Virus record (IMG/VR): IMGVR_UViG_3300043419_000594
Coordinates: 1 to 37,962 of that record
Reading direction: 5' to 3' (one strand)
Source of the DNA: a virus
Length of the DNA stretch: 37,962 nucleotides
Below are positions 1 through 37,962 of this stretch, in pieces. Below the pieces are notes generated by a model. It made no database searches and was not told where the DNA came from. It was given only the letters and a program-made list of their open reading frames with translations. Both the position numbers and the translations under genes were made by a program. Numbering within the stretch: the stretch's first letter is position 1; every line of letters begins with the position of its first letter.

Positions 1-17
1 AAGTATACCAAACAGAA

Positions 18-43
18 AGGCCCAACCCCGAAGGATTGAGCCT
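18..43 (-). terminator. UUCG-capped intrinsic terminator
   Basis: Read on the minus strand this is an 11-bp stem (two G-U pairs) closed by a UUCG tetraloop, with arms 43-33 and 28-18. A moderately T-rich stretch (TTCTGTTTGG) follows. It sits 18 bp after the stop codon of the tail tube candidate, so it should end or attenuate the head operon before any further tail genes to the left. The U-run is weak, so partial read-through is likely. Confidence 0.7.
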
Positions 44-61
44 CTCATATATTAAGTTGTA

Positions 62-718
62 TTATGCTGATAGTGAGCGGTCTACGATCTTACCGTAAGA
101 CGCATTATCATTTGGAAGAAGACGGAATGAAACTTCAAACATTGTTGCTTCATCACGCTTTGCTGATACTGTTACATTCTCAATTGAGAGTGCACGGTAT
201 GCAACATAAATTCTTTCCTTTGGATCTAGAGAAGATCCAGAACCTGGACCTACTGCTACAAGACCACGCTCTAGTGGAACGTCGCCAATGTCACCTGCAG
301 ACATCTTGAGTGTTGAAACTCCTGATGCTGAAGTAAGATCTGTATCGCTTCCTGCAATCGCTACTAGAAGGTTTTCTAGTGTTGCTTCTGCAAAAGATGT
401 ATTTAGATTAACTGTCATACCTTGCTTGAAAAGACGAGCAACGTCGAGAAGTTGATCTACCGCTACATCACCAAAATCTGGCTGGAATGCGAGTTCCAAA
501 CCATTTGATGTATAGCCGATATTTGTGTAATCTTCATTCTCTGACAAAGTGTCTTTGTATGAAGTTGTTGATGCAGTAAAGACTGGAAGGTCTGACGATG
601 CTTGAAGGTCAGTTATCTTGTTAGTCACTGAATCGTATCCGATTGGACCTGCGTCATGCGTAAAAAGTGCTGCTGCACCTACGATGATATTGCTACTTGA
701 ACCACGGCTGTATGCCAT
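62..718 (-). CDS. Major tail tube protein candidate
   Basis: This encodes 218 residues from the ATG at 718, chosen because AGAGGTGA lies directly upstream; a longer reading frame to 763 has no such site. The protein is rich in Ser, Thr, Gly and Asp and starts MAYSRGSSSN. A beta-rich body ends with alternating hydrophobic strands typical of tube-forming proteins. It is the last gene of the head-to-tail operon, right after the tail-terminator-sized protein, which is where siphophages place the tube gene. The function is inferred from order, size and composition, with no diagnostic motif. It could instead be another tail or decoration protein. Confidence 0.6.
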   Translation of the reverse strand: MAYSRGSSSNIIVGAAALFTHDAGPIGYDSVTNKITDLQASSDLPVFTASTTSYKDTLSENEDYTNIGYTSNGLELAFQPDFGDVAVDQLLDVARLFKQGMTVNLNTSFAEATLENLLVAIAGSDTDLTSASGVSTLKMSAGDIGDVPLERGLVAVGPGSGSSLDPKERIYVAYRALSIENVTVSAKRDEATMFEVSFRLLPNDNASYGKIVDRSLSA

Positions 719-784
719 ATATTTCACCTCTTTCATTTTATTAAAAGGGGGTTGTTTCCTCACCTTAATTATACAGGCTTTTTA

Positions 785-1363
785 TTATGGATTTACTGGG
801 TGCCAGTCGTAGTCTATTATTATCTTATTCCCCGCATAAGTACGGGCTGTGCCAAAATCGACAATATCTCTGGTTTCTTCCAATTGATATATCTTAAAAC
901 TATGGAAATACGGAACATAGAATGTACCATGCCCAGGGATAGCAGCAGTTGGTCTATTTGTCTCTGGCTCTTCTTCTACTGTTAGTGTTGATTTAATCCA
1001 TTGGTTTAGGTCCTCTGCTGACTCATCTCCACGATCCAGCAAGTCTTGAACCTTTTGAGTAATCCGAATAAGGTCTGGAACAGCATTTTCTTCTAAAGCG
1101 TTAAAATAATAAAGAAGTTGTTCACATTTTATATGTGGGAAAGGCATTCTTCTCATCTTAAACATTCTGTCATAAATGGCAGCATTTCCATTAAAAGTAA
1201 ATCTTGTTCCTTCTGTTAGATCATCAATAGAAAATCCTTGAGCCAAACCTGCCATATCTGTAGGAACAGTTGGGAACATTGGTACAGCCCCAAAATCTGG
1301 TCCAAGTTTTTGCTGCAAGAACGCATTAATAAATGATGGAGGATGATCAATGACAACTGACAC
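785..1363 (-). CDS. Tail terminator / head-tail joining protein candidate
   Basis: This encodes 192 residues from a GTG at 1363 that overlaps the stop codon of the preceding gene (TAGTG), so translation is coupled. The protein is a mixed alpha/beta chain with no membrane segment or signal peptide. Position (after two connector-like genes, before the tube candidate) and length fit a tail completion or tail terminator protein. A 66-bp gap to the next gene carries a TATAAT on the minus strand (about 768-773) that could give the tube gene extra transcripts. The role is inferred from gene order only. Confidence 0.5.
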   Translation of the reverse strand: MSVVIDHPPSFINAFLQQKLGPDFGAVPMFPTVPTDMAGLAQGFSIDDLTEGTRFTFNGNAAIYDRMFKMRRMPFPHIKCEQLLYYFNALEENAVPDLIRITQKVQDLLDRGDESAEDLNQWIKSTLTVEEEPETNRPTAAIPGHGTFYVPYFHSFKIYQLEETRDIVDFGTARTYAGNKIIIDYDWHPVNP

Positions 1364-2037
1364 TATGCACCAACTCCTGCATTAGCAATCCAGCGGTATC
1401 CTGTAGAGACGCCCTTAGACCTGCCAACTCTTTTACCTGCCTGAATGTTCTTTTTATATGCTCTTGGATTTTCAAGATACTGGGCAACCCCGCTTACTCT
1501 TAAAAATGCTTGAGAGAAATATCTATTAAAAAACATATCAAATACTTTTTCAAAACCGCCTTGCACCTCTGTTCCTCCAGGATTATCTATTCTTACTTCA
1601 TTTCTAGTAAACACCATTTCTCCATTTTCTTCAAATGCCAAAACCTGTGCAGCCTTTGGTCTGATGGTAACTGGAATACCTTCTTCCATAATTCTTGCTT
1701 TATCATAAAACGGAGTTCTTGATCCATTCTTAACTGATATTGATTGACTAAAGGATGACCTAAAGGACAGCCCTAGGTTGCTAGTTGTGTAAGAAATATC
1801 GTACAGTCTTGCGCTTGGGCTTCCTGTCTGGCTCCATTCGTATATGTGATGAAGCATGTTTGGATTAACTCTTGCATTTGAGTCAATAAACTCTTTCATC
1901 AACTCTACCGTTTCCATTCCCATTGTTTTTAAAAATACTGACTTTCCTTTTTGAACGCCATCTAGGAATCCTACAGAATAGTTAACTATATTATTCATGT
2001 CTTTTTTAAACTGGCTAGAATTAAATATTACTTTCAT
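1363..2037 (-). CDS. Head-tail connector protein (neck/HK97 gp10-like candidate)
   Basis: This encodes 224 residues. Its ATG overlaps the previous stop (ATGA), and GGTGAT upstream can serve as ribosome site. The N-terminus (MKVIFNSSQFKKDMNN) begins a helical stretch typical of HK97 gp10-like neck proteins, and the C-terminus is rich in Arg, Lys and Gly. It is the fourth gene after the capsid in a block where siphophages encode connector, stopper, neck and terminator proteins. The family assignment rests on order and general shape. A minor structural role in the head-tail interface is the safe reading. Confidence 0.5.
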   Translation of the reverse strand: MKVIFNSSQFKKDMNNIVNYSVGFLDGVQKGKSVFLKTMGMETVELMKEFIDSNARVNPNMLHHIYEWSQTGSPSARLYDISYTTSNLGLSFRSSFSQSISVKNGSRTPFYDKARIMEEGIPVTIRPKAAQVLAFEENGEMVFTRNEVRIDNPGGTEVQGGFEKVFDMFFNRYFSQAFLRVSGVAQYLENPRAYKKNIQAGKRVGRSKGVSTGYRWIANAGVGA

Positions 2038-2480
2038 ACATCACCCGTTTGATTCTCTGACCTTCTAATTACCACCTTATATGACTCAACTGTTCCAAAA
2101 GGGCCCACAAAAGGCTCGTAGGTGGCTATTTCAAATAGTGTGCCTTTGCCAGACCTTGGACCAGATGTTTCCATATACACAAGGTTTCCATCCTGATCTC
2201 TAATATCTGTTATTAATATATTTGTCAAAGAATTTTTGTCATCACGAGAAGAGATTCTAATGTCCGACTTTGTTCTGCCAACAAGCACAGCATTTTGTGT
2301 TATATTTATATTTGGCTTAACCTCTTCTTTAAAAGCAGACCCGCCTGAAGAAAATGTACAGGCAAAAACTCTATCTAAAATCCACTGCTTTTTAATTGCA
2401 CCAAAATCACCCTGCTCAACTATTGGATGATATACCGATGCTTGCAGAGGGTACATAAAGTCTGGACTTTCGCATATCAT
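2034..2480 (-). CDS. Head-tail stopper/adaptor candidate
   Basis: This encodes 148 residues starting at an ATG inside the TAATG overlap with the preceding gene. The beta-rich body (segments near TFSSGGSAFKEE, SDIRISSRD and YKVVIRRSE) is the right size for a head closure or stopper protein of the SPP1 gp16 type. No enzyme motif is seen. Tight coupling on both sides shows it is an integral part of the head-neck operon. Function is inferred from position. Confidence 0.5.
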   Translation of the reverse strand: MICESPDFMYPLQASVYHPIVEQGDFGAIKKQWILDRVFACTFSSGGSAFKEEVKPNINITQNAVLVGRTKSDIRISSRDDKNSLTNILITDIRDQDGNLVYMETSGPRSGKGTLFEIATYEPFVGPFGTVESYKVVIRRSENQTGDV

Positions 2481-3388
2481 TAAATTAATCCTGGCCTAAG
2501 TATGTTATTAGCATACTTATCTAAAATTTTATCTACCAAGAGATTGCCAGTACCCCCAAATAATGACTTATCAAACTGAATTCTAAACTGATCTGTGTTA
2601 TAGGATGTAACATATCTCTTATAATAATCTAACTTGCCACACTTTATATCTTCTATTAATACCTGTGTAGCATACTCTACATCTGTAGGAATTGTCTTAT
2701 ATCCAGTATCAACAATAAATGTGTAGTCATACCCTGCTGGGAAGCCAACTGACTGAAAACCATAGTACCCAAGATCTCCTCTTGCCGAAGGAATATTTGG
2801 GGGTGCTTGCTCTGCTCTATTGTATGGATCAGCAATTACTTTTTGTACTGCAGAATTATCTAGTGTTATAATAAACTGATATTCGTTTAGTTCTGGTGTG
2901 TTAACATCATAAACTAACTTGTTGTTTTCATAAACCTGCAAAATTTTATTGGTGTCATACCACAATGGGAAGTAGTCTGTTCCCTGTCCAGTCGACTGAA
3001 TAATTTGTTTATGGTTGTAGAAACCATTTGGAATGATTGTATCAATGATTGATCTTGCAACTAACTCAAGCATTCTGTATTCTGTAATCTCTGATGCTGT
3101 TGTAGCAAGTTTTGTGGCATTAACGTATGGCCTTATGATATCAAGATTTTCTTCATGCAAAGTATGTATATGTTCTGAGTCATAAAATTTAATATAAAAC
3201 TTTCTATCATATTGAACTTTATCTAGTGGCAATTCATATACAACCACTCCATTTTCATCAGAAGTAACTTCTGTTTCTATTACTGAGTGGTCCACCAGAT
3301 CCTCAACATACTGAATATACGTATAGTTTGGTATAGGTAAATTCCAGGTAGTTGTGATAGGATAAGGTGGAACTCTCATTACTTCCAT
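2480..3388 (-). CDS. Head-tail connector / virion protein
   Basis: This encodes 302 residues from the ATG at 3388; an internal ATG nine bases later, with GGAAG just before it, is an alternative start. The protein has an N-terminal beta-rich part (to about residue 85), then a helical region and a long C-terminal alpha/beta part. It follows the acidic accessory gene after the capsid, where an adaptor binding the portal is expected, but 302 residues is longer than a typical HK97 gp6-like adaptor. An added domain or a distinct virion role is possible. Confidence 0.45.
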   Translation of the reverse strand: MEVMRVPPYPITTTWNLPIPNYTYIQYVEDLVDHSVIETEVTSDENGVVVYELPLDKVQYDRKFYIKFYDSEHIHTLHEENLDIIRPYVNATKLATTASEITEYRMLELVARSIIDTIIPNGFYNHKQIIQSTGQGTDYFPLWYDTNKILQVYENNKLVYDVNTPELNEYQFIITLDNSAVQKVIADPYNRAEQAPPNIPSARGDLGYYGFQSVGFPAGYDYTFIVDTGYKTIPTDVEYATQVLIEDIKCGKLDYYKRYVTSYNTDQFRIQFDKSLFGGTGNLLVDKILDKYANNILRPGLI

Positions 3389-3394
3389 TGGCTA

Positions 3395-3877
3395 TTACCC
3401 GAAAGCCTTCTTTACTTCTTCTGGTGTTGCCAAACGAACATGTGATCGTGTTAGCCATTGATCTGCAATTTCTTTTGTAACAATGTTGTATCCTCTAGAA
3501 ACTTTGCCGACACCCTGCCATGCAACGTTCTTGCTTGAATGGATTGCCACCTTTTCTTCAGAATCTTCTGGCTTTGCCTTTTCAAATGAGCGTGGCTCTG
3601 GCTTTGGTACTGATGTAGTACCCATGACTCCATTTTTAACTGAGCCTAGGTGCTGTACCTCTGGCTTTGATTCTTCTGCTGGGGCTGGTGCCTCAACTGG
3701 TGTTTCTTCAACTACAGGCTCTGCAGGAACTTCTTCTGCTTTAGGTGCTTCGACAACTGGTGTCTCTGCAGAAACTTCTGCTGCTGCTTCAGCAACTTGT
3801 TCTGGTGTTGACCAGTATCCTACTGAAGTCTCTTGCTTTTCTTCTGCCTGCTCTGAAACTTTGTTATTATTTTCCAT
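3395..3877 (-). CDS. Acidic Pro/Glu/Ala-rich virion accessory protein
   Basis: This encodes 160 residues with a strong ribosome site (AAGGAGG) before the ATG. Residues about 10-110 are a low-complexity stretch of Glu, Ala, Pro and Val that should be disordered. The last 50 residues are ordered and end in a small domain (segments GYNIVTKEIADQWL and RLATPEEVKKAFG). That architecture, a flexible tether plus a small globular end next to the capsid gene, fits a capsid decoration or head-tail linker protein. The exact role is unknown. Confidence 0.55.
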   Translation of the reverse strand: MENNNKVSEQAEEKQETSVGYWSTPEQVAEAAAEVSAETPVVEAPKAEEVPAEPVVEETPVEAPAPAEESKPEVQHLGSVKNGVMGTTSVPKPEPRSFEKAKPEDSEEKVAIHSSKNVAWQGVGKVSRGYNIVTKEIADQWLTRSHVRLATPEEVKKAFG

Positions 3878-3918
3878 TTTGTATCCTCCTTGTTTGTATT
3901 ATATCACTAAAGTATTAA

Positions 3919-3948
3919 GGGGGACAGGAGAGTGAACTCCCGCCCCCC
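3919..3948 (-). terminator. GC-rich hairpin between capsid and accessory gene
   Basis: The minus strand folds into a stem of five G-C pairs plus GGAG/CTCC, separated by a small bulge, and is followed by TTAATACTTT. It lies 22 bp after the capsid stop codon. It could be a partial terminator or an mRNA 3-prime stabiliser that raises capsid yield relative to downstream genes. No long U-run follows, so complete termination is unlikely. Confidence 0.5.
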
Positions 3949-3969
3949 ATTAAAGGTACTGTTTACAGA

Positions 3970-5118
3970 TTACTCTGCTGCAGCGTCAGCGAATGCAATT
4001 GCATCCTGCTCTTCCCACTGAATACCGAAGCGAACGAAGACTGTATATTCTACAGTGTCCTTCTTTGGCTTGTATTCACGGTTTACGGTGATGTCACGCT
4101 GGAATCCCCATACACGGTTCTGTGGGAATGTCAAATCGACATATCCTGCAGGGTAGTATGGAACTTCCTGTACATCGACACCGAGGACACGAGTTGTACG
4201 TGCTCCACCGAATGTCTGTGCTGCGCCATCAAGGTATGCCTGACGGTTTGCAGGTGTACCTGCTGGAGTACCAGCAAATGCTTCTGCAATTGCATCAGCC
4301 AAAGTACCATTGTTCTTAATGATACCCTGGAATGCGTCTGTACCAGCATAGAACTTCAAGTTAGACTTGATAGCACGATACTTACGTGGCATTGCAAGGA
4401 TGATCTTCTGCATTGCATCAGTTGTCCAGTTATCGTTAGATACTGTAACTACTGCTTCGTGTGCATCTCCATCATTCTTTACATGGTTTACGAAACCATT
4501 CATGATTCCGAGGAATGATCCATCATCTGAATCTCCTGTACCATTAATTGCAAGATCTTCGATATCGTTACCGAAAGCGTTTGTCATAAGACGAACGATG
4601 TGATCTTCGAGTGCTGCACCTTCGATGTTATCTTCTAGTGCTTCTGCAGAAACTTCCCAGTCAAGACGAATCTTCTTTGTAGTCAATTCAACCTTTGAGA
4701 ATGTTGCTCCTGCGTTTGTGTAGTCGCCAACTGCTTGCGCTGCTGCACGGATTACACGCTCTCCGACGTTTACCTTTTCGAGTTCCATTGTATTGGCTCT
4801 CATAGTAACACGACGGCCATCTTGGGCGAGAATGGTTGCATCCCACACGTAGTCAATAAAACGACGTGCCTGCTCTGGGCGTAGGATACCTGATCCAGCC
4901 TCACCTGAAGGGTTTACTGCGTTTGGACCTGTTGTAACTCCGTTAAGTGAAGTTGGGATATTACCCAATACACCACCATCAGTGTAGTTACCTGGTACGT
5001 TAACTCCTGCTTCTGAACCTGAAGCAAATGCGCCTTGACCCTGGTAGAGTCCTGGTGCTGTTCCGCCAAGGTTACCTGAAGTACCTGGCTGGTTCTTTTC
5101 TATATTTTGTTCCGACAT
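3970..5118 (-). CDS. Major capsid protein, HK97 fold
   Basis: This encodes 382 residues preceded by one of the strongest ribosome sites in the window (AGGAGGTGACA). The N-terminal 75 residues are Gly, Asn and Pro rich. Ordered features then match HK97-type capsids: an E-loop-like region, a helix with EVSAEALEDNIEGAALEDHI (a spine-helix pattern), an A-domain with a LKFYAGTDAFQGI segment, and a C-terminal strand VFVRFGIQWEEQDAIAF. Position after the protease/scaffold gene supports the call. The flexible N-terminus may be removed by the protease. Confidence 0.85.
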   Translation of the reverse strand: MSEQNIEKNQPGTSGNLGGTAPGLYQGQGAFASGSEAGVNVPGNYTDGGVLGNIPTSLNGVTTGPNAVNPSGEAGSGILRPEQARRFIDYVWDATILAQDGRRVTMRANTMELEKVNVGERVIRAAAQAVGDYTNAGATFSKVELTTKKIRLDWEVSAEALEDNIEGAALEDHIVRLMTNAFGNDIEDLAINGTGDSDDGSFLGIMNGFVNHVKNDGDAHEAVVTVSNDNWTTDAMQKIILAMPRKYRAIKSNLKFYAGTDAFQGIIKNNGTLADAIAEAFAGTPAGTPANRQAYLDGAAQTFGGARTTRVLGVDVQEVPYYPAGYVDLTFPQNRVWGFQRDITVNREYKPKKDTVEYTVFVRFGIQWEEQDAIAFADAAAE

Positions 5119-5141
5119 ATTGTCACCTCCTGTGATTTTTT

Positions 5142-6569
5142 CTAACTGAATAGATCGGCTGTTTTGAGGAAACTACCGCCCCATAGGGATTTTTCAACCG
5201 TTTCAGGTTGATTCTGTACTATCTCGCCGAGATCGCCAGACTTTCGGAAAGCAGTGTCTTGCTCTACAAGTTCCACTCGCTTACCAAACTCATTAAATGC
5301 ATTTGTTGCTGATGCAATATCTTTTGCAACTGCTTCAAATGATTCTTTTGCTACTTCAACATCAACCTTGGTAGACTTTAAAAGTTCTACTTCTGCTTGA
5401 AGTGATTTAACAACTTCTACTAGATCGCTAAAGGCTTTATTGAGACCGTCGTTGATTTCAGCAATTGCTTCTGCAACTACTTCATCTGACTTAGGAGCCA
5501 TAGGCTTCTTGTCTTCTGCTTCTTCGTCTCCTGGCTTTTCACCAGAAGCATCTGCAGCAGTTTCTTCATCAGCATGTGGCTTTGCAGCCTTTTCTGTTGA
5601 ATCTTCTTCAGTTGCATCAGACTTTTTATCGCACTTGCATGCGTCCATAGCCATTCCACAATCTGGACATGTTGAAGCCTTTGTGACTTCTTCTGCTTCT
5701 ACTGTTGCATCTGCTTTTACTTCTGCCTCTGGAGCGACCTCTGTGCTTTCAACTACAACTTCTGATTTTGAAACAATCTCATCTGCTGTCTTTTTTGTTG
5801 TTCTTGCCATAAGGTTTTCCTCCTTGTTCATCTTAGAAGTATTAATGCCTTTAGCACTATCAACTAAGAATTTTATCATTTCTGTTTTTTCGTTATCCGT
5901 TTTTTCAACGAAACCTATATTTTCCATTTGAGCGCCAGTTGTTGGACTTACTTCTGATTCATTTTCTGAAACCATTACAATTCCTGATTCTTTATCATAA
6001 AATACATTTTCCAAAACTGTTTCATCAGCCTTGATCACATTTACTCCGTCAACCTTTTCAACTGAAACGATATTTGCAAACTGATTTGCTGGGGAATCTA
6101 CAAGACTCAACTCAACAAGATCATATTGCTTAATTACTCTAATTGTTTTATCCAACTTTTCATCATAAGCATCGTCCCACTTATTCATTCTTCCACCAAT
6201 AGAGAATCCCTGAAGCGTTCCATCAAGAACCTTCTCCCAAGTATCCTGTGCACCCTTTGATACATATGCGGATACAAAAACTCCATTATAAAACTTTTTT
6301 GATTCTGGATCAAAGTACTTATCTGCTTTAAAAGAAACCATCTTGCCTACGGCTAATGGCTGGTGCATCTCACGAATATTCCCACGGAATTTTGCAAATG
6401 CATCCATTGATGCTTCTGCGGTTACGATATCATCTTGCTTATCAACATTATCTAAAGATGCAAAACCTGAAACAATACGACGCTCTTTATCCACCTTTGT
6501 AAGTGGCATGGAAAGACGAAGATTTTCTCCATCGGAGTCCCAATGGGCTTTAGTTATATTGCTCACCAT
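5142..6569 (-). CDS. Prohead protease fused to scaffold-like domain
   Basis: This encodes 475 residues from the ATG at 6569; a GTG 15 bp upstream is an alternative. Residues about 20-175 resemble phage head maturation serine proteases, with a histidine in REMHQPLAVG, the GTLQGFSIGGR serine segment and YDLVELSLVDSPANQ after it. After about residue 250 the chain is acidic and Ala/Glu rich, contains a CPDCGMAMDACKCDKK cluster, and ends in coiled-coil-like helices (about 365-450), as expected for scaffolding. Fusion of protease and scaffold is known in several phages. The four-Cys cluster in the linker is unusual and may bind zinc. Confidence 0.8.
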   Translation of the reverse strand: MVSNITKAHWDSDGENLRLSMPLTKVDKERRIVSGFASLDNVDKQDDIVTAEASMDAFAKFRGNIREMHQPLAVGKMVSFKADKYFDPESKKFYNGVFVSAYVSKGAQDTWEKVLDGTLQGFSIGGRMNKWDDAYDEKLDKTIRVIKQYDLVELSLVDSPANQFANIVSVEKVDGVNVIKADETVLENVFYDKESGIVMVSENESEVSPTTGAQMENIGFVEKTDNEKTEMIKFLVDSAKGINTSKMNKEENLMARTTKKTADEIVSKSEVVVESTEVAPEAEVKADATVEAEEVTKASTCPDCGMAMDACKCDKKSDATEEDSTEKAAKPHADEETAADASGEKPGDEEAEDKKPMAPKSDEVVAEAIAEINDGLNKAFSDLVEVVKSLQAEVELLKSTKVDVEVAKESFEAVAKDIASATNAFNEFGKRVELVEQDTAFRKSGDLGEIVQNQPETVEKSLWGGSFLKTADLFS

Positions 6570-6620
6570 TATATTATATACCACCTTTTTTTCATATCTT
6601 GAATACTGAGATCTAAGACC

Positions 6621-7214
6621 CTATACTCTATAATTTTTGCCCCATCCTGGAACGGCTGATCTTAAAAAAGCATTAGCCCTTTCTTCTCCCATTCCAAGCA
6701 ATTGCTTAGAAATCTTAGCAGGATAGCCATCTTTATTAGCCAAATGAACAAAAAGAAGTAGTACGTAATCCTCTTCATTTTCAGATGGGAAGTCTGGTCT
6801 CCAGTGCGACTCTTCCTCGCCTCTAATAAATATTACAGAGTTAGGGGTATTTGAAAAACTTTGATTTTCAATAATAAGTGGCCAGTCGACAGTAGCGTCA
6901 AGAACTATGTCCATAACCCACTCACCAACTGCTGCGTCTTTGTGTTCTCTTAGTTGTGGGATAACGTTATCTTTAATCTGATATTTTACTATCTGATTAT
7001 AGATAATCTCTAGAGAGTCATCTCCAGTTTCTTGCTTTGCAATATTTAAAAGCATATCTTGAATATCGTTTGAAAAAAAAGTTATTCTGTAATCTCTGGT
7101 ACACTCTTTTACATAGTTAAAACCATTTTGATCATTTATCTTTTCTAAGACACTTTCTTTAATTTTAGCAAAAGTCTCTTCATCAAAAAAATTAGTTTTG
7201 TATATAGACTTCAT
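6621..7214 (-). CDS. Putative 2-oxoglutarate/Fe(II) oxygenase-like protein
   Basis: This encodes 197 residues; its ATG lies in a TAATG overlap with the portal stop codon. Residues 85-160 look like a double-stranded beta-helix core: REHKD (H91, D93), strands VMDIVLD and WPLIIE, then VIFIRGEEESHWRPDF with H137 and R139, then YVLLLFVHLA. The HxD...H spacing matches the iron ligands of prolyl-hydroxylase-type enzymes. No closer family was recognised. It is odd to find such a gene between portal and protease, inside a coupled head operon. It may modify a virion protein, or be a structural protein that reuses the fold. Confidence 0.5.
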   Translation of the reverse strand: MKSIYKTNFFDEETFAKIKESVLEKINDQNGFNYVKECTRDYRITFFSNDIQDMLLNIAKQETGDDSLEIIYNQIVKYQIKDNVIPQLREHKDAAVGEWVMDIVLDATVDWPLIIENQSFSNTPNSVIFIRGEEESHWRPDFPSENEEDYVLLLFVHLANKDGYPAKISKQLLGMGEERANAFLRSAVPGWGKNYRV

Positions 7215-8803
7215 TATGGTGTGGATCGTCCTTCGCCTTTTGGATTTCTTCCAGAAACTGTTGATGTGCTATCAGAATTGTTGTTTGTTCGCTCTGCATC
7301 TCTTTGTCGGTTTGCTGTTGCATCTGCTGCTTGTTGAGGCTTTAACTCTAGTGGCTGATCGCCTCCTGGACGCATTGGCATACCGAGTTGCTCTCTTGCC
7401 TCATTAGGAACAATAATCTGATTCTTAACATAGCGCTCAAGAATTTGAGACTGAGTAATTTCGTCTGTAAGTGTAAGTTCGTTAAACTTAAATTCAAGAA
7501 TGTCAGTCTTTTCACGAATAATTTTATTGATATGTTTTTCAAGTTGTCTTTGTGATGGTCTTGCAACTTGCTCTTTAAAAGTTCTATCTTGTGCAAGTGC
7601 AGAAGCAATTGAAGAAGAATCTCCTCCTCCAAGTTTTGAAAGAGGAACCTGATGTGCTACAAGAATGTCATCACGATTTTGTTTACGATATTCTTTAAAA
7701 GATCCTTCCTGTATTCCAGACTCAATTGGCTCCATCTTAAATTCAACCTTATTTGTGTCTGAATCTGGAGGAAGTGGAATATAAAGAGTTCTATGATTTT
7801 GCCCTTTAAGACCAGTCTGCAAGAAACGGAACATCTTGTCCTCAGCCTCTGCTGAAAGTTTTGCACCCTTTAGCGTTACAACATATCTTGGAACAGCCTT
7901 ATTACTAAAGTAGTCAATGTTGTATTGTGATGCAAGAGCATCCCCATAAAGAGAATTAATTGCTGAAATAATATCTGGTACACCATAAAAGGTGTTTAGT
8001 GGTGAGTATTGTTTAAAATGAATAATTTCATTTGGTCGTGGATCGGTTCCCAAAGGATTTGGGTTAGATGCTCCAAAATTACGGAAGTAAACAACCTTAT
8101 TTCCAATAACCTGAACAAAGCCATCACGTAGTCTTCGAACACGAACTGTCGTGGCTGGAATATGACCTACATATCCAATATCTCCCTTTACAGTTCTACC
8201 AACTTCCACATAAGCATTTCCAGTTGCCTGTAGATCTGTATAAATCTTTTCCATTGTTGAAGTAAATGAATCATCGCTATTCAAACTTTCAAGCCAGTCA
8301 CGAACTTCGATCTTTGCTCTTTCAATTCTTTTTCTTGCTCTGTCTGTTGCAGCAGCATCTGTTGATGCCTCTAGTTTAAGCATTGTTCTTGCAGATACTT
8401 CAAAATCATAACCTAGACCAACGATATTTTCTACCTTAGCATCAATCGCAGCATGGTTAGCAAAAGATGTATCGTAGTAGTTTGCTAATTCATACAGGTT
8501 CCATGGGGGAGTAATAACATCAAATAAACCATAACCATTACGGTAGATAAGTCCTGGGTTAATTTCTTTTGATGCTGCTCCATTAATACCAGTACTAATT
8601 GCCATTGCGCTGTCCATATAAGCAGGTGTTGCATCTGCTTTTGACATTCTTTGTGCACGACGTTTAAAATTATTATCTAAGCCACTAAGAGTTTTTAGAT
8701 CATCCCAGTCTTTATTAAATGGATCTTGTTTTGCAAAAGTATCATCTGCCTTTGGCAGTTCGTCAATTCTTGCACCAATTCTATATTCCATCTCTTCGCT
8801 CAT
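7214..8803 (-). CDS. Portal protein
   Basis: This encodes 529 residues, the usual portal length, and starts in a TAATG overlap with the upstream small gene. Features typical of HK97/SPP1-like portals are visible: a wing region with YADLQATGNAYVEV-like strands near residues 190-205, the SPLNTFYGVPDIISAI segment near 280, a long helical clip/stem region, and SKLGGGDSSSIASALAQD followed by RPSQRQLEKHINKII. The C-terminal tail is disordered (Gln, Asn, Asp rich). The protein forms the dodecameric DNA gate at one capsid vertex. Confidence 0.85.
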   Translation of the reverse strand: MSEEMEYRIGARIDELPKADDTFAKQDPFNKDWDDLKTLSGLDNNFKRRAQRMSKADATPAYMDSAMAISTGINGAASKEINPGLIYRNGYGLFDVITPPWNLYELANYYDTSFANHAAIDAKVENIVGLGYDFEVSARTMLKLEASTDAAATDRARKRIERAKIEVRDWLESLNSDDSFTSTMEKIYTDLQATGNAYVEVGRTVKGDIGYVGHIPATTVRVRRLRDGFVQVIGNKVVYFRNFGASNPNPLGTDPRPNEIIHFKQYSPLNTFYGVPDIISAINSLYGDALASQYNIDYFSNKAVPRYVVTLKGAKLSAEAEDKMFRFLQTGLKGQNHRTLYIPLPPDSDTNKVEFKMEPIESGIQEGSFKEYRKQNRDDILVAHQVPLSKLGGGDSSSIASALAQDRTFKEQVARPSQRQLEKHINKIIREKTDILEFKFNELTLTDEITQSQILERYVKNQIIVPNEAREQLGMPMRPGGDQPLELKPQQAADATANRQRDAERTNNNSDSTSTVSGRNPKGEGRSTP

Positions 8804-9210
8804 TACTCATCACTTCCATACTTGTTAAATGTGTCTTGAGCAGCCTTCCAAGCACCAAGGTCATTCATTGATGGAATAAGTCCTTCTGCAAGTCTTTCCT
8901 TTTGCTCAGAATACTCTTCTTCTGAAATTCTTGTTAGCCCTGGGACAAATATGCAATTGCCATCTCCTGGATCACCATAGTAAATTGCTGCTTCACGTAA
9001 CTTTGCAATTTGTGATATATCGCCCTTCATTGACTCAATATTTAAAACTGACCCAGTGCCATCTGTGAACCACTTTCCATTAGCCTTTTTGTATACGTAA
9101 AGACCCCAATCATAGTGCTTTTCAATAATCTTTGCACGGGATTCTCCTACCTGCCCTTTCATTTTGGGAAGTGGCTTTTTACCTTTTTTGTTTGGATTTT
9201 CTAGATTCAT
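8803..9210 (-). CDS. Small conserved phage protein before portal
   Basis: This encodes 135 residues from the ATG at 9210. A start two codons upstream (9216) is possible, but the extended -10 element TGG-TATACT ends 7 bp before 9210, which would make 9210 the first base of a leaderless mRNA. The N-terminus is basic (Lys-rich, KKGKKPLPKMKG), followed by an alpha/beta body ending in short helices (EEYSEQKERLAEGL). It is the first gene of the head operon, a slot often held by a small terminase-associated or portal-adjacent protein. No known motif was identified. Confidence 0.55.
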   Translation of the reverse strand: MNLENPNKKGKKPLPKMKGQVGESRAKIIEKHYDWGLYVYKKANGKWFTDGTGSVLNIESMKGDISQIAKLREAAIYYGDPGDGNCIFVPGLTRISEEEYSEQKERLAEGLIPSMNDLGAWKAAQDTFNKYGSDE

Positions 9211-9217
9211 AACCATA

Positions 9218-9226
9218 AGTATACCA
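9218..9226 (-). promoter_or_regulatory. Extended -10 promoter (leaderless) for head operon
   Basis: On the minus strand TGG-TATACT is followed by 7 bp and then the ATG at 9210. There is no Shine-Dalgarno sequence. This is the same layout found before several tail genes, so the head operon probably starts here as a leaderless transcript. Confidence 0.6.
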
Positions 9227-9228
9227 TA

Positions 9229-12200
9229 TTAAACTGGATCGACTACGACTTGGCTCCAACTAATATCCGAATACCCAGTATATTTATAGTTTCCAAACCT
9301 TAAAACCTTGCTATCATCCACTATTATTTTATTAGTTCCCGTATAACTCTTATAGACTTCTGACGGGTTTACACCATAGTAACTTGTTTCAGATAAAACA
9401 AGCACTTTATTCCAGTTAAATGAGCCAGTATTCCAGAATTTCCAATCCAAATCTGTAGAATTAAGGACTTTAACCCTGAACCATGGCCTTTCAGATACGT
9501 TCTGTACCTCCTGAAGGTTTGTTGACTGATAGAAGGATATATTATTGAATAGGAGTGGACCAGTTAGTCTAATTGCCCCCTCAAAATATGAGAAGTCTAG
9601 ACTATCTGAAAAACTAATTCCTAGAAATCCCCAATCTTGTAAAGTCACGACTGGCTCTTTTACAATTTTTCCATTCCAGTAAAATCCTATTCCATTCTGA
9701 ACAAGCCCAGTCTTTGTATCAATTGCATAAATTTTTGCTCGTCTTCCACTTGGATCACAGGCAACAAGATAAAATTTAATATAAGACCCTTTGCTTTCTA
9801 TTTCAAAAATCTGTGTTGGGGCATATGGGAAGTAATCTCCATCAAACCTAATTGCAAGTTGCATTGCAATAACCTTAAAACCTTCTGCTCTGCTTGTGTT
9901 AATTGGAACCATGAGTCCCCTATTAACTAGTGGATCGTATGTTCCCTTTAACTGAATTCCACTAGTCTTGGTTAAATAAAGATATGGAGAAGATGAGTTG
10001 TAAATTGAAAACGGGTTATTCTTTTTAAAGTTATAATAAATTCCAGTTTTTGTATATGGATATATAGGTATTCCAAATCTTGTACCAATCGGACTTGCAT
10101 CTGACTCATTTAATGCCTGAGATGCATAAGACATATTTTTAATGCTTACATTCTTTATTTGAGAATTTGTTACATTGATATCTATGTGAGTGACTATTGA
10201 TAAATCATTAAAATCAACACCAGAGGGTGGGTAGATAATCATATTATCAACAACTTCATACTTAGTTGTCATCCAGTCAGATCCTGGGATTAATACACCA
10301 TTTCTAGAAGGCCTCTCAATTTTAGTAAAGTATGCAGATGTTGCATTTGCTCCAAGTTCGGTATATTGAAATGTTACATATGTCTTTACAATTGATCCAT
10401 CAGTATCGTATCTGTAGTCTTTTGAAACCTTATTCTTTAGATCTTCATAATCATTGTACCCAGTAAATAGATAGTTGTCTAATGACTCATAAGTCCTTTG
10501 AACTGGTGCGCCATACTGATTAGCAAGGTCCCCATAGGTCCAGTCAACTGGATCTGTTTCAATGGCAATTGTCTTTGTTGGTATAGGATAATTAATATTA
10601 AACTGTATAAAATCAAGGTCAAAATACTGATCGCCCCTCTTATCAAAAACAGACTCTGCAAAATATGTCAGAGGAAGACTATCTTCCCAGTAAGCATTTG
10701 CTGCAACAGCAAGAGCATAGTTATCAAATAAAATGTCTGGAACCAGAGTATAACTTGCCGTATGCTCTATCAGAAAATCTTCTTCTAAAAGCACAACTCC
10801 CCCACCAGAGATTGCTCCTGGGTATGTATCTGTTGATCCTCCATAAGGCGGTAGAGAAGTTGTATCTATACCTGCATCAATATCAACTACTTCATTGTTT
10901 TGATAAACAAAAAACAGGTCTTCATTAAGTTTTGGGACACCAACTTCGTTGAACAAATTTTTAATTTTTTGAAAATTATACTTTGTTGAAAATCCAACGT
11001 TATAGATCTTGCCAGTAAACGTTCCCGTATTATTCTTGTCTCCTCCAACATACATTCTTAGGTCTGCTAAAGATCCAAAAAAGTCTGAAGCAGGGTTTCC
11101 AAATATTTCTACAAACTTAGGAATGTTAATGCCTGCTTCAAAGAATTCATTGCTATTCAAAATTTCAGAAGTGTATAAAGTTTCTGATTGACCATTTGTG
11201 CTTATAATATATTTTAATGTGTTATCTTCTACCTGTATTTTAAAGTAATTAGATGTATTTTCTTTTTCAATTTTAAAAAGTATTTGTGGCGATGACACAT
11301 TAGCCTTTAATTGAAAACATCCATAAAATGCAGAGATTGGAGTTTTTAAAAGGTCAAAGTTCTCAAAGAATAAATAGCCAGAAACGGCGCTCCACGAATC
11401 ATTAGGTCTAAGTGAAAAATATTCCTTATCATCATAAAAAAAGTTATTCGTGTCTTCTGTGTTATTAATAATTCTGTTATCTTCAAACAATTCTGAACTT
11501 GTTCTAGAAGAAAGAACTACCTCTGGAAGTGGGTGAGATATTGCTGAAAGAGATCTGTTTGCTGTTGATATATTATCACTAAAGCCTTGATTCCAAGACC
11601 CTGTTTTTGGATAAGAGTAATTTGCTGTATAGTCTGCAAACGAATAATCTATAGCAACAGATGTTCCGCTATACGATGTATTAATGTTTTCTGGAACCTC
11701 AACACCTTGACCAAAAACATACCTTCTTTTTGCCACTTGACTAGCAACTAAGTATGGATAGATTCCAACGCAATCTACATCTATTGGAGACACATCTTCG
11801 TATGCATAAAATCCAATCCAATCCTGGTCTTTATTACTAGTATTTAACTTTGATGGAAGGTTAGCCAACTCTTGTGAATATGGTATCGAAATTACCTCAT
11901 CACCATTGATTAAAAGAGATGCGCTATCTTTACCTACCTTTAGGTGAACAAGCATTGGCCTGGTCCACTCGCCAATGTAATTTGTTTTATACTCATTTCC
12001 AATTTTTAAACCAATTGCAGGACCATCAACATAAATTCCATCTGTGGATCCGATTGGTCCAATTATTCTCTTTATGTTGTTTGTGTATGAGTTTACTCTT
12101 AACCACGTTTCTAAAGTATACTGTTTATATTGTCCAGAAGCGTTGAGCATTCCAGATCCAGGTATAATCAGGGACGGCATAACTCCATTGTCATAGAGTG

Positions 12201-12969
12201 TTGTATGCCCAGTAGTTCCATAAACCAAAGGAATTCCAGAATTTTTTGCCTTTAACATTTTATCAGAAGAAAGATAGTAACCATTTAGTTCTTGTAATCC
12301 GTAGCATTTTGCAACAATTCCATCTTGTGGAGCAATAGAAATATTTGACGGAATGCTAACAGGATTTACTCCAAGAGAAGTTGAAGAAAACTCTTCCGAC
12401 CACTGTCCCAGAGTTACTCCATTTACTCTAAAAGCATGCTCTACTTCTTCGTCTCCAACAAAATTAATTTTAAAAACAATCCTGATTGCTGAATCATCTA
12501 CTGGTATATCAAATGTTTCTGATATAAATATCCAATTATTATTTACTATTGTGTCAAAATTCTTTACATGTCTTATTTGGGTTTCGCTAGTTTTGTCAGT
12601 GTACTGATACCCTATTGAAAACCCTGTAATATAAGAACTTTCTGAATAAAAGTACCCTCCAACAGAAAATGTGCCTAGGTATTCATTTAGATCTTTTATA
12701 TTTATAATCTCTGGGCTTAAAGCAGTTATAGAGGCAGTTTTTGTAGGTATCTGATTTGCAGTAATCTTGCCAACATAACTATTGATAAATGGTTCACCTA
12801 TAGATTCAGTATACTCTGATGCAGTACCGCCAAAAATTCTCCAAGAGGAAAGATCTCTTTGCTCTTCTGATATTAGAGAAATGTAGTCAGCATTGTCATC
12901 AAGAGCCCACAAACCTATTGGGTGTTCTGCAAACACCTTTTCTGCATATAGGTTTGATGGAGTAGACAT
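9229..12969 (-). CDS. Large minor tail protein with LamG-like domain
   Basis: This encodes 1246 residues, the largest gene in the window. It is beta-rich and Asn, Ser, Thr and Tyr rich, with several jelly-roll-like segments. The region around residues 270-400 has the pattern of a concanavalin/LamG fold (YTLETWLRVNSYTNNIKRI, then IGLKIGNEY, then SLLINGDEVISIPYS). A second such region appears near residues 540-650, and a third near 1050-1140. Proteins of this kind form tail-tip or side-fibre appendages that bind surface glycans. It precedes the head operon directly. The call as a virion protein is firm; the exact location in the tail is inferred. Confidence 0.65.
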   Translation of the reverse strand: MSTPSNLYAEKVFAEHPIGLWALDDNADYISLISEEQRDLSSWRIFGGTASEYTESIGEPFINSYVGKITANQIPTKTASITALSPEIINIKDLNEYLGTFSVGGYFYSESSYITGFSIGYQYTDKTSETQIRHVKNFDTIVNNNWIFISETFDIPVDDSAIRIVFKINFVGDEEVEHAFRVNGVTLGQWSEEFSSTSLGVNPVSIPSNISIAPQDGIVAKCYGLQELNGYYLSSDKMLKAKNSGIPLVYGTTGHTTLYDNGVMPSLIIPGSGMLNASGQYKQYTLETWLRVNSYTNNIKRIIGPIGSTDGIYVDGPAIGLKIGNEYKTNYIGEWTRPMLVHLKVGKDSASLLINGDEVISIPYSQELANLPSKLNTSNKDQDWIGFYAYEDVSPIDVDCVGIYPYLVASQVAKRRYVFGQGVEVPENINTSYSGTSVAIDYSFADYTANYSYPKTGSWNQGFSDNISTANRSLSAISHPLPEVVLSSRTSSELFEDNRIINNTEDTNNFFYDDKEYFSLRPNDSWSAVSGYLFFENFDLLKTPISAFYGCFQLKANVSSPQILFKIEKENTSNYFKIQVEDNTLKYIISTNGQSETLYTSEILNSNEFFEAGINIPKFVEIFGNPASDFFGSLADLRMYVGGDKNNTGTFTGKIYNVGFSTKYNFQKIKNLFNEVGVPKLNEDLFFVYQNNEVVDIDAGIDTTSLPPYGGSTDTYPGAISGGGVVLLEEDFLIEHTASYTLVPDILFDNYALAVAANAYWEDSLPLTYFAESVFDKRGDQYFDLDFIQFNINYPIPTKTIAIETDPVDWTYGDLANQYGAPVQRTYESLDNYLFTGYNDYEDLKNKVSKDYRYDTDGSIVKTYVTFQYTELGANATSAYFTKIERPSRNGVLIPGSDWMTTKYEVVDNMIIYPPSGVDFNDLSIVTHIDINVTNSQIKNVSIKNMSYASQALNESDASPIGTRFGIPIYPYTKTGIYYNFKKNNPFSIYNSSSPYLYLTKTSGIQLKGTYDPLVNRGLMVPINTSRAEGFKVIAMQLAIRFDGDYFPYAPTQIFEIESKGSYIKFYLVACDPSGRRAKIYAIDTKTGLVQNGIGFYWNGKIVKEPVVTLQDWGFLGISFSDSLDFSYFEGAIRLTGPLLFNNISFYQSTNLQEVQNVSERPWFRVKVLNSTDLDWKFWNTGSFNWNKVLVLSETSYYGVNPSEVYKSYTGTNKIIVDDSKVLRFGNYKYTGYSDISWSQVVVDPV

Positions 12970-12978
12970 TATAGGTCT

Positions 12979-12987
12979 ATTTTACCA
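12979..12987 (-). promoter_or_regulatory. Extended -10 element for large tail protein gene
   Basis: TGG-TAAAAT on the minus strand lies 9 bp before the ATG at 12969, with no ribosome site between them. The mRNA leader would be at most about 3 nt. It is a weaker match than the TATAAT copies. Confidence 0.45.
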
Positions 12988-12994
12988 CAGAAGA

Positions 12995-15028
12995 CTACTT
13001 ATTTATTTTAATTTCACAGTAGTCTGTTGTACAATATGCTTCGCCTTGAGCCTCAAGATTGTCCACACCGTCGTAAATTGCACCGAAGTCAATATGCTTT
13101 AACTTGCCAATATATGACTCATACTCTTCTTCGGTAATCTGAGTATATGGCTGCTGAGGGTAAACAGTATTTCCCATTGGAAGGAATGAAACTGCTTTTA
13201 GTTGTCCTTCATACATATGGAGCGCTGGAACAACATGCTTTGACTCTGTTTCCTTATCAAATGAAAGTGTTACAGAAACACCATTATCAGACCAGTACTT
13301 CTGAGCAGTTGCAGCAAGTGCAATCTTCTCAAACAGTGTTACATCCTTTTCAGATCTTGGATGACCTGACTTAATTGGGAAGTAGACTACTGATGTGTTT
13401 GCTGAAACTACGTCATCTTCAATTGTGTACCCTGCTGCTTTGAACAAGTGTATCATTGGATCTGTGTTTCCAAATCGAACTGCACGAAGGAAGAAGTTTC
13501 CTCCAGGACCCCAGTGAACTCCAGGAGTTGCACCAGAAAGAATTGAAACTGACCCTGATGGCTTAACTGTTGTTACACGAATTGATTCACGAACACATAG
13601 CCACTCTGAGTACTGGTGGTCATAGTGACGAATCTTGTTGTATCCTTCATCCATCCACTCACGGACAACTGGCAAACCCTTTTGATCTGCAAATGATGCA
13701 ATACCTGTAAGTGATGTACCAATGCGACGGTTGCGCTGCATGATACCGTTTGTTTGTGGCCAATGTGTTGGAACAAGCGTTACAGTCTTTCCATAAAGGT
13801 ATGCAAACTTCAGGGTACGCAGGAAGTCCTCCTTGGATTCATGACGATTTAGGTGAACTTCTACAAGAGTACAAAGTTCGTACGACTCCAATGGCTGCTC
13901 CGCACATGGGTTAAATCCCATCACACGATAATCCTTACCGTCTGGCGCATCCTTTAGTCTTCCATAATTACGAGCAACATCAAGCCAGATAAACCCTGGC
14001 TCTCCGTTTTCTGTAACTAAATCTACATAGTCTTCGTACTTTGTTCCTACTTCTGCTGAAATAGAATTATTAGACATCCATGCCCAGCCTGGGTTTTCTG
14101 GATCAAAAGAGTTACGCTCTGGGAACATCTCTGAATTCTTTAGGTTCATAAATGTTTCATCACCTGCGGTACCCAAAGCAAGGGTTGCTGAGCGACGGAC
14201 GTTACCTGAAACGACACAAGTGCCGATCAAGTTTACTAGGTCTACGATAGCACGAGAGTCTAGCGTTTCTCCGCTTCTAGAGCCGATTACACGGTCTATT
14301 TGGTCATGCAACTTAATAAGAGGTGCAGGTCCTGATGCAACGCCTCCAAAGCCCTTAATAGGTGCTCCAAGAGGTCTGATTAGGCCATAGTTAAACTTTT
14401 GAATACTTTGATTTGGTCTTAGGTAAGAGTTAATGAGAAGTCGTACTGACTCCACCCAGCCCTCACGAGTGTCTGGAATTTCAAAGATCTGTTCTGGTTC
14501 TGTTGGGGAGTAGATTGCAAAATTCTTATCCTGTCCCACTGTATCAAATCCTACACCAATGCCAAGCATCAATGCATCCATAACCCAAGCAAATAGGGCT
14601 CCTGGATCATTCTTATCAAGGTCCTTGGTAGATACCATTGCACAGTTTTGCAGTGCTGCTGAGTTCTTCTTCTCCATTGTCATAGGAGTTCCAAATGCCC
14701 ACATGCCTCGTCCTGGAGGTGTCCACTTTAGTTCAAACATTCTCTGGAAGGCTTCCTGTGCTGACTTCTGAGCCTTATAGTCATTCCACGGAAGGCGGTT
14801 TTCTTTAGCATGATTTTTTTGTACTGAGTACATGCCCTCAATTACACGACGACATACTTCGTGCCAACGCTCCTTAGTTCCATCTTCCTTCATTCGAGAA
14901 TAAGTACGTATAAAAGTAATTTCTCCAAGTGAGTTTTCTGCTGCATCCTTAAAACCAAATGGACTCTCTGTATTTTTGTACTTTTCTACAAAATCTTCTG
15001 GAAGTCTAAAACTAAAAAAATCTGACAT
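12995..15028 (-). CDS. nrdJ: Adenosylcobalamin-dependent ribonucleoside-triphosphate reductase (class II)
   Basis: This encodes 677 residues, reducing ribonucleotides to deoxyribonucleotides with a vitamin B12 cofactor and no oxygen requirement. In the monomeric family (Lactobacillus leichmannii RTPR) the key residues are C119, C408-x-E410, C419 and the C-terminal pair C731/C736. Here the equivalents are C129 (in LQNCAMVS), C375-A-E377, C386 and C666/C671, with the same internal spacing. The NPC-EQPLES-ELC signature is intact, so the enzyme should be active. An AAAGGA ribosome site precedes the ATG and an extended -10 lies further upstream. Its location among virion genes is unusual. Confidence 0.95.
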   Translation of the reverse strand: MSDFFSFRLPEDFVEKYKNTESPFGFKDAAENSLGEITFIRTYSRMKEDGTKERWHEVCRRVIEGMYSVQKNHAKENRLPWNDYKAQKSAQEAFQRMFELKWTPPGRGMWAFGTPMTMEKKNSAALQNCAMVSTKDLDKNDPGALFAWVMDALMLGIGVGFDTVGQDKNFAIYSPTEPEQIFEIPDTREGWVESVRLLINSYLRPNQSIQKFNYGLIRPLGAPIKGFGGVASGPAPLIKLHDQIDRVIGSRSGETLDSRAIVDLVNLIGTCVVSGNVRRSATLALGTAGDETFMNLKNSEMFPERNSFDPENPGWAWMSNNSISAEVGTKYEDYVDLVTENGEPGFIWLDVARNYGRLKDAPDGKDYRVMGFNPCAEQPLESYELCTLVEVHLNRHESKEDFLRTLKFAYLYGKTVTLVPTHWPQTNGIMQRNRRIGTSLTGIASFADQKGLPVVREWMDEGYNKIRHYDHQYSEWLCVRESIRVTTVKPSGSVSILSGATPGVHWGPGGNFFLRAVRFGNTDPMIHLFKAAGYTIEDDVVSANTSVVYFPIKSGHPRSEKDVTLFEKIALAATAQKYWSDNGVSVTLSFDKETESKHVVPALHMYEGQLKAVSFLPMGNTVYPQQPYTQITEEEYESYIGKLKHIDFGAIYDGVDNLEAQGEAYCTTDYCEIKINK

Positions 15029-15061
15029 GTGTATCGTCCTTTCAAAAACGGAATAGTCTTA

Positions 15062-15070
15062 ATTATAGCA
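15062..15070 (-). promoter_or_regulatory. Extended -10 promoter of the reductase gene
   Basis: TGC-TATAAT on the minus strand, 34 bp upstream of the ATG at 15028, with an AAAGGA ribosome site in the leader. The segment TGCTATAATTAA is identical to the promoter of the next gene upstream (15853-15861). A stem (15070-15077 with 15087-15094) overlaps the spacer and may end the upstream transcript. Confidence 0.6.
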
Positions 15071-15117
15071 GAGTTTTTGAAAAAGCAAAACTCTACCTAA
15101 ATGTATTGTTGAGAGTT

Positions 15118-15831
15118 TTACTTAAAGATCTTCTTTTGCCAAAACTTAAGTCTATAACCATTTTGGAAAGTAGATCTAACTTTATTGCTTTGCTCTTCCA
15201 CCTTTTTTGTTGAAAAGTTTTTATCTAACTCCATTGTCCACTCTTCTCTTTTAAATGGAAAAATTTGAGACATTGGAGTACCTTGCTTTATAGTACCTTT
15301 AAAATTCTTTTTTACTAGGAATGAGAGATGTCCGTCAGTAAAATAATTATCAGTATCAACAACCGCATCTATAGCCTTTAATGGAGATGGTCCCTGATGC
15401 ATTGGACTTGTAAAGAATGTGCTATACCCAGGATCAGTCTGAACCATCCATGTAGGATGAATTCTCAAAATCTTGTTGCAATAGATATCTTTATCTATTG
15501 GTAAATGCGAAACCTGCTCCTGAGAATGTTCACTTATAAGTAATGAGAAATACTTATTCATAGCAGCAGGAAGTTGAATATTAACATTTCCATCAGTTGT
15601 ATCTATGTATATATCACATGGAACCTTTAGCATATACCCCATTGCCATTGCATCAAAAAAGGCTTGGCACTTTTTTACAGTTAGCCTCATAACGCCTCTA
15701 TCAGGGATATCACTTCCCGATATCGCTGGTTGCTCTTTGTACCATGTAGGAACATTTTTTGTAGCCTGTTCTGGCTCTGGAACAATATTGGTCAACTGAG
15801 GATACATCTGAAGGAATCTAACAGTATTCAT
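15118..15831 (-). CDS. Conserved phage protein of unknown function
   Basis: This encodes 237 residues with a GAAAGG ribosome site and its own promoter. The N-terminal VPTWYKEQP motif, the central LRIHPTWMVQTDPGYSTFF segment, the VVDTDNYFTDGHLSF segment and GTPMSQIFPFKREEW near residue 195 recall an uncharacterised family (possibly DUF6065-like) of beta-sandwich proteins. That family link is from memory and is tentative. The last 40 residues are basic. It sits upstream of the reductase, each gene having its own near-identical promoter, which hints at joint expression. No function is assigned. Confidence 0.6.
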   Translation of the reverse strand: MNTVRFLQMYPQLTNIVPEPEQATKNVPTWYKEQPAISGSDIPDRGVMRLTVKKCQAFFDAMAMGYMLKVPCDIYIDTTDGNVNIQLPAAMNKYFSLLISEHSQEQVSHLPIDKDIYCNKILRIHPTWMVQTDPGYSTFFTSPMHQGPSPLKAIDAVVDTDNYFTDGHLSFLVKKNFKGTIKQGTPMSQIFPFKREEWTMELDKNFSTKKVEEQSNKVRSTFQNGYRLKFWQKKIFK

Positions 15832-15852
15832 ACAAGCCTTTCGTTTATATTA

Positions 15853-15861
15853 ATTATAGCA
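15853..15861 (-). promoter_or_regulatory. Extended -10 promoter
   Basis: TGC-TATAAT on the minus strand, 22 bp before the ATG at 15831, with GAAAGG in the leader. It shares a 12-base identity (TGCTATAATTAA) with the reductase promoter. Confidence 0.6.
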
Positions 15862-15863
15862 CA

Positions 15864-16280
15864 TTAAAGGTCTTGCCACAAATTTAAATCTTGCATTTCA
15901 AGAAGATAGGATGGAGCAACATAAAAATATGGCAACTCTTGATCAACTTCTACAGTTGTCGAGTTCTTTGTTCCACCATACATAATTAGAAGTTCAGTGT
16001 CTTTTGGCTCAACCTCAATAACATCGTCCTCTATATAAATGCTTTCTACAACTTTTCCATTTTTATTTAAATAAATCTTGCCATAAAAAGATAGATCGTT
16101 TTTTGAACCAGATGTAAACTTCATATCATTGTTTTGAGAAAGCATCTTTTCATTAGAAAATAAAAGTTTATACTCTTGCTTTTTATAATTTATTTTATTT
16201 TCTTTACAAAGATATTCTACTAGTTCTTTTATTGTGCTATTAATATCTTTTTTAATATCAGAAACCAAATAATGGATCAT
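15864..16280 (-). CDS. Hypothetical protein
   Basis: This encodes 138 residues. The ATG overlaps the stop codon of the upstream gene (ATGA) and is served by AGGAGGG inside that gene. The N-terminal 55 residues are helical and Lys rich (SDIKKDINSTIKELVEYL); the rest alternates short strands and ends in an aromatic-rich tail. No domain was recognised. Coupling to the GNAT-like gene suggests a shared role. Confidence 0.55.
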   Translation of the reverse strand: MIHYLVSDIKKDINSTIKELVEYLCKENKINYKKQEYKLLFSNEKMLSQNNDMKFTSGSKNDLSFYGKIYLNKNGKVVESIYIEDDVIEVEPKDTELLIMYGGTKNSTTVEVDQELPYFYVAPSYLLEMQDLNLWQDL

Positions 16281-16795
16281 TCTGTAACCCTCCTACCAAA
16301 GAACACATATGGATAAACAGGTTGTTCAAAATACTTGCTTTGCATGTGAAAACCTTCCTCTGGCTTTGCATCCTCATATGGGTGGTTTACCATTTTAGCA
16401 GCATTTGCAAATGCTTTATTTCCAAATTCATTGCCTCCAGAATGCACGATTGTTTGCTTAAATAAATGCTTAATCATTGTTATTCCATAGGCTATTCCAC
16501 TACTAGCGATTCCCTTTTGTCTTAAGTGTGGAGATACAAATACCCTACCTGTTGAGGCATTGCCAGTGCCATCATCTTTTCCAAATATGCAGTACCCATC
16601 TGGGTAATCATTTAGAATATGATCTGAGATACACAGAGTCCCACTTGGATATTTATCATTAAAGTATACCCCACCTATACCACGAATATTAGGATTTGGA
16701 TGATTTTCAAATAGAACATAGAAGAACCAAGAACCCTCTAACTCTTTTGGATATTCAATGTCTGTGAATTTTGAAGTATCAACAACACGAATCAT
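16277..16795 (-). CDS. GNAT-like N-acetyltransferase candidate
   Basis: This encodes 172 residues. The core reads as an acetyl-CoA-binding GNAT fold: strands GSWFFYVLFEN and GGVYFND, then STGRVFVSPHLRQKGIAS near residues 82-99, where RQKGIAS resembles the R/Q-x-x-G-x-G/A pyrophosphate loop, followed by a helix and a strand. It starts just after the stop of the FN3/Hint protein with no clear ribosome site, so it depends on coupling. The substrate is unknown. The loop is imperfect, so the call is tentative. Confidence 0.5.
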   Translation of the reverse strand: MIRVVDTSKFTDIEYPKELEGSWFFYVLFENHPNPNIRGIGGVYFNDKYPSGTLCISDHILNDYPDGYCIFGKDDGTGNASTGRVFVSPHLRQKGIASSGIAYGITMIKHLFKQTIVHSGGNEFGNKAFANAAKMVNHPYEDAKPEEGFHMQSKYFEQPVYPYVFFGRRVTE

Positions 16796-16800
16796 CGCTG

Positions 16801-18042
16801 TTAGTTTTCTATTTGATAGCCGTCGTAAACTAAGAAATGATCTGTGTAGAACATGTCATACGGTTCGCAGTTGATAGATATAACCTCGTGTGCAATATCT
16901 GAAATGATTAGTTCAGTTATAGGTGTCCAAGTATTTGTGTCTGCAGACCACAACTGATCTGTATCCAAAAGTTCATTGCTTGGAACCATTCTAGCAATGT
17001 CATCTCTCTTTACAAGCATTGTGTGAGATCCTGAGTAAAATTCTCCATTTACAGATACAGACTGTGATGCCTGAGATGTTCCCAAACCAACAATTGTTGT
17101 TACCTTGTCAGGAACCATTGCAAGGTTTGCTGGGTCCCCTGTCCAATTTGCAACATCTTGTAGTGTAAAGTTCATTCCTAATCCAGGAATTTCTGTAGAA
17201 ACAAGTTGATCGCCTACCTTAAGGTTTGATGCCTGGGTATATCCTTCTGTAGTTAAAACTAGCGTATGAAGACTGATAGACTTGTAGTACGCTCCAAATG
17301 CTCCGAACGCACCAAATGCTCCGAATGCTCCGAAGGCACCAAACGCTCCGAAGGCACCAAATGCTCCGAAGGCACCGAACGCACCGAATGCACCGAAGGC
17401 ACCGAACGCACCGAATGCACCGAAGGCGCCAAATGCTCCGAATGCAGCAAATGTTGTAGTTACAGATCCTGAAGGAGAGGATGTTGCTGAATTACCATTA
17501 GCATTTGTAGCATACACAGTGTATGTCTGTGCTGTTCCCTGCTCCTGTGAAAGACTTACAGAAGTTCCTGAAGTATCTCCAGACTTACCGTCATCAGATG
17601 CCCAGTGATAGTTGCTAATAGCCTTTCCACCATTTGCTGGTGCAGACCAAGAAACTGAGTCTGTTCCTGCTGATGGGGAAGATGCTGATGGGGCAGATGG
17701 CGTTGCTGGAACAGTCGTTGCAGTAATGCTATTGGATGAACCAGATGCTGAAGATGTTCCATACTGATTTGTTGCTGTTACTGTAAAAATATAATCAGTT
17801 GCTGATTGTAAACCAGTGACAGTGACAGGAGATGAGGACCCAGTGCCTGTATATCCTCCAGGAGAAGATGTAACAGTGAAAGATGTTGCCGCATTTCTTG
17901 GATCAGCAGTAAATGTTACTGTTGCTGCACCATTGTTATATGGGCGATTTGTTCCAACATCTGTTGCTGTTCCAATTGTTGGTGTGTATGGTGCCAAGAA
18001 GTCATTTGCTCCCTGACTCATTCTACCTGCTTGCTTTGACAT
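16801..18042 (-). CDS. FN3 / (FGA)n / Hint-domain virion protein
   Basis: This encodes 413 residues with an AGAGGAGA ribosome site. Residues about 20-195 form two fibronectin type III-like modules (AATSFTVTSSPGG and SVSWSAPANGGKAISNYHW). Residues about 200-251 are 17 perfect FGA tripeptides. From about 254 a Hint (intein/hedgehog-type) domain follows: block A SISLHTLVLTTEGY with Ser in place of the first Cys, LKVGDQLVS, a block-B-like YSGSHTMLV, and a final DHFLVYDGYQIEN ending in Asn at the stop codon. A self-processing step, such as cleavage or ester formation at the Ser, is possible. FN3 repeats point to display on the particle. Confidence 0.75.
   Translation of the reverse strand: MSKQAGRMSQGANDFLAPYTPTIGTATDVGTNRPYNNGAATVTFTADPRNAATSFTVTSSPGGYTGTGSSSPVTVTGLQSATDYIFTVTATNQYGTSSASGSSNSITATTVPATPSAPSASSPSAGTDSVSWSAPANGGKAISNYHWASDDGKSGDTSGTSVSLSQEQGTAQTYTVYATNANGNSATSSPSGSVTTTFAAFGAFGAFGAFGAFGAFGAFGAFGAFGAFGAFGAFGAFGAFGAFGAFGAFGAYYKSISLHTLVLTTEGYTQASNLKVGDQLVSTEIPGLGMNFTLQDVANWTGDPANLAMVPDKVTTIVGLGTSQASQSVSVNGEFYSGSHTMLVKRDDIARMVPSNELLDTDQLWSADTNTWTPITELIISDIAHEVISINCEPYDMFYTDHFLVYDGYQIEN
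17291..17443 (-). repeat. 17 tandem 9-bp units encoding Phe-Gly-Ala
   Basis: Seventeen back-to-back 9-base units (variants of gctccgaat and gcaccgaag on the plus strand) encode one FGA each. Units differ almost only at third codon positions, so the peptide is kept while the DNA drifts. Unit number is likely to vary through slippage. Confidence 0.9.
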
Positions 18043-18066
18043 AGTTAATCTCCTCTTATTCTTTTA

Positions 18067-19917
18067 TTAGGCTGAAAGGTCTCCGAAGACCAACCATCCA
18101 CCTGAAATTTTCATTGCTGTTACAACTGAGTAAGTTGTTCTGAACTTAAGTCCTGGTGTTCCAACAACGTTATTTGTTGAAGCAAATGAAGCACCTGTAC
18201 CAGAAGCCTGATAGAAGTCAATTGACTGTCCATTTGAATAACCACTTGCTGGAAGCGTAATTTCTACTGCTCCAGTTAGTGGAACAAACTTGTCTGCTTC
18301 TCCTGCTGCAAGTGTTGCTGATGATGAAATTGCTGTTGCAATTGTTGTAATAGATGGTACGCCAACCTTTGTTTGTGTACCGTCTGAGAATACGATTCCA
18401 GATGATGCTGTTACAGCACCTGAGAATGTTGGTGCATCTGCAACTGCAATTGTTGAGCCAGTTTTTGTAATGTTTGTACCAGCAGTTACTGCTTCAGAAG
18501 CATTAAACTGTGAGTAGTTAACATCTGTAGTTCCGATTGTAATGGCTCCTGTTGTGCTTAGGATAAATCCCTTAGCGGCATTAGTTGAACCTGATGTTAC
18601 AAAGCAGAAATCTCCAGTTGCAAGTTCTCCAGATGGGTTATTATCTGCATCTGCTGCACGAGTTATAACCCACTTTGCTGATGCTCCACCTACGTTAGTA
18701 ACTGTATAGATACCATTTTGTGCTGCAGTTGTTTGTGCACGAAGAAGAATTCTAGATCCAGCAGAAACTGATGCTCCGTCAATTGTTCCTATTGCACCAT
18801 TTGCAGATGCTGTAAGTGTTGCACCTAAACCATTTGTACCATTTTCATAAACTCCAGCAAGGTTGCCTGTTGTTGCTGCAACTACTGGCTGGTGGAAGTT
18901 AATTCCTGCTGCAAGACCATCAACATACTGCTTTGTTGCTGCATGAAGGTCTGATGTTGGTGCACCTGAAAGTGTAAGTGCTCCTGTCATTGTTCCGCCA
19001 GACTTAAGAAGTAGGTCTGCTGTATCTGCAATACCGTGAACAGATGTTGTATCTGATTGATGTGTTGAAACAGCACTATCTGCATATGTCTTGGTTGCAA
19101 CTGTACTATCAATATCAAACTGCTCTGTTAATGAGTTCCAGTCAATCCCTGTTCCTGCAAGTGCTGACTGGTCTACAGTAACACCATTAATAGCGTTTGT
19201 TAGATCTGTTTGTGTCACGAGAACTGATGTATCGGCGATGCCGTGAACATTAGTCTCATCAAGATTATGAGCAGAGACCTTATCGTCCGCTGCCTGTCCT
19301 GCTTCTGTAATTGCCTCTGTTTTTGCTGTAGCAATTGCATATTCCTGTGCTGAAGAAACTGGCTTGGCTGCATCTGATGTATCATCAACATTTCCAAGAC
19401 CGACAGAGGCCTTTGTAAGTGCTGCAACTGCAGATGAAACTCTATCTTCTGCTGCTGTGTTTGCTTGTGCAACTGCTTCTGACTTTGCTGTAGCAACATT
19501 TGCTGTAGTTGCAAGAAGTGAAGTATCTGCAATTCCATGGATATTTGTTGTGTCTAGTTTATGTTCTAGAAGAGCATCATTAAAGAAGTTGCTTGCTGCA
19601 GTAAGTTGTGTTTCACCATTAAGTACTACGTTATCAACTCTTTCATTTGTTGCCAATGCTGTTAGGAAGTCTGGGTTATCTCCTAGGGCTGCTGCTAATT
19701 CATTTAGCGTGTCCAACATTTCTGGAGCGCCATCTACTAGGGCTGCAAGTTCTGCTGCGTTAGCAAAATACTGTAGAGCAGACCATGCTGATGTTCCATT
19801 ACCCATCTTAAATTTATTTGTGTCGGTTTCAAAACCGATTTCACCTGCTGCTAAAACTGGATTTGCAGCCGTCCATTGGGCTGCAGTACCTCTGCGCTGT
19901 TGCATTCTTGTTGCCAT
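18067..19917 (-). CDS. Tail fibre with Mtd-N-like head domain
   Basis: This encodes 616 residues with AAGGAG before the ATG. The first 50 residues (MATRMQQRRGTAAQWTAAN, then GEIGFETDTNKFKMGNG) match the N-terminal domain of the major tropism determinant family, which attaches fibres to the tail. Next come three copies of a HxLDTTxxHGIADTS module (residues about 120, 215 and 290), then ATKQYVDGLAAGINFHQPV and a QTTAAQNGIYTV domain near residue 400, common in tail fibres. The C-terminal 100 residues should carry the receptor-binding or trimerisation part. No variable-repeat or reverse transcriptase gene is nearby. Confidence 0.8.
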   Translation of the reverse strand: MATRMQQRRGTAAQWTAANPVLAAGEIGFETDTNKFKMGNGTSAWSALQYFANAAELAALVDGAPEMLDTLNELAAALGDNPDFLTALATNERVDNVVLNGETQLTAASNFFNDALLEHKLDTTNIHGIADTSLLATTANVATAKSEAVAQANTAAEDRVSSAVAALTKASVGLGNVDDTSDAAKPVSSAQEYAIATAKTEAITEAGQAADDKVSAHNLDETNVHGIADTSVLVTQTDLTNAINGVTVDQSALAGTGIDWNSLTEQFDIDSTVATKTYADSAVSTHQSDTTSVHGIADTADLLLKSGGTMTGALTLSGAPTSDLHAATKQYVDGLAAGINFHQPVVAATTGNLAGVYENGTNGLGATLTASANGAIGTIDGASVSAGSRILLRAQTTAAQNGIYTVTNVGGASAKWVITRAADADNNPSGELATGDFCFVTSGSTNAAKGFILSTTGAITIGTTDVNYSQFNASEAVTAGTNITKTGSTIAVADAPTFSGAVTASSGIVFSDGTQTKVGVPSITTIATAISSSATLAAGEADKFVPLTGAVEITLPASGYSNGQSIDFYQASGTGASFASTNNVVGTPGLKFRTTYSVVTAMKISGGWLVFGDLSA

Positions 19918-19958
19918 ATTTTATTTCTCCTTATGGGGGCTGCCCAATTACTTATCTT

Positions 19959-19967
19959 ATTATAACA
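19959..19967 (-). promoter_or_regulatory. Extended -10 promoter of fibre gene
   Basis: TGT-TATAAT on the minus strand, about 42 bp before the ATG at 19917. The leader contains AAGGAG, so this transcript is conventional, not leaderless. Confidence 0.55.
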
Positions 19968-19973
19968 TCAATT

Positions 19974-20423
19974 TTAGTTGAAGTTATCTACTACACTACC
20001 GCCGTCAAATACAACTGTCCACTCTGTTGTAGAGGGTCCACCTGCATCCAAACCTGCACCCAATGGGCTGTTGAATGATCCACCTTCGTAGAACTGAGAT
20101 ACTATGAAACCAGTTCCATCAATTGCGGTATCGTGAATGTGCTGAGGAAGATTATTTGTATCATCAATAGTTGCCTGGGTATACCATGCTCCATTGTAAT
20201 AAAAATTAATCCTGTTGGTTGCAGTGTCTAACCACTGTGTACCATTAGTTGGTGAAGAAGGAGCAGTGCTGCCAACTGCCATTGATCTTGAATCAACATA
20301 CTCCTTGGTTGCTGCATGAGCATTTTCAGTAGGTGTTCCTACCTCAACTGCCCCGCCAAAAGAACCACCGTTTGCGACGATTAGCCCATTTTTGACCTTA
20401 AAGTCTTTTTCGACTGTTGCCAT
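19974..20423 (-). CDS. Short tail fibre / fibre-associated protein
   Basis: This encodes 149 residues with GAAGGAG before the ATG. The start MATVEKDFKVKNGLIV is a close match to the start of the next fibre upstream (MATVNKDFKIKSGLIV), so both share an attachment or trimer-nucleating module. NAHAATKEYVDSRS and TAPSSPTNGTQWLDT, with NRINFYYNGAWY, are common in phage fibre tips. It is shorter than a full fibre and may be a separate adaptor. Confidence 0.7.
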   Translation of the reverse strand: MATVEKDFKVKNGLIVANGGSFGGAVEVGTPTENAHAATKEYVDSRSMAVGSTAPSSPTNGTQWLDTATNRINFYYNGAWYTQATIDDTNNLPQHIHDTAIDGTGFIVSQFYEGGSFNSPLGAGLDAGGPSTTEWTVVFDGGSVVDNFN

Positions 20424-20463
20424 TTACTACTCCTTCTTCCAACTATTTTTATTTTTTTAAAAC

Positions 20464-21963
20464 TTAGTCATTGTATGAAAGCAATGTTGCTGCTACAAGA
20501 ACTTCTGAGTTGTTTTGTGCTGTAGTAACATTTAAGTCGTACTGTGATGTTACTGCATTCCATTCAACTGTTACTGTTGCTAGAGGATCTAGAGATGTAT
20601 AGATTGTTCCATACTCAACTACTGCAATATTATTATTTGAATCTGTTGTTGCAAGAACCTCTGTTGCATGAGAGTTTGGTCCACTTATAACACGAACAAG
20701 ATACTTTACGCTACCCTTATTTGTGCCAAATGAGTGAACTGTTGCCTTTGAAGCAGTGGCTACGCCTGTCCAAGTTGCTTCTTCACGGCGAACCCATGTG
20801 ATGTCAACTGACTGTGGCTGAATGTTTGAACCTTCAATTGCATTATATACACGAGAATTTTGGAAGTAGAGATTATTTACTCCCTCTGTAAGATCATCAG
20901 TTGTAGAACCTGCTACACCATTTTCTGCTACGAAGTCATATGCTCCAGTATTAGGGTTAAGTGTAACAGAGATATTTGTCTGTGTTCCAAGTGTAAGCGG
21001 ATCAATGATTGCATTTTCTACACGAGCATTTGTAAAGTAAAGATTATTTACTCCCTCTGAAATATCATCTGTATCAAGTGCATCTGCATAATCCTTTGCA
21101 TTTTGCTCTGCTGTTGCTGCTGCGCCTGCTGCATCATATGCTGCTGAAGTTGCATCAAGTGCTCTTTGGTTTGTGAAGTAAAGAGGTCCTGCAGGTGCTT
21201 CTGCTACATCTTCTGTATCAAGCCCAGTTACAGAAATTGTATCATTTGAGATATCAATGTTTGAACCTGGTGTTAATGTATTTTGCTTTCCTGCTGCAAT
21301 ATTCTGAAGATCTCCGATAATGTCTGGATTATCTTGAAGTGCTGCTGCCAACTCATTGAGTGTGTCAAGTGTTGCTGGTGCAGAGTCTACAAGGTTAGCA
21401 ATTGCTTCAGTAGCAAATGTTTCTGCTGCTGATTGTGCAAGACCAATTTCTGTGCTTGTCTTATATGCTGACCAAACCTTATCTGTAGCATTTGAAGCAT
21501 CATTAATCTTATTGTCTGTATATGTATTAGCATTTGACTCTGCAGCGTTTGCCTTAGTTGTAGCATCTGCTGATGCTGTAGCCTCTGCTGCTGCTTGGGC
21601 TGCATTTGCTTTAGTTGTAGCGTCTGCTGATGCTGTAGCCTCTGCTGCAGCCTGTGCAGCGTTAGCCTTAGAAGTAGCATCTGCTGAAGCAGTTGCTTCT
21701 GCTGCAGCCTGTGCTGCTGCTGCATCTCCTGCTGCGTCGTAGTAGCCATCTACTACTGTACGATCAAGTGAAAGTTCTCCACCTTGTGAAACATCAAATT
21801 CATTTGAAACTGATTTTACAAGTGTTTCTCCACCAATGAGATTGAGAATATACTGATCACCTGATGTAGATTCTGTAAGAATGTTATGACCGTTAACTGT
21901 TGCTGTTGTACCTTCAACGATAAGCCCACTCTTGATTTTAAAGTCTTTATTTACTGTTGCCAT
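20464..21963 (-). CDS. Tail fibre with alanine-rich coiled-coil repeats
   Basis: This encodes 499 residues with AAGGAGATAT before the ATG. After the shared MATVNKDFKIKSGLIV module, residues about 75-140 hold three copies of an 18-residue Ala/Ser/Thr repeat (core AAEATASADATTKANAAQ) predicted to form a shaft. LVDSAPATLDTLNELAAAL, ISNDTISVTGL and two NNLYFTNARVENAI-type segments follow, typical of fibre shafts. The last 120 residues form a beta domain resembling the C-terminus of the small protein at 21981-22427. It probably forms a homotrimer. Confidence 0.75.
   Translation of the reverse strand: MATVNKDFKIKSGLIVEGTTATVNGHNILTESTSGDQYILNLIGGETLVKSVSNEFDVSQGGELSLDRTVVDGYYDAAGDAAAAQAAAEATASADATSKANAAQAAAEATASADATTKANAAQAAAEATASADATTKANAAESNANTYTDNKINDASNATDKVWSAYKTSTEIGLAQSAAETFATEAIANLVDSAPATLDTLNELAAALQDNPDIIGDLQNIAAGKQNTLTPGSNIDISNDTISVTGLDTEDVAEAPAGPLYFTNQRALDATSAAYDAAGAAATAEQNAKDYADALDTDDISEGVNNLYFTNARVENAIIDPLTLGTQTNISVTLNPNTGAYDFVAENGVAGSTTDDLTEGVNNLYFQNSRVYNAIEGSNIQPQSVDITWVRREEATWTGVATASKATVHSFGTNKGSVKYLVRVISGPNSHATEVLATTDSNNNIAVVEYGTIYTSLDPLATVTVEWNAVTSQYDLNVTTAQNNSEVLVAATLLSYND
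21543..21725 (-). repeat. Three 54-bp tandem repeats in fibre shaft
   Basis: About three consecutive 54-base units encode the 18-residue Ala-rich shaft repeat. Units are nearly identical in DNA as well as protein, which suggests recent duplication. Confidence 0.8.
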
Positions 21964-21980
21964 TTTTATATCTCCTTAGT

Positions 21981-22427
21981 TTATGCCTTAAGTCCCATAC
22001 GTGCAAAACGTACAGTGACTGGCTTGATCGCAGAATCTGGAGTGACTGTTAAAGCCACGGTATTTCCAGTGCGAGAGACATTAATGGTGCCAATATTCCC
22101 ATCATTGTCGATTGTTCCGTATTCGCTGACTGATACATCTGTACCGTCAACGAGAATTGTCATTTCAGTTGCGTAGAACTTATTGTCCCCTGCTGTGGTC
22201 TTTGATATTGAAATAATATACTTAACCATACGCCAAACTGTTGCATCAAAGTTATCAATAACAGTTACGTTCTCAATACCTGTGATTGTATTCTCATTGT
22301 TACCCGCTGAACCCAAGTCTGTTGACTGGGATGAAAGTGTATCGATGAGGTCTTCGTAGTTTTCTTGAGTAGGTCTATCTCCTGTTTGGAATAGGCTCTT
22401 AACTCCTGGGATTGATATCTTTGCCAT
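21981..22427 (-). CDS. Virion-associated protein, beta-rich
   Basis: This encodes 148 residues with no ribosome site; the ATG at 22427 lies 6 bp after TGT-TATAAT. A short N-terminal helix region (ENYEDLIDTLSSQS) is followed by a beta domain (VKYIISISKTTAGDNKFYAT, VSVSEYGTIDNDGNIGT, TVALTVTPDSAIKPVTVRFAR). The same strand order, including an EYGTI segment, ends the next fibre gene, so the two share a domain. It is likely a small appendage component. Confidence 0.6.
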   Translation of the reverse strand: MAKISIPGVKSLFQTGDRPTQENYEDLIDTLSSQSTDLGSAGNNENTITGIENVTVIDNFDATVWRMVKYIISISKTTAGDNKFYATEMTILVDGTDVSVSEYGTIDNDGNIGTINVSRTGNTVALTVTPDSAIKPVTVRFARMGLKA

Positions 22428-22433
22428 GTCGTA

Positions 22434-22442
22434 ATTATAACA
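22434..22442 (-). promoter_or_regulatory. Extended -10 promoter, leaderless spacing
   Basis: TGT-TATAAT on the minus strand, 6 bp before the ATG at 22427; no ribosome site. The geometry places transcription start at or next to the A of the ATG. Confidence 0.65.
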
Positions 22443-22460
22443 CCCCTTTTAATTATATTA

Positions 22461-22685
22461 TTAAAGAATATAGTTGCTGTAGCCAATTACCTGAAGTGGA
22501 ATTGCTGGGGTATTACCCAAACCAATAGCCTGTATTTGAATTGCTGTAAACTTAACTCTAAAAGGCAAAACTTCAGTAATTATGGTTTTCCTTGTAAAAT
22601 CCTCTATTTGAACTTCAGGATAGTCTATTGGAAATATGCTCTCAGTCTTACCCTTTATTGTATCTAGTAATACTGCTGTTGCCAT
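22461..22685 (-). CDS. Small hypothetical virion protein
   Basis: This encodes 74 residues. The ATG lies in a TAATG overlap with the BppU-like gene upstream, so the pair is co-translated. The beta-rich sequence has FTRKTIITEVLPFRVKF in the middle and ends GYSNYIL. No family was recognised; a small partner of the upstream appendage protein is likely. Confidence 0.5.
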   Translation of the reverse strand: MATAVLLDTIKGKTESIFPIDYPEVQIEDFTRKTIITEVLPFRVKFTAIQIQAIGLGNTPAIPLQVIGYSNYIL

Positions 22686-23095
22686 TAATCTGTTACATCT
22701 TCAAGAATCTTCATGCTACCCTGGCAAACTGTCCATACTCTTGTTGGGTCTGATACCTGAATATCAAAGATGTCTCCTGTTTGAAGTTGCACTGATTCTT
22801 CTGATGTTAGCCAAACTGTAAATTCTCCAACAAGATCGTCTTCATCTGCTACTGGAGTTAGAGTCAATACAAGTGTTGCATCATCTGTAATAATTCCTGG
22901 GGTAGTGTTTGGTCTTTTAACCTTCATAGAAATATCCCACTCTGAACCCTCACCTTTAAGAACTAAAGGCTGCTTTGCATCATCTGTTACATAAACTTTA
23001 AATCCTGAAGTATCTCCACGGACCACAGTCCAAATAACTATAGGAGGTTTATTTCCTATATCGTATGATGTTTGAGATCCTCTTAGATTTGCCAT
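22685..23095 (-). CDS. BppU-like N-terminal domain protein (paralog 1)
   Basis: This encodes 136 residues. The ATG at 23095 has no ribosome site and lies 6 bp after TGA-TATAAT. The chain matches the first Ig-like domain of phage baseplate upper proteins: IVIWTVVRGDTSGFKVYVTD, WDISMKVKRP, FTVWLTSEESVQL, FDIQVSD and a final GSMKILEDVTD. Two relatives occur in the window (28894-29334 and 31020-31400), which share RGDTS or KGDTF and a final DVTG or DQVTG. The fold usually links a fibre to the baseplate. Confidence 0.6.
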   Translation of the reverse strand: MANLRGSQTSYDIGNKPPIVIWTVVRGDTSGFKVYVTDDAKQPLVLKGEGSEWDISMKVKRPNTTPGIITDDATLVLTLTPVADEDDLVGEFTVWLTSEESVQLQTGDIFDIQVSDPTRVWTVCQGSMKILEDVTD

Positions 23096-23101
23096 AGTTT
23101 T

Positions 23102-23110
23102 ATTATATCA
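23102..23110 (-). promoter_or_regulatory. Extended -10 promoter, leaderless spacing
   Basis: TGA-TATAAT on the minus strand, 6 bp before the ATG at 23095. The TGA of the element is also the stop codon of the upstream gene (23108-23110), so coding sequence and promoter are interleaved. Confidence 0.7.
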
Positions 23111-23683
23111 CGACAAACCGTCTTTGAGGGCTCCCCAAGTACCGTTTCCCTTTGTCTGAACAATTATCATTCCACCATTTTGCTTTGTCGCCTGAATTCC
23201 AACAACACCAACATATCTTGCTGGTCCAGATGAAGGCCTAGTTCCTGTAAGCGCTCCTGATGCACTTACATAAATTTTTGTTCCTGCTGGACCAAGCGAA
23301 GTTGTGTTAAGTTGTATTATTCCAGAAACTACAACAACCCCATCACCAACACTACCTGCTCCAGCAGGCAACATGTCTGATTGCATTAACCCAAGAATAG
23401 GGACATCTGGATTATGGGTAGAACTAGATGGGTCATATTTTTCTACAGTTGCCTTTAGTTGTCCTCCATTAGACACACTTCCTGAAATAAATACTGGAGT
23501 ACCAGCCAAAATTATTAATGAAGAACTTGCATTTCTTACTGGAGATGCAACGCTTGTCATTCCTAGTGGTGGCAAAATATCATTTAAAGCATCAACTAAA
23601 GTCTTAAAATCTCCATGAACATTTACGGGATCAGAAGCAATAGGGTACTTCATGCTAGGATAGTTAGATGACTGATTAGGCAT
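23108..23683 (-). CDS. Virion structural protein
   Basis: This encodes 191 residues from MPNQSSNYPS; the ATG at 23683 is chosen because TGG-TATAAT lies exactly 7 bp upstream, which removes a longer in-frame extension to 23752. The body is beta-rich with Gly, Ser and Val runs (VFISGSVSNGGQLKATVEKY, DGVVVVSGIIQLNTTSLGP, KIYVSASGALTGTRP), as in fibre tips or decoration proteins. It is divergent from the muramidase gene. The exact role is unknown. Confidence 0.65.
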   Translation of the reverse strand: MPNQSSNYPSMKYPIASDPVNVHGDFKTLVDALNDILPPLGMTSVASPVRNASSSLIILAGTPVFISGSVSNGGQLKATVEKYDPSSSTHNPDVPILGLMQSDMLPAGAGSVGDGVVVVSGIIQLNTTSLGPAGTKIYVSASGALTGTRPSSGPARYVGVVGIQATKQNGGMIIVQTKGNGTWGALKDGLS

Positions 23684-23690
23684 AATGTTT

Positions 23691-23699
23691 ATTATACCA
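23691..23699 (-). promoter_or_regulatory. Extended -10 promoter, leaderless spacing
   Basis: TGG-TATAAT on the minus strand, 7 bp before the ATG at 23683, with no ribosome site. It stands back to back with the plus-strand promoter at 23710-23739. Confidence 0.7.
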
Positions 23700-23709
23700 C
23701 CCTCTAAAG

Positions 23710-23739
23710 TTGACTTTTGATAAAATTTTGTGTTATACT
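23710..23739 (+). promoter_or_regulatory. Promoter of muramidase gene
   Basis: TTGACT at 23710-23715, an 18-bp spacer and an extended TGT-TATACT at 23731-23739. It is the only clear plus-strand promoter in the structural arm. A small ACACC/GGTGT hairpin lies in the 5-prime leader near 23750. Confidence 0.75.
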
Positions 23740-23787
23740 TGTTAGTAGACACCTACCAGGGTGTTATTGTTTTCTAAGGAGGAAACT

Positions 23788-24342
23788 ATGATTAAATTTA
23801 TCGAAAGAAACAAAGAGATCATTAGCACACTCAGTATTGTCGCAGTATTTGCTGTATTTTCTAACAGTGCTAATGCTGCAACGATTAGTAGTATAACTAA
23901 GCCCGAACAGGCTCAGACATCGGAAACTGCCTCGAAAGAGGTTTTTTTGGTTTCTAAGGAAGAAAAATTAAAGAGTTTTGAAAATAAAGGAACTCTTACC
24001 GATTTAGAACTTAAGGAACTTCTATACCTAGTTGGGTTTAGAGGCTCAAACCTTATTGAGGCTTGGGCGGTAGCAAAAAAGGAAACTAATGGGCAACCTA
24101 TTAGGTTTAACCCTAATGCCAAAACTGGGGATAATTCTTGGGGCTTATTTCAAATTAATATGATTGGTATGCTTGGTCCAGATCGTCGTGACAAATTTGA
24201 ACTTGTTACAAACTCTGACCTATTAAACCCTGTAATCAATGCACAGATTGCATTCTACATGTCCGATGGCGGTCAAGATTGGTCTTCATGGCACGGACTA
24301 ACTCCACGTACTAGATACTGGATGACACAATTTCCTAAGTAA
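23788..24342 (+). CDS. Secreted lytic transglycosylase/lysozyme-like endolysin
   Basis: This encodes 184 residues from the ATG at 23788, which has AAGGAGG 6 bp upstream. Residues 1-30 are a classical signal peptide: KFIERNK, a hydrophobic core (IISTLSIVAVFAVF), and an ANA cleavage site followed by AT. The mature part has AVAKKETNGQ with a likely catalytic Glu, then AKTGDNSWGLFQIN, and late WSSWHGLTPRTRYW, as in soluble transglycosylase domains. It should cut peptidoglycan outside the membrane via the Sec route. It is on the opposite strand to its neighbours and has its own promoter and terminator. Confidence 0.8.
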   Translation: MIKFIERNKEIISTLSIVAVFAVFSNSANAATISSITKPEQAQTSETASKEVFLVSKEEKLKSFENKGTLTDLELKELLYLVGFRGSNLIEAWAVAKKETNGQPIRFNPNAKTGDNSWGLFQINMIGMLGPDRRDKFELVTNSDLLNPVINAQIAFYMSDGGQDWSSWHGLTPRTRYWMTQFPK

Positions 24343-24354
24343 TAGTAAAACTAA

Positions 24355-24389
24355 AGGCACCTATTGGGAAACCCTAGTAGGTGCTTTTT
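24355..24389 (+). terminator. Intrinsic terminator after muramidase gene
   Basis: Stem GCACCTA/TAGGTGC with an inner GGG-AAA-CCC hairpin, followed by TTTTT on the plus strand. It starts 13 bp after the stop codon. The minus strand also carries a weaker T-rich tail, so it may act both ways between the convergent genes. Confidence 0.8.
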
Positions 24390-24963
24390 AGTTTCTTAAA
24401 ATTAAATTGATTGCTGCTCTTGGAGCCTTGATTGTTTCTACCTCATGGGCTAGATTTTTAGGAACAAAGATAAAATCACCCTCTACTACATGATATTCAT
24501 TTTCTAGGTTTTCTCCTGTGCGCCAAATCATCTCACCCTTAACTACCCACTGAAATTGATCAACATAGTCTCTATGCTTGCTTCCGACAACACCTCTATT
24601 TTTCATGAGAGAGACTAGGGCAAAGTTACCTTGATAGATATCTGATGAATATTCAGACAACCCCCACTCTGTTACTGGTGCCAACTCTGGAATTATTGAC
24701 ATGTATAAATCTTTCGGATCAAAGAGTTGAAACGCCATCCTTGACCAAAACCTACACTTTAGTCTCATATCAGAAGACTCGCCCTCAACAAAATCATTTA
24801 AAAGGTATGACCTATCTGGAAACTTCTCTAAGTCTTCATCGACATACTGAGAAACTACTGACATTATTGTATCTAGTGATGGAAGGTCTGTAAAGACGTC
24901 TTTAAAAATATGTATTCTGTTTTCATCTATAGCCTGCTGAACTATTGACATATCTATCTTCAT
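24388..24963 (-). CDS. Cupin-fold protein
   Basis: This encodes 191 residues from the ATG in an ATGA overlap with the upstream hydroxylase gene. The C-terminal half is a cupin/JmjC-type barrel: KHRDYVDQFQWVVKGEMIW with H130 and D132, EYHVVEGDFIFVPKNLAHEV with H173, then PRAAINLILR. The HxD...H arrangement could bind Fe(II). Coupling to a prolyl-hydroxylase-like gene suggests related chemistry or a shared substrate. The N-terminal 100 residues are helical and not recognised. Confidence 0.65.
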   Translation of the reverse strand: MKIDMSIVQQAIDENRIHIFKDVFTDLPSLDTIMSVVSQYVDEDLEKFPDRSYLLNDFVEGESSDMRLKCRFWSRMAFQLFDPKDLYMSIIPELAPVTEWGLSEYSSDIYQGNFALVSLMKNRGVVGSKHRDYVDQFQWVVKGEMIWRTGENLENEYHVVEGDFIFVPKNLAHEVETIKAPRAAINLILRN

Positions 24964-25556
24964 CTTAACCAACTCACAACCGCATACCTTGTTCCTTCTA
25001 CAACTGGCAGTACTGAATGATTATATACATAATTTGATGGGAACAAAAGTAGTTCATTTGCTTTTGGTTTATATGTTATTCCGAACCTTGGAAAACATAT
25101 TTCTCCACCAGTATAATCATCGTTAATATAGTATACCAAAGATATTCTTCTATGGTAATCTTTATGGTCATCAACATGGTTTATAAACTTTTGACCCTTG
25201 CCATATTTTAAAATGCTATATCCATCATGCCATACCGTATCTAGACTATACTCTGCTTTATAATCAAACTCTATTGGGCTAAATGCTGAAAGAAATATAT
25301 TTGATAAACTTGATGAAAATGCATCAGATAGGTCTGAATAGTTTTCAATAATATTCTCATTATATGGTATATGGATAGTCATTGTATCTCTGTAATCTGT
25401 GTCTATTTTTACCGTATCTCCTCTTTTAATCGATGATGGAGACCAGTCTATCCGTGCACTGACCATGCCCTCTTCAATATCAGAACTAAGAGTAGAATAA
25501 CTTTCAATTACATCTGAGTAAACAAATATTCCTGGTGCCAATTCTTTTTTATTCAT
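24960..25556 (-). CDS. Prolyl-4-hydroxylase-like 2OG-Fe(II) oxygenase
   Basis: This encodes 198 residues from the ATG at 25556 in a TAATG overlap with the upstream Zn-ribbon gene (AGGA precedes it). The catalytic core is complete: NHVDDH supplies H127 and D129, RRISLVYYINDDYTGGEICF follows, then PKANELLLFPSN, H180 in YNHSVLPV and R190 in GTRYAVVSW, ten residues later as needed for 2-oxoglutarate binding. This matches small bacterial and viral prolyl hydroxylases. The (TPAV)n fibre and collagen-like proteins upstream are likely substrates, though another target is possible. Confidence 0.85.
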   Translation of the reverse strand: MNKKELAPGIFVYSDVIESYSTLSSDIEEGMVSARIDWSPSSIKRGDTVKIDTDYRDTMTIHIPYNENIIENYSDLSDAFSSSLSNIFLSAFSPIEFDYKAEYSLDTVWHDGYSILKYGKGQKFINHVDDHKDYHRRISLVYYINDDYTGGEICFPRFGITYKPKANELLLFPSNYVYNHSVLPVVEGTRYAVVSWLR

Positions 25557-25795
25557 TACCATTTTCCTAACGGACATGTTGCCAACTCTAGTTTAGTTTT
25601 TGCAAACATAAAACATCCACACTTCTTACATTGTTTTGTTAACTTTATTAGTTCTGGACAAGCCAAGCATGTTTGATATCTTGCCTCAGCCAATTCTGAG
25701 TCTACCTTTTGTGTTTTTGGATTTGCCAAATCCCATGGTCTTGTTTCTCCAAGATTTTGCTTATACTTTTCCCAAGCACTAAGGTTTTCTGACAT
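25556..25795 (-). CDS. Zn-ribbon protein upstream of hydroxylase
   Basis: This encodes 79 residues, with AAAGGA upstream. The C-terminal half has YQTCLACPELIKLTKQ, then CKKCGC and a final Cys (ATCPLGKW), a zinc-ribbon pattern (CxxC...CxxCxC...C). The fold recalls DUF6171-type proteins seen near 2OG oxygenases in T4-like cyanophages; this comparison is from memory. Translational coupling to the hydroxylase points to a common function, possibly substrate recruitment. Confidence 0.65.
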   Translation of the reverse strand: MSENLSAWEKYKQNLGETRPWDLANPKTQKVDSELAEARYQTCLACPELIKLTKQCKKCGCFMFAKTKLELATCPLGKW

Positions 25796-25800
25796 TAAAA

Positions 25801-26172
25801 CTATTCCTTTATTAGAACTTGTGGATTACTAGAAAGAGCCGCAATTGTCATAGCATTTTCTTCTGAGTCTACTACTCCATAAAAGAATTTATATTTTTGA
25901 TCAACTAAAAATGCAAATTTTTTATCTTGGACTTTAGACTCTTGAATGTCTATTACGTCTCTATTTTCAGCATCAATAAAGTCTGATCCGTCCCACTCTG
26001 AATCTAGATATGGAATATAGGTTAGGTGAGTCATGTCGACTACAGATGGGTCAGAACTTAAAACATTAAACAATTCCAACTCTTGCTCATTAACAACATT
26101 TCCATCATTATCTGTTTCTATATAAAGAAAATCTAATAAATCTTTATCTATTTTTAATACAAATTGTGCCAT
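25801..26172 (-). CDS. Hypothetical protein
   Basis: This encodes 123 residues with AAGGAG before the ATG and an extended -10 promoter upstream. The chain is acidic (Asp and Glu rich) with strands such as MAQFVLKIDKDLLDFLYI and KKFAFLVDQKYKFFYGVV. No signature was recognised. It is the first gene of the unit with the Zn-ribbon, hydroxylase and cupin genes, so it may belong to the same system. Confidence 0.55.
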   Translation of the reverse strand: MAQFVLKIDKDLLDFLYIETDNDGNVVNEQELELFNVLSSDPSVVDMTHLTYIPYLDSEWDGSDFIDAENRDVIDIQESKVQDKKFAFLVDQKYKFFYGVVDSEENAMTIAALSSNPQVLIKE

Positions 26173-26189
26173 TTTTTCTCCTTTAAATT

Positions 26190-26198
26190 AGTATATCA
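26190..26198 (-). promoter_or_regulatory. Extended -10 promoter of hydroxylase gene unit
   Basis: TGA-TATACT on the minus strand, 17 bp before the ATG at 26172, with AAGGAG in the leader. Confidence 0.55.
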
Positions 26199-26208
26199 TA
26201 AAATATTT

Positions 26209-28275
26209 TTATGCACAACCATAAGGGTCTGTCTGGCTTGCACAGGCACCGCAACCATTTGCATCATAGTATGAGTAGATTGCTGCCCATCCAGCACAAA
26301 CATAGTTTCCTGTTGGCTGACAGTTTGGAGTACATGCAGGTGTGACTGCAGGTGTTACAGCAGGTGTGACTGCAGGGGTAACTGCTGGTGTCACTGCTGG
26401 TGTTACAGCAGGTGTTACTGCTGGGGTAACTCCTGGGCAAGTATAAGACTCTGCTCCAGTACATGGATTTACATAAATTGCTACGGATCCTCCACATGCT
26501 GAGCGATACTCAGTATATGAATAGACTGGTGTACAGTCTGGTGGTGTTACAGCAGGGGTAACTGCTGGTGTGACTGCAGGTGTTACAGCAGGTGTGACTG
26601 CAGGGGTAACTGCTGGTGTTACAGCAGGTGTTACGCTACATGCTGGAGGTCTAGATGGTGTTCCAGGATAAGTTACCTGAGAACACTCTGTGTGATAATT
26701 TTCACACACATTCGCAGTATCGTCTGTAGAAGATTCATACTGCTCTACTGGTAGTCCATTAATATAATATTTGGTTGTGCAATACCAAGTTGTGGCAGGT
26801 GTAACAGCAGGTGTTACAGGTGTAACAGCAGGTGTTACAGGTGTTACTGCAGGTGTTACAGGTGTAACAGCAGGTGTTACAGGTGTCACTGCAGGTGTTA
26901 CAGGTGTCACTGCAGGCGTTACTGAAGCATATGGGTTAGTACATGAACTAGGAACTCCACAGATAGCAACAATTTGCTGATCTGTTAGACTTGGATTAGT
27001 AGTTATTCCTTGATTTATACTATATCCAGAACCTGCTGCAGGGTAGTCATCTTGCCCATTATTTCCTGTATATGCAATTGATAGTGAGTCTGAGAATCCA
27101 TTACATAATACATAAATCTTATATGATGTCGCTGGTGTTACTGGTGTTACTGTTCCTGAACCACCACAACTTACAGCATTTGCTTCTAATAGATTTCCAA
27201 AGCGATCAAATGTTGGCTGTGTACAAATTTCGTATGAACCATCAGAACAGGTCTTTCTTGTTCCAACATATATTCCTTCATAAGAATCTTCTCCGTTGCA
27301 TGTTGGCTGGATAACCTCGTATGATTCACATGATCCACAATTTACTGGTGTTACGGGTGTTACTGGAGTTACGGGAGTTACTGGTGTTACTGGTGTTACT
27401 GGTGTTACTGGAGTTACTGGTGTTACTGCAGGAGTTACATCAGGTGTTACTGCAGGAGTTACATCAGGTGTTACTGCAGGAGTTACGGCTGGGGTTACTG
27501 CTGGGGTAACTGCTGGGGTAACAGAACTTGCTCCTTCATAGATGTCTCCATACAAAACCCATGTATCAGTTGAAACTTTTACAAGTGTTCCTTTACTGTA
27601 CTGCCCATCTAAAAATAGTTGGGAATTCTTACTTCCAACAACTACGCCAGAGCCTGGAGAAAATGTTGTTCGTCCTGTTCCAATTTCAATAAAATTATAT
27701 TGATATCCAACTGGTATTGCAACTGAAGAATTTGACGGAATTGTTAAAGTCATTGGAGAAGAAGTATTTAAAAGAATAGTTTTATTTACATCTGCTTCTT
27801 CTAGGGTAAATGAAGAACTTTTTGTTATTGCTGTTGAAAAATTTAAAATCTTAGGTTCAATATCAAATCTTTCATCAACAGAATTCCAGTCAATTCCGTT
27901 TCCAGCAAGATCTGAGTATGCTCCTGTTGCTCCATTAATGGCATTTGTAATTCCTGTATCTACGTAAGATTTAGTTGCTAAGAGAGAAGTGTCTGCTATA
28001 CCGTGGACATCTGTGGTATCTGCATTATGTGTTGAAATAGCAGAATTTCTATTTGTTATCTCTGCAGCATCTGCATCTACAAGGTTTTGAAGGTGCTTTG
28101 CAATAGATGGATTTACAAGGTTTGCAGCATTTGTATTAGCGCCGTCGTACGTATATGATCCATAGTGGTAAAGTCTTAGTGCTGCCTGAATATCTGCTGC
28201 ATCTGAAAGACCAGGGACTTTGGTAGGGAAAAGACCAGTACCATTAACGGTATTATCAATATTTTCTGCTGCCAT
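26209..28275 (-). CDS. Tail fibre with (TPAV)n proline-rich repeats
   Basis: This encodes 688 residues with GGGTGA before the ATG. Residues about 1-130 form a fibre attachment region; TTDVHGIADTSLLATKSYVD and LAGNGIDWNSVDERFDI are shared with the Mtd-N fibre. Residues about 130-250 form a beta domain. From about 250 there are four runs of TPAV/TPV repeats (near 251-312, 451-494, 547-579 and 615-647) separated by Cys-rich knots (CGSCESYEVIQPTC). The end is Cys rich (GCGACASQTDPYGCA). Such threonine/proline stalks are often glycosylated or hydroxylated, and a prolyl hydroxylase gene lies just downstream. Confidence 0.7.
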   Translation of the reverse strand: MAAENIDNTVNGTGLFPTKVPGLSDAADIQAALRLYHYGSYTYDGANTNAANLVNPSIAKHLQNLVDADAAEITNRNSAISTHNADTTDVHGIADTSLLATKSYVDTGITNAINGATGAYSDLAGNGIDWNSVDERFDIEPKILNFSTAITKSSSFTLEEADVNKTILLNTSSPMTLTIPSNSSVAIPVGYQYNFIEIGTGRTTFSPGSGVVVGSKNSQLFLDGQYSKGTLVKVSTDTWVLYGDIYEGASSVTPAVTPAVTPAVTPAVTPDVTPAVTPDVTPAVTPVTPVTPVTPVTPVTPVTPVTPVTPVNCGSCESYEVIQPTCNGEDSYEGIYVGTRKTCSDGSYEICTQPTFDRFGNLLEANAVSCGGSGTVTPVTPATSYKIYVLCNGFSDSLSIAYTGNNGQDDYPAAGSGYSINQGITTNPSLTDQQIVAICGVPSSCTNPYASVTPAVTPVTPAVTPVTPAVTPVTPAVTPVTPAVTPVTPAVTPATTWYCTTKYYINGLPVEQYESSTDDTANVCENYHTECSQVTYPGTPSRPPACSVTPAVTPAVTPAVTPAVTPAVTPAVTPAVTPPDCTPVYSYTEYRSACGGSVAIYVNPCTGAESYTCPGVTPAVTPAVTPAVTPAVTPAVTPAVTPAVTPACTPNCQPTGNYVCAGWAAIYSYYDANGCGACASQTDPYGCA
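26336..26432 (-). repeat. (TPAV)n tandem repeat block 4
   Basis: Consecutive 12-base units encode TPAV, near the 3-prime end of the fibre gene. Units vary at third codon positions. Confidence 0.85.
26540..26635 (-). repeat. (TPAV)n tandem repeat block 3
   Basis: Consecutive 12-base units encoding TPAV between two Cys-rich knots. Confidence 0.85.
26794..26923 (-). repeat. TPAVTPV tandem repeat block 2
   Basis: Alternating TPAV and TPV units, giving a 21-base higher-order period on the minus strand. Confidence 0.85.
27343..27523 (-). repeat. TPAV/TPDV/TPV tandem repeat block 1
   Basis: The longest block. TPAV and TPDV units come first, then TPV units in a 9-base period. Three repeat types side by side suggest expansion by slippage. 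Confidence 0.85.
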
Positions 28276-28293
28276 TATAAATCACCCTGTTTC

Positions 28294-28302
28294 ATTATAC
28301 CA
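28294..28302 (-). promoter_or_regulatory. Extended -10 promoter of (TPAV)n fibre gene
   Basis: TGG-TATAAT on the minus strand, 18 bp before the ATG at 28275, with GGGTGA in the leader. The TAA stop codon of the upstream gene (28295-28297) lies within the TATAAT. Confidence 0.65.
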
Positions 28303-28891
28303 CCGTAATAAAAAGATGAACATATTTTTCGCCAGTCATTGGCACCCATGCTCCATCTAGATACTCTACGCCTTCTATTTCAAGTGGTAGTGCAATAAAA
28401 CCTTGTGTTGTGTCTATATCTTTTATGATTAGGTTTGTTGCCAATGGTCCAGCACTTTCTAAAGAAGATATAGAGTATTGAACAGTAAATCTTGACGAAC
28501 TGACAGTTCCCTCTGATATATCATATATGCTTGCAAGGTTTATTGGAGAAATAGTCAACTTACCATTTACTGGGGTTAATGGTCCTTTAGTCTCTGAATA
28601 AAAATTTGACTTTAAACTTATAAGAGGAGTCCACTGAGTACCGCTTGGTGTTGCTACATTCTGAAAAACTGTTTTATATGTTTCTGAACTTGGGCTATAG
28701 TCTATTGCTATATCTAGTGCTTGTATATCTTGAGATATTGCATTAGAAACACTTGATTCTCTTGGATCGCCTTGAACACCAACAATAATACTGCCACGGT
28801 CTCCAGTTGGTCCAAAATCTAGATCAAGACTTATTGTTTCTGGTCCACCAAAAATTGTTAAATCATCATTAGATAGAAGTATGTCTGCCAA
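28295..28891 (-). CDS. Virion structural protein with short collagen-like motif
   Basis: This encodes 198 residues from a TTG at 28891, with CTGGAG 7 bp upstream; the gene starts 2 bp after the previous stop. The N-terminal FGPTGDRGSIIVGVQGDP is a short Gly-X-Y-like element. The rest is beta-rich (KLTISPINLASIYDISEG, FTVQYSISSLESAGPL) and ends in ...TVV. It lies between the BppU-like protein and the (TPAV)n fibre, so an appendage role is likely. Confidence 0.55.
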   Translation of the reverse strand: MADILLSNDDLTIFGGPETISLDLDFGPTGDRGSIIVGVQGDPRESSVSNAISQDIQALDIAIDYSPSSETYKTVFQNVATPSGTQWTPLISLKSNFYSETKGPLTPVNGKLTISPINLASIYDISEGTVSSSRFTVQYSISSLESAGPLATNLIIKDIDTTQGFIALPLEIEGVEYLDGAWVPMTGEKYVHLFITVV

Positions 28892-28893
28892 GG

Positions 28894-29334
28894 CTATGCT
28901 CCAGTTACCTGATCAGTAATTGTTATCTTGCCAGTTAAAAGTGTGTGGACGAGAGAATAAGATTCTGGGTTTCCTGCAGTACCTGCTGGCTTTACTACCT
29001 CTACGTCATATACATATTCTGTTCCAGCAACAAGAGTTGTTGAGTCTTCTGGTCTGATTGCACACCTAACATGAGTTCCATCATCCCAAATTCTTGCATA
29101 GCAGTCTACTTTATTTGCTACACCTGCAGTTCCTCTTGCTGTAGAAATTGTAAACCTTGCACTATCATATGGGGCTACAGTGTCTGTGACATTATCAATA
29201 GTGCTAGATGTGTTTGAAGCAATCTGATAAGAAGAAAGATTGAATACTGTGCCATCATTTTTTTTCGGGTATATACGAAACTCAAAGGTGTCACCCTTAT
29301 AGTAGTTAAAATCATAGGTCGCTGGAAATGCCAT
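28894..29334 (-). CDS. BppU-like N-terminal domain protein (paralog 2)
   Basis: This encodes 146 residues. The ATG at 29334 is preferred over an upstream in-frame start because TGG-TATAAT lies 6 bp before it. The chain fits the baseplate-upper-protein Ig-like fold: YDFNYYKGDTFEFRIYPKK, FNLSSYQIAS, ARFTISTARG, VYDVEVVKPAG and a final GKITITDQVTGA. It is a relative of 22685-23095 and 31020-31400. It probably connects collagen-like appendages to the tail tip. Confidence 0.6.
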   Translation of the reverse strand: MAFPATYDFNYYKGDTFEFRIYPKKNDGTVFNLSSYQIASNTSSTIDNVTDTVAPYDSARFTISTARGTAGVANKVDCYARIWDDGTHVRCAIRPEDSTTLVAGTEYVYDVEVVKPAGTAGNPESYSLVHTLLTGKITITDQVTGA

Positions 29335-29340
29335 GTTTTT

Positions 29341-29349
29341 ATTATACCA
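29341..29349 (-). promoter_or_regulatory. Extended -10 promoter, leaderless spacing
   Basis: TGG-TATAAT on the minus strand, 6 bp before the ATG at 29334. The upstream gene ends inside it (GTG GTA TAA). Confidence 0.7.
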
Positions 29350-30073
29350 CGCTGACATAGACAGAATTGAAAAATACGGTTGAATCAAAGTCTGTTCTAA
29401 TTTGAGGAACTGCCCCACTTGTCCACATAGTCTTATCCTCAATAAATATGTTCTGTGTTACTGATAAGTTATAGGTATTCTGATATTTTAGAGAACCCAC
29501 AAACTGTACAAATTCTTGATCTTTTCTCGCAAAATAGGTCCTTAGCCAAACCTCTGTATTTGGTGTATATGTTGTTAGTTCAAAGTTGTAGGTTATAAAT
29601 ATCTGAGAGCCTTCCTTTATTCCGTGAAAATTAAGGGCTCTTTGATGACTATTCCAAAGACTGGTGCAGCCTTTAGGAAGGTACTCTTCATTTTGTAACT
29701 TATCTTTTGTATCTAGAATGAGAGTGACCCAACCATCGTCTCCTTGAGATATTCCAAGTTTTATTTGTTTGTCAAGAGCATTTGTATATGAGGCCCATCC
29801 TGATTGCTGTCCTGAAGAAGATAATGAACTGACACCATCCTTACCTGCTGGTCCTTGGGCACCTCTTGGACCTGGCTTTCCTTCTGGCCCTTCTGGTCCC
29901 TCTTTACCATCCTTGCCATCTCTACCTGCTGGTCCTTGTGGTCCAACTGGGCCTGGCACGGGAAGAAACGACAAAGTGTTTTCTGTTATTCCAGTTGCTT
30001 GGCTTTGCTCTACTTGTGCAGCATAAGAAGATTTTTTTGCATTAGGAAATTCCATAGATTTAGAGGTAGCCAT
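29342..30073 (-). CDS. Collagen-like virion protein
   Basis: This encodes 243 residues with no ribosome site; the ATG is 6 bp after TGA-GATAAT. Residues about 38-78 hold about 13 Gly-X-Y triplets (GPQGPAGRDGKDGKEGPEG and on), rich in charged X and Y residues, which should form a triple helix. A beta-rich C-terminal domain (WVTLILDTKD, QIFITYNFELTTYTP, FVQFVGSLKYQNTYN) follows and likely trimerises. The phage also encodes a prolyl hydroxylase, which could modify Y-position prolines such as the one in GKP. Confidence 0.8.
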   Translation of the reverse strand: MATSKSMEFPNAKKSSYAAQVEQSQATGITENTLSFLPVPGPVGPQGPAGRDGKDGKEGPEGPEGKPGPRGAQGPAGKDGVSSLSSSGQQSGWASYTNALDKQIKLGISQGDDGWVTLILDTKDKLQNEEYLPKGCTSLWNSHQRALNFHGIKEGSQIFITYNFELTTYTPNTEVWLRTYFARKDQEFVQFVGSLKYQNTYNLSVTQNIFIEDKTMWTSGAVPQIRTDFDSTVFFNSVYVSVV

Positions 30074-30079
30074 GATGAC

Positions 30080-30088
30080 ATTATCTCA
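30080..30088 (-). promoter_or_regulatory. Extended -10 element, leaderless spacing
   Basis: TGA-GATAAT on the minus strand, 6 bp before the ATG at 30073, with no ribosome site. The first base of the hexamer differs from TATAAT. Confidence 0.5.
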
Positions 30089-30095
30089 TCTTATT

Positions 30096-30659
30096 TTATA
30101 AACCAATTTGATGAATAGTTAAAATTACTGACGGAACTGCTGGATGACCCATAGCAGTCAGAACATACTCAATATGAGTTGAAGCACTTGTTGATGACCA
30201 AATCAACTCATAGTAATCTCCTGCAGTTGCTTCAACAAAAAAATTCCATGATGCAACATAATATGGATTATTTGCTGTTATATCAAACTTTGTATTTGAA
30301 TTAGGGACATCTGTTCCATTTTTTCTAAGCCAAAGGTTTACAGTTCCAGAACTATTACCTTGGTGCATTTGAAGAGAGAACTGAATATTATATCTACCAG
30401 TCGTTAATATCTTTAATCTAGATGGATTAGTTGTTCCGCCATTTGCATCTTGCATAACAATGCCATGGTTAAAATCAACTGTATTGCAATAAATAGACTG
30501 AATAGAGTTTGCTGTTCCAGTCTGAGTAGTTAAATCATAAAAAGATCCATACTGCATAGCAGCAATTGCTTCTGCTGGATCTCCCTGATCACCTTTTGGA
30601 CCAGTTGGTCCCTGTGGTCCAGGAACACCATTAGCGTCTGGACTGGTAAATCTTGACAT
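30096..30659 (-). CDS. Collagen-like appendage protein with C1q/TNF-like head
   Basis: This encodes 187 residues, starting in a TAATG overlap with the upstream gene. About six Gly-X-Y triplets (GVPGPQGPTGPKGDQGDP) at residues 12-29 lead into a beta-sandwich (YNIQFSLQMHQGNSSGTVNL, WLRKNGTDVPNSNTKF, YVASWNFFVEATAGDYYELI), the layout of C1q/TNF-like trimers such as those found in phage head fibres. Y-position prolines occur in GVP and GDP. It likely forms short fibres that bind the host surface. Confidence 0.75.
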   Translation of the reverse strand: MSRFTSPDANGVPGPQGPTGPKGDQGDPAEAIAAMQYGSFYDLTTQTGTANSIQSIYCNTVDFNHGIVMQDANGGTTNPSRLKILTTGRYNIQFSLQMHQGNSSGTVNLWLRKNGTDVPNSNTKFDITANNPYYVASWNFFVEATAGDYYELIWSSTSASTHIEYVLTAMGHPAVPSVILTIHQIGL

Positions 30660-30934
30660 TATGGTTCAAGTCCTGTAGTAAGCACTGCAACATATGCACC
30701 ATTTAAATCTGAGATTGCATATAGAGCATCTGCTCCTGGTAACTCAATTGCCCAACCATTGTTTGGGGAAATTCTGTAACCAAAGTCTTCCTGATTTACT
30801 CCTTCTCCACCAATATAAATATATCCTTCAGTATTTACATTTTGAAGAGTTATATCCATTCCAGAGTGAAGTCCTAGAGGCGTGAGGCGTGTAGCCTCTG
30901 TATTACTTAACTGTGTTAGTGCATGGGTTGTCAT
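30659..30934 (-). CDS. Small virion protein
   Basis: This encodes 91 residues; the ATG is in an ATGA overlap with the 29-residue gene upstream. HSGMDITLQNVNTEGYIYIG, GVNQEDFGYRISPNN and LPGADALYAISD are patterns known from small appendage proteins that carry a beta-sandwich. It is co-translated with the collagen-like protein. Confidence 0.65.
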   Translation of the reverse strand: MTTHALTQLSNTEATRLTPLGLHSGMDITLQNVNTEGYIYIGGEGVNQEDFGYRISPNNGWAIELPGADALYAISDLNGAYVAVLTTGLEP

Positions 30935-31020
30935 TTTTTACCTACCTTGAATATTTTTGTTTTAATCTTAATAACTGCTGGAAGTTCAGGTCTCGGAGTG
31001 GATGTTCTTACTACTGCCAT
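30931..31020 (-). CDS. Very small protein between appendage genes
   Basis: This encodes 29 residues (MAVVRTSTPRPELPAVIKIK and nine more). It is overlapped at both ends: TAATG with the upstream BppU-like gene and ATGA with the next gene. Such exact coupling and a basic, Pro-containing sequence argue that it is translated. The function is unknown; it may only pass ribosomes along. Confidence 0.55.
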   Translation of the reverse strand: MAVVRTSTPRPELPAVIKIKTKIFKVGKK

Positions 31021-31400
31021 TAAAGACTCCCAGTTACATCGCCAATAACAGAGACTGTTCCAATAACTGGTGTCCATGTTATTTCATTATCAATAACTAC
31101 TTGTAGGTCAAAGATTAATTCAGCAACCATACTTTTATATCCTGTACCCCAAAGTTCTGTAATTGAAGATGGAGCCATAATATCAACATATCCATTTCCA
31201 GGTGTAACTTCTAATTCATCTAGAAAATCTGTTTTTGAATCATAGGTAGTTGCTTTATATGTCCAGCCAGATGTATCAAAATAAGTTATTTCGTCATCTT
31301 CTAAAAATTCAATTCTAAGTGGAGAGGTATCACCTCTTACAACACTCCATTTAATATGAGCAGGATCTGCTCCAAATACTTCTGGTCCACACATAGTCAT
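31020..31400 (-). CDS. BppU-like N-terminal domain protein (paralog 3)
   Basis: This encodes 126 residues. The first ATG is at 31400 and a second is two codons later; TATAAT ends 7 bp before the first, and AGGA lies 8 bp before the second. IKWSVVRGDTSPLRIEFLED, WTYKATTYDSKTD, GYVDIMAPSS and a final VSVIGDVTGSL match the Ig-like domain of baseplate upper proteins and resemble 22685-23095. It is the first gene of the appendage block. Confidence 0.6.
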   Translation of the reverse strand: MTMCGPEVFGADPAHIKWSVVRGDTSPLRIEFLEDDEITYFDTSGWTYKATTYDSKTDFLDELEVTPGNGYVDIMAPSSITELWGTGYKSMVAELIFDLQVVIDNEITWTPVIGTVSVIGDVTGSL

Positions 31401-31407
31401 AATCCTG

Positions 31408-31416
31408 ATTATACCA
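31408..31416 (-). promoter_or_regulatory. Extended -10 promoter of appendage block
   Basis: TGG-TATAAT on the minus strand, 7 bp before the ATG at 31400. It follows directly after the terminator-like hairpin at 31418-31470. Confidence 0.7.
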
Positions 31417-31417
31417 T

Positions 31418-31470
31418 TAAAAAATGACTAATACCAAGGTTGGTGGGTATAGGACAAACCAAGGTATTAG
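31418..31470 (-). terminator. Nested hairpin with U-run, minus strand
   Basis: Outer stem CTAATACC/GGTATTAG (31428-31435 with 31463-31470) and an inner GGTT/AACC stem. On the minus strand TCATTTTTT follows. It isolates the appendage block from the region to the right. A promoter lies on each side. Confidence 0.65.
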
Positions 31471-31480
31471 CCAATAATAA

Positions 31481-31489
31481 ATTATACCA
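31481..31489 (-). promoter_or_regulatory. Second ATGGTATAAT promoter before the hairpin
   Basis: TGG-TATAAT on the minus strand, predicted to start RNA about 31474, only a few bases before the hairpin. It would give an RNA of about 55 nt if the hairpin terminates. Confidence 0.5.
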
Positions 31490-31528
31490 TAAAGGTACAA
31501 AATGGACATCATATTAAAAGTTTACCAA

Positions 31529-31557
31529 ATTGTTATAATTGATAATGTCCGATTTGT
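31529..31557 (+). promoter_or_regulatory. ATTGTTATAATT extended -10 plus operator-like motif
   Basis: The 12-mer ATTGTTATAATT (31529-31540, containing TGT-TATAAT) is identical to one at 35389-35400. It is followed by AATGTCCGATTTGT (31544-31557), the reverse complement of ACAAATCGGACATT seen three more times near 35.3 kb. The rest of 31561-31666 is AT-rich, with another TATACT (31593) and a 7-bp AT hairpin (31630-31646). No gene was seen in it. Confidence 0.5.
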
Positions 31558-31666
31558 TACTTTTAGAATAGAATGCCAGTATTGGGATGGTGTATACTTA
31601 AATATATATAAGAAGAAAAGAATATCTTTATAGTTTTAAAAACTATCTTATATATAATATATAGAG

Positions 31667-31951
31667 TTATTTGGATTTAGTAATATACTCTAACAGAATA
31701 TCATACATGTGGTCTAATTTCTGCTTTTGTTCTTCTCTAATTTTTTTCGCTTCTTCACTATCTTTCTTGATATATTTAATTTCATCTCTAAGTGAAGATC
31801 CGCCATTGGTTTTTGTTTCTTTTCTAATATCTTCTACGGCTTCTTTAATTGGCTCAACTTGAGTGCTAATATACCACTTGACAGCACCTGCAACAAGTGC
31901 TAGAATTGATAATGCTGTGAGTGTTAGGCCTAGCCAATCTTGTGCGTTCAT
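31667..31951 (-). CDS. Holin-like small membrane protein
   Basis: This encodes 94 residues. One membrane helix spans about residues 6-28 (WLGLTLTALSILALVAGAVK), followed by a charged coiled-coil tail (EPIKEAVEDIRKETK, then RDEIKYIKKDSEEAKKI, EEQKQKLDHMYDILLEYI). That layout fits small phage membrane proteins of the DUF2746 type annotated as holins. A TATAAT lies 9 bp before the ATG and no ribosome site is seen. It is not next to the muramidase gene, which weakens the holin call. Confidence 0.55.
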   Translation of the reverse strand: MNAQDWLGLTLTALSILALVAGAVKWYISTQVEPIKEAVEDIRKETKTNGGSSLRDEIKYIKKDSEEAKKIREEQKQKLDHMYDILLEYITKSK

Positions 31952-31983
31952 AACAAAATTATTATAAGGGGTATTTTACAAAA

Positions 31984-32754
31984 ATGAAAACAGACATACT
32001 AGACACATTAGAGTATTCTAAGAATTTGATTATATCTCCTGACATGGACGGTTTTATGACCGCAAAATTAATAGAGCGTTTTAACGGTTCGAAAATAGTG
32101 GGTTCATATGACAAAAACATTTTATGTCTCGCCGACGGTATCAATCCAGAAGAATGTTTGTTCGTCGACTGCGATATGAATCGACAAGAGTATGTATCTC
32201 TCGGCAACCATATGCGACTATTAGAAGACAATATGTCAGTTGAGTCATTCAATCCGAATGTGCACTTCGGCGTTTCGACATATAGCGACAAGTTTCCTTT
32301 TGCAACCGCTTTTTTGGTTTCGTTCGCAACAGAGGTTCAAACCTCCGAACAAGACCTTATACGCATGGCTTTCGCTGATTCAACTCTCAAGAACATGGAG
32401 AAATACAGCGATAACATGCGAAACTGGTCTACACGGATGGATCATGATGCAGTAAAGTACATAATAGACAATTCGGACATTGCAAAAAGAAATGATGCAC
32501 AAGCAAGATTTGATTATGTTGATCAATCATTTACATCTAAAAGATACGGCAAGGCAAGATACATAGATACCCTTAATAAGGCCCTAGAAGCCCAGGAGAT
32601 GAGTTTTGAGCCACTAGTCCAGGGTATGAAGTATGTATGCGACAAAGTTGGCATAGAAACCCTTATAAGGTATAATAGAGATATCATTTCATATGCAGAG
32701 ATATTCACTGGAGAATATTCTGTTACATATGACCAAGAAAAGGAATGGGTATGA
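31984..32754 (+). CDS. DHH-like phosphoesterase-fold protein candidate
   Basis: This encodes 256 residues. The N-terminal third has the order of a DHH-family metal site: IISPDMDGFMTAKL (D20, D22), a second Asp pair in LFVDCDMNR (D62, D64), and SLGNHM where GNH (H76) takes the place of the DHH triad. Later regions are helical. These are reduced versions of the motifs, so it may be an inactive or diverged member, or only look similar. AAGGGG lies 12 bp before the ATG, a long spacing. CpG is frequent up to about 32450 and rare after it, an abrupt change inside the gene. Confidence 0.45.
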   Translation: MKTDILDTLEYSKNLIISPDMDGFMTAKLIERFNGSKIVGSYDKNILCLADGINPEECLFVDCDMNRQEYVSLGNHMRLLEDNMSVESFNPNVHFGVSTYSDKFPFATAFLVSFATEVQTSEQDLIRMAFADSTLKNMEKYSDNMRNWSTRMDHDAVKYIIDNSDIAKRNDAQARFDYVDQSFTSKRYGKARYIDTLNKALEAQEMSFEPLVQGMKYVCDKVGIETLIRYNRDIISYAEIFTGEYSVTYDQEKEWV

Positions 32755-32936
32755 CCAAAGAAGATATTATCGAAACAATGATTCAAACCGTGAATGGATA
32801 CAATACAAATTTAATGCTGCAGGCCAAGATGAGCCAAGATGAAATTACTAAAAACCTTGATTCGCAGTATCCAGCGCTACATTATATGTTTAATTTGATC
32901 TACGATGATCTAGAAGTTAAAAACGTTTTTAAGTAA
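32751..32936 (+). CDS. Small hypothetical protein
   Basis: This encodes 61 residues. The ATG at 32751 is in an ATGA overlap with the previous gene and has AGGA 6 bp upstream; an ATG six bases earlier is less well placed. The protein is helical and acidic (MTKEDIIETMIQTVNGYNTN, QDEITKNLDSQYPAL). It is co-translated with the DHH-like protein and ends 3 bp from a convergent gene. Confidence 0.6.
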   Translation: MTKEDIIETMIQTVNGYNTNLMLQAKMSQDEITKNLDSQYPALHYMFNLIYDDLEVKNVFK

Positions 32937-32939
32937 AAA

Positions 32940-33128
32940 TTAATTTCCGCAACTGCAGTTAGTGCAGCAGGTTTCTGAAAATAATTTTACAGCGAGGTTT
33001 GGCTCTTCTGGTCTACCTAGATCTTGCCAAAAGATCTCTCTACCCATAGCGTCAGTTTCAACTATTGGCTTTGACTCAAATTGGAAGTTTTCATCCCATG
33101 CATTTTCTAAATTGTCTAATATGCCCAT
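32940..33128 (-). CDS. Small acidic protein with C-terminal Cys cluster
   Basis: This encodes 62 residues from the ATG at 33128 (MGILDNLENAWDENF); a start three codons upstream is possible, but TGA-TATAAT sits 7 bp before 33128. It ends in CCTNCSCGN, a possible metal-binding tail. The context downstream of a cytochrome P450 makes a small electron-transfer or metal-carrying role conceivable, but no ferredoxin motif is complete. Confidence 0.5.
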   Translation of the reverse strand: MGILDNLENAWDENFQFESKPIVETDAMGREIFWQDLGRPEEPNLAVKLFSETCCTNCSCGN

Positions 33129-33135
33129 AATGTCC

Positions 33136-33144
33136 ATTATATCA
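33136..33144 (-). promoter_or_regulatory. Extended -10 promoter, leaderless spacing
   Basis: TGA-TATAAT on the minus strand, 7 bp before the ATG at 33128; no ribosome site. It lies in the short gap after the P450 stop codon. Confidence 0.65.
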
Positions 33145-33156
33145 GAATCTGAAAAA

Positions 33157-34326
33157 TTATTTTTCTGTCACATATATTCTTATTGGAGCATCTGTTCGAA
33201 GCGCCAAAGAGCCAAGATGGTGTACCTTTTCATTTAATAGTTGTAGGTCAAACCTCTCGGCTACTTTACTCAATAATACCCGCATCTGCATTAGAGCGTA
33301 TTCTTTTCCGACACACTGCCTTTTACCAAATAGGAATGGGAAATACTCTCCCTTTGCCAATTTAGGGTTTTCTAGCCATCTTTCTGGTTTGAATGAATTT
33401 GGATCTTCGAAAATGTTTTCATCTCTATGCATAGCATATGAACTTATGGTTACTTTGGTTCCAGCAGGAAGGAGGGTTCCGTCTACTTCTACATCTTCCG
33501 TCGCAATTCTCTGACTATTCCAAATAGCAGGACATAGCCTCAAAACTTCTTTAATAAAAGCATCAAGGTTTTCTCTTTCAGATATTTTCTCTTGCCAGTC
33601 TTTGTTTATCGACAAATAGTACATTGCCCATTCTAGGGTATGTGCTGTTGATTCGTAACTTCCCACAAATAATGAAAGTGTTTCCGCATATAGATCTATA
33701 AAATCTATTTTTCCGTTTTTATATGAGTTAATGATCATATCTAGAAAGTCATTTTTTACTTCTTTAGACTCTAGTCTTTTGTCTACTATCTTTTTGCATA
33801 TATCGTAGACCTTTTCTCTTTCTTCCCCAGATCCGTCATACCTCATATTAAATGCAACTTCATCCATAACGACTGCGATATTGTCTTTTATTTCTTCAAA
33901 GTCATCATCTGCGTTTTCTGAAAAAAATATTTCCATGACACTTTTAAAAACAACAAATTTCATTTGCTCTCGGACATTGATCTCGCCAGACCAGTTAGAT
34001 ATTATCTTATCTACGATTGGAGCAGCCTGTAGTTCATATTTCTTTATATGATCAGTAGCGAATGCTGGAACTACTTCTTTTTTATTTCTCATATGCCCTG
34101 GCTCTTCTGCAGTAAACAAACCTGATCCAACGGCATAGCCTAGTCTTTTAAAACCACCATCTTTTATAAAACTGTTGTATTTATTTAGTGCGACATCCTC
34201 TACCGCTTTGCTAGTAACCACAAAATAGGAGTTATCACTATCTGGGTTAGGACGATGATTGCCTTCTATTCTTTTTTTTAGTAATTGAAAGTAAGATGGC
34301 CAGTCAAAGTTGTCTGGGTTTGTCAT
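33157..34326 (-). CDS. Cytochrome P450
   Basis: This encodes 389 residues from the ATG at 34326; a GTG 15 bp upstream is less likely because TATAAT overlaps it and ends 6 bp before the ATG. All P450 landmarks are present: FTAEEPGHMRNKKEVVPAF (C-helix region), VGSYESTAHTLEW (I-helix oxygen-binding motif, residues 221-233), ExxR (E260-R263), FKPERW near 312, and the haem loop FLFGKRQCVG with Cys338. Length and soluble N-terminus match bacterial P450s. No redox partner is recognised nearby, so host ferredoxin would be needed. The substrate is unknown. P450 genes are rare in phages. Confidence 0.95.
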   Translation of the reverse strand: MTNPDNFDWPSYFQLLKKRIEGNHRPNPDSDNSYFVVTSKAVEDVALNKYNSFIKDGGFKRLGYAVGSGLFTAEEPGHMRNKKEVVPAFATDHIKKYELQAAPIVDKIISNWSGEINVREQMKFVVFKSVMEIFFSENADDDFEEIKDNIAVVMDEVAFNMRYDGSGEEREKVYDICKKIVDKRLESKEVKNDFLDMIINSYKNGKIDFIDLYAETLSLFVGSYESTAHTLEWAMYYLSINKDWQEKISERENLDAFIKEVLRLCPAIWNSQRIATEDVEVDGTLLPAGTKVTISSYAMHRDENIFEDPNSFKPERWLENPKLAKGEYFPFLFGKRQCVGKEYALMQMRVLLSKVAERFDLQLLNEKVHHLGSLALRTDAPIRIYVTEK

Positions 34327-34332
34327 AATATC

Positions 34333-34338
34333 ATTATA
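34333..34338 (-). promoter_or_regulatory. TATAAT 6 bp before P450 start
   Basis: A TATAAT on the minus strand ends 6 bp before the ATG at 34326. It is preceded by GTG and not by the TGN seen elsewhere, and no clear -35 box is visible. Confidence 0.45.
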
Positions 34339-34410
34339 CACCAGGCGAAAAAACCAAATAGCCTAAAATCTGAATATTTTGTTCAGATGTATGATACATG
34401 TTATAAAAGA

Positions 34411-34453
34411 ATAAAAACAAAAAAAATAGTGCGCCCATAATAGACACACTATT
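34411..34453 (-). terminator. Terminator of leftward early genes
   Basis: Stem AATAGTG/CACTATT (34425-34431 with 34447-34453) followed on the minus strand by TTTTTTGTTTTTATT. It lies 14 bp after the stop codon of the last small gene and separates it from the P450 gene. Confidence 0.8.
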
Positions 34454-34466
34454 GATCTTGCACATC

Positions 34467-34655
34467 CTACATCTTGGGTGCGCTACCCTGTATCCACCCG
34501 CTGTGTATACCTACTAGTGGTGCGTCAATGTTGACCGCCGTACCTACTGGGAGAGTTGCTCCAAACACTTCAATGAACTCTAGGAGATGTTCCTTAGTAT
34601 CGAAATTCATTCCTCGTGAGGAACCTTGTGTTGTTGTTAATGTTGCTTTAATCAT
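34467..34655 (-). CDS. Small early protein, paralog of 36571-36756
   Basis: This encodes 62 residues with AAGGAG 7 bp before the ATG, overlapping the stop codon of the upstream gene. A central LLEFIEVFGATLPVGTAVNI and a final HSGWIQGSAPK align with QFISQYPQQLPVGVALKV and ISGTLRGKATL in the plus-strand protein at 36571. Both have a strand-helix-strand layout. No function is known; the motif LPVGxA defines this small family. Confidence 0.6.
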   Translation of the reverse strand: MIKATLTTTQGSSRGMNFDTKEHLLEFIEVFGATLPVGTAVNIDAPLVGIHSGWIQGSAPKM

Positions 34656-34667
34656 TGTTTAATCTCC

Positions 34668-34862
34668 TTAGCAAGATGTAGTAGATGTAGTTGTTGAGGA
34701 TAGGTACTCTTCACGCACCTTAGACATTGCTCTATCTATTTGAGCGTATGCGTTAGCACACTTATAGCAATACTCTTCTGTAGTAATACCTAGCATAAAG
34801 GCATCTGTACCAGAGTAGACGAGTTCTGTTGATTCACAGTTAATTACTTTGCATGTATTCAT
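34668..34862 (-). CDS. Small early protein with Cys pairs
   Basis: This encodes 64 residues with AAGGA upstream. MNTCKVINCES and EEYCYKCANAY supply CxxxxC and CxxC pairs, enough for one zinc site; the end is Ser/Thr rich (SSTTTSTTSC). A small DNA- or RNA-binding or host-takeover factor is possible. Confidence 0.6.
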   Translation of the reverse strand: MNTCKVINCESTELVYSGTDAFMLGITTEEYCYKCANAYAQIDRAMSKVREEYLSSTTTSTTSC

Positions 34863-34970
34863 TTAGTTATTTTCCTTTGTTAGACATAGACATTTGTTAA
34901 TTGTTATTGTGTTACCCTCGTGGATAACTGTAGCGAGTGTATCGCATGAGTCGCATAGATAGATGTGCAT
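34863..34970 (-). CDS. 35-residue early protein with CDSC motif
   Basis: This short gene encodes MHIYLCDSCDTLATVIHEGN and 15 more residues, ending in CLCLTKENN. It has a TAATG overlap with the upstream gene, and its stop codon abuts the next start. CxxC and CxC pairs form one likely zinc knuckle. It was found by reading the coupled frame; it is too short to stand out by length. Confidence 0.6.
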   Translation of the reverse strand: MHIYLCDSCDTLATVIHEGNTITINKCLCLTKENN

Positions 34971-35185
34971 TAGTCGCACTCTCCACAAGGACATTGTGGG
35001 AATTCTCTATCTTGCTTAATCTTGTTAGCAAGAGCCTGTACCTTTTTGTAGGTATCAGCACTAGCACCTCTAAAGGATACTACTTCACCATTAGCAACCA
35101 TAGTTGCAGCGAGGTGGATACGCTGTTCTAGGTCAAGGTGACCGAACTTAGAGTGTTTGATTGTATTTTTATCTAGTGTATTCAT
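34970..35185 (-). CDS. Small early protein with C-terminal CPCGEC
   Basis: This encodes 71 residues with AAAGGTG before the ATG. A helical body (LEQRIHLAATMVANGEVVSF, TYKKVQALANKIKQDREF) ends in QCPCGECD, a CxCxxC cluster. It is the first gene of the leftward early unit, driven by the promoter at 35244-35272. Confidence 0.6.
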   Translation of the reverse strand: MNTLDKNTIKHSKFGHLDLEQRIHLAATMVANGEVVSFRGASADTYKKVQALANKIKQDREFPQCPCGECD

Positions 35186-35243
35186 TTAATGAACACCTTT
35201 CTTTAGTAGTTATTTATTCTTATTTAATTTTTCTTATACAAGA

Positions 35244-35272
35244 AGTATAGCATAGAAATGTCAAAAAGTCAA
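35244..35272 (-). promoter_or_regulatory. Leftward early promoter
   Basis: TTGACT (35272-35267), a 17-bp spacer and extended TGC-TATACT (to 35244). The -35 and spacer are almost identical to the rightward promoter at 36384-36412 (one difference in 26 bases). Confidence 0.8.
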
Positions 35273-35410
35273 GTCTAAAATCGGACATTTCGCCCTTTTT
35301 CTTTGTGATTTAGACCACACGACAAATCGGACATTTGGGACAGACGTCTGTCAAATCGACACGCCGATACTACTAGGATCGTTACGCTATTGTTATAATT
35401 CCCCCAAAAA

Positions 35411-35426
35411 TGTGATGTGATTCACA
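35411..35426. promoter_or_regulatory. CRP/GlxR-like palindrome 1
   Basis: TGTGATGTGATTCACA is a perfect TGTGA-N6-TCACA match to the binding pattern of CRP-family regulators. It lies 56 bp before the promoter box at 35467. Confidence 0.6.
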
Positions 35427-35466
35427 ATCCCTTATTTCCTAAATGTCCGTTTTGTACCCCTCAATA

Positions 35467-35488
35467 TGTCAGACCCCCCTGCTATACT
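35467..35488 (+). promoter_or_regulatory. Rightward early promoter, TGTCAG-N10-TATACT
   Basis: TGTCAG, 10 bp (ACCCCCCTGC) and TATACT. TGC before TATACT makes an extended -10. The 22-base block is identical to the one at 36513-36534. The TGTCAG is too close to the -10 to be a normal -35, so it may bind a phage factor. Confidence 0.65.
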
Positions 35489-35502
35489 TGTATATATACA
35501 AG
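35487..35502. promoter_or_regulatory. Palindrome at transcription start
   Basis: CTTGTATATATACAAG, a perfect 16-bp palindrome beginning in the -10 and covering the predicted start site. Operator or initial hairpin. Confidence 0.5.
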
Positions 35503-35542
35503 GTTGAAAAAGAAGTAAGCCCCTTAAAGAAAGGTTATCAAA

Positions 35543-35725
35543 ATGATAACACTAACAAAAATCGAAGTGTGTAAAACACACACCCCTAATAAGTCTGCTA
35601 TCTCCGAAGTAGGAGATGACCAATTCACATTCTGCGAAAGTTGTGAACAAAATATTGAGCGTTGGTATAACGATACCGACCCAGAGCGTCTACCTATGTG
35701 GACAGATTGGAAGGTGTCTAAGTGA
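35543..35725 (+). CDS. Small early protein with two Cys pairs
   Basis: This encodes 60 residues with AAAGG 8 bp before the ATG. VCKTHTPNKSA and FCESCEQNIERW give Cys and His ligands for one zinc site; the C-terminus is Trp rich (PMWTDWKVSK). It is the first gene of the rightward early unit. Confidence 0.65.
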   Translation: MITLTKIEVCKTHTPNKSAISEVGDDQFTFCESCEQNIERWYNDTDPERLPMWTDWKVSK

Positions 35726-35886
35726 GCACTTTCATAAACCTTGCCTCTGTATGTGGCAAATCTTCAGCCCCTGTTGATGTCTATGATGTAGACCTTAACC
35801 CTCATGGTGTTATCTGTTGCGATAATTGCCAATCTATTTTAATGTGTCGCAAGGCATGGGATTTCTTATACAAGGAGGTCAAATAA
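35722..35886 (+). CDS. 54-residue zinc-knuckle protein
   Basis: This runs from a GTG in a GTGA overlap with the previous stop. It encodes MSTFINLASVCGKSSAPVDV and a second half with GVICCDNCQSILMCRKAWDF. The CCxxC...C arrangement could bind zinc. Its stop overlaps the next start (TAATG), and AAGGAGG near its end serves that gene. Confidence 0.6.
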   Translation: MSTFINLASVCGKSSAPVDVYDVDLNPHGVICCDNCQSILMCRKAWDFLYKEVK

Positions 35887-36038
35887 TGACTAAATACAAT
35901 GTGCTTATTTCTTATGTCGTAGAGGCAGAAGATGAGATGAGAGCCGTGTTCGCTCTAAATAAATCACTCTACCCACTTAGCGAAGATGAAATTGCTAAGT
36001 TCGATGCGTTCCATATTGAGGAGGTTGCCAATGCCTAA
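35886..36038 (+). CDS. Small early protein
   Basis: This encodes 50 residues from the ATG at 35886, which follows AAGGAGG. The chain begins MTKYNVLISYVVEAEDEMRA and continues with an acidic helix. Its start resembles that of the next gene (MPKFIYTIAVEVDA), a beta-strand plus acidic-helix layout, so they look like a tandem duplicate pair. Confidence 0.65.
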   Translation: MTKYNVLISYVVEAEDEMRAVFALNKSLYPLSEDEIAKFDAFHIEEVANA

Positions 36039-36165
36039 GTTTATTTATACAATCGCCGTTGAGGTTGACGCTATTGACCAAGATGAGGCAACATGGTTAA
36101 TCTACAATACCCCGCTAGAAAAACTAAACACGGATTGCTTAGAAATAGAAATTGAGGAAAACTAA
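36031..36165 (+). CDS. Small early protein, tandem relative
   Basis: This encodes 44 residues; it overlaps the previous gene by 8 bp, with GAGGAGG upstream. MPKFIYTIAVEVDAIDQDEA followed by an acidic helix and a LEIEIEEN tail aligns with the preceding protein at the start. Function unknown. Confidence 0.6.
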   Translation: MPKFIYTIAVEVDAIDQDEATWLIYNTPLEKLNTDCLEIEIEEN

Positions 36166-36166
36166 A

Positions 36167-36268
36167 ATGGAAAAAGATATTTTCGGATTTGCAGATGCAA
36201 TTAATTTGGATCATCTAAATTTAGAACAACTAAAAGAACTAGAAAAACTTTTAGAAAAAATAAAATAA
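36167..36268 (+). CDS. 33-residue leucine-rich early peptide
   Basis: This encodes MEKDIFGFADAINLDHLNLE, then a Leu/Lys/Glu helix (QLKELEKLLEKIK). GAGG lies 9 bp before the ATG. The heptad leucines suggest a short coiled coil that pairs with another protein. It is placed in a clear run of co-directional genes, so it is probably expressed. Confidence 0.5.
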   Translation: MEKDIFGFADAINLDHLNLEQLKELEKLLEKIK

Positions 36269-36321
36269 ATAAAAAACAATTTTGCAAAAATAAAAACTTT
36301 GCAAAAATTGCACGTGCAAAG

Positions 36322-36342
36322 TTATCCACAGGCTGTGTATAA
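36322..36342. other. Inverted pair of DnaA boxes
   Basis: TTATCCACA, then GGC, then TGTGTATAA (reverse complement TTATACACA). Both match the bacterial DnaA consensus TTATNCACA. The 20-mer CGTGCAAAGTTATCCACAGG around the first box recurs at 37338-37357. Confidence 0.65.
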
Positions 36343-36346
36343 CTAA

Positions 36347-36362
36347 TGTGATATTAATCACC
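36347..36362. promoter_or_regulatory. CRP/GlxR-like palindrome 2
   Basis: TGTGATATTAATCACC, a TGTGA-N6-TCAC match with one end base off. It sits 22 bp upstream of the TTGACT promoter. Confidence 0.5.
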
Positions 36363-36383
36363 TACGACACGCCGTGTTTAAAC

Positions 36384-36412
36384 TTGACTTTTTGAGATTT
36401 CTATGCTAGTAT
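36384..36412 (+). promoter_or_regulatory. Rightward TTGACT promoter
   Basis: TTGACT, a 17-bp spacer and TGC-TAGTAT. TATAGT three bases downstream is an alternative -10. It is nearly identical to the leftward promoter at 35244-35272. Confidence 0.65.
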
Positions 36413-36450
36413 AGTTACTATAAACAATTAAATAAAGATAAATAAGGTAA

Positions 36451-36505
36451 TGAGCCTTAGCAAATAAATGTGACGAGTATCACAGTGAGCCTAAGCAAAT
36501 AAGTG
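36451..36505 (+). repeat. 20-bp direct repeats flanking a CRP-like site
   Basis: TGAGCCTTAGCAAATAAATG (36451-36470) and TGAGCCTAAGCAAATAAGTG (36486-36505) are 18 of 20 identical with a 35-bp period. Each contains the reading frame for MSLSK-stop (ATG at 36450, GTG at 36485). Between them is TGTGACGAGTATCACA (36469-36484), a perfect TGTGA-N6-TCACA. Confidence 0.6.
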
Positions 36506-36512
36506 CCCAATT

Positions 36513-36534
36513 TGTCAGACCCCCCTGCTATACT
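36513..36534 (+). promoter_or_regulatory. Rightward early promoter, second TGTCAG-N10-TATACT copy
   Basis: Identical over 22 bases to the copy at 35467-35488, with TGC-TATACT. It should drive the genes from 36571 on. Confidence 0.65.
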
Positions 36535-36570
36535 TAATTATATAAACAAACAAAAGAAAGGTGGTTCAAT

Positions 36571-36756
36571 ATGAACTACATTATCAAACTAGAGTCTTTC
36601 AATGGCTCAACAAAATCAATCGCACTTCCTTCAAAGGGTGCAGTTGCTCAATTCATCTCACAATATCCTCAGCAGTTGCCAGTAGGCGTTGCTCTCAAAG
36701 TGTCTTGCGACGCTCTCTCAATCTCTGGAACACTTCGTGGAAAGGCTACACTCTAA
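36571..36756 (+). CDS. Small early protein, LPVGxA family
   Basis: This encodes 61 residues with AAAGGTGG before the ATG. It is a relative of the leftward gene at 34467-34655: FISQYPQQLPVGVALKV and ISGTLRGKATL match its FIEVFGATLPVGTAVNI and HSGWIQGSAPK. The predicted order is strand, helix, strand. Function unknown. Both arms carry a copy, which suggests duplication across the control region. Confidence 0.65.
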   Translation: MNYIIKLESFNGSTKSIALPSKGAVAQFISQYPQQLPVGVALKVSCDALSISGTLRGKATL

Positions 36757-37013
36757 TGACTAACACAGTTGCATTCGCTATCTTCCCTTTTGAACACAAG
36801 GGCTATCAGTTTATTTCTAAGGTTTCAGAAAATTCTCGCTACCTACCGCAAATTCTCTCAATCAAAGATGAGTTCATCGCAATGAATCGTGGTGCTATCG
36901 ATGAGTGCATTCCTGACATTGAAGATATGTCTTGGGCTTCAATTCAAAAGCAGGTCACCTTTATTAACGAGGGGGGCACTGAAATGTTTCTAGAATTGGT
37001 AGGTGTTGCATAA
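36756..37013 (+). CDS. Early hypothetical protein
   Basis: This encodes 85 residues from the ATG in a TAATG overlap with the previous gene. Segments are MTNTVAFAIFPFEHKGYQFI, PQILSIKDEFIAMNRG and a final TEMFLELVGVA. It is acidic, with mixed helices. Not recognised. It is co-translated with the LPVGxA protein. Confidence 0.6.
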   Translation: MTNTVAFAIFPFEHKGYQFISKVSENSRYLPQILSIKDEFIAMNRGAIDECIPDIEDMSWASIQKQVTFINEGGTEMFLELVGVA

Positions 37014-37177
37014 TGATGACTCGCAAAGACTATGTAGAGGTTGCCAAAATTATCTCAAAGCATTCGAAAGGCGATACTTGCCGACTAGATATTTTAATTG
37101 ATGATTTTGCGTTTTGGTTCGCAGAAGATAATCCAAATTTCAAAATGGAAAAATTTATGGAGGCTTGTAATGAATAG
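37013..37177 (+). CDS. Small conserved phage protein (DNPxFxxxxFxxAC)
   Basis: This encodes 54 residues from the TAATGATG overlap. The C-terminal FWFAEDNPNFKMEKFMEACN matches a pattern that recurs in small early proteins of many actinobacterial phages (DNPxFxxxxFxxAC), recalled from memory. The role is unknown. The GGAGG near its end serves the following gene. Confidence 0.65.
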   Translation: MMTRKDYVEVAKIISKHSKGDTCRLDILIDDFAFWFAEDNPNFKMEKFMEACNE

Positions 37178-37295
37178 ACTACTAACAACAATTGTTCAAC
37201 TATTTTTAGCGGGCAGTGTTTTTATTTTATTCCGCATGATGTTACCAATGCTAAAAGAAGATTGGCAAGAAATAAAAAACGATTTGCAAAAGTAA
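37170..37295 (+). CDS. Small single-pass membrane protein
   Basis: This encodes 41 residues overlapping the previous gene by 8 bp, with GGAGG 7 bp upstream. One hydrophobic helix (LLTTIVQLFLAGSVFILF) is followed by a charged tail. It may sit in the host membrane during early infection. Confidence 0.6.
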   Translation: MNRLLTTIVQLFLAGSVFILFRMMLPMLKEDWQEIKNDLQK

Positions 37296-37346
37296 ATCAT
37301 GATCCTGAGCAAGATTCAAAACTGCTCAAATTTTGGACGTGCAAAG

Positions 37347-37367
37347 TTATCCACAGGGTTATACACA
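37347..37367. other. Direct pair of DnaA boxes
   Basis: TTATCCACA and TTATACACA in the same orientation, 3 bp apart. Both match TTATNCACA. Confidence 0.65.
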
Positions 37368-37469
37368 GGCGTTTAAGAGGTTGTGTACGACACGCCCGAG
37401 ATTTTGTGACATTAAACACATGGCTTGAGCGTCTCACTATTTGGATTTACTGGCTAGTAAGTAGAAAAA

Positions 37470-37491
37470 TGTCAGTGCCATAGGCTAGGAT
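37470..37491 (+). promoter_or_regulatory. Third TGTCAG-N10 promoter box
   Basis: TGTCAG, 10 bp, TAGGAT; same spacing as at 35467 and 36513 but a weaker -10. It precedes the gene at 37531. Confidence 0.5.
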
Positions 37492-37530
37492 AGTATTATC
37501 AAGTTAAATAAAGAAAGAAGGTCGCCCCCT

Positions 37531-37737
37531 ATGGCTACTAAACTATACACTATCGAAAACCTACTTGTAGGAAAAACTTATCGCTCTACTAATCGCCACT
37601 TTGAAGGTGAAATTGTTTCTGCTCGACCAAGAACAGAAATTTGGTATGGAGAAAATACAGAAGCGTACCTAGTTGAAATTAACACTCGCAGTTTGCGAAA
37701 TAAGTTTGCGACTATCGCAGTTAAGGTAGGTGAATAA
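37531..37737 (+). CDS. Early hypothetical protein, small beta-barrel candidate
   Basis: This encodes 68 residues with GAAGG before the ATG. Strand-rich segments (YTIENLLVGKTYRST, GEIVSARPRTEIWYG, EAYLVEINTRSLRNKFATI) could form a small SH3-like barrel. No family was recognised. Confidence 0.6.
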   Translation: MATKLYTIENLLVGKTYRSTNRHFEGEIVSARPRTEIWYGENTEAYLVEINTRSLRNKFATIAVKVGE

Positions 37738-37904
37738 TGATAAAGGAATACATTGACCAAAATGAATTTTATTTTGTTAAAGATGAAATGAGATTTTGTT
37801 GTGACGAAAGTCAATTTAAGTATGTATGCAAGGCTCATGGTGAGGCTATGGGTTGCTACTATTGCGAGTTTGACTATTCTCAGGATTGCGAGGAACAACA
37901 CTAA
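37737..37904 (+). CDS. Small early protein with multiple Cys pairs
   Basis: This encodes 55 residues from the ATG in a TAATG overlap. MRFCCDESQFKYVCKAH and GCYYCEFDYSQDCEEQH carry six Cys and His ligands, compatible with one or two zinc sites. It follows the habit of this arm of encoding tiny Cys-rich proteins. Confidence 0.6.
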   Translation: MIKEYIDQNEFYFVKDEMRFCCDESQFKYVCKAHGEAMGCYYCEFDYSQDCEEQH

Positions 37905-37962
37905 TGGGATACATTGAGATTTTTAGAATTGACAACGATGGCGCAGGTTGGATAGACTTAGC
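37904..37962 (+). CDS. Partial early gene at window edge
   Basis: The ATG is in a TAATG overlap with the previous stop, and 19 codons are visible (MGYIEIFRIDNDGAGWIDL). The gene continues beyond the window. Not recognised. Confidence 0.5.
   Translation, partial: MGYIEIFRIDNDGAGWIDL

Follow-up and report, generated by a model that had tools for sequence, protein, structure and literature searches.

Gene organization of the locus

The 38-kb window (the whole stretch of 37,962 nucleotides analysed here) comes from an actinobacterial tailed phage. It is part of a larger phage genome; contigs of relatives extend up to ~115 kb. A single tight gene run within it encodes a tail fibre, a probable chaperone, a DUF6171 zinc-ribbon protein (Zn79), a prolyl-hydroxylase-like enzyme (P4H) and a cupin, and ends at a terminator:

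26209–28275, minus strand: tail fibre, 688 aa (PHROG virion structural, minor tail and tail fibre families)
25801–26172, minus strand: probable fibre chaperone of 123 aa, assigned solely on its WDGSDF motif
25556–25795, minus strand: Zn79, 79 aa, DUF6171/phrog_13558, zinc-ribbon-like, proposed adaptor; overlaps the P4H start
24960–25577, minus strand: P4H, 2OG-Fe(II) prolyl-hydroxylase-like, 205 aa (PF13640, HxD..H..R, structure model)
24388–24963, minus strand: cupin-fold protein (PF07883, E = 6.9e-6, slightly under the cut-off)
24353–24388, no strand: bidirectional terminator-like hairpin with a 16-bp stem, closing the gene run

Junctions inside this cassette are small or overlapping; the cupin start codon, for example, overlaps the P4H stop (ATGA). 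The first-pass annotation placed the enzyme ∼0.7 kb downstream of the fibre, and the gap is indeed 0.63 kb, with two small genes inside. A family search with the 123-aa protein gave no usable match; its homologues occur in 7 of the 71 cassettes compared below. The cupin scores 26.1 bits against a Cupin_2 cut-off of 27.2, and matches JmjC_2 at E = 0.07. Its residues H130, D132 and H173 are conserved, and no match was found among isolated phages. We propose that it may carry out a second modification step.

The fibre begins with an N-terminal virion domain, followed by VTPA/VTPV blocks that alternate with Cys-rich modules. Four TPAV/TPV blocks had been noted earlier, in agreement with the 47 VTP units that we find spread over four zones:

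27343–27522, minus strand: repeat block 1 (VTPAVTP... then VTPVTPV...), aa 252–311
26794–26922, minus strand: repeat block 2, aa 452–494
26542–26634, minus strand: repeat block 3, aa 548–578
26335–26430, minus strand: repeat block 4, aa 616–647

Because 15 different DNA nonamers spell the VTP units, the repeat is kept at the protein level and is no fresh microsatellite.

The P4H enzyme

By family and fold, P4H groups with the protein prolyl hydroxylases, and that activity is predicted for it. It matches PF13640 (2OG-FeII_Oxy_3) with E = 4.7e-17 and 63.2 bits against a cut-off of 27. The enzyme is complete, as first described, and its catalytic residues H134, D136, H187 and R197 (numbered from the first ATG) are those originally listed as H127, D129, H180 and R190, counted from the internal Met8. 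Among 41 relatives the first three residues are invariant and R197 is present in at least 90%. The structure model (pLDDT 94) aligns in VIA-align with Z-scores of 19.7 to 4iw3 and 3gze and ∼18–19 to PHD2; Foldseek and VIA-align together group it with an algal P4H that takes (Ser-Pro)5 as its substrate, PHD2 and bacterial P4H. Neighbours of the clade, by both structure and sequence, carry prolyl-hydroxylase names. A PiuC identity (PKHD-type, PRK05467) was rejected, the NCBIfam equivalog scoring 36.3 bits of the 143 needed. Every P4H relative from isolated phages is <60% identical.

Co-variation of P4H with the fibre repeats

We found 79 viral loci with P4H relatives, most of which have a Pro-rich repeat fibre nearby where the contig extends that far. 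Together with a P4H dN/dS of ∼0.09–0.17, this recurrence indicates that the pairing of P4H and fibre is not due to chance. In 71 related loci, a fibre with Pro repeats occupies this site and is followed by exchangeable enzymes. The bearers of this exchangeable fibre-side cassette are uncultured viruses of freshwater bacteria.

Across these loci, P4H divergence correlates with repeat composition (Mantel r = 0.45, p = 0.0005), a signal that rests on few independent events because the VTP type switches only ∼3 times on the P4H tree; an independent-pairs test had too few pairs. Conditioned on five other genes or segments, the correlation is r = 0.50. The repeats are not tracked by the pre-fibre gene, the collagen gene, lysozyme, Zn79 or the 90 aa preceding the repeats. 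The VTP class, in which VTP accounts for at least 0.68 of tract prolines, takes in each of the 17 loci that carry the window-type set (P4H plus cupin/GT61). One further VTP-class locus has P4H without the cupin, and all remaining loci stand at 0.35 or below.

An adjacent 2OG oxygenase accompanies 62 of 66 Pro-rich fibres vs one of five low-Pro fibres (Fisher p = 0.0003). With the second 2OG family left out, P4H alone shows no significant association with Pro-rich fibres (p = 0.15), since that family replaces P4H; ∼18 Pro-rich fibres lack P4H. The second family gave no match to a PDB sequence profile and was recognised only through structure (Foldseek, TM ∼0.56) and a conserved HxD...H.

A second fibre follows the same rule, its Pro tracts going with 2OG genes. 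At loci that are not phylogenetically independent, a Pro tract is followed within 1.5 kb by a 2OG gene in 20/20 cases, vs 3/11 without a Pro tract (p = 2e-5). The window's own copy serves as a natural negative control:

16801–18042, minus strand: second fibre, carrying a (GAF)n tract; no 2OG gene follows

Exchangeable enzymes and putative glycosylation

Enzymes occupying the slot among the 71 loci include P4H, the second 2OG oxygenase, GT60, GT61, a sugar epimerase and fucosyltransferase-like genes. GT60 (PF11397) is the hydroxyproline/threonine GlcNAc-transferase family. Alternative slot enzymes match protein-glycosylation families (PF11397, E = 3e-35; PF04577, E = 5e-14), and GT60 shares cassettes with P4H in relatives such as L202, L248 and L290. 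Zn79 also adjoins alternative first enzymes and is fused to GT60 in three loci (L185, L274 and L278); the cupin is fused to GT61 in four (L004, L015, L032 and L173). A sulfotransferase guess for L044:8944–9753 received no backing from Pfam.

The first-pass suggestion that the stalks are perhaps glycosylated is supported for the relatives' fibres, judging by the many that carry GT60, GT61 or other transferases. This support does not extend to the window: no GT60 lies beside its P4H, and Pfam searches of the other large ORFs found no glycosyltransferase in the 38-kb fragment. Elsewhere in 12 larger relatives, no PF00535 glycosyltransferase scored above the cut-off.

Alternative substrates and explanations

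The earlier proposal of hydroxylated stalks pointed to the fibre and to two collagen-like genes near the enzyme:

29342–30073, minus strand: collagen-like virion protein, 14 Gly-X-Y (PF01391, 31.1 vs 27.2 bits)
30096–30659, minus strand: weak collagen-like protein, 6 Gly-X-Y (PF01391, 16.9 bits, below the cut-off)

The gene assignment thus holds for the former and falls below threshold for the latter, and neither protein is probably the substrate. A collagen substrate, as in animals, is suggested by the 4–5 kb that separate these genes from P4H and by the isolated cyanophage ACG-2014f, where a collagen gene has a P4H-like gene and a glycosyltransferase as neighbours. We consider it very unlikely and rejected it, as proline sits mainly at X (7/14 vs 1/14 at Y in 29342–30073; 341 vs 59 of 805 triplets overall), the collagen gene is kept in 17 of 21 loci without P4H, and collagen divergence shows no correlation with the repeats (r = 0.06). 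Operon layout, co-variation and the second fibre point instead to the proline repeats of the fibre. Within the fibre, another residue might be hydroxylated, or threonine might receive mucin-like O-glycans with P4H secondary. GT60 takes in Thr-directed mucin-type enzymes (PMC8724618), L214 pairs a Thr-rich fibre with GT60, and three TP-rich fibres have only the Zn79-GT60 fusion, with no oxygenase found. Against these stand the window, in which no GT60 was found, and the prolyl-hydroxylase names of P4H's neighbours, and we regard this route as unlikely, if the least so of the alternatives.

P4H could also act on a host protein such as EF-Tu, its adjacency to the fibre reflecting chance or shared expression. 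The best structural match (Z 19.7) is the Pseudomonas putida P4H crystallised with EF-Tu, on which that enzyme reportedly acts. A host target would predict neither the co-variation of P4H with the repeats nor Pro-rich fibre adjacency recurring at two separate loci, and we give it little weight. Similarly low odds attach to P4H and repeats hitch-hiking as one recombination module with no functional link. The repeat type has switched independently only a few times, so linkage as a single module retains some small probability despite the Mantel result; yet Zn79, which lies between the two, fails to track the repeats, as does the domain ahead of them in the fibre gene itself, and the second fibre obeys the same rule.

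Proposed mechanism

Our preferred reading, to which we assign a probability of roughly 0.7, is that the cassette at 24388–28275 modifies the virion, with P4H hydroxylating VTP prolines of the fibre and the other genes assisting. Gene identity at the family and fold level, gene order and co-variation are established here. Gene order and co-variation make the VTP repeat the likely P4H substrate. During infection, P4H would use O2, Fe(II) and 2-oxoglutarate to hydroxylate VTP prolines of the fibre encoded just upstream. Zn79 probably joins enzyme to fibre, and the cupin may perform a further step. The hydroxylated, extended and probably polyproline-II blocks would form stiff, protease-resistant stalks linking the Cys-rich modules. 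In many relatives, hydroxyproline or the adjacent Thr would then be glycosylated, a step drawn from the glycosyltransferases occupying the same slot. P4H activity, its substrate, the adaptor role of Zn79 and the mechanical purpose are what we infer.

Relation to known systems

The P4H of the algal virus PBCV-1 (vCPH, 5c5t) is likewise a viral 2OG-Fe(II) enzyme with the same fold (Z 16.7). It is described as turning Pro-containing peptides into Hyp-containing ones, and amino-acid analysis of PBCV-1 virions detected no hydroxyproline (PMC7019647), a result that counts against the hydroxylated-fibre reading. The window P4H, by contrast, lies next to a virion fibre with Pro repeats and co-varies with it. 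In the Skp1 pathway of Dictyostelium and Toxoplasma, the P4H PhyA is followed by a GT60 GlcNAc-transferase and further sugars, and relatives' cassettes similarly combine P4H, GT60 (PF11397) and other transferases. However, Skp1 is a cytoplasmic protein with its glycan at one Hyp, whereas the phage fibre has tens of repeats and the window shows no GT60. A plant pathogen has a dual-function P4H/GlcNAc-transferase (cited in PMC8724618). Plant and green-algal Hyp-rich glycoproteins (AGP/extensin) share TP/AP/VP-type repeats and a P4H (3gze) that binds (Ser-Pro)n, but the present case is a bacterial virus with cytoplasmic assembly, and transferase families differ except for GT61.

Actinophage glycosyltransferases have been tied to virion glycosylation in mycobacteriophages (Freeman et al. 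2023); the passages covered here link them neither to prolyl hydroxylation nor to Pro-repeat fibres. Cyanophages encode 2OG-Fe(II)/PiuC-like genes. That of ACG-2014f (∼31% identical to the window P4H) adjoins a glycosyltransferase, a collagen protein and a short tail fibre, with no P-rich fibre within the stretch examined; in other cyanophages the gene is not fibre-adjacent. Our partial coverage of the literature yielded no account of a P4H/fibre cassette.

P4H genes are among the commonest auxiliary genes of pelagic viruses, occurring in 62% of water samples with a use described as 'cryptic' (PMC9301287). The cassette offers a concrete substrate for such an enzyme and would move it from 'auxiliary metabolism' to virion maturation. 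More tentatively, many aquatic actinophages might make hydroxyproline-based, O-glycosylated, mucin- or extensin-like fibre stalks through swappable, repeat-matched cassettes of adaptor, oxygenase and transferases. If phages do build Hyp-rich, sometimes glycosylated fibres, then host recognition, stability and phage engineering would be affected, and small soluble P4H and Hyp/Thr glycosyltransferases would come paired with known repeat substrates. Such fibres would be a bacterial-virus counterpart of the Hyp-rich glycoproteins.

Cassette layout and fibre repeats

The 2OG-Fe(II) prolyl-hydroxylase-like enzyme (P4H) is encoded in a cassette behind a fibre gene:

26209–28275 (−), fibre, first gene of the cassette
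25801–26172 (−), 123-aa protein with a WDG motif
25556–25795 (−), Zn79, a 79-aa DUF6171 zinc-ribbon-like protein
24960–25577 (−), P4H
24388–24963 (−), cupin

Gaps of 36 nt and 5 nt separate the fibre from the 123-aa gene and the latter from Zn79; Zn79 overlaps the start of P4H, and the stop codon of P4H shares the sequence ATGA with the start codon of the cupin. A terminator-like hairpin with a 16-bp stem follows the cupin, facing a convergent lysozyme gene. From this tight, terminator-closed layout we infer that the cassette genes are co-transcribed. The fibre contains 47 VTP units in four repeat zones with Cys-rich modules between them, and PHROG matches to virion structural and tail families cover its N-terminal half. 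Fifteen different DNA words spell these units, which indicates that the repeats are kept at the protein level.

The window, a 37,962-base IMG/VR virus record, belongs to a tailed phage and also encodes a portal, a head protease, a capsid protein and a ribonucleotide reductase. Its host is most likely a freshwater actinobacterium, because Streptomyces phage capsid proteins are ∼43% identical to its own, its ribonucleotide reductase shares 62% identity with the counterpart in Actinomycetia phage DSL-LC01 (Dishui Lake), and an Actinomycetota MAG contig is the sole match among cellular collections. Near the fibre region lies a complete cytochrome P450 (33157–34341(−), PF00067, E = 7e-52; 85% homologue in the related locus L002); among NCBIfam models it comes closest to biosynthetic P450s, well short of every cut-off. 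The N-terminus of the protein at 18067–19917(−) matches the major tropism determinant N-terminal domain (Mtd_N, PF18454, E = 5e-15), and three phrog_1084 paralogues (function unassigned) lie among the fibre genes (22685–23095, 28894–29442 and 31020–31400, all −).

The P4H enzyme and its neighbours in related loci

The window P4H matches PF13640 (E = 4.7e-17) and evolves under purifying selection (dN/dS ∼0.09–0.17). Among 41 relatives, H134, D136 and H187 are invariant and R197 nearly so. At Z 19.7 each, the closest structural neighbours of its AlphaFold model (pLDDT 94) are the Pseudomonas putida P4H with EF-Tu and an algal P4H with (Ser-Pro)5, followed by PHD2, a Dictyostelium PHD and PBCV-1 vCPH. 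Nearly all matches in a PDB sequence-profile search were named as prolyl hydroxylases, with a few PKHD-type proteins (PiuC and relatives); the enzyme scored below the cut-offs of the NCBIfam PiuC models.

Searches found 79 viral loci with P4H relatives, and once anchors on two flanking genes were added, 71 distinct loci spanned the slot. The order is nearly always a Pro-repeat fibre, small proteins, Zn79, at least one enzyme and the opposite-strand lysozyme gene. P4H is present in 50 of the 71. A second 2OG family (36 copies) carries an HxD..H motif and a predicted 2OG-oxygenase fold (pLDDT 95); members scanned had no Pfam match. Other residents are an NAD-dependent sugar epimerase (PF01370), GT60 (PF11397, E = 3e-35), GT61 (PF04577), weak O-FucT/NodZ-like proteins, radical SAM/SPASM proteins, FkbM methyltransferases and SGNH-like genes recognised by motif only. 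Two kinds of fusion occur: Zn79 with GT60 in L185, L274 and L278 (for L185, Pfam confirms DUF6171 + GlcNAc), and GT61 with the cupin in L004, L015, L032 and L173. They indicate that the enzymes are functionally linked. In isolated phages, DUF6171 lies directly downstream of fibre/adhesin genes in three of five examined, and not in the other two. A WE-YK motif like the Zn79 start recurs in N-terminally extended cupins (L005, L006, L017, L178), possibly as a shared docking peptide.

Fibre repeats or collagen as candidate substrate

The first-pass annotation proposed hydroxylated, perhaps glycosylated, tail-fibre stalks, with TPAV and Gly-X-Y peptides as candidate substrates of P4H. Across 26–29 dereplicated loci, repeat-composition distance tracks P4H distance (Mantel r = 0.45 and 0.44, p = 0.0005; partial r = 0.46 and 0.50), the weight of this p being limited by a small effective number of events, since the VTP class needs 3 changes on the P4H tree versus 14.3 when shuffled. 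In the same test, neither the gene preceding the fibre, collagen, lysozyme, g23108, g22685 and Zn79 nor the 90 aa of the fibre directly before the repeats correlated with repeat composition (|r| up to 0.06). VTP repeats (0.68 or more) occur in all window-type P4H + cupin/GT61 loci, and PTP, PAP or VAP types in the rest. Either 2OG family accompanies 62 of 66 Pro-rich first fibres versus one of five low-Pro ones (p = 0.0003; p = 0.0024 with two near-identical loci merged); for P4H alone, the association with Pro content in these fibres gave p = 0.15.

Relatives carry up to ten 2OG genes, many in one island after a second fibre. Where that fibre has an (FFP)n tract, one to nine P4H-like genes follow, within 1.5 kb in 20/20; where it lacks a Pro tract, a 2OG gene follows in 3/11 (p = 2e-5). 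In the window, the second fibre (16801–18042(−)) carries a (GAF)n tract and is not followed by a 2OG gene. Its order is an fn3-like domain, the tract and a C-terminal domain resembling a Hint/intein fold, and it may be self-processing; a similar C-terminus in L164 weakly matches Hint_2. Tandem islands of 6 to 10 2OG oxygenases stand right behind the second fibre in L314 (2139–8237), L315 (1875–10542) and L316 (1682–8609).

Animal collagen P4H acts on the Y position of Gly-X-Y. In 805 collagen-like triplets, Pro occupies X in 341 and Y in 59 (7 and 1 of 14 in the window gene); collagen is thus a poor candidate, and the collagen half of the proposal is not supported. The fibre half fares better: P4H–repeat co-variation and the second-fibre rule make the Pro repeats the probable P4H substrate, with a probability of roughly two in three.

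Hydroxylation and glycosylation

We found no published description of a P4H/fibre cassette in the literature searched. Viral P4H use has been termed cryptic (PMC9301287); the PBCV-1 enzyme is active on peptides, and Hyp was not detected in PBCV-1 virions (PMC7019647). GT60 includes both the Skp1-hydroxyproline and the mucin-type Thr GlcNAc-transferases (PMC8724618). One GT60 locus (L214, 1893–4643) has a low-Pro, Thr-rich, mucin-like fibre (PAPTTTTT), and no oxygenase was found there. In cyanophage ACG-2014f (L318, 1025–6513), genes for a collagen-like protein, a methyltransferase-like protein, a glycosyltransferase and a P4H-like PiuC are consecutive, followed by a short tail fibre.

Virion glycosylation is already known in actinophages (Freeman et al. 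2023). As to the further suggestion that the stalks are perhaps glycosylated, domain and family searches found no glycosyltransferase in the window itself, whereas in its relatives the gene families (GT60, GT61) and fusions support glycosylation.

Follow-up and report, generated by a model that had tools for sequence, protein, structure and literature searches.

CRP-type palindromes beside PafBC-type promoters suggest recruitment of two host activators by uncultivated actinobacterial viruses

Host regulators acting on phage promoters are already known, namely CRP in phage T1 (PMC6737242) and LexA in phage GIL01 (PMC4551915). In T1, host CRP acts on phage promoters, as is likewise proposed here, but it represses a lysis regulator in E. 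coli, whereas the present case points to activation, at many promoters and in an actinophage clade (PMC6737242). In GIL01, a phage promoter is tied to the host DNA-damage response, again as proposed here, although through LexA/RecA repressor release (PMC4551915) and not through a putative ssDNA-sensing activator. With regard to promoter architecture, class I CRP promoters (the E. coli lac type, and those of the M. tuberculosis CRP and C. glutamicum GlxR regulons) resemble the viral ones in the palindrome, its upstream placement and its phasing, while the actinobacterial PafBC promoters of the RecA-independent DNA-damage response (P1/RecA-NDp) have the same TGTC[AG]G-N10-TANNNT sequence and no -35 element. 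In these, the -26 motif is bound by PafB, its partner PafC touches domain 4 of sigma-A, and the PafB-PafC pair is activated by ssDNA in its WYL domains (PMC11804915). The motif has been published as TGTCGG/TGTCAG-10N-TA-3N-T (PMC8151990) and as tTGTCRgtg-8nt-TannnT (PMC5656591). Unlike in class I CRP systems, the phage sites are packed at one per 1-2 kb and paired with PafBC-type promoters; unlike the actinobacterial PafBC promoters, the viral ones are phage-borne, lie before small unknown genes and usually have a CRP-type site upstream. No report of a PafBC-type phage promoter was found in the literature searched, subscription journals being mostly outside its scope, and we know of no earlier viral use of PafBC sigma adaptation.

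The window, that is, the whole stretch of DNA analyzed, is a viral record of 37,962 bases and a fragment. Its structural genes (portal, head maturation protease and tail fibres) run leftward, and at its right end small ORFs make up a divergent region; from this layout, the small genes are probably early. The window has no nucleotide match to known phages. A 394-aa ORF at 33157-34341 (minus strand) matches cytochrome P450 (Pfam PF00067, E 7e-52), and P450 genes are unusual in phages. The sequence-only reading had drawn attention to four CRP/GlxR-type palindromes within about 2 kb of this DNA, two perfect copies of TGTGA-N6-TCACA and two near-perfect ones. All four were found at the positions given (Table 1), the near-perfect copies with one mismatch each, but the count was short, as a fifth site with one mismatch lies upstream of PL, and the promoters next to the palindromes had been overlooked. 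The five sites pair one-to-one with five promoters: three, all in rightward cassettes (35467, 36513 and 37470), have the form TGTCAG-N10-TANNNT, and the other two (P2a and PL) the form TTGACT-N17-TANNNT. Over the whole window, the pattern with up to two mismatches is not above chance (19 vs 26.8 expected), and the signal is carried by the site cluster and by the relatives. Five of the seven window sites with at most one mismatch fall within 2.1 kb; of the remaining two, one is at 22281 and the other, at 26691, falls within a tail-fibre-like ORF. The small ORFs tested near the sites (60-85 aa) gave no Pfam or PHROG family, except for one match below the cut-off.

Table 1. Sites, promoters and neighbouring features at the right end of the window; distances run from the centre of the CRP-type site to the first base of the -10.
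Feature	Position	Strand	Details
PL, leftward promoter	35244..35272	-	TTGACT-N17-TATACT
CRP-type site of PL	35304..35319	-	TGTGATTTAGACCACA, 1 mismatch; 62.5 bp, distance from coordinates
CGACACGCC copy	35357-35365
CRP-type palindrome of P1	35411..35426	+	perfect; 64.5 bp
P1, PafBC-type promoter	35467..35488	+	TGTCAGACCCCCCTGCTATACT; -26 element 35467-35472, -10 35483-35488; motif PMC8151990
Small ORF downstream of P1	35543..35725	+	60 aa; no family match
DnaA box upstream of P2a	36322..36330	+	TTATCCACA
CRP-type site of P2a	36347..36362	+	1 mismatch (TCACC); 52.5 bp
CGACACGCC element upstream of P2a	36365..36373	+	includes GACAC
P2a promoter	36384..36412	+	TTGACT-N17-TAGTAT
Repeats flanking P2b palindrome	36451 and 36486		TGAGCCTNAGCAAATAA
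CRP-type palindrome of P2b	36469..36484	+	perfect; 52.5 bp
P2b, PafBC-type promoter	36513..36534	+	TGTCAGACCCCCCTGCTATACT; -10 36529-36534
Small ORF downstream of P2b	36571..36756	+	61 aa; 165 viral relatives; no family match
Second DnaA box, upstream of P3	37347-37355		TTATCCACA
CGACACGCC copy	37388-37396
CRP-type site of P3	37405..37420	+	1 mismatch (ACACA); 73.5 bp
P3, PafBC-type promoter	37470..37491	+	TGTCAGTGCCATAGGCTAGGAT; -10 37486-37491
Small ORF downstream of P3	37531..37737	+	68 aa; no family match

Two sets of related loci were then considered. One comprised 80 viral loci (1.06 Mb) with genes for proteins related to that at 36571-36756 and chosen by protein only, while the other (L165-L283) was chosen for having the composite motif at a separation of 46.5-76.5 bp, not for phase. 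The 80 loci contain 355 perfect copies of TGTGA-N6-TCACA, as compared to 2.2 in dinucleotide shuffles, and the spacer controls N4, N5, N7 and N8 gave 0-2 matches, at chance level. ORFs of at least 100 aa cover 41% of the loci, yet 344 of the 355 palindromes do not fall within them. Among larger viral records, 38 of 47 carry sites, the reversed control pattern being found in 0 of 47, and in long records the listed sites bunch in one genome stretch or near contig ends. Moreover, 54 of 62 distinct sequences of the gene 36571 promoter keep a CRP-type site with at most one mismatch, so that a loss of the sites in close relatives, the outcome that the sequence-only reading had named as speaking against it, was not seen. 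In 51 of those 54, the site adjoins a PafBC-type promoter, and in 49 of them its spacing to the -10 is exactly 52.5 bp; N6 and the flanks vary among the orthologues. The in-phase perfect palindromes are TGTGA/TCACA in 277 cases vs 8 for all other sequences, and single mismatches leave the GTG/CAC core untouched, which indicates that a protein-binding sequence is conserved, not base pairing. The sites hence share the CRP/GlxR operator consensus TGTGA-N6-TCACA with its invariant GTG/CAC core.

The PafBC-type motif is likewise abundant in the relatives, where the version with spacer 10 occurs 590 times vs 15.8 expected; spacers 8, 9 and 11 are at or below chance, and spacer 12 is about twofold above it. 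The -35 columns of these promoters show no consensus hexamer, and TGTC[AG]G-N10-TANNNT is thus found without a -35 hexamer, as in PafBC promoters. The composite of a CRP site and a PafBC-type promoter was detected in at least 120 viral stretches, and 16 were in reversed order among the matches listed. In bacterial genomes, it gave 25 scattered matches in 257 Gb, at chance level, and copying of the composite from bacterial chromosomes was therefore rejected; common in viruses and scarce in bacteria, it is better seen as a phage invention or amplification than as a copied host promoter. The capsid maturation protease is related to those of Streptomyces and Rhodococcus phages, and the Streptomyces phages Comrade and BillNye (Stanwilliamsviridae) have a homologous protein with approximately 42% identity. 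Each of these two genomes holds one isolated CRP-like palindrome and no site cluster, and the first 16 kb of the cultured Streptomyces relatives gave no PafBC-type or CRP match. As the site cluster is absent from them, these cultured relatives were dropped as a proxy, and its absence also weighs against the recruitment reading.

Regarding geometry, the distance from the centre of the CRP site to the first base of the -10 peaks at 52.5, 62.5 and 72.5-73.5 bp where the promoter is of PafBC type, at 52.5 and 62.5 bp where it is TTGAC-N17, and at 41.5-42.5 bp where it is TTGAC-N18. The period is 10-10.5 bp, with R of about 0.71 (323 promoters, collapsed at 75% identity). Matches upstream outnumber those downstream (329 vs 16), and an in-phase promoter stands beside 126 of 194 distinct sites, as opposed to 2.6% of random positions. 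The sites are thus placed upstream of promoters at helically phased distances, as in class I activation. Two features of this geometry count against the assignment. On the same distance scale, the E. coli class I series lies at 49.5, 59.5 and 70.5, and the phage sites are shifted upstream from it by about 3 bp; in addition, tandem abutting sites account for only 10 of 30 cases in a minor peak at 57.5/58.5.

We then focused on the proteins that might bind these elements. HTH_Crp_2 (CRP-HTH) and WYL domains were found in 0 of 47 related viral records, and sigma-70 region 2 in 0 of 25. Phage-encoded CRP, WYL or sigma-70 regulators were accordingly discarded for the records sampled, which makes host proteins the simplest candidates. 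As presumptive hosts, we considered 34 small Actinomycetes (1.2-1.5 Mb; 42-51% GC in most stretches examined). A strong CRP is present in 33 of them and two neighbouring WYL genes, resembling a PafB-PafC pair, in 31; the actinobacterial recognition helix SRETVNKALADF occurs in all 20 of the CRPs examined. Additional weaker HTH_Crp_2 matches are also carried by these candidate hosts. In many Actinomycetes genomes, PafBC-type motifs are commoner than the reversed control, and the excess is greatest in large genomes (for instance 45+36 vs 1+0 in the 9.7-Mb genome G107); in the candidate host G295, five of six such motifs lie upstream of ORFs, and two abut SOS boxes. What most weakens the CRP assignment is the near-lack of perfect CRP palindromes in candidate hosts: there are 4 in approximately 43 Mb (G295 and 31 other small Actinomycetes), and in G295 (L371-L430) one-mismatch sites are rarer than the spacer controls (16 vs 30-51). 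CRP palindromes are scarce in small Actinomycetes as if they were avoided. A host search through capsid-protease relatives on phage contigs in bacterial genomes found none, and ThyX was dropped as a host marker, being absent from 14 records.

Overall, the sequence evidence makes it probable that CRP and PafBC of the host are recruited by these phages to promoters of small genes, and co-activation by two host proteins is the simplest model. The palindromes would be operators for a host activator of the CRP/GlxR family, arranged on one helix face at class I distances, and the promoters that they serve would drive a phage cluster of small, probably early genes. Within the window, three promoters would be of the host PafBC type (TGTCRG at -26, no -35 and a TANNNT -10) and two would be ordinary sigma-A promoters with a -35, and the phage apparently brings neither CRP nor PafBC. 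In the infected cell, CRP of the host, bound some 50-75 bp upstream of the -10, would touch RNA polymerase, presumably its alpha C-terminal domain, while at the PafBC-type promoters host PafBC, activated by ssDNA, would adapt polymerase carrying sigma-A to the -26 element. With both at the promoters, transcription should increase when CRP is active and ssDNA appears, as might happen upon DNA entry, replication or host chromosome breakdown.

It had been proposed from the palindromes that the phage either reads host cAMP or nutrient state, or recruits a host activator. The latter is well supported by sequence, since the sites fit the CRP/GlxR consensus, show conservation of sequence and not just of pairing, and occupy activator positions. 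The CRP/GlxR-type pattern itself was confirmed, but the DNA-damage type of the promoters had been missed. Phage reading of cAMP is not favoured; as the adjacent promoters are of the type used by PafBC, a DNA-damage activator, the second input is more likely to be ssDNA or DNA damage than nutrition. Actinobacterial CRPs need not be strictly cAMP-dependent. A strict class III cyclase motif had no match in 1.2 Mb of one candidate host, which is a weak negative.

The CRP sites could, on the contrary, be repressor, roadblock or looping sites that silence the region in some nutritional states. Cyclic AMP-CRP does repress the pir, dam and recE promoters of phage T1 (PMC6737242), and near-consensus sequences are what tight repressor sites are expected to have; nevertheless, overlap with the -10 or the start almost never occurs, the sites are upstream and helically phased, and in M. 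tuberculosis activation accompanies CRP binding upstream, whereas repression accompanies binding near the start (PMC4117774), which makes silencing unlikely. We assign the same low probability to binding of the palindromes by another host regulator of the CRP/FNR family or by an unrecognised phage protein, the TGTCAG promoters likewise depending on another factor. The combination of weaker HTH_Crp_2 matches and few perfect palindromes in candidate hosts would suit such a binder, as would the early proteins that match no known family, whereas the consensus, the GTG/CAC core and the PafBC motif match the known binders exactly, and the sampled phage records are devoid of the CRP-HTH, WYL and sigma-70 region 2 domains.

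That the palindromes are RNA or DNA hairpins instead of operators is very improbable. At P2b, a TGAGCCTNAGCAAATAA repeat stands on either side of the palindrome, and the variable base of one repeat complements that of the other in 31 of 32 distinct copies; in other loci this slot is filled by unrelated hairpins such as CCGAAAGG, which also weighs against the operator reading. However, compensatory changes are absent (the 277 vs 8 count), the repeats are missing at most sites, and the spacing from the -10 is fixed and shows a period. RNA hairpins were rejected on that count as a general explanation, and could apply at the P2b slot only. Finally, chance or an assembly artefact would agree with a whole-window count that does not exceed shuffles, yet has practically no probability in the face of hundreds of spacer- and phase-specific copies on independent contigs, and chance was ruled out by the relatives together with the spacer controls.

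Besides CRP-type sites and promoters, DnaA boxes (250 vs 19), LexA SOS boxes CGAAC-N4-GTTCG on both strands (48 vs 0; L010, L018, L020, L054 and others) and CGACACGCC (270 vs 1) are over-represented in the related regions, all of which are leads rather than results. The CGACACGCC element is found at a fixed 38 bp from the -10 or, when reversed, at 30 bp, and the GACAC that it contains is the WhiA motif (PMC3781837). SOS boxes in relatives are often 84.5 bp from the -10 of TTGAC-N17 promoters, and no LexA SOS box occurs in the window. The perfect DnaA boxes at 36322 and 37347 lie inside a GCAAAGTTATCCACAGG repeat. The TGAGCCTNAGCAAATAA direct repeats (36451-36503 in the window; also L054, L173, L184 and others) flank a variable slot, occupied by a CRP palindrome in some loci and by a LexA box or short hairpin in others. 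It is conceivable, albeit doubtful, that the small-gene region works as a multi-input host-state sensor, with CRP, PafBC, LexA, DnaA and a WhiA-like GACAC at modular promoters, and that infection timing or lysis choice would follow DNA damage, replication and growth state.

Altogether, a large uncultivated group of actinobacterial viruses appears, from its promoter sequences, to borrow two host activators. If so, a widespread group of actinophages would use host CRP and a host DNA-damage activator instead of factors of its own, and transcription in these phages would be predicted to depend on ssDNA and CRP. Moreover, class I activation in actinobacteria could be studied on the natural CRP promoters of these viruses, which number in the hundreds and are precisely spaced.
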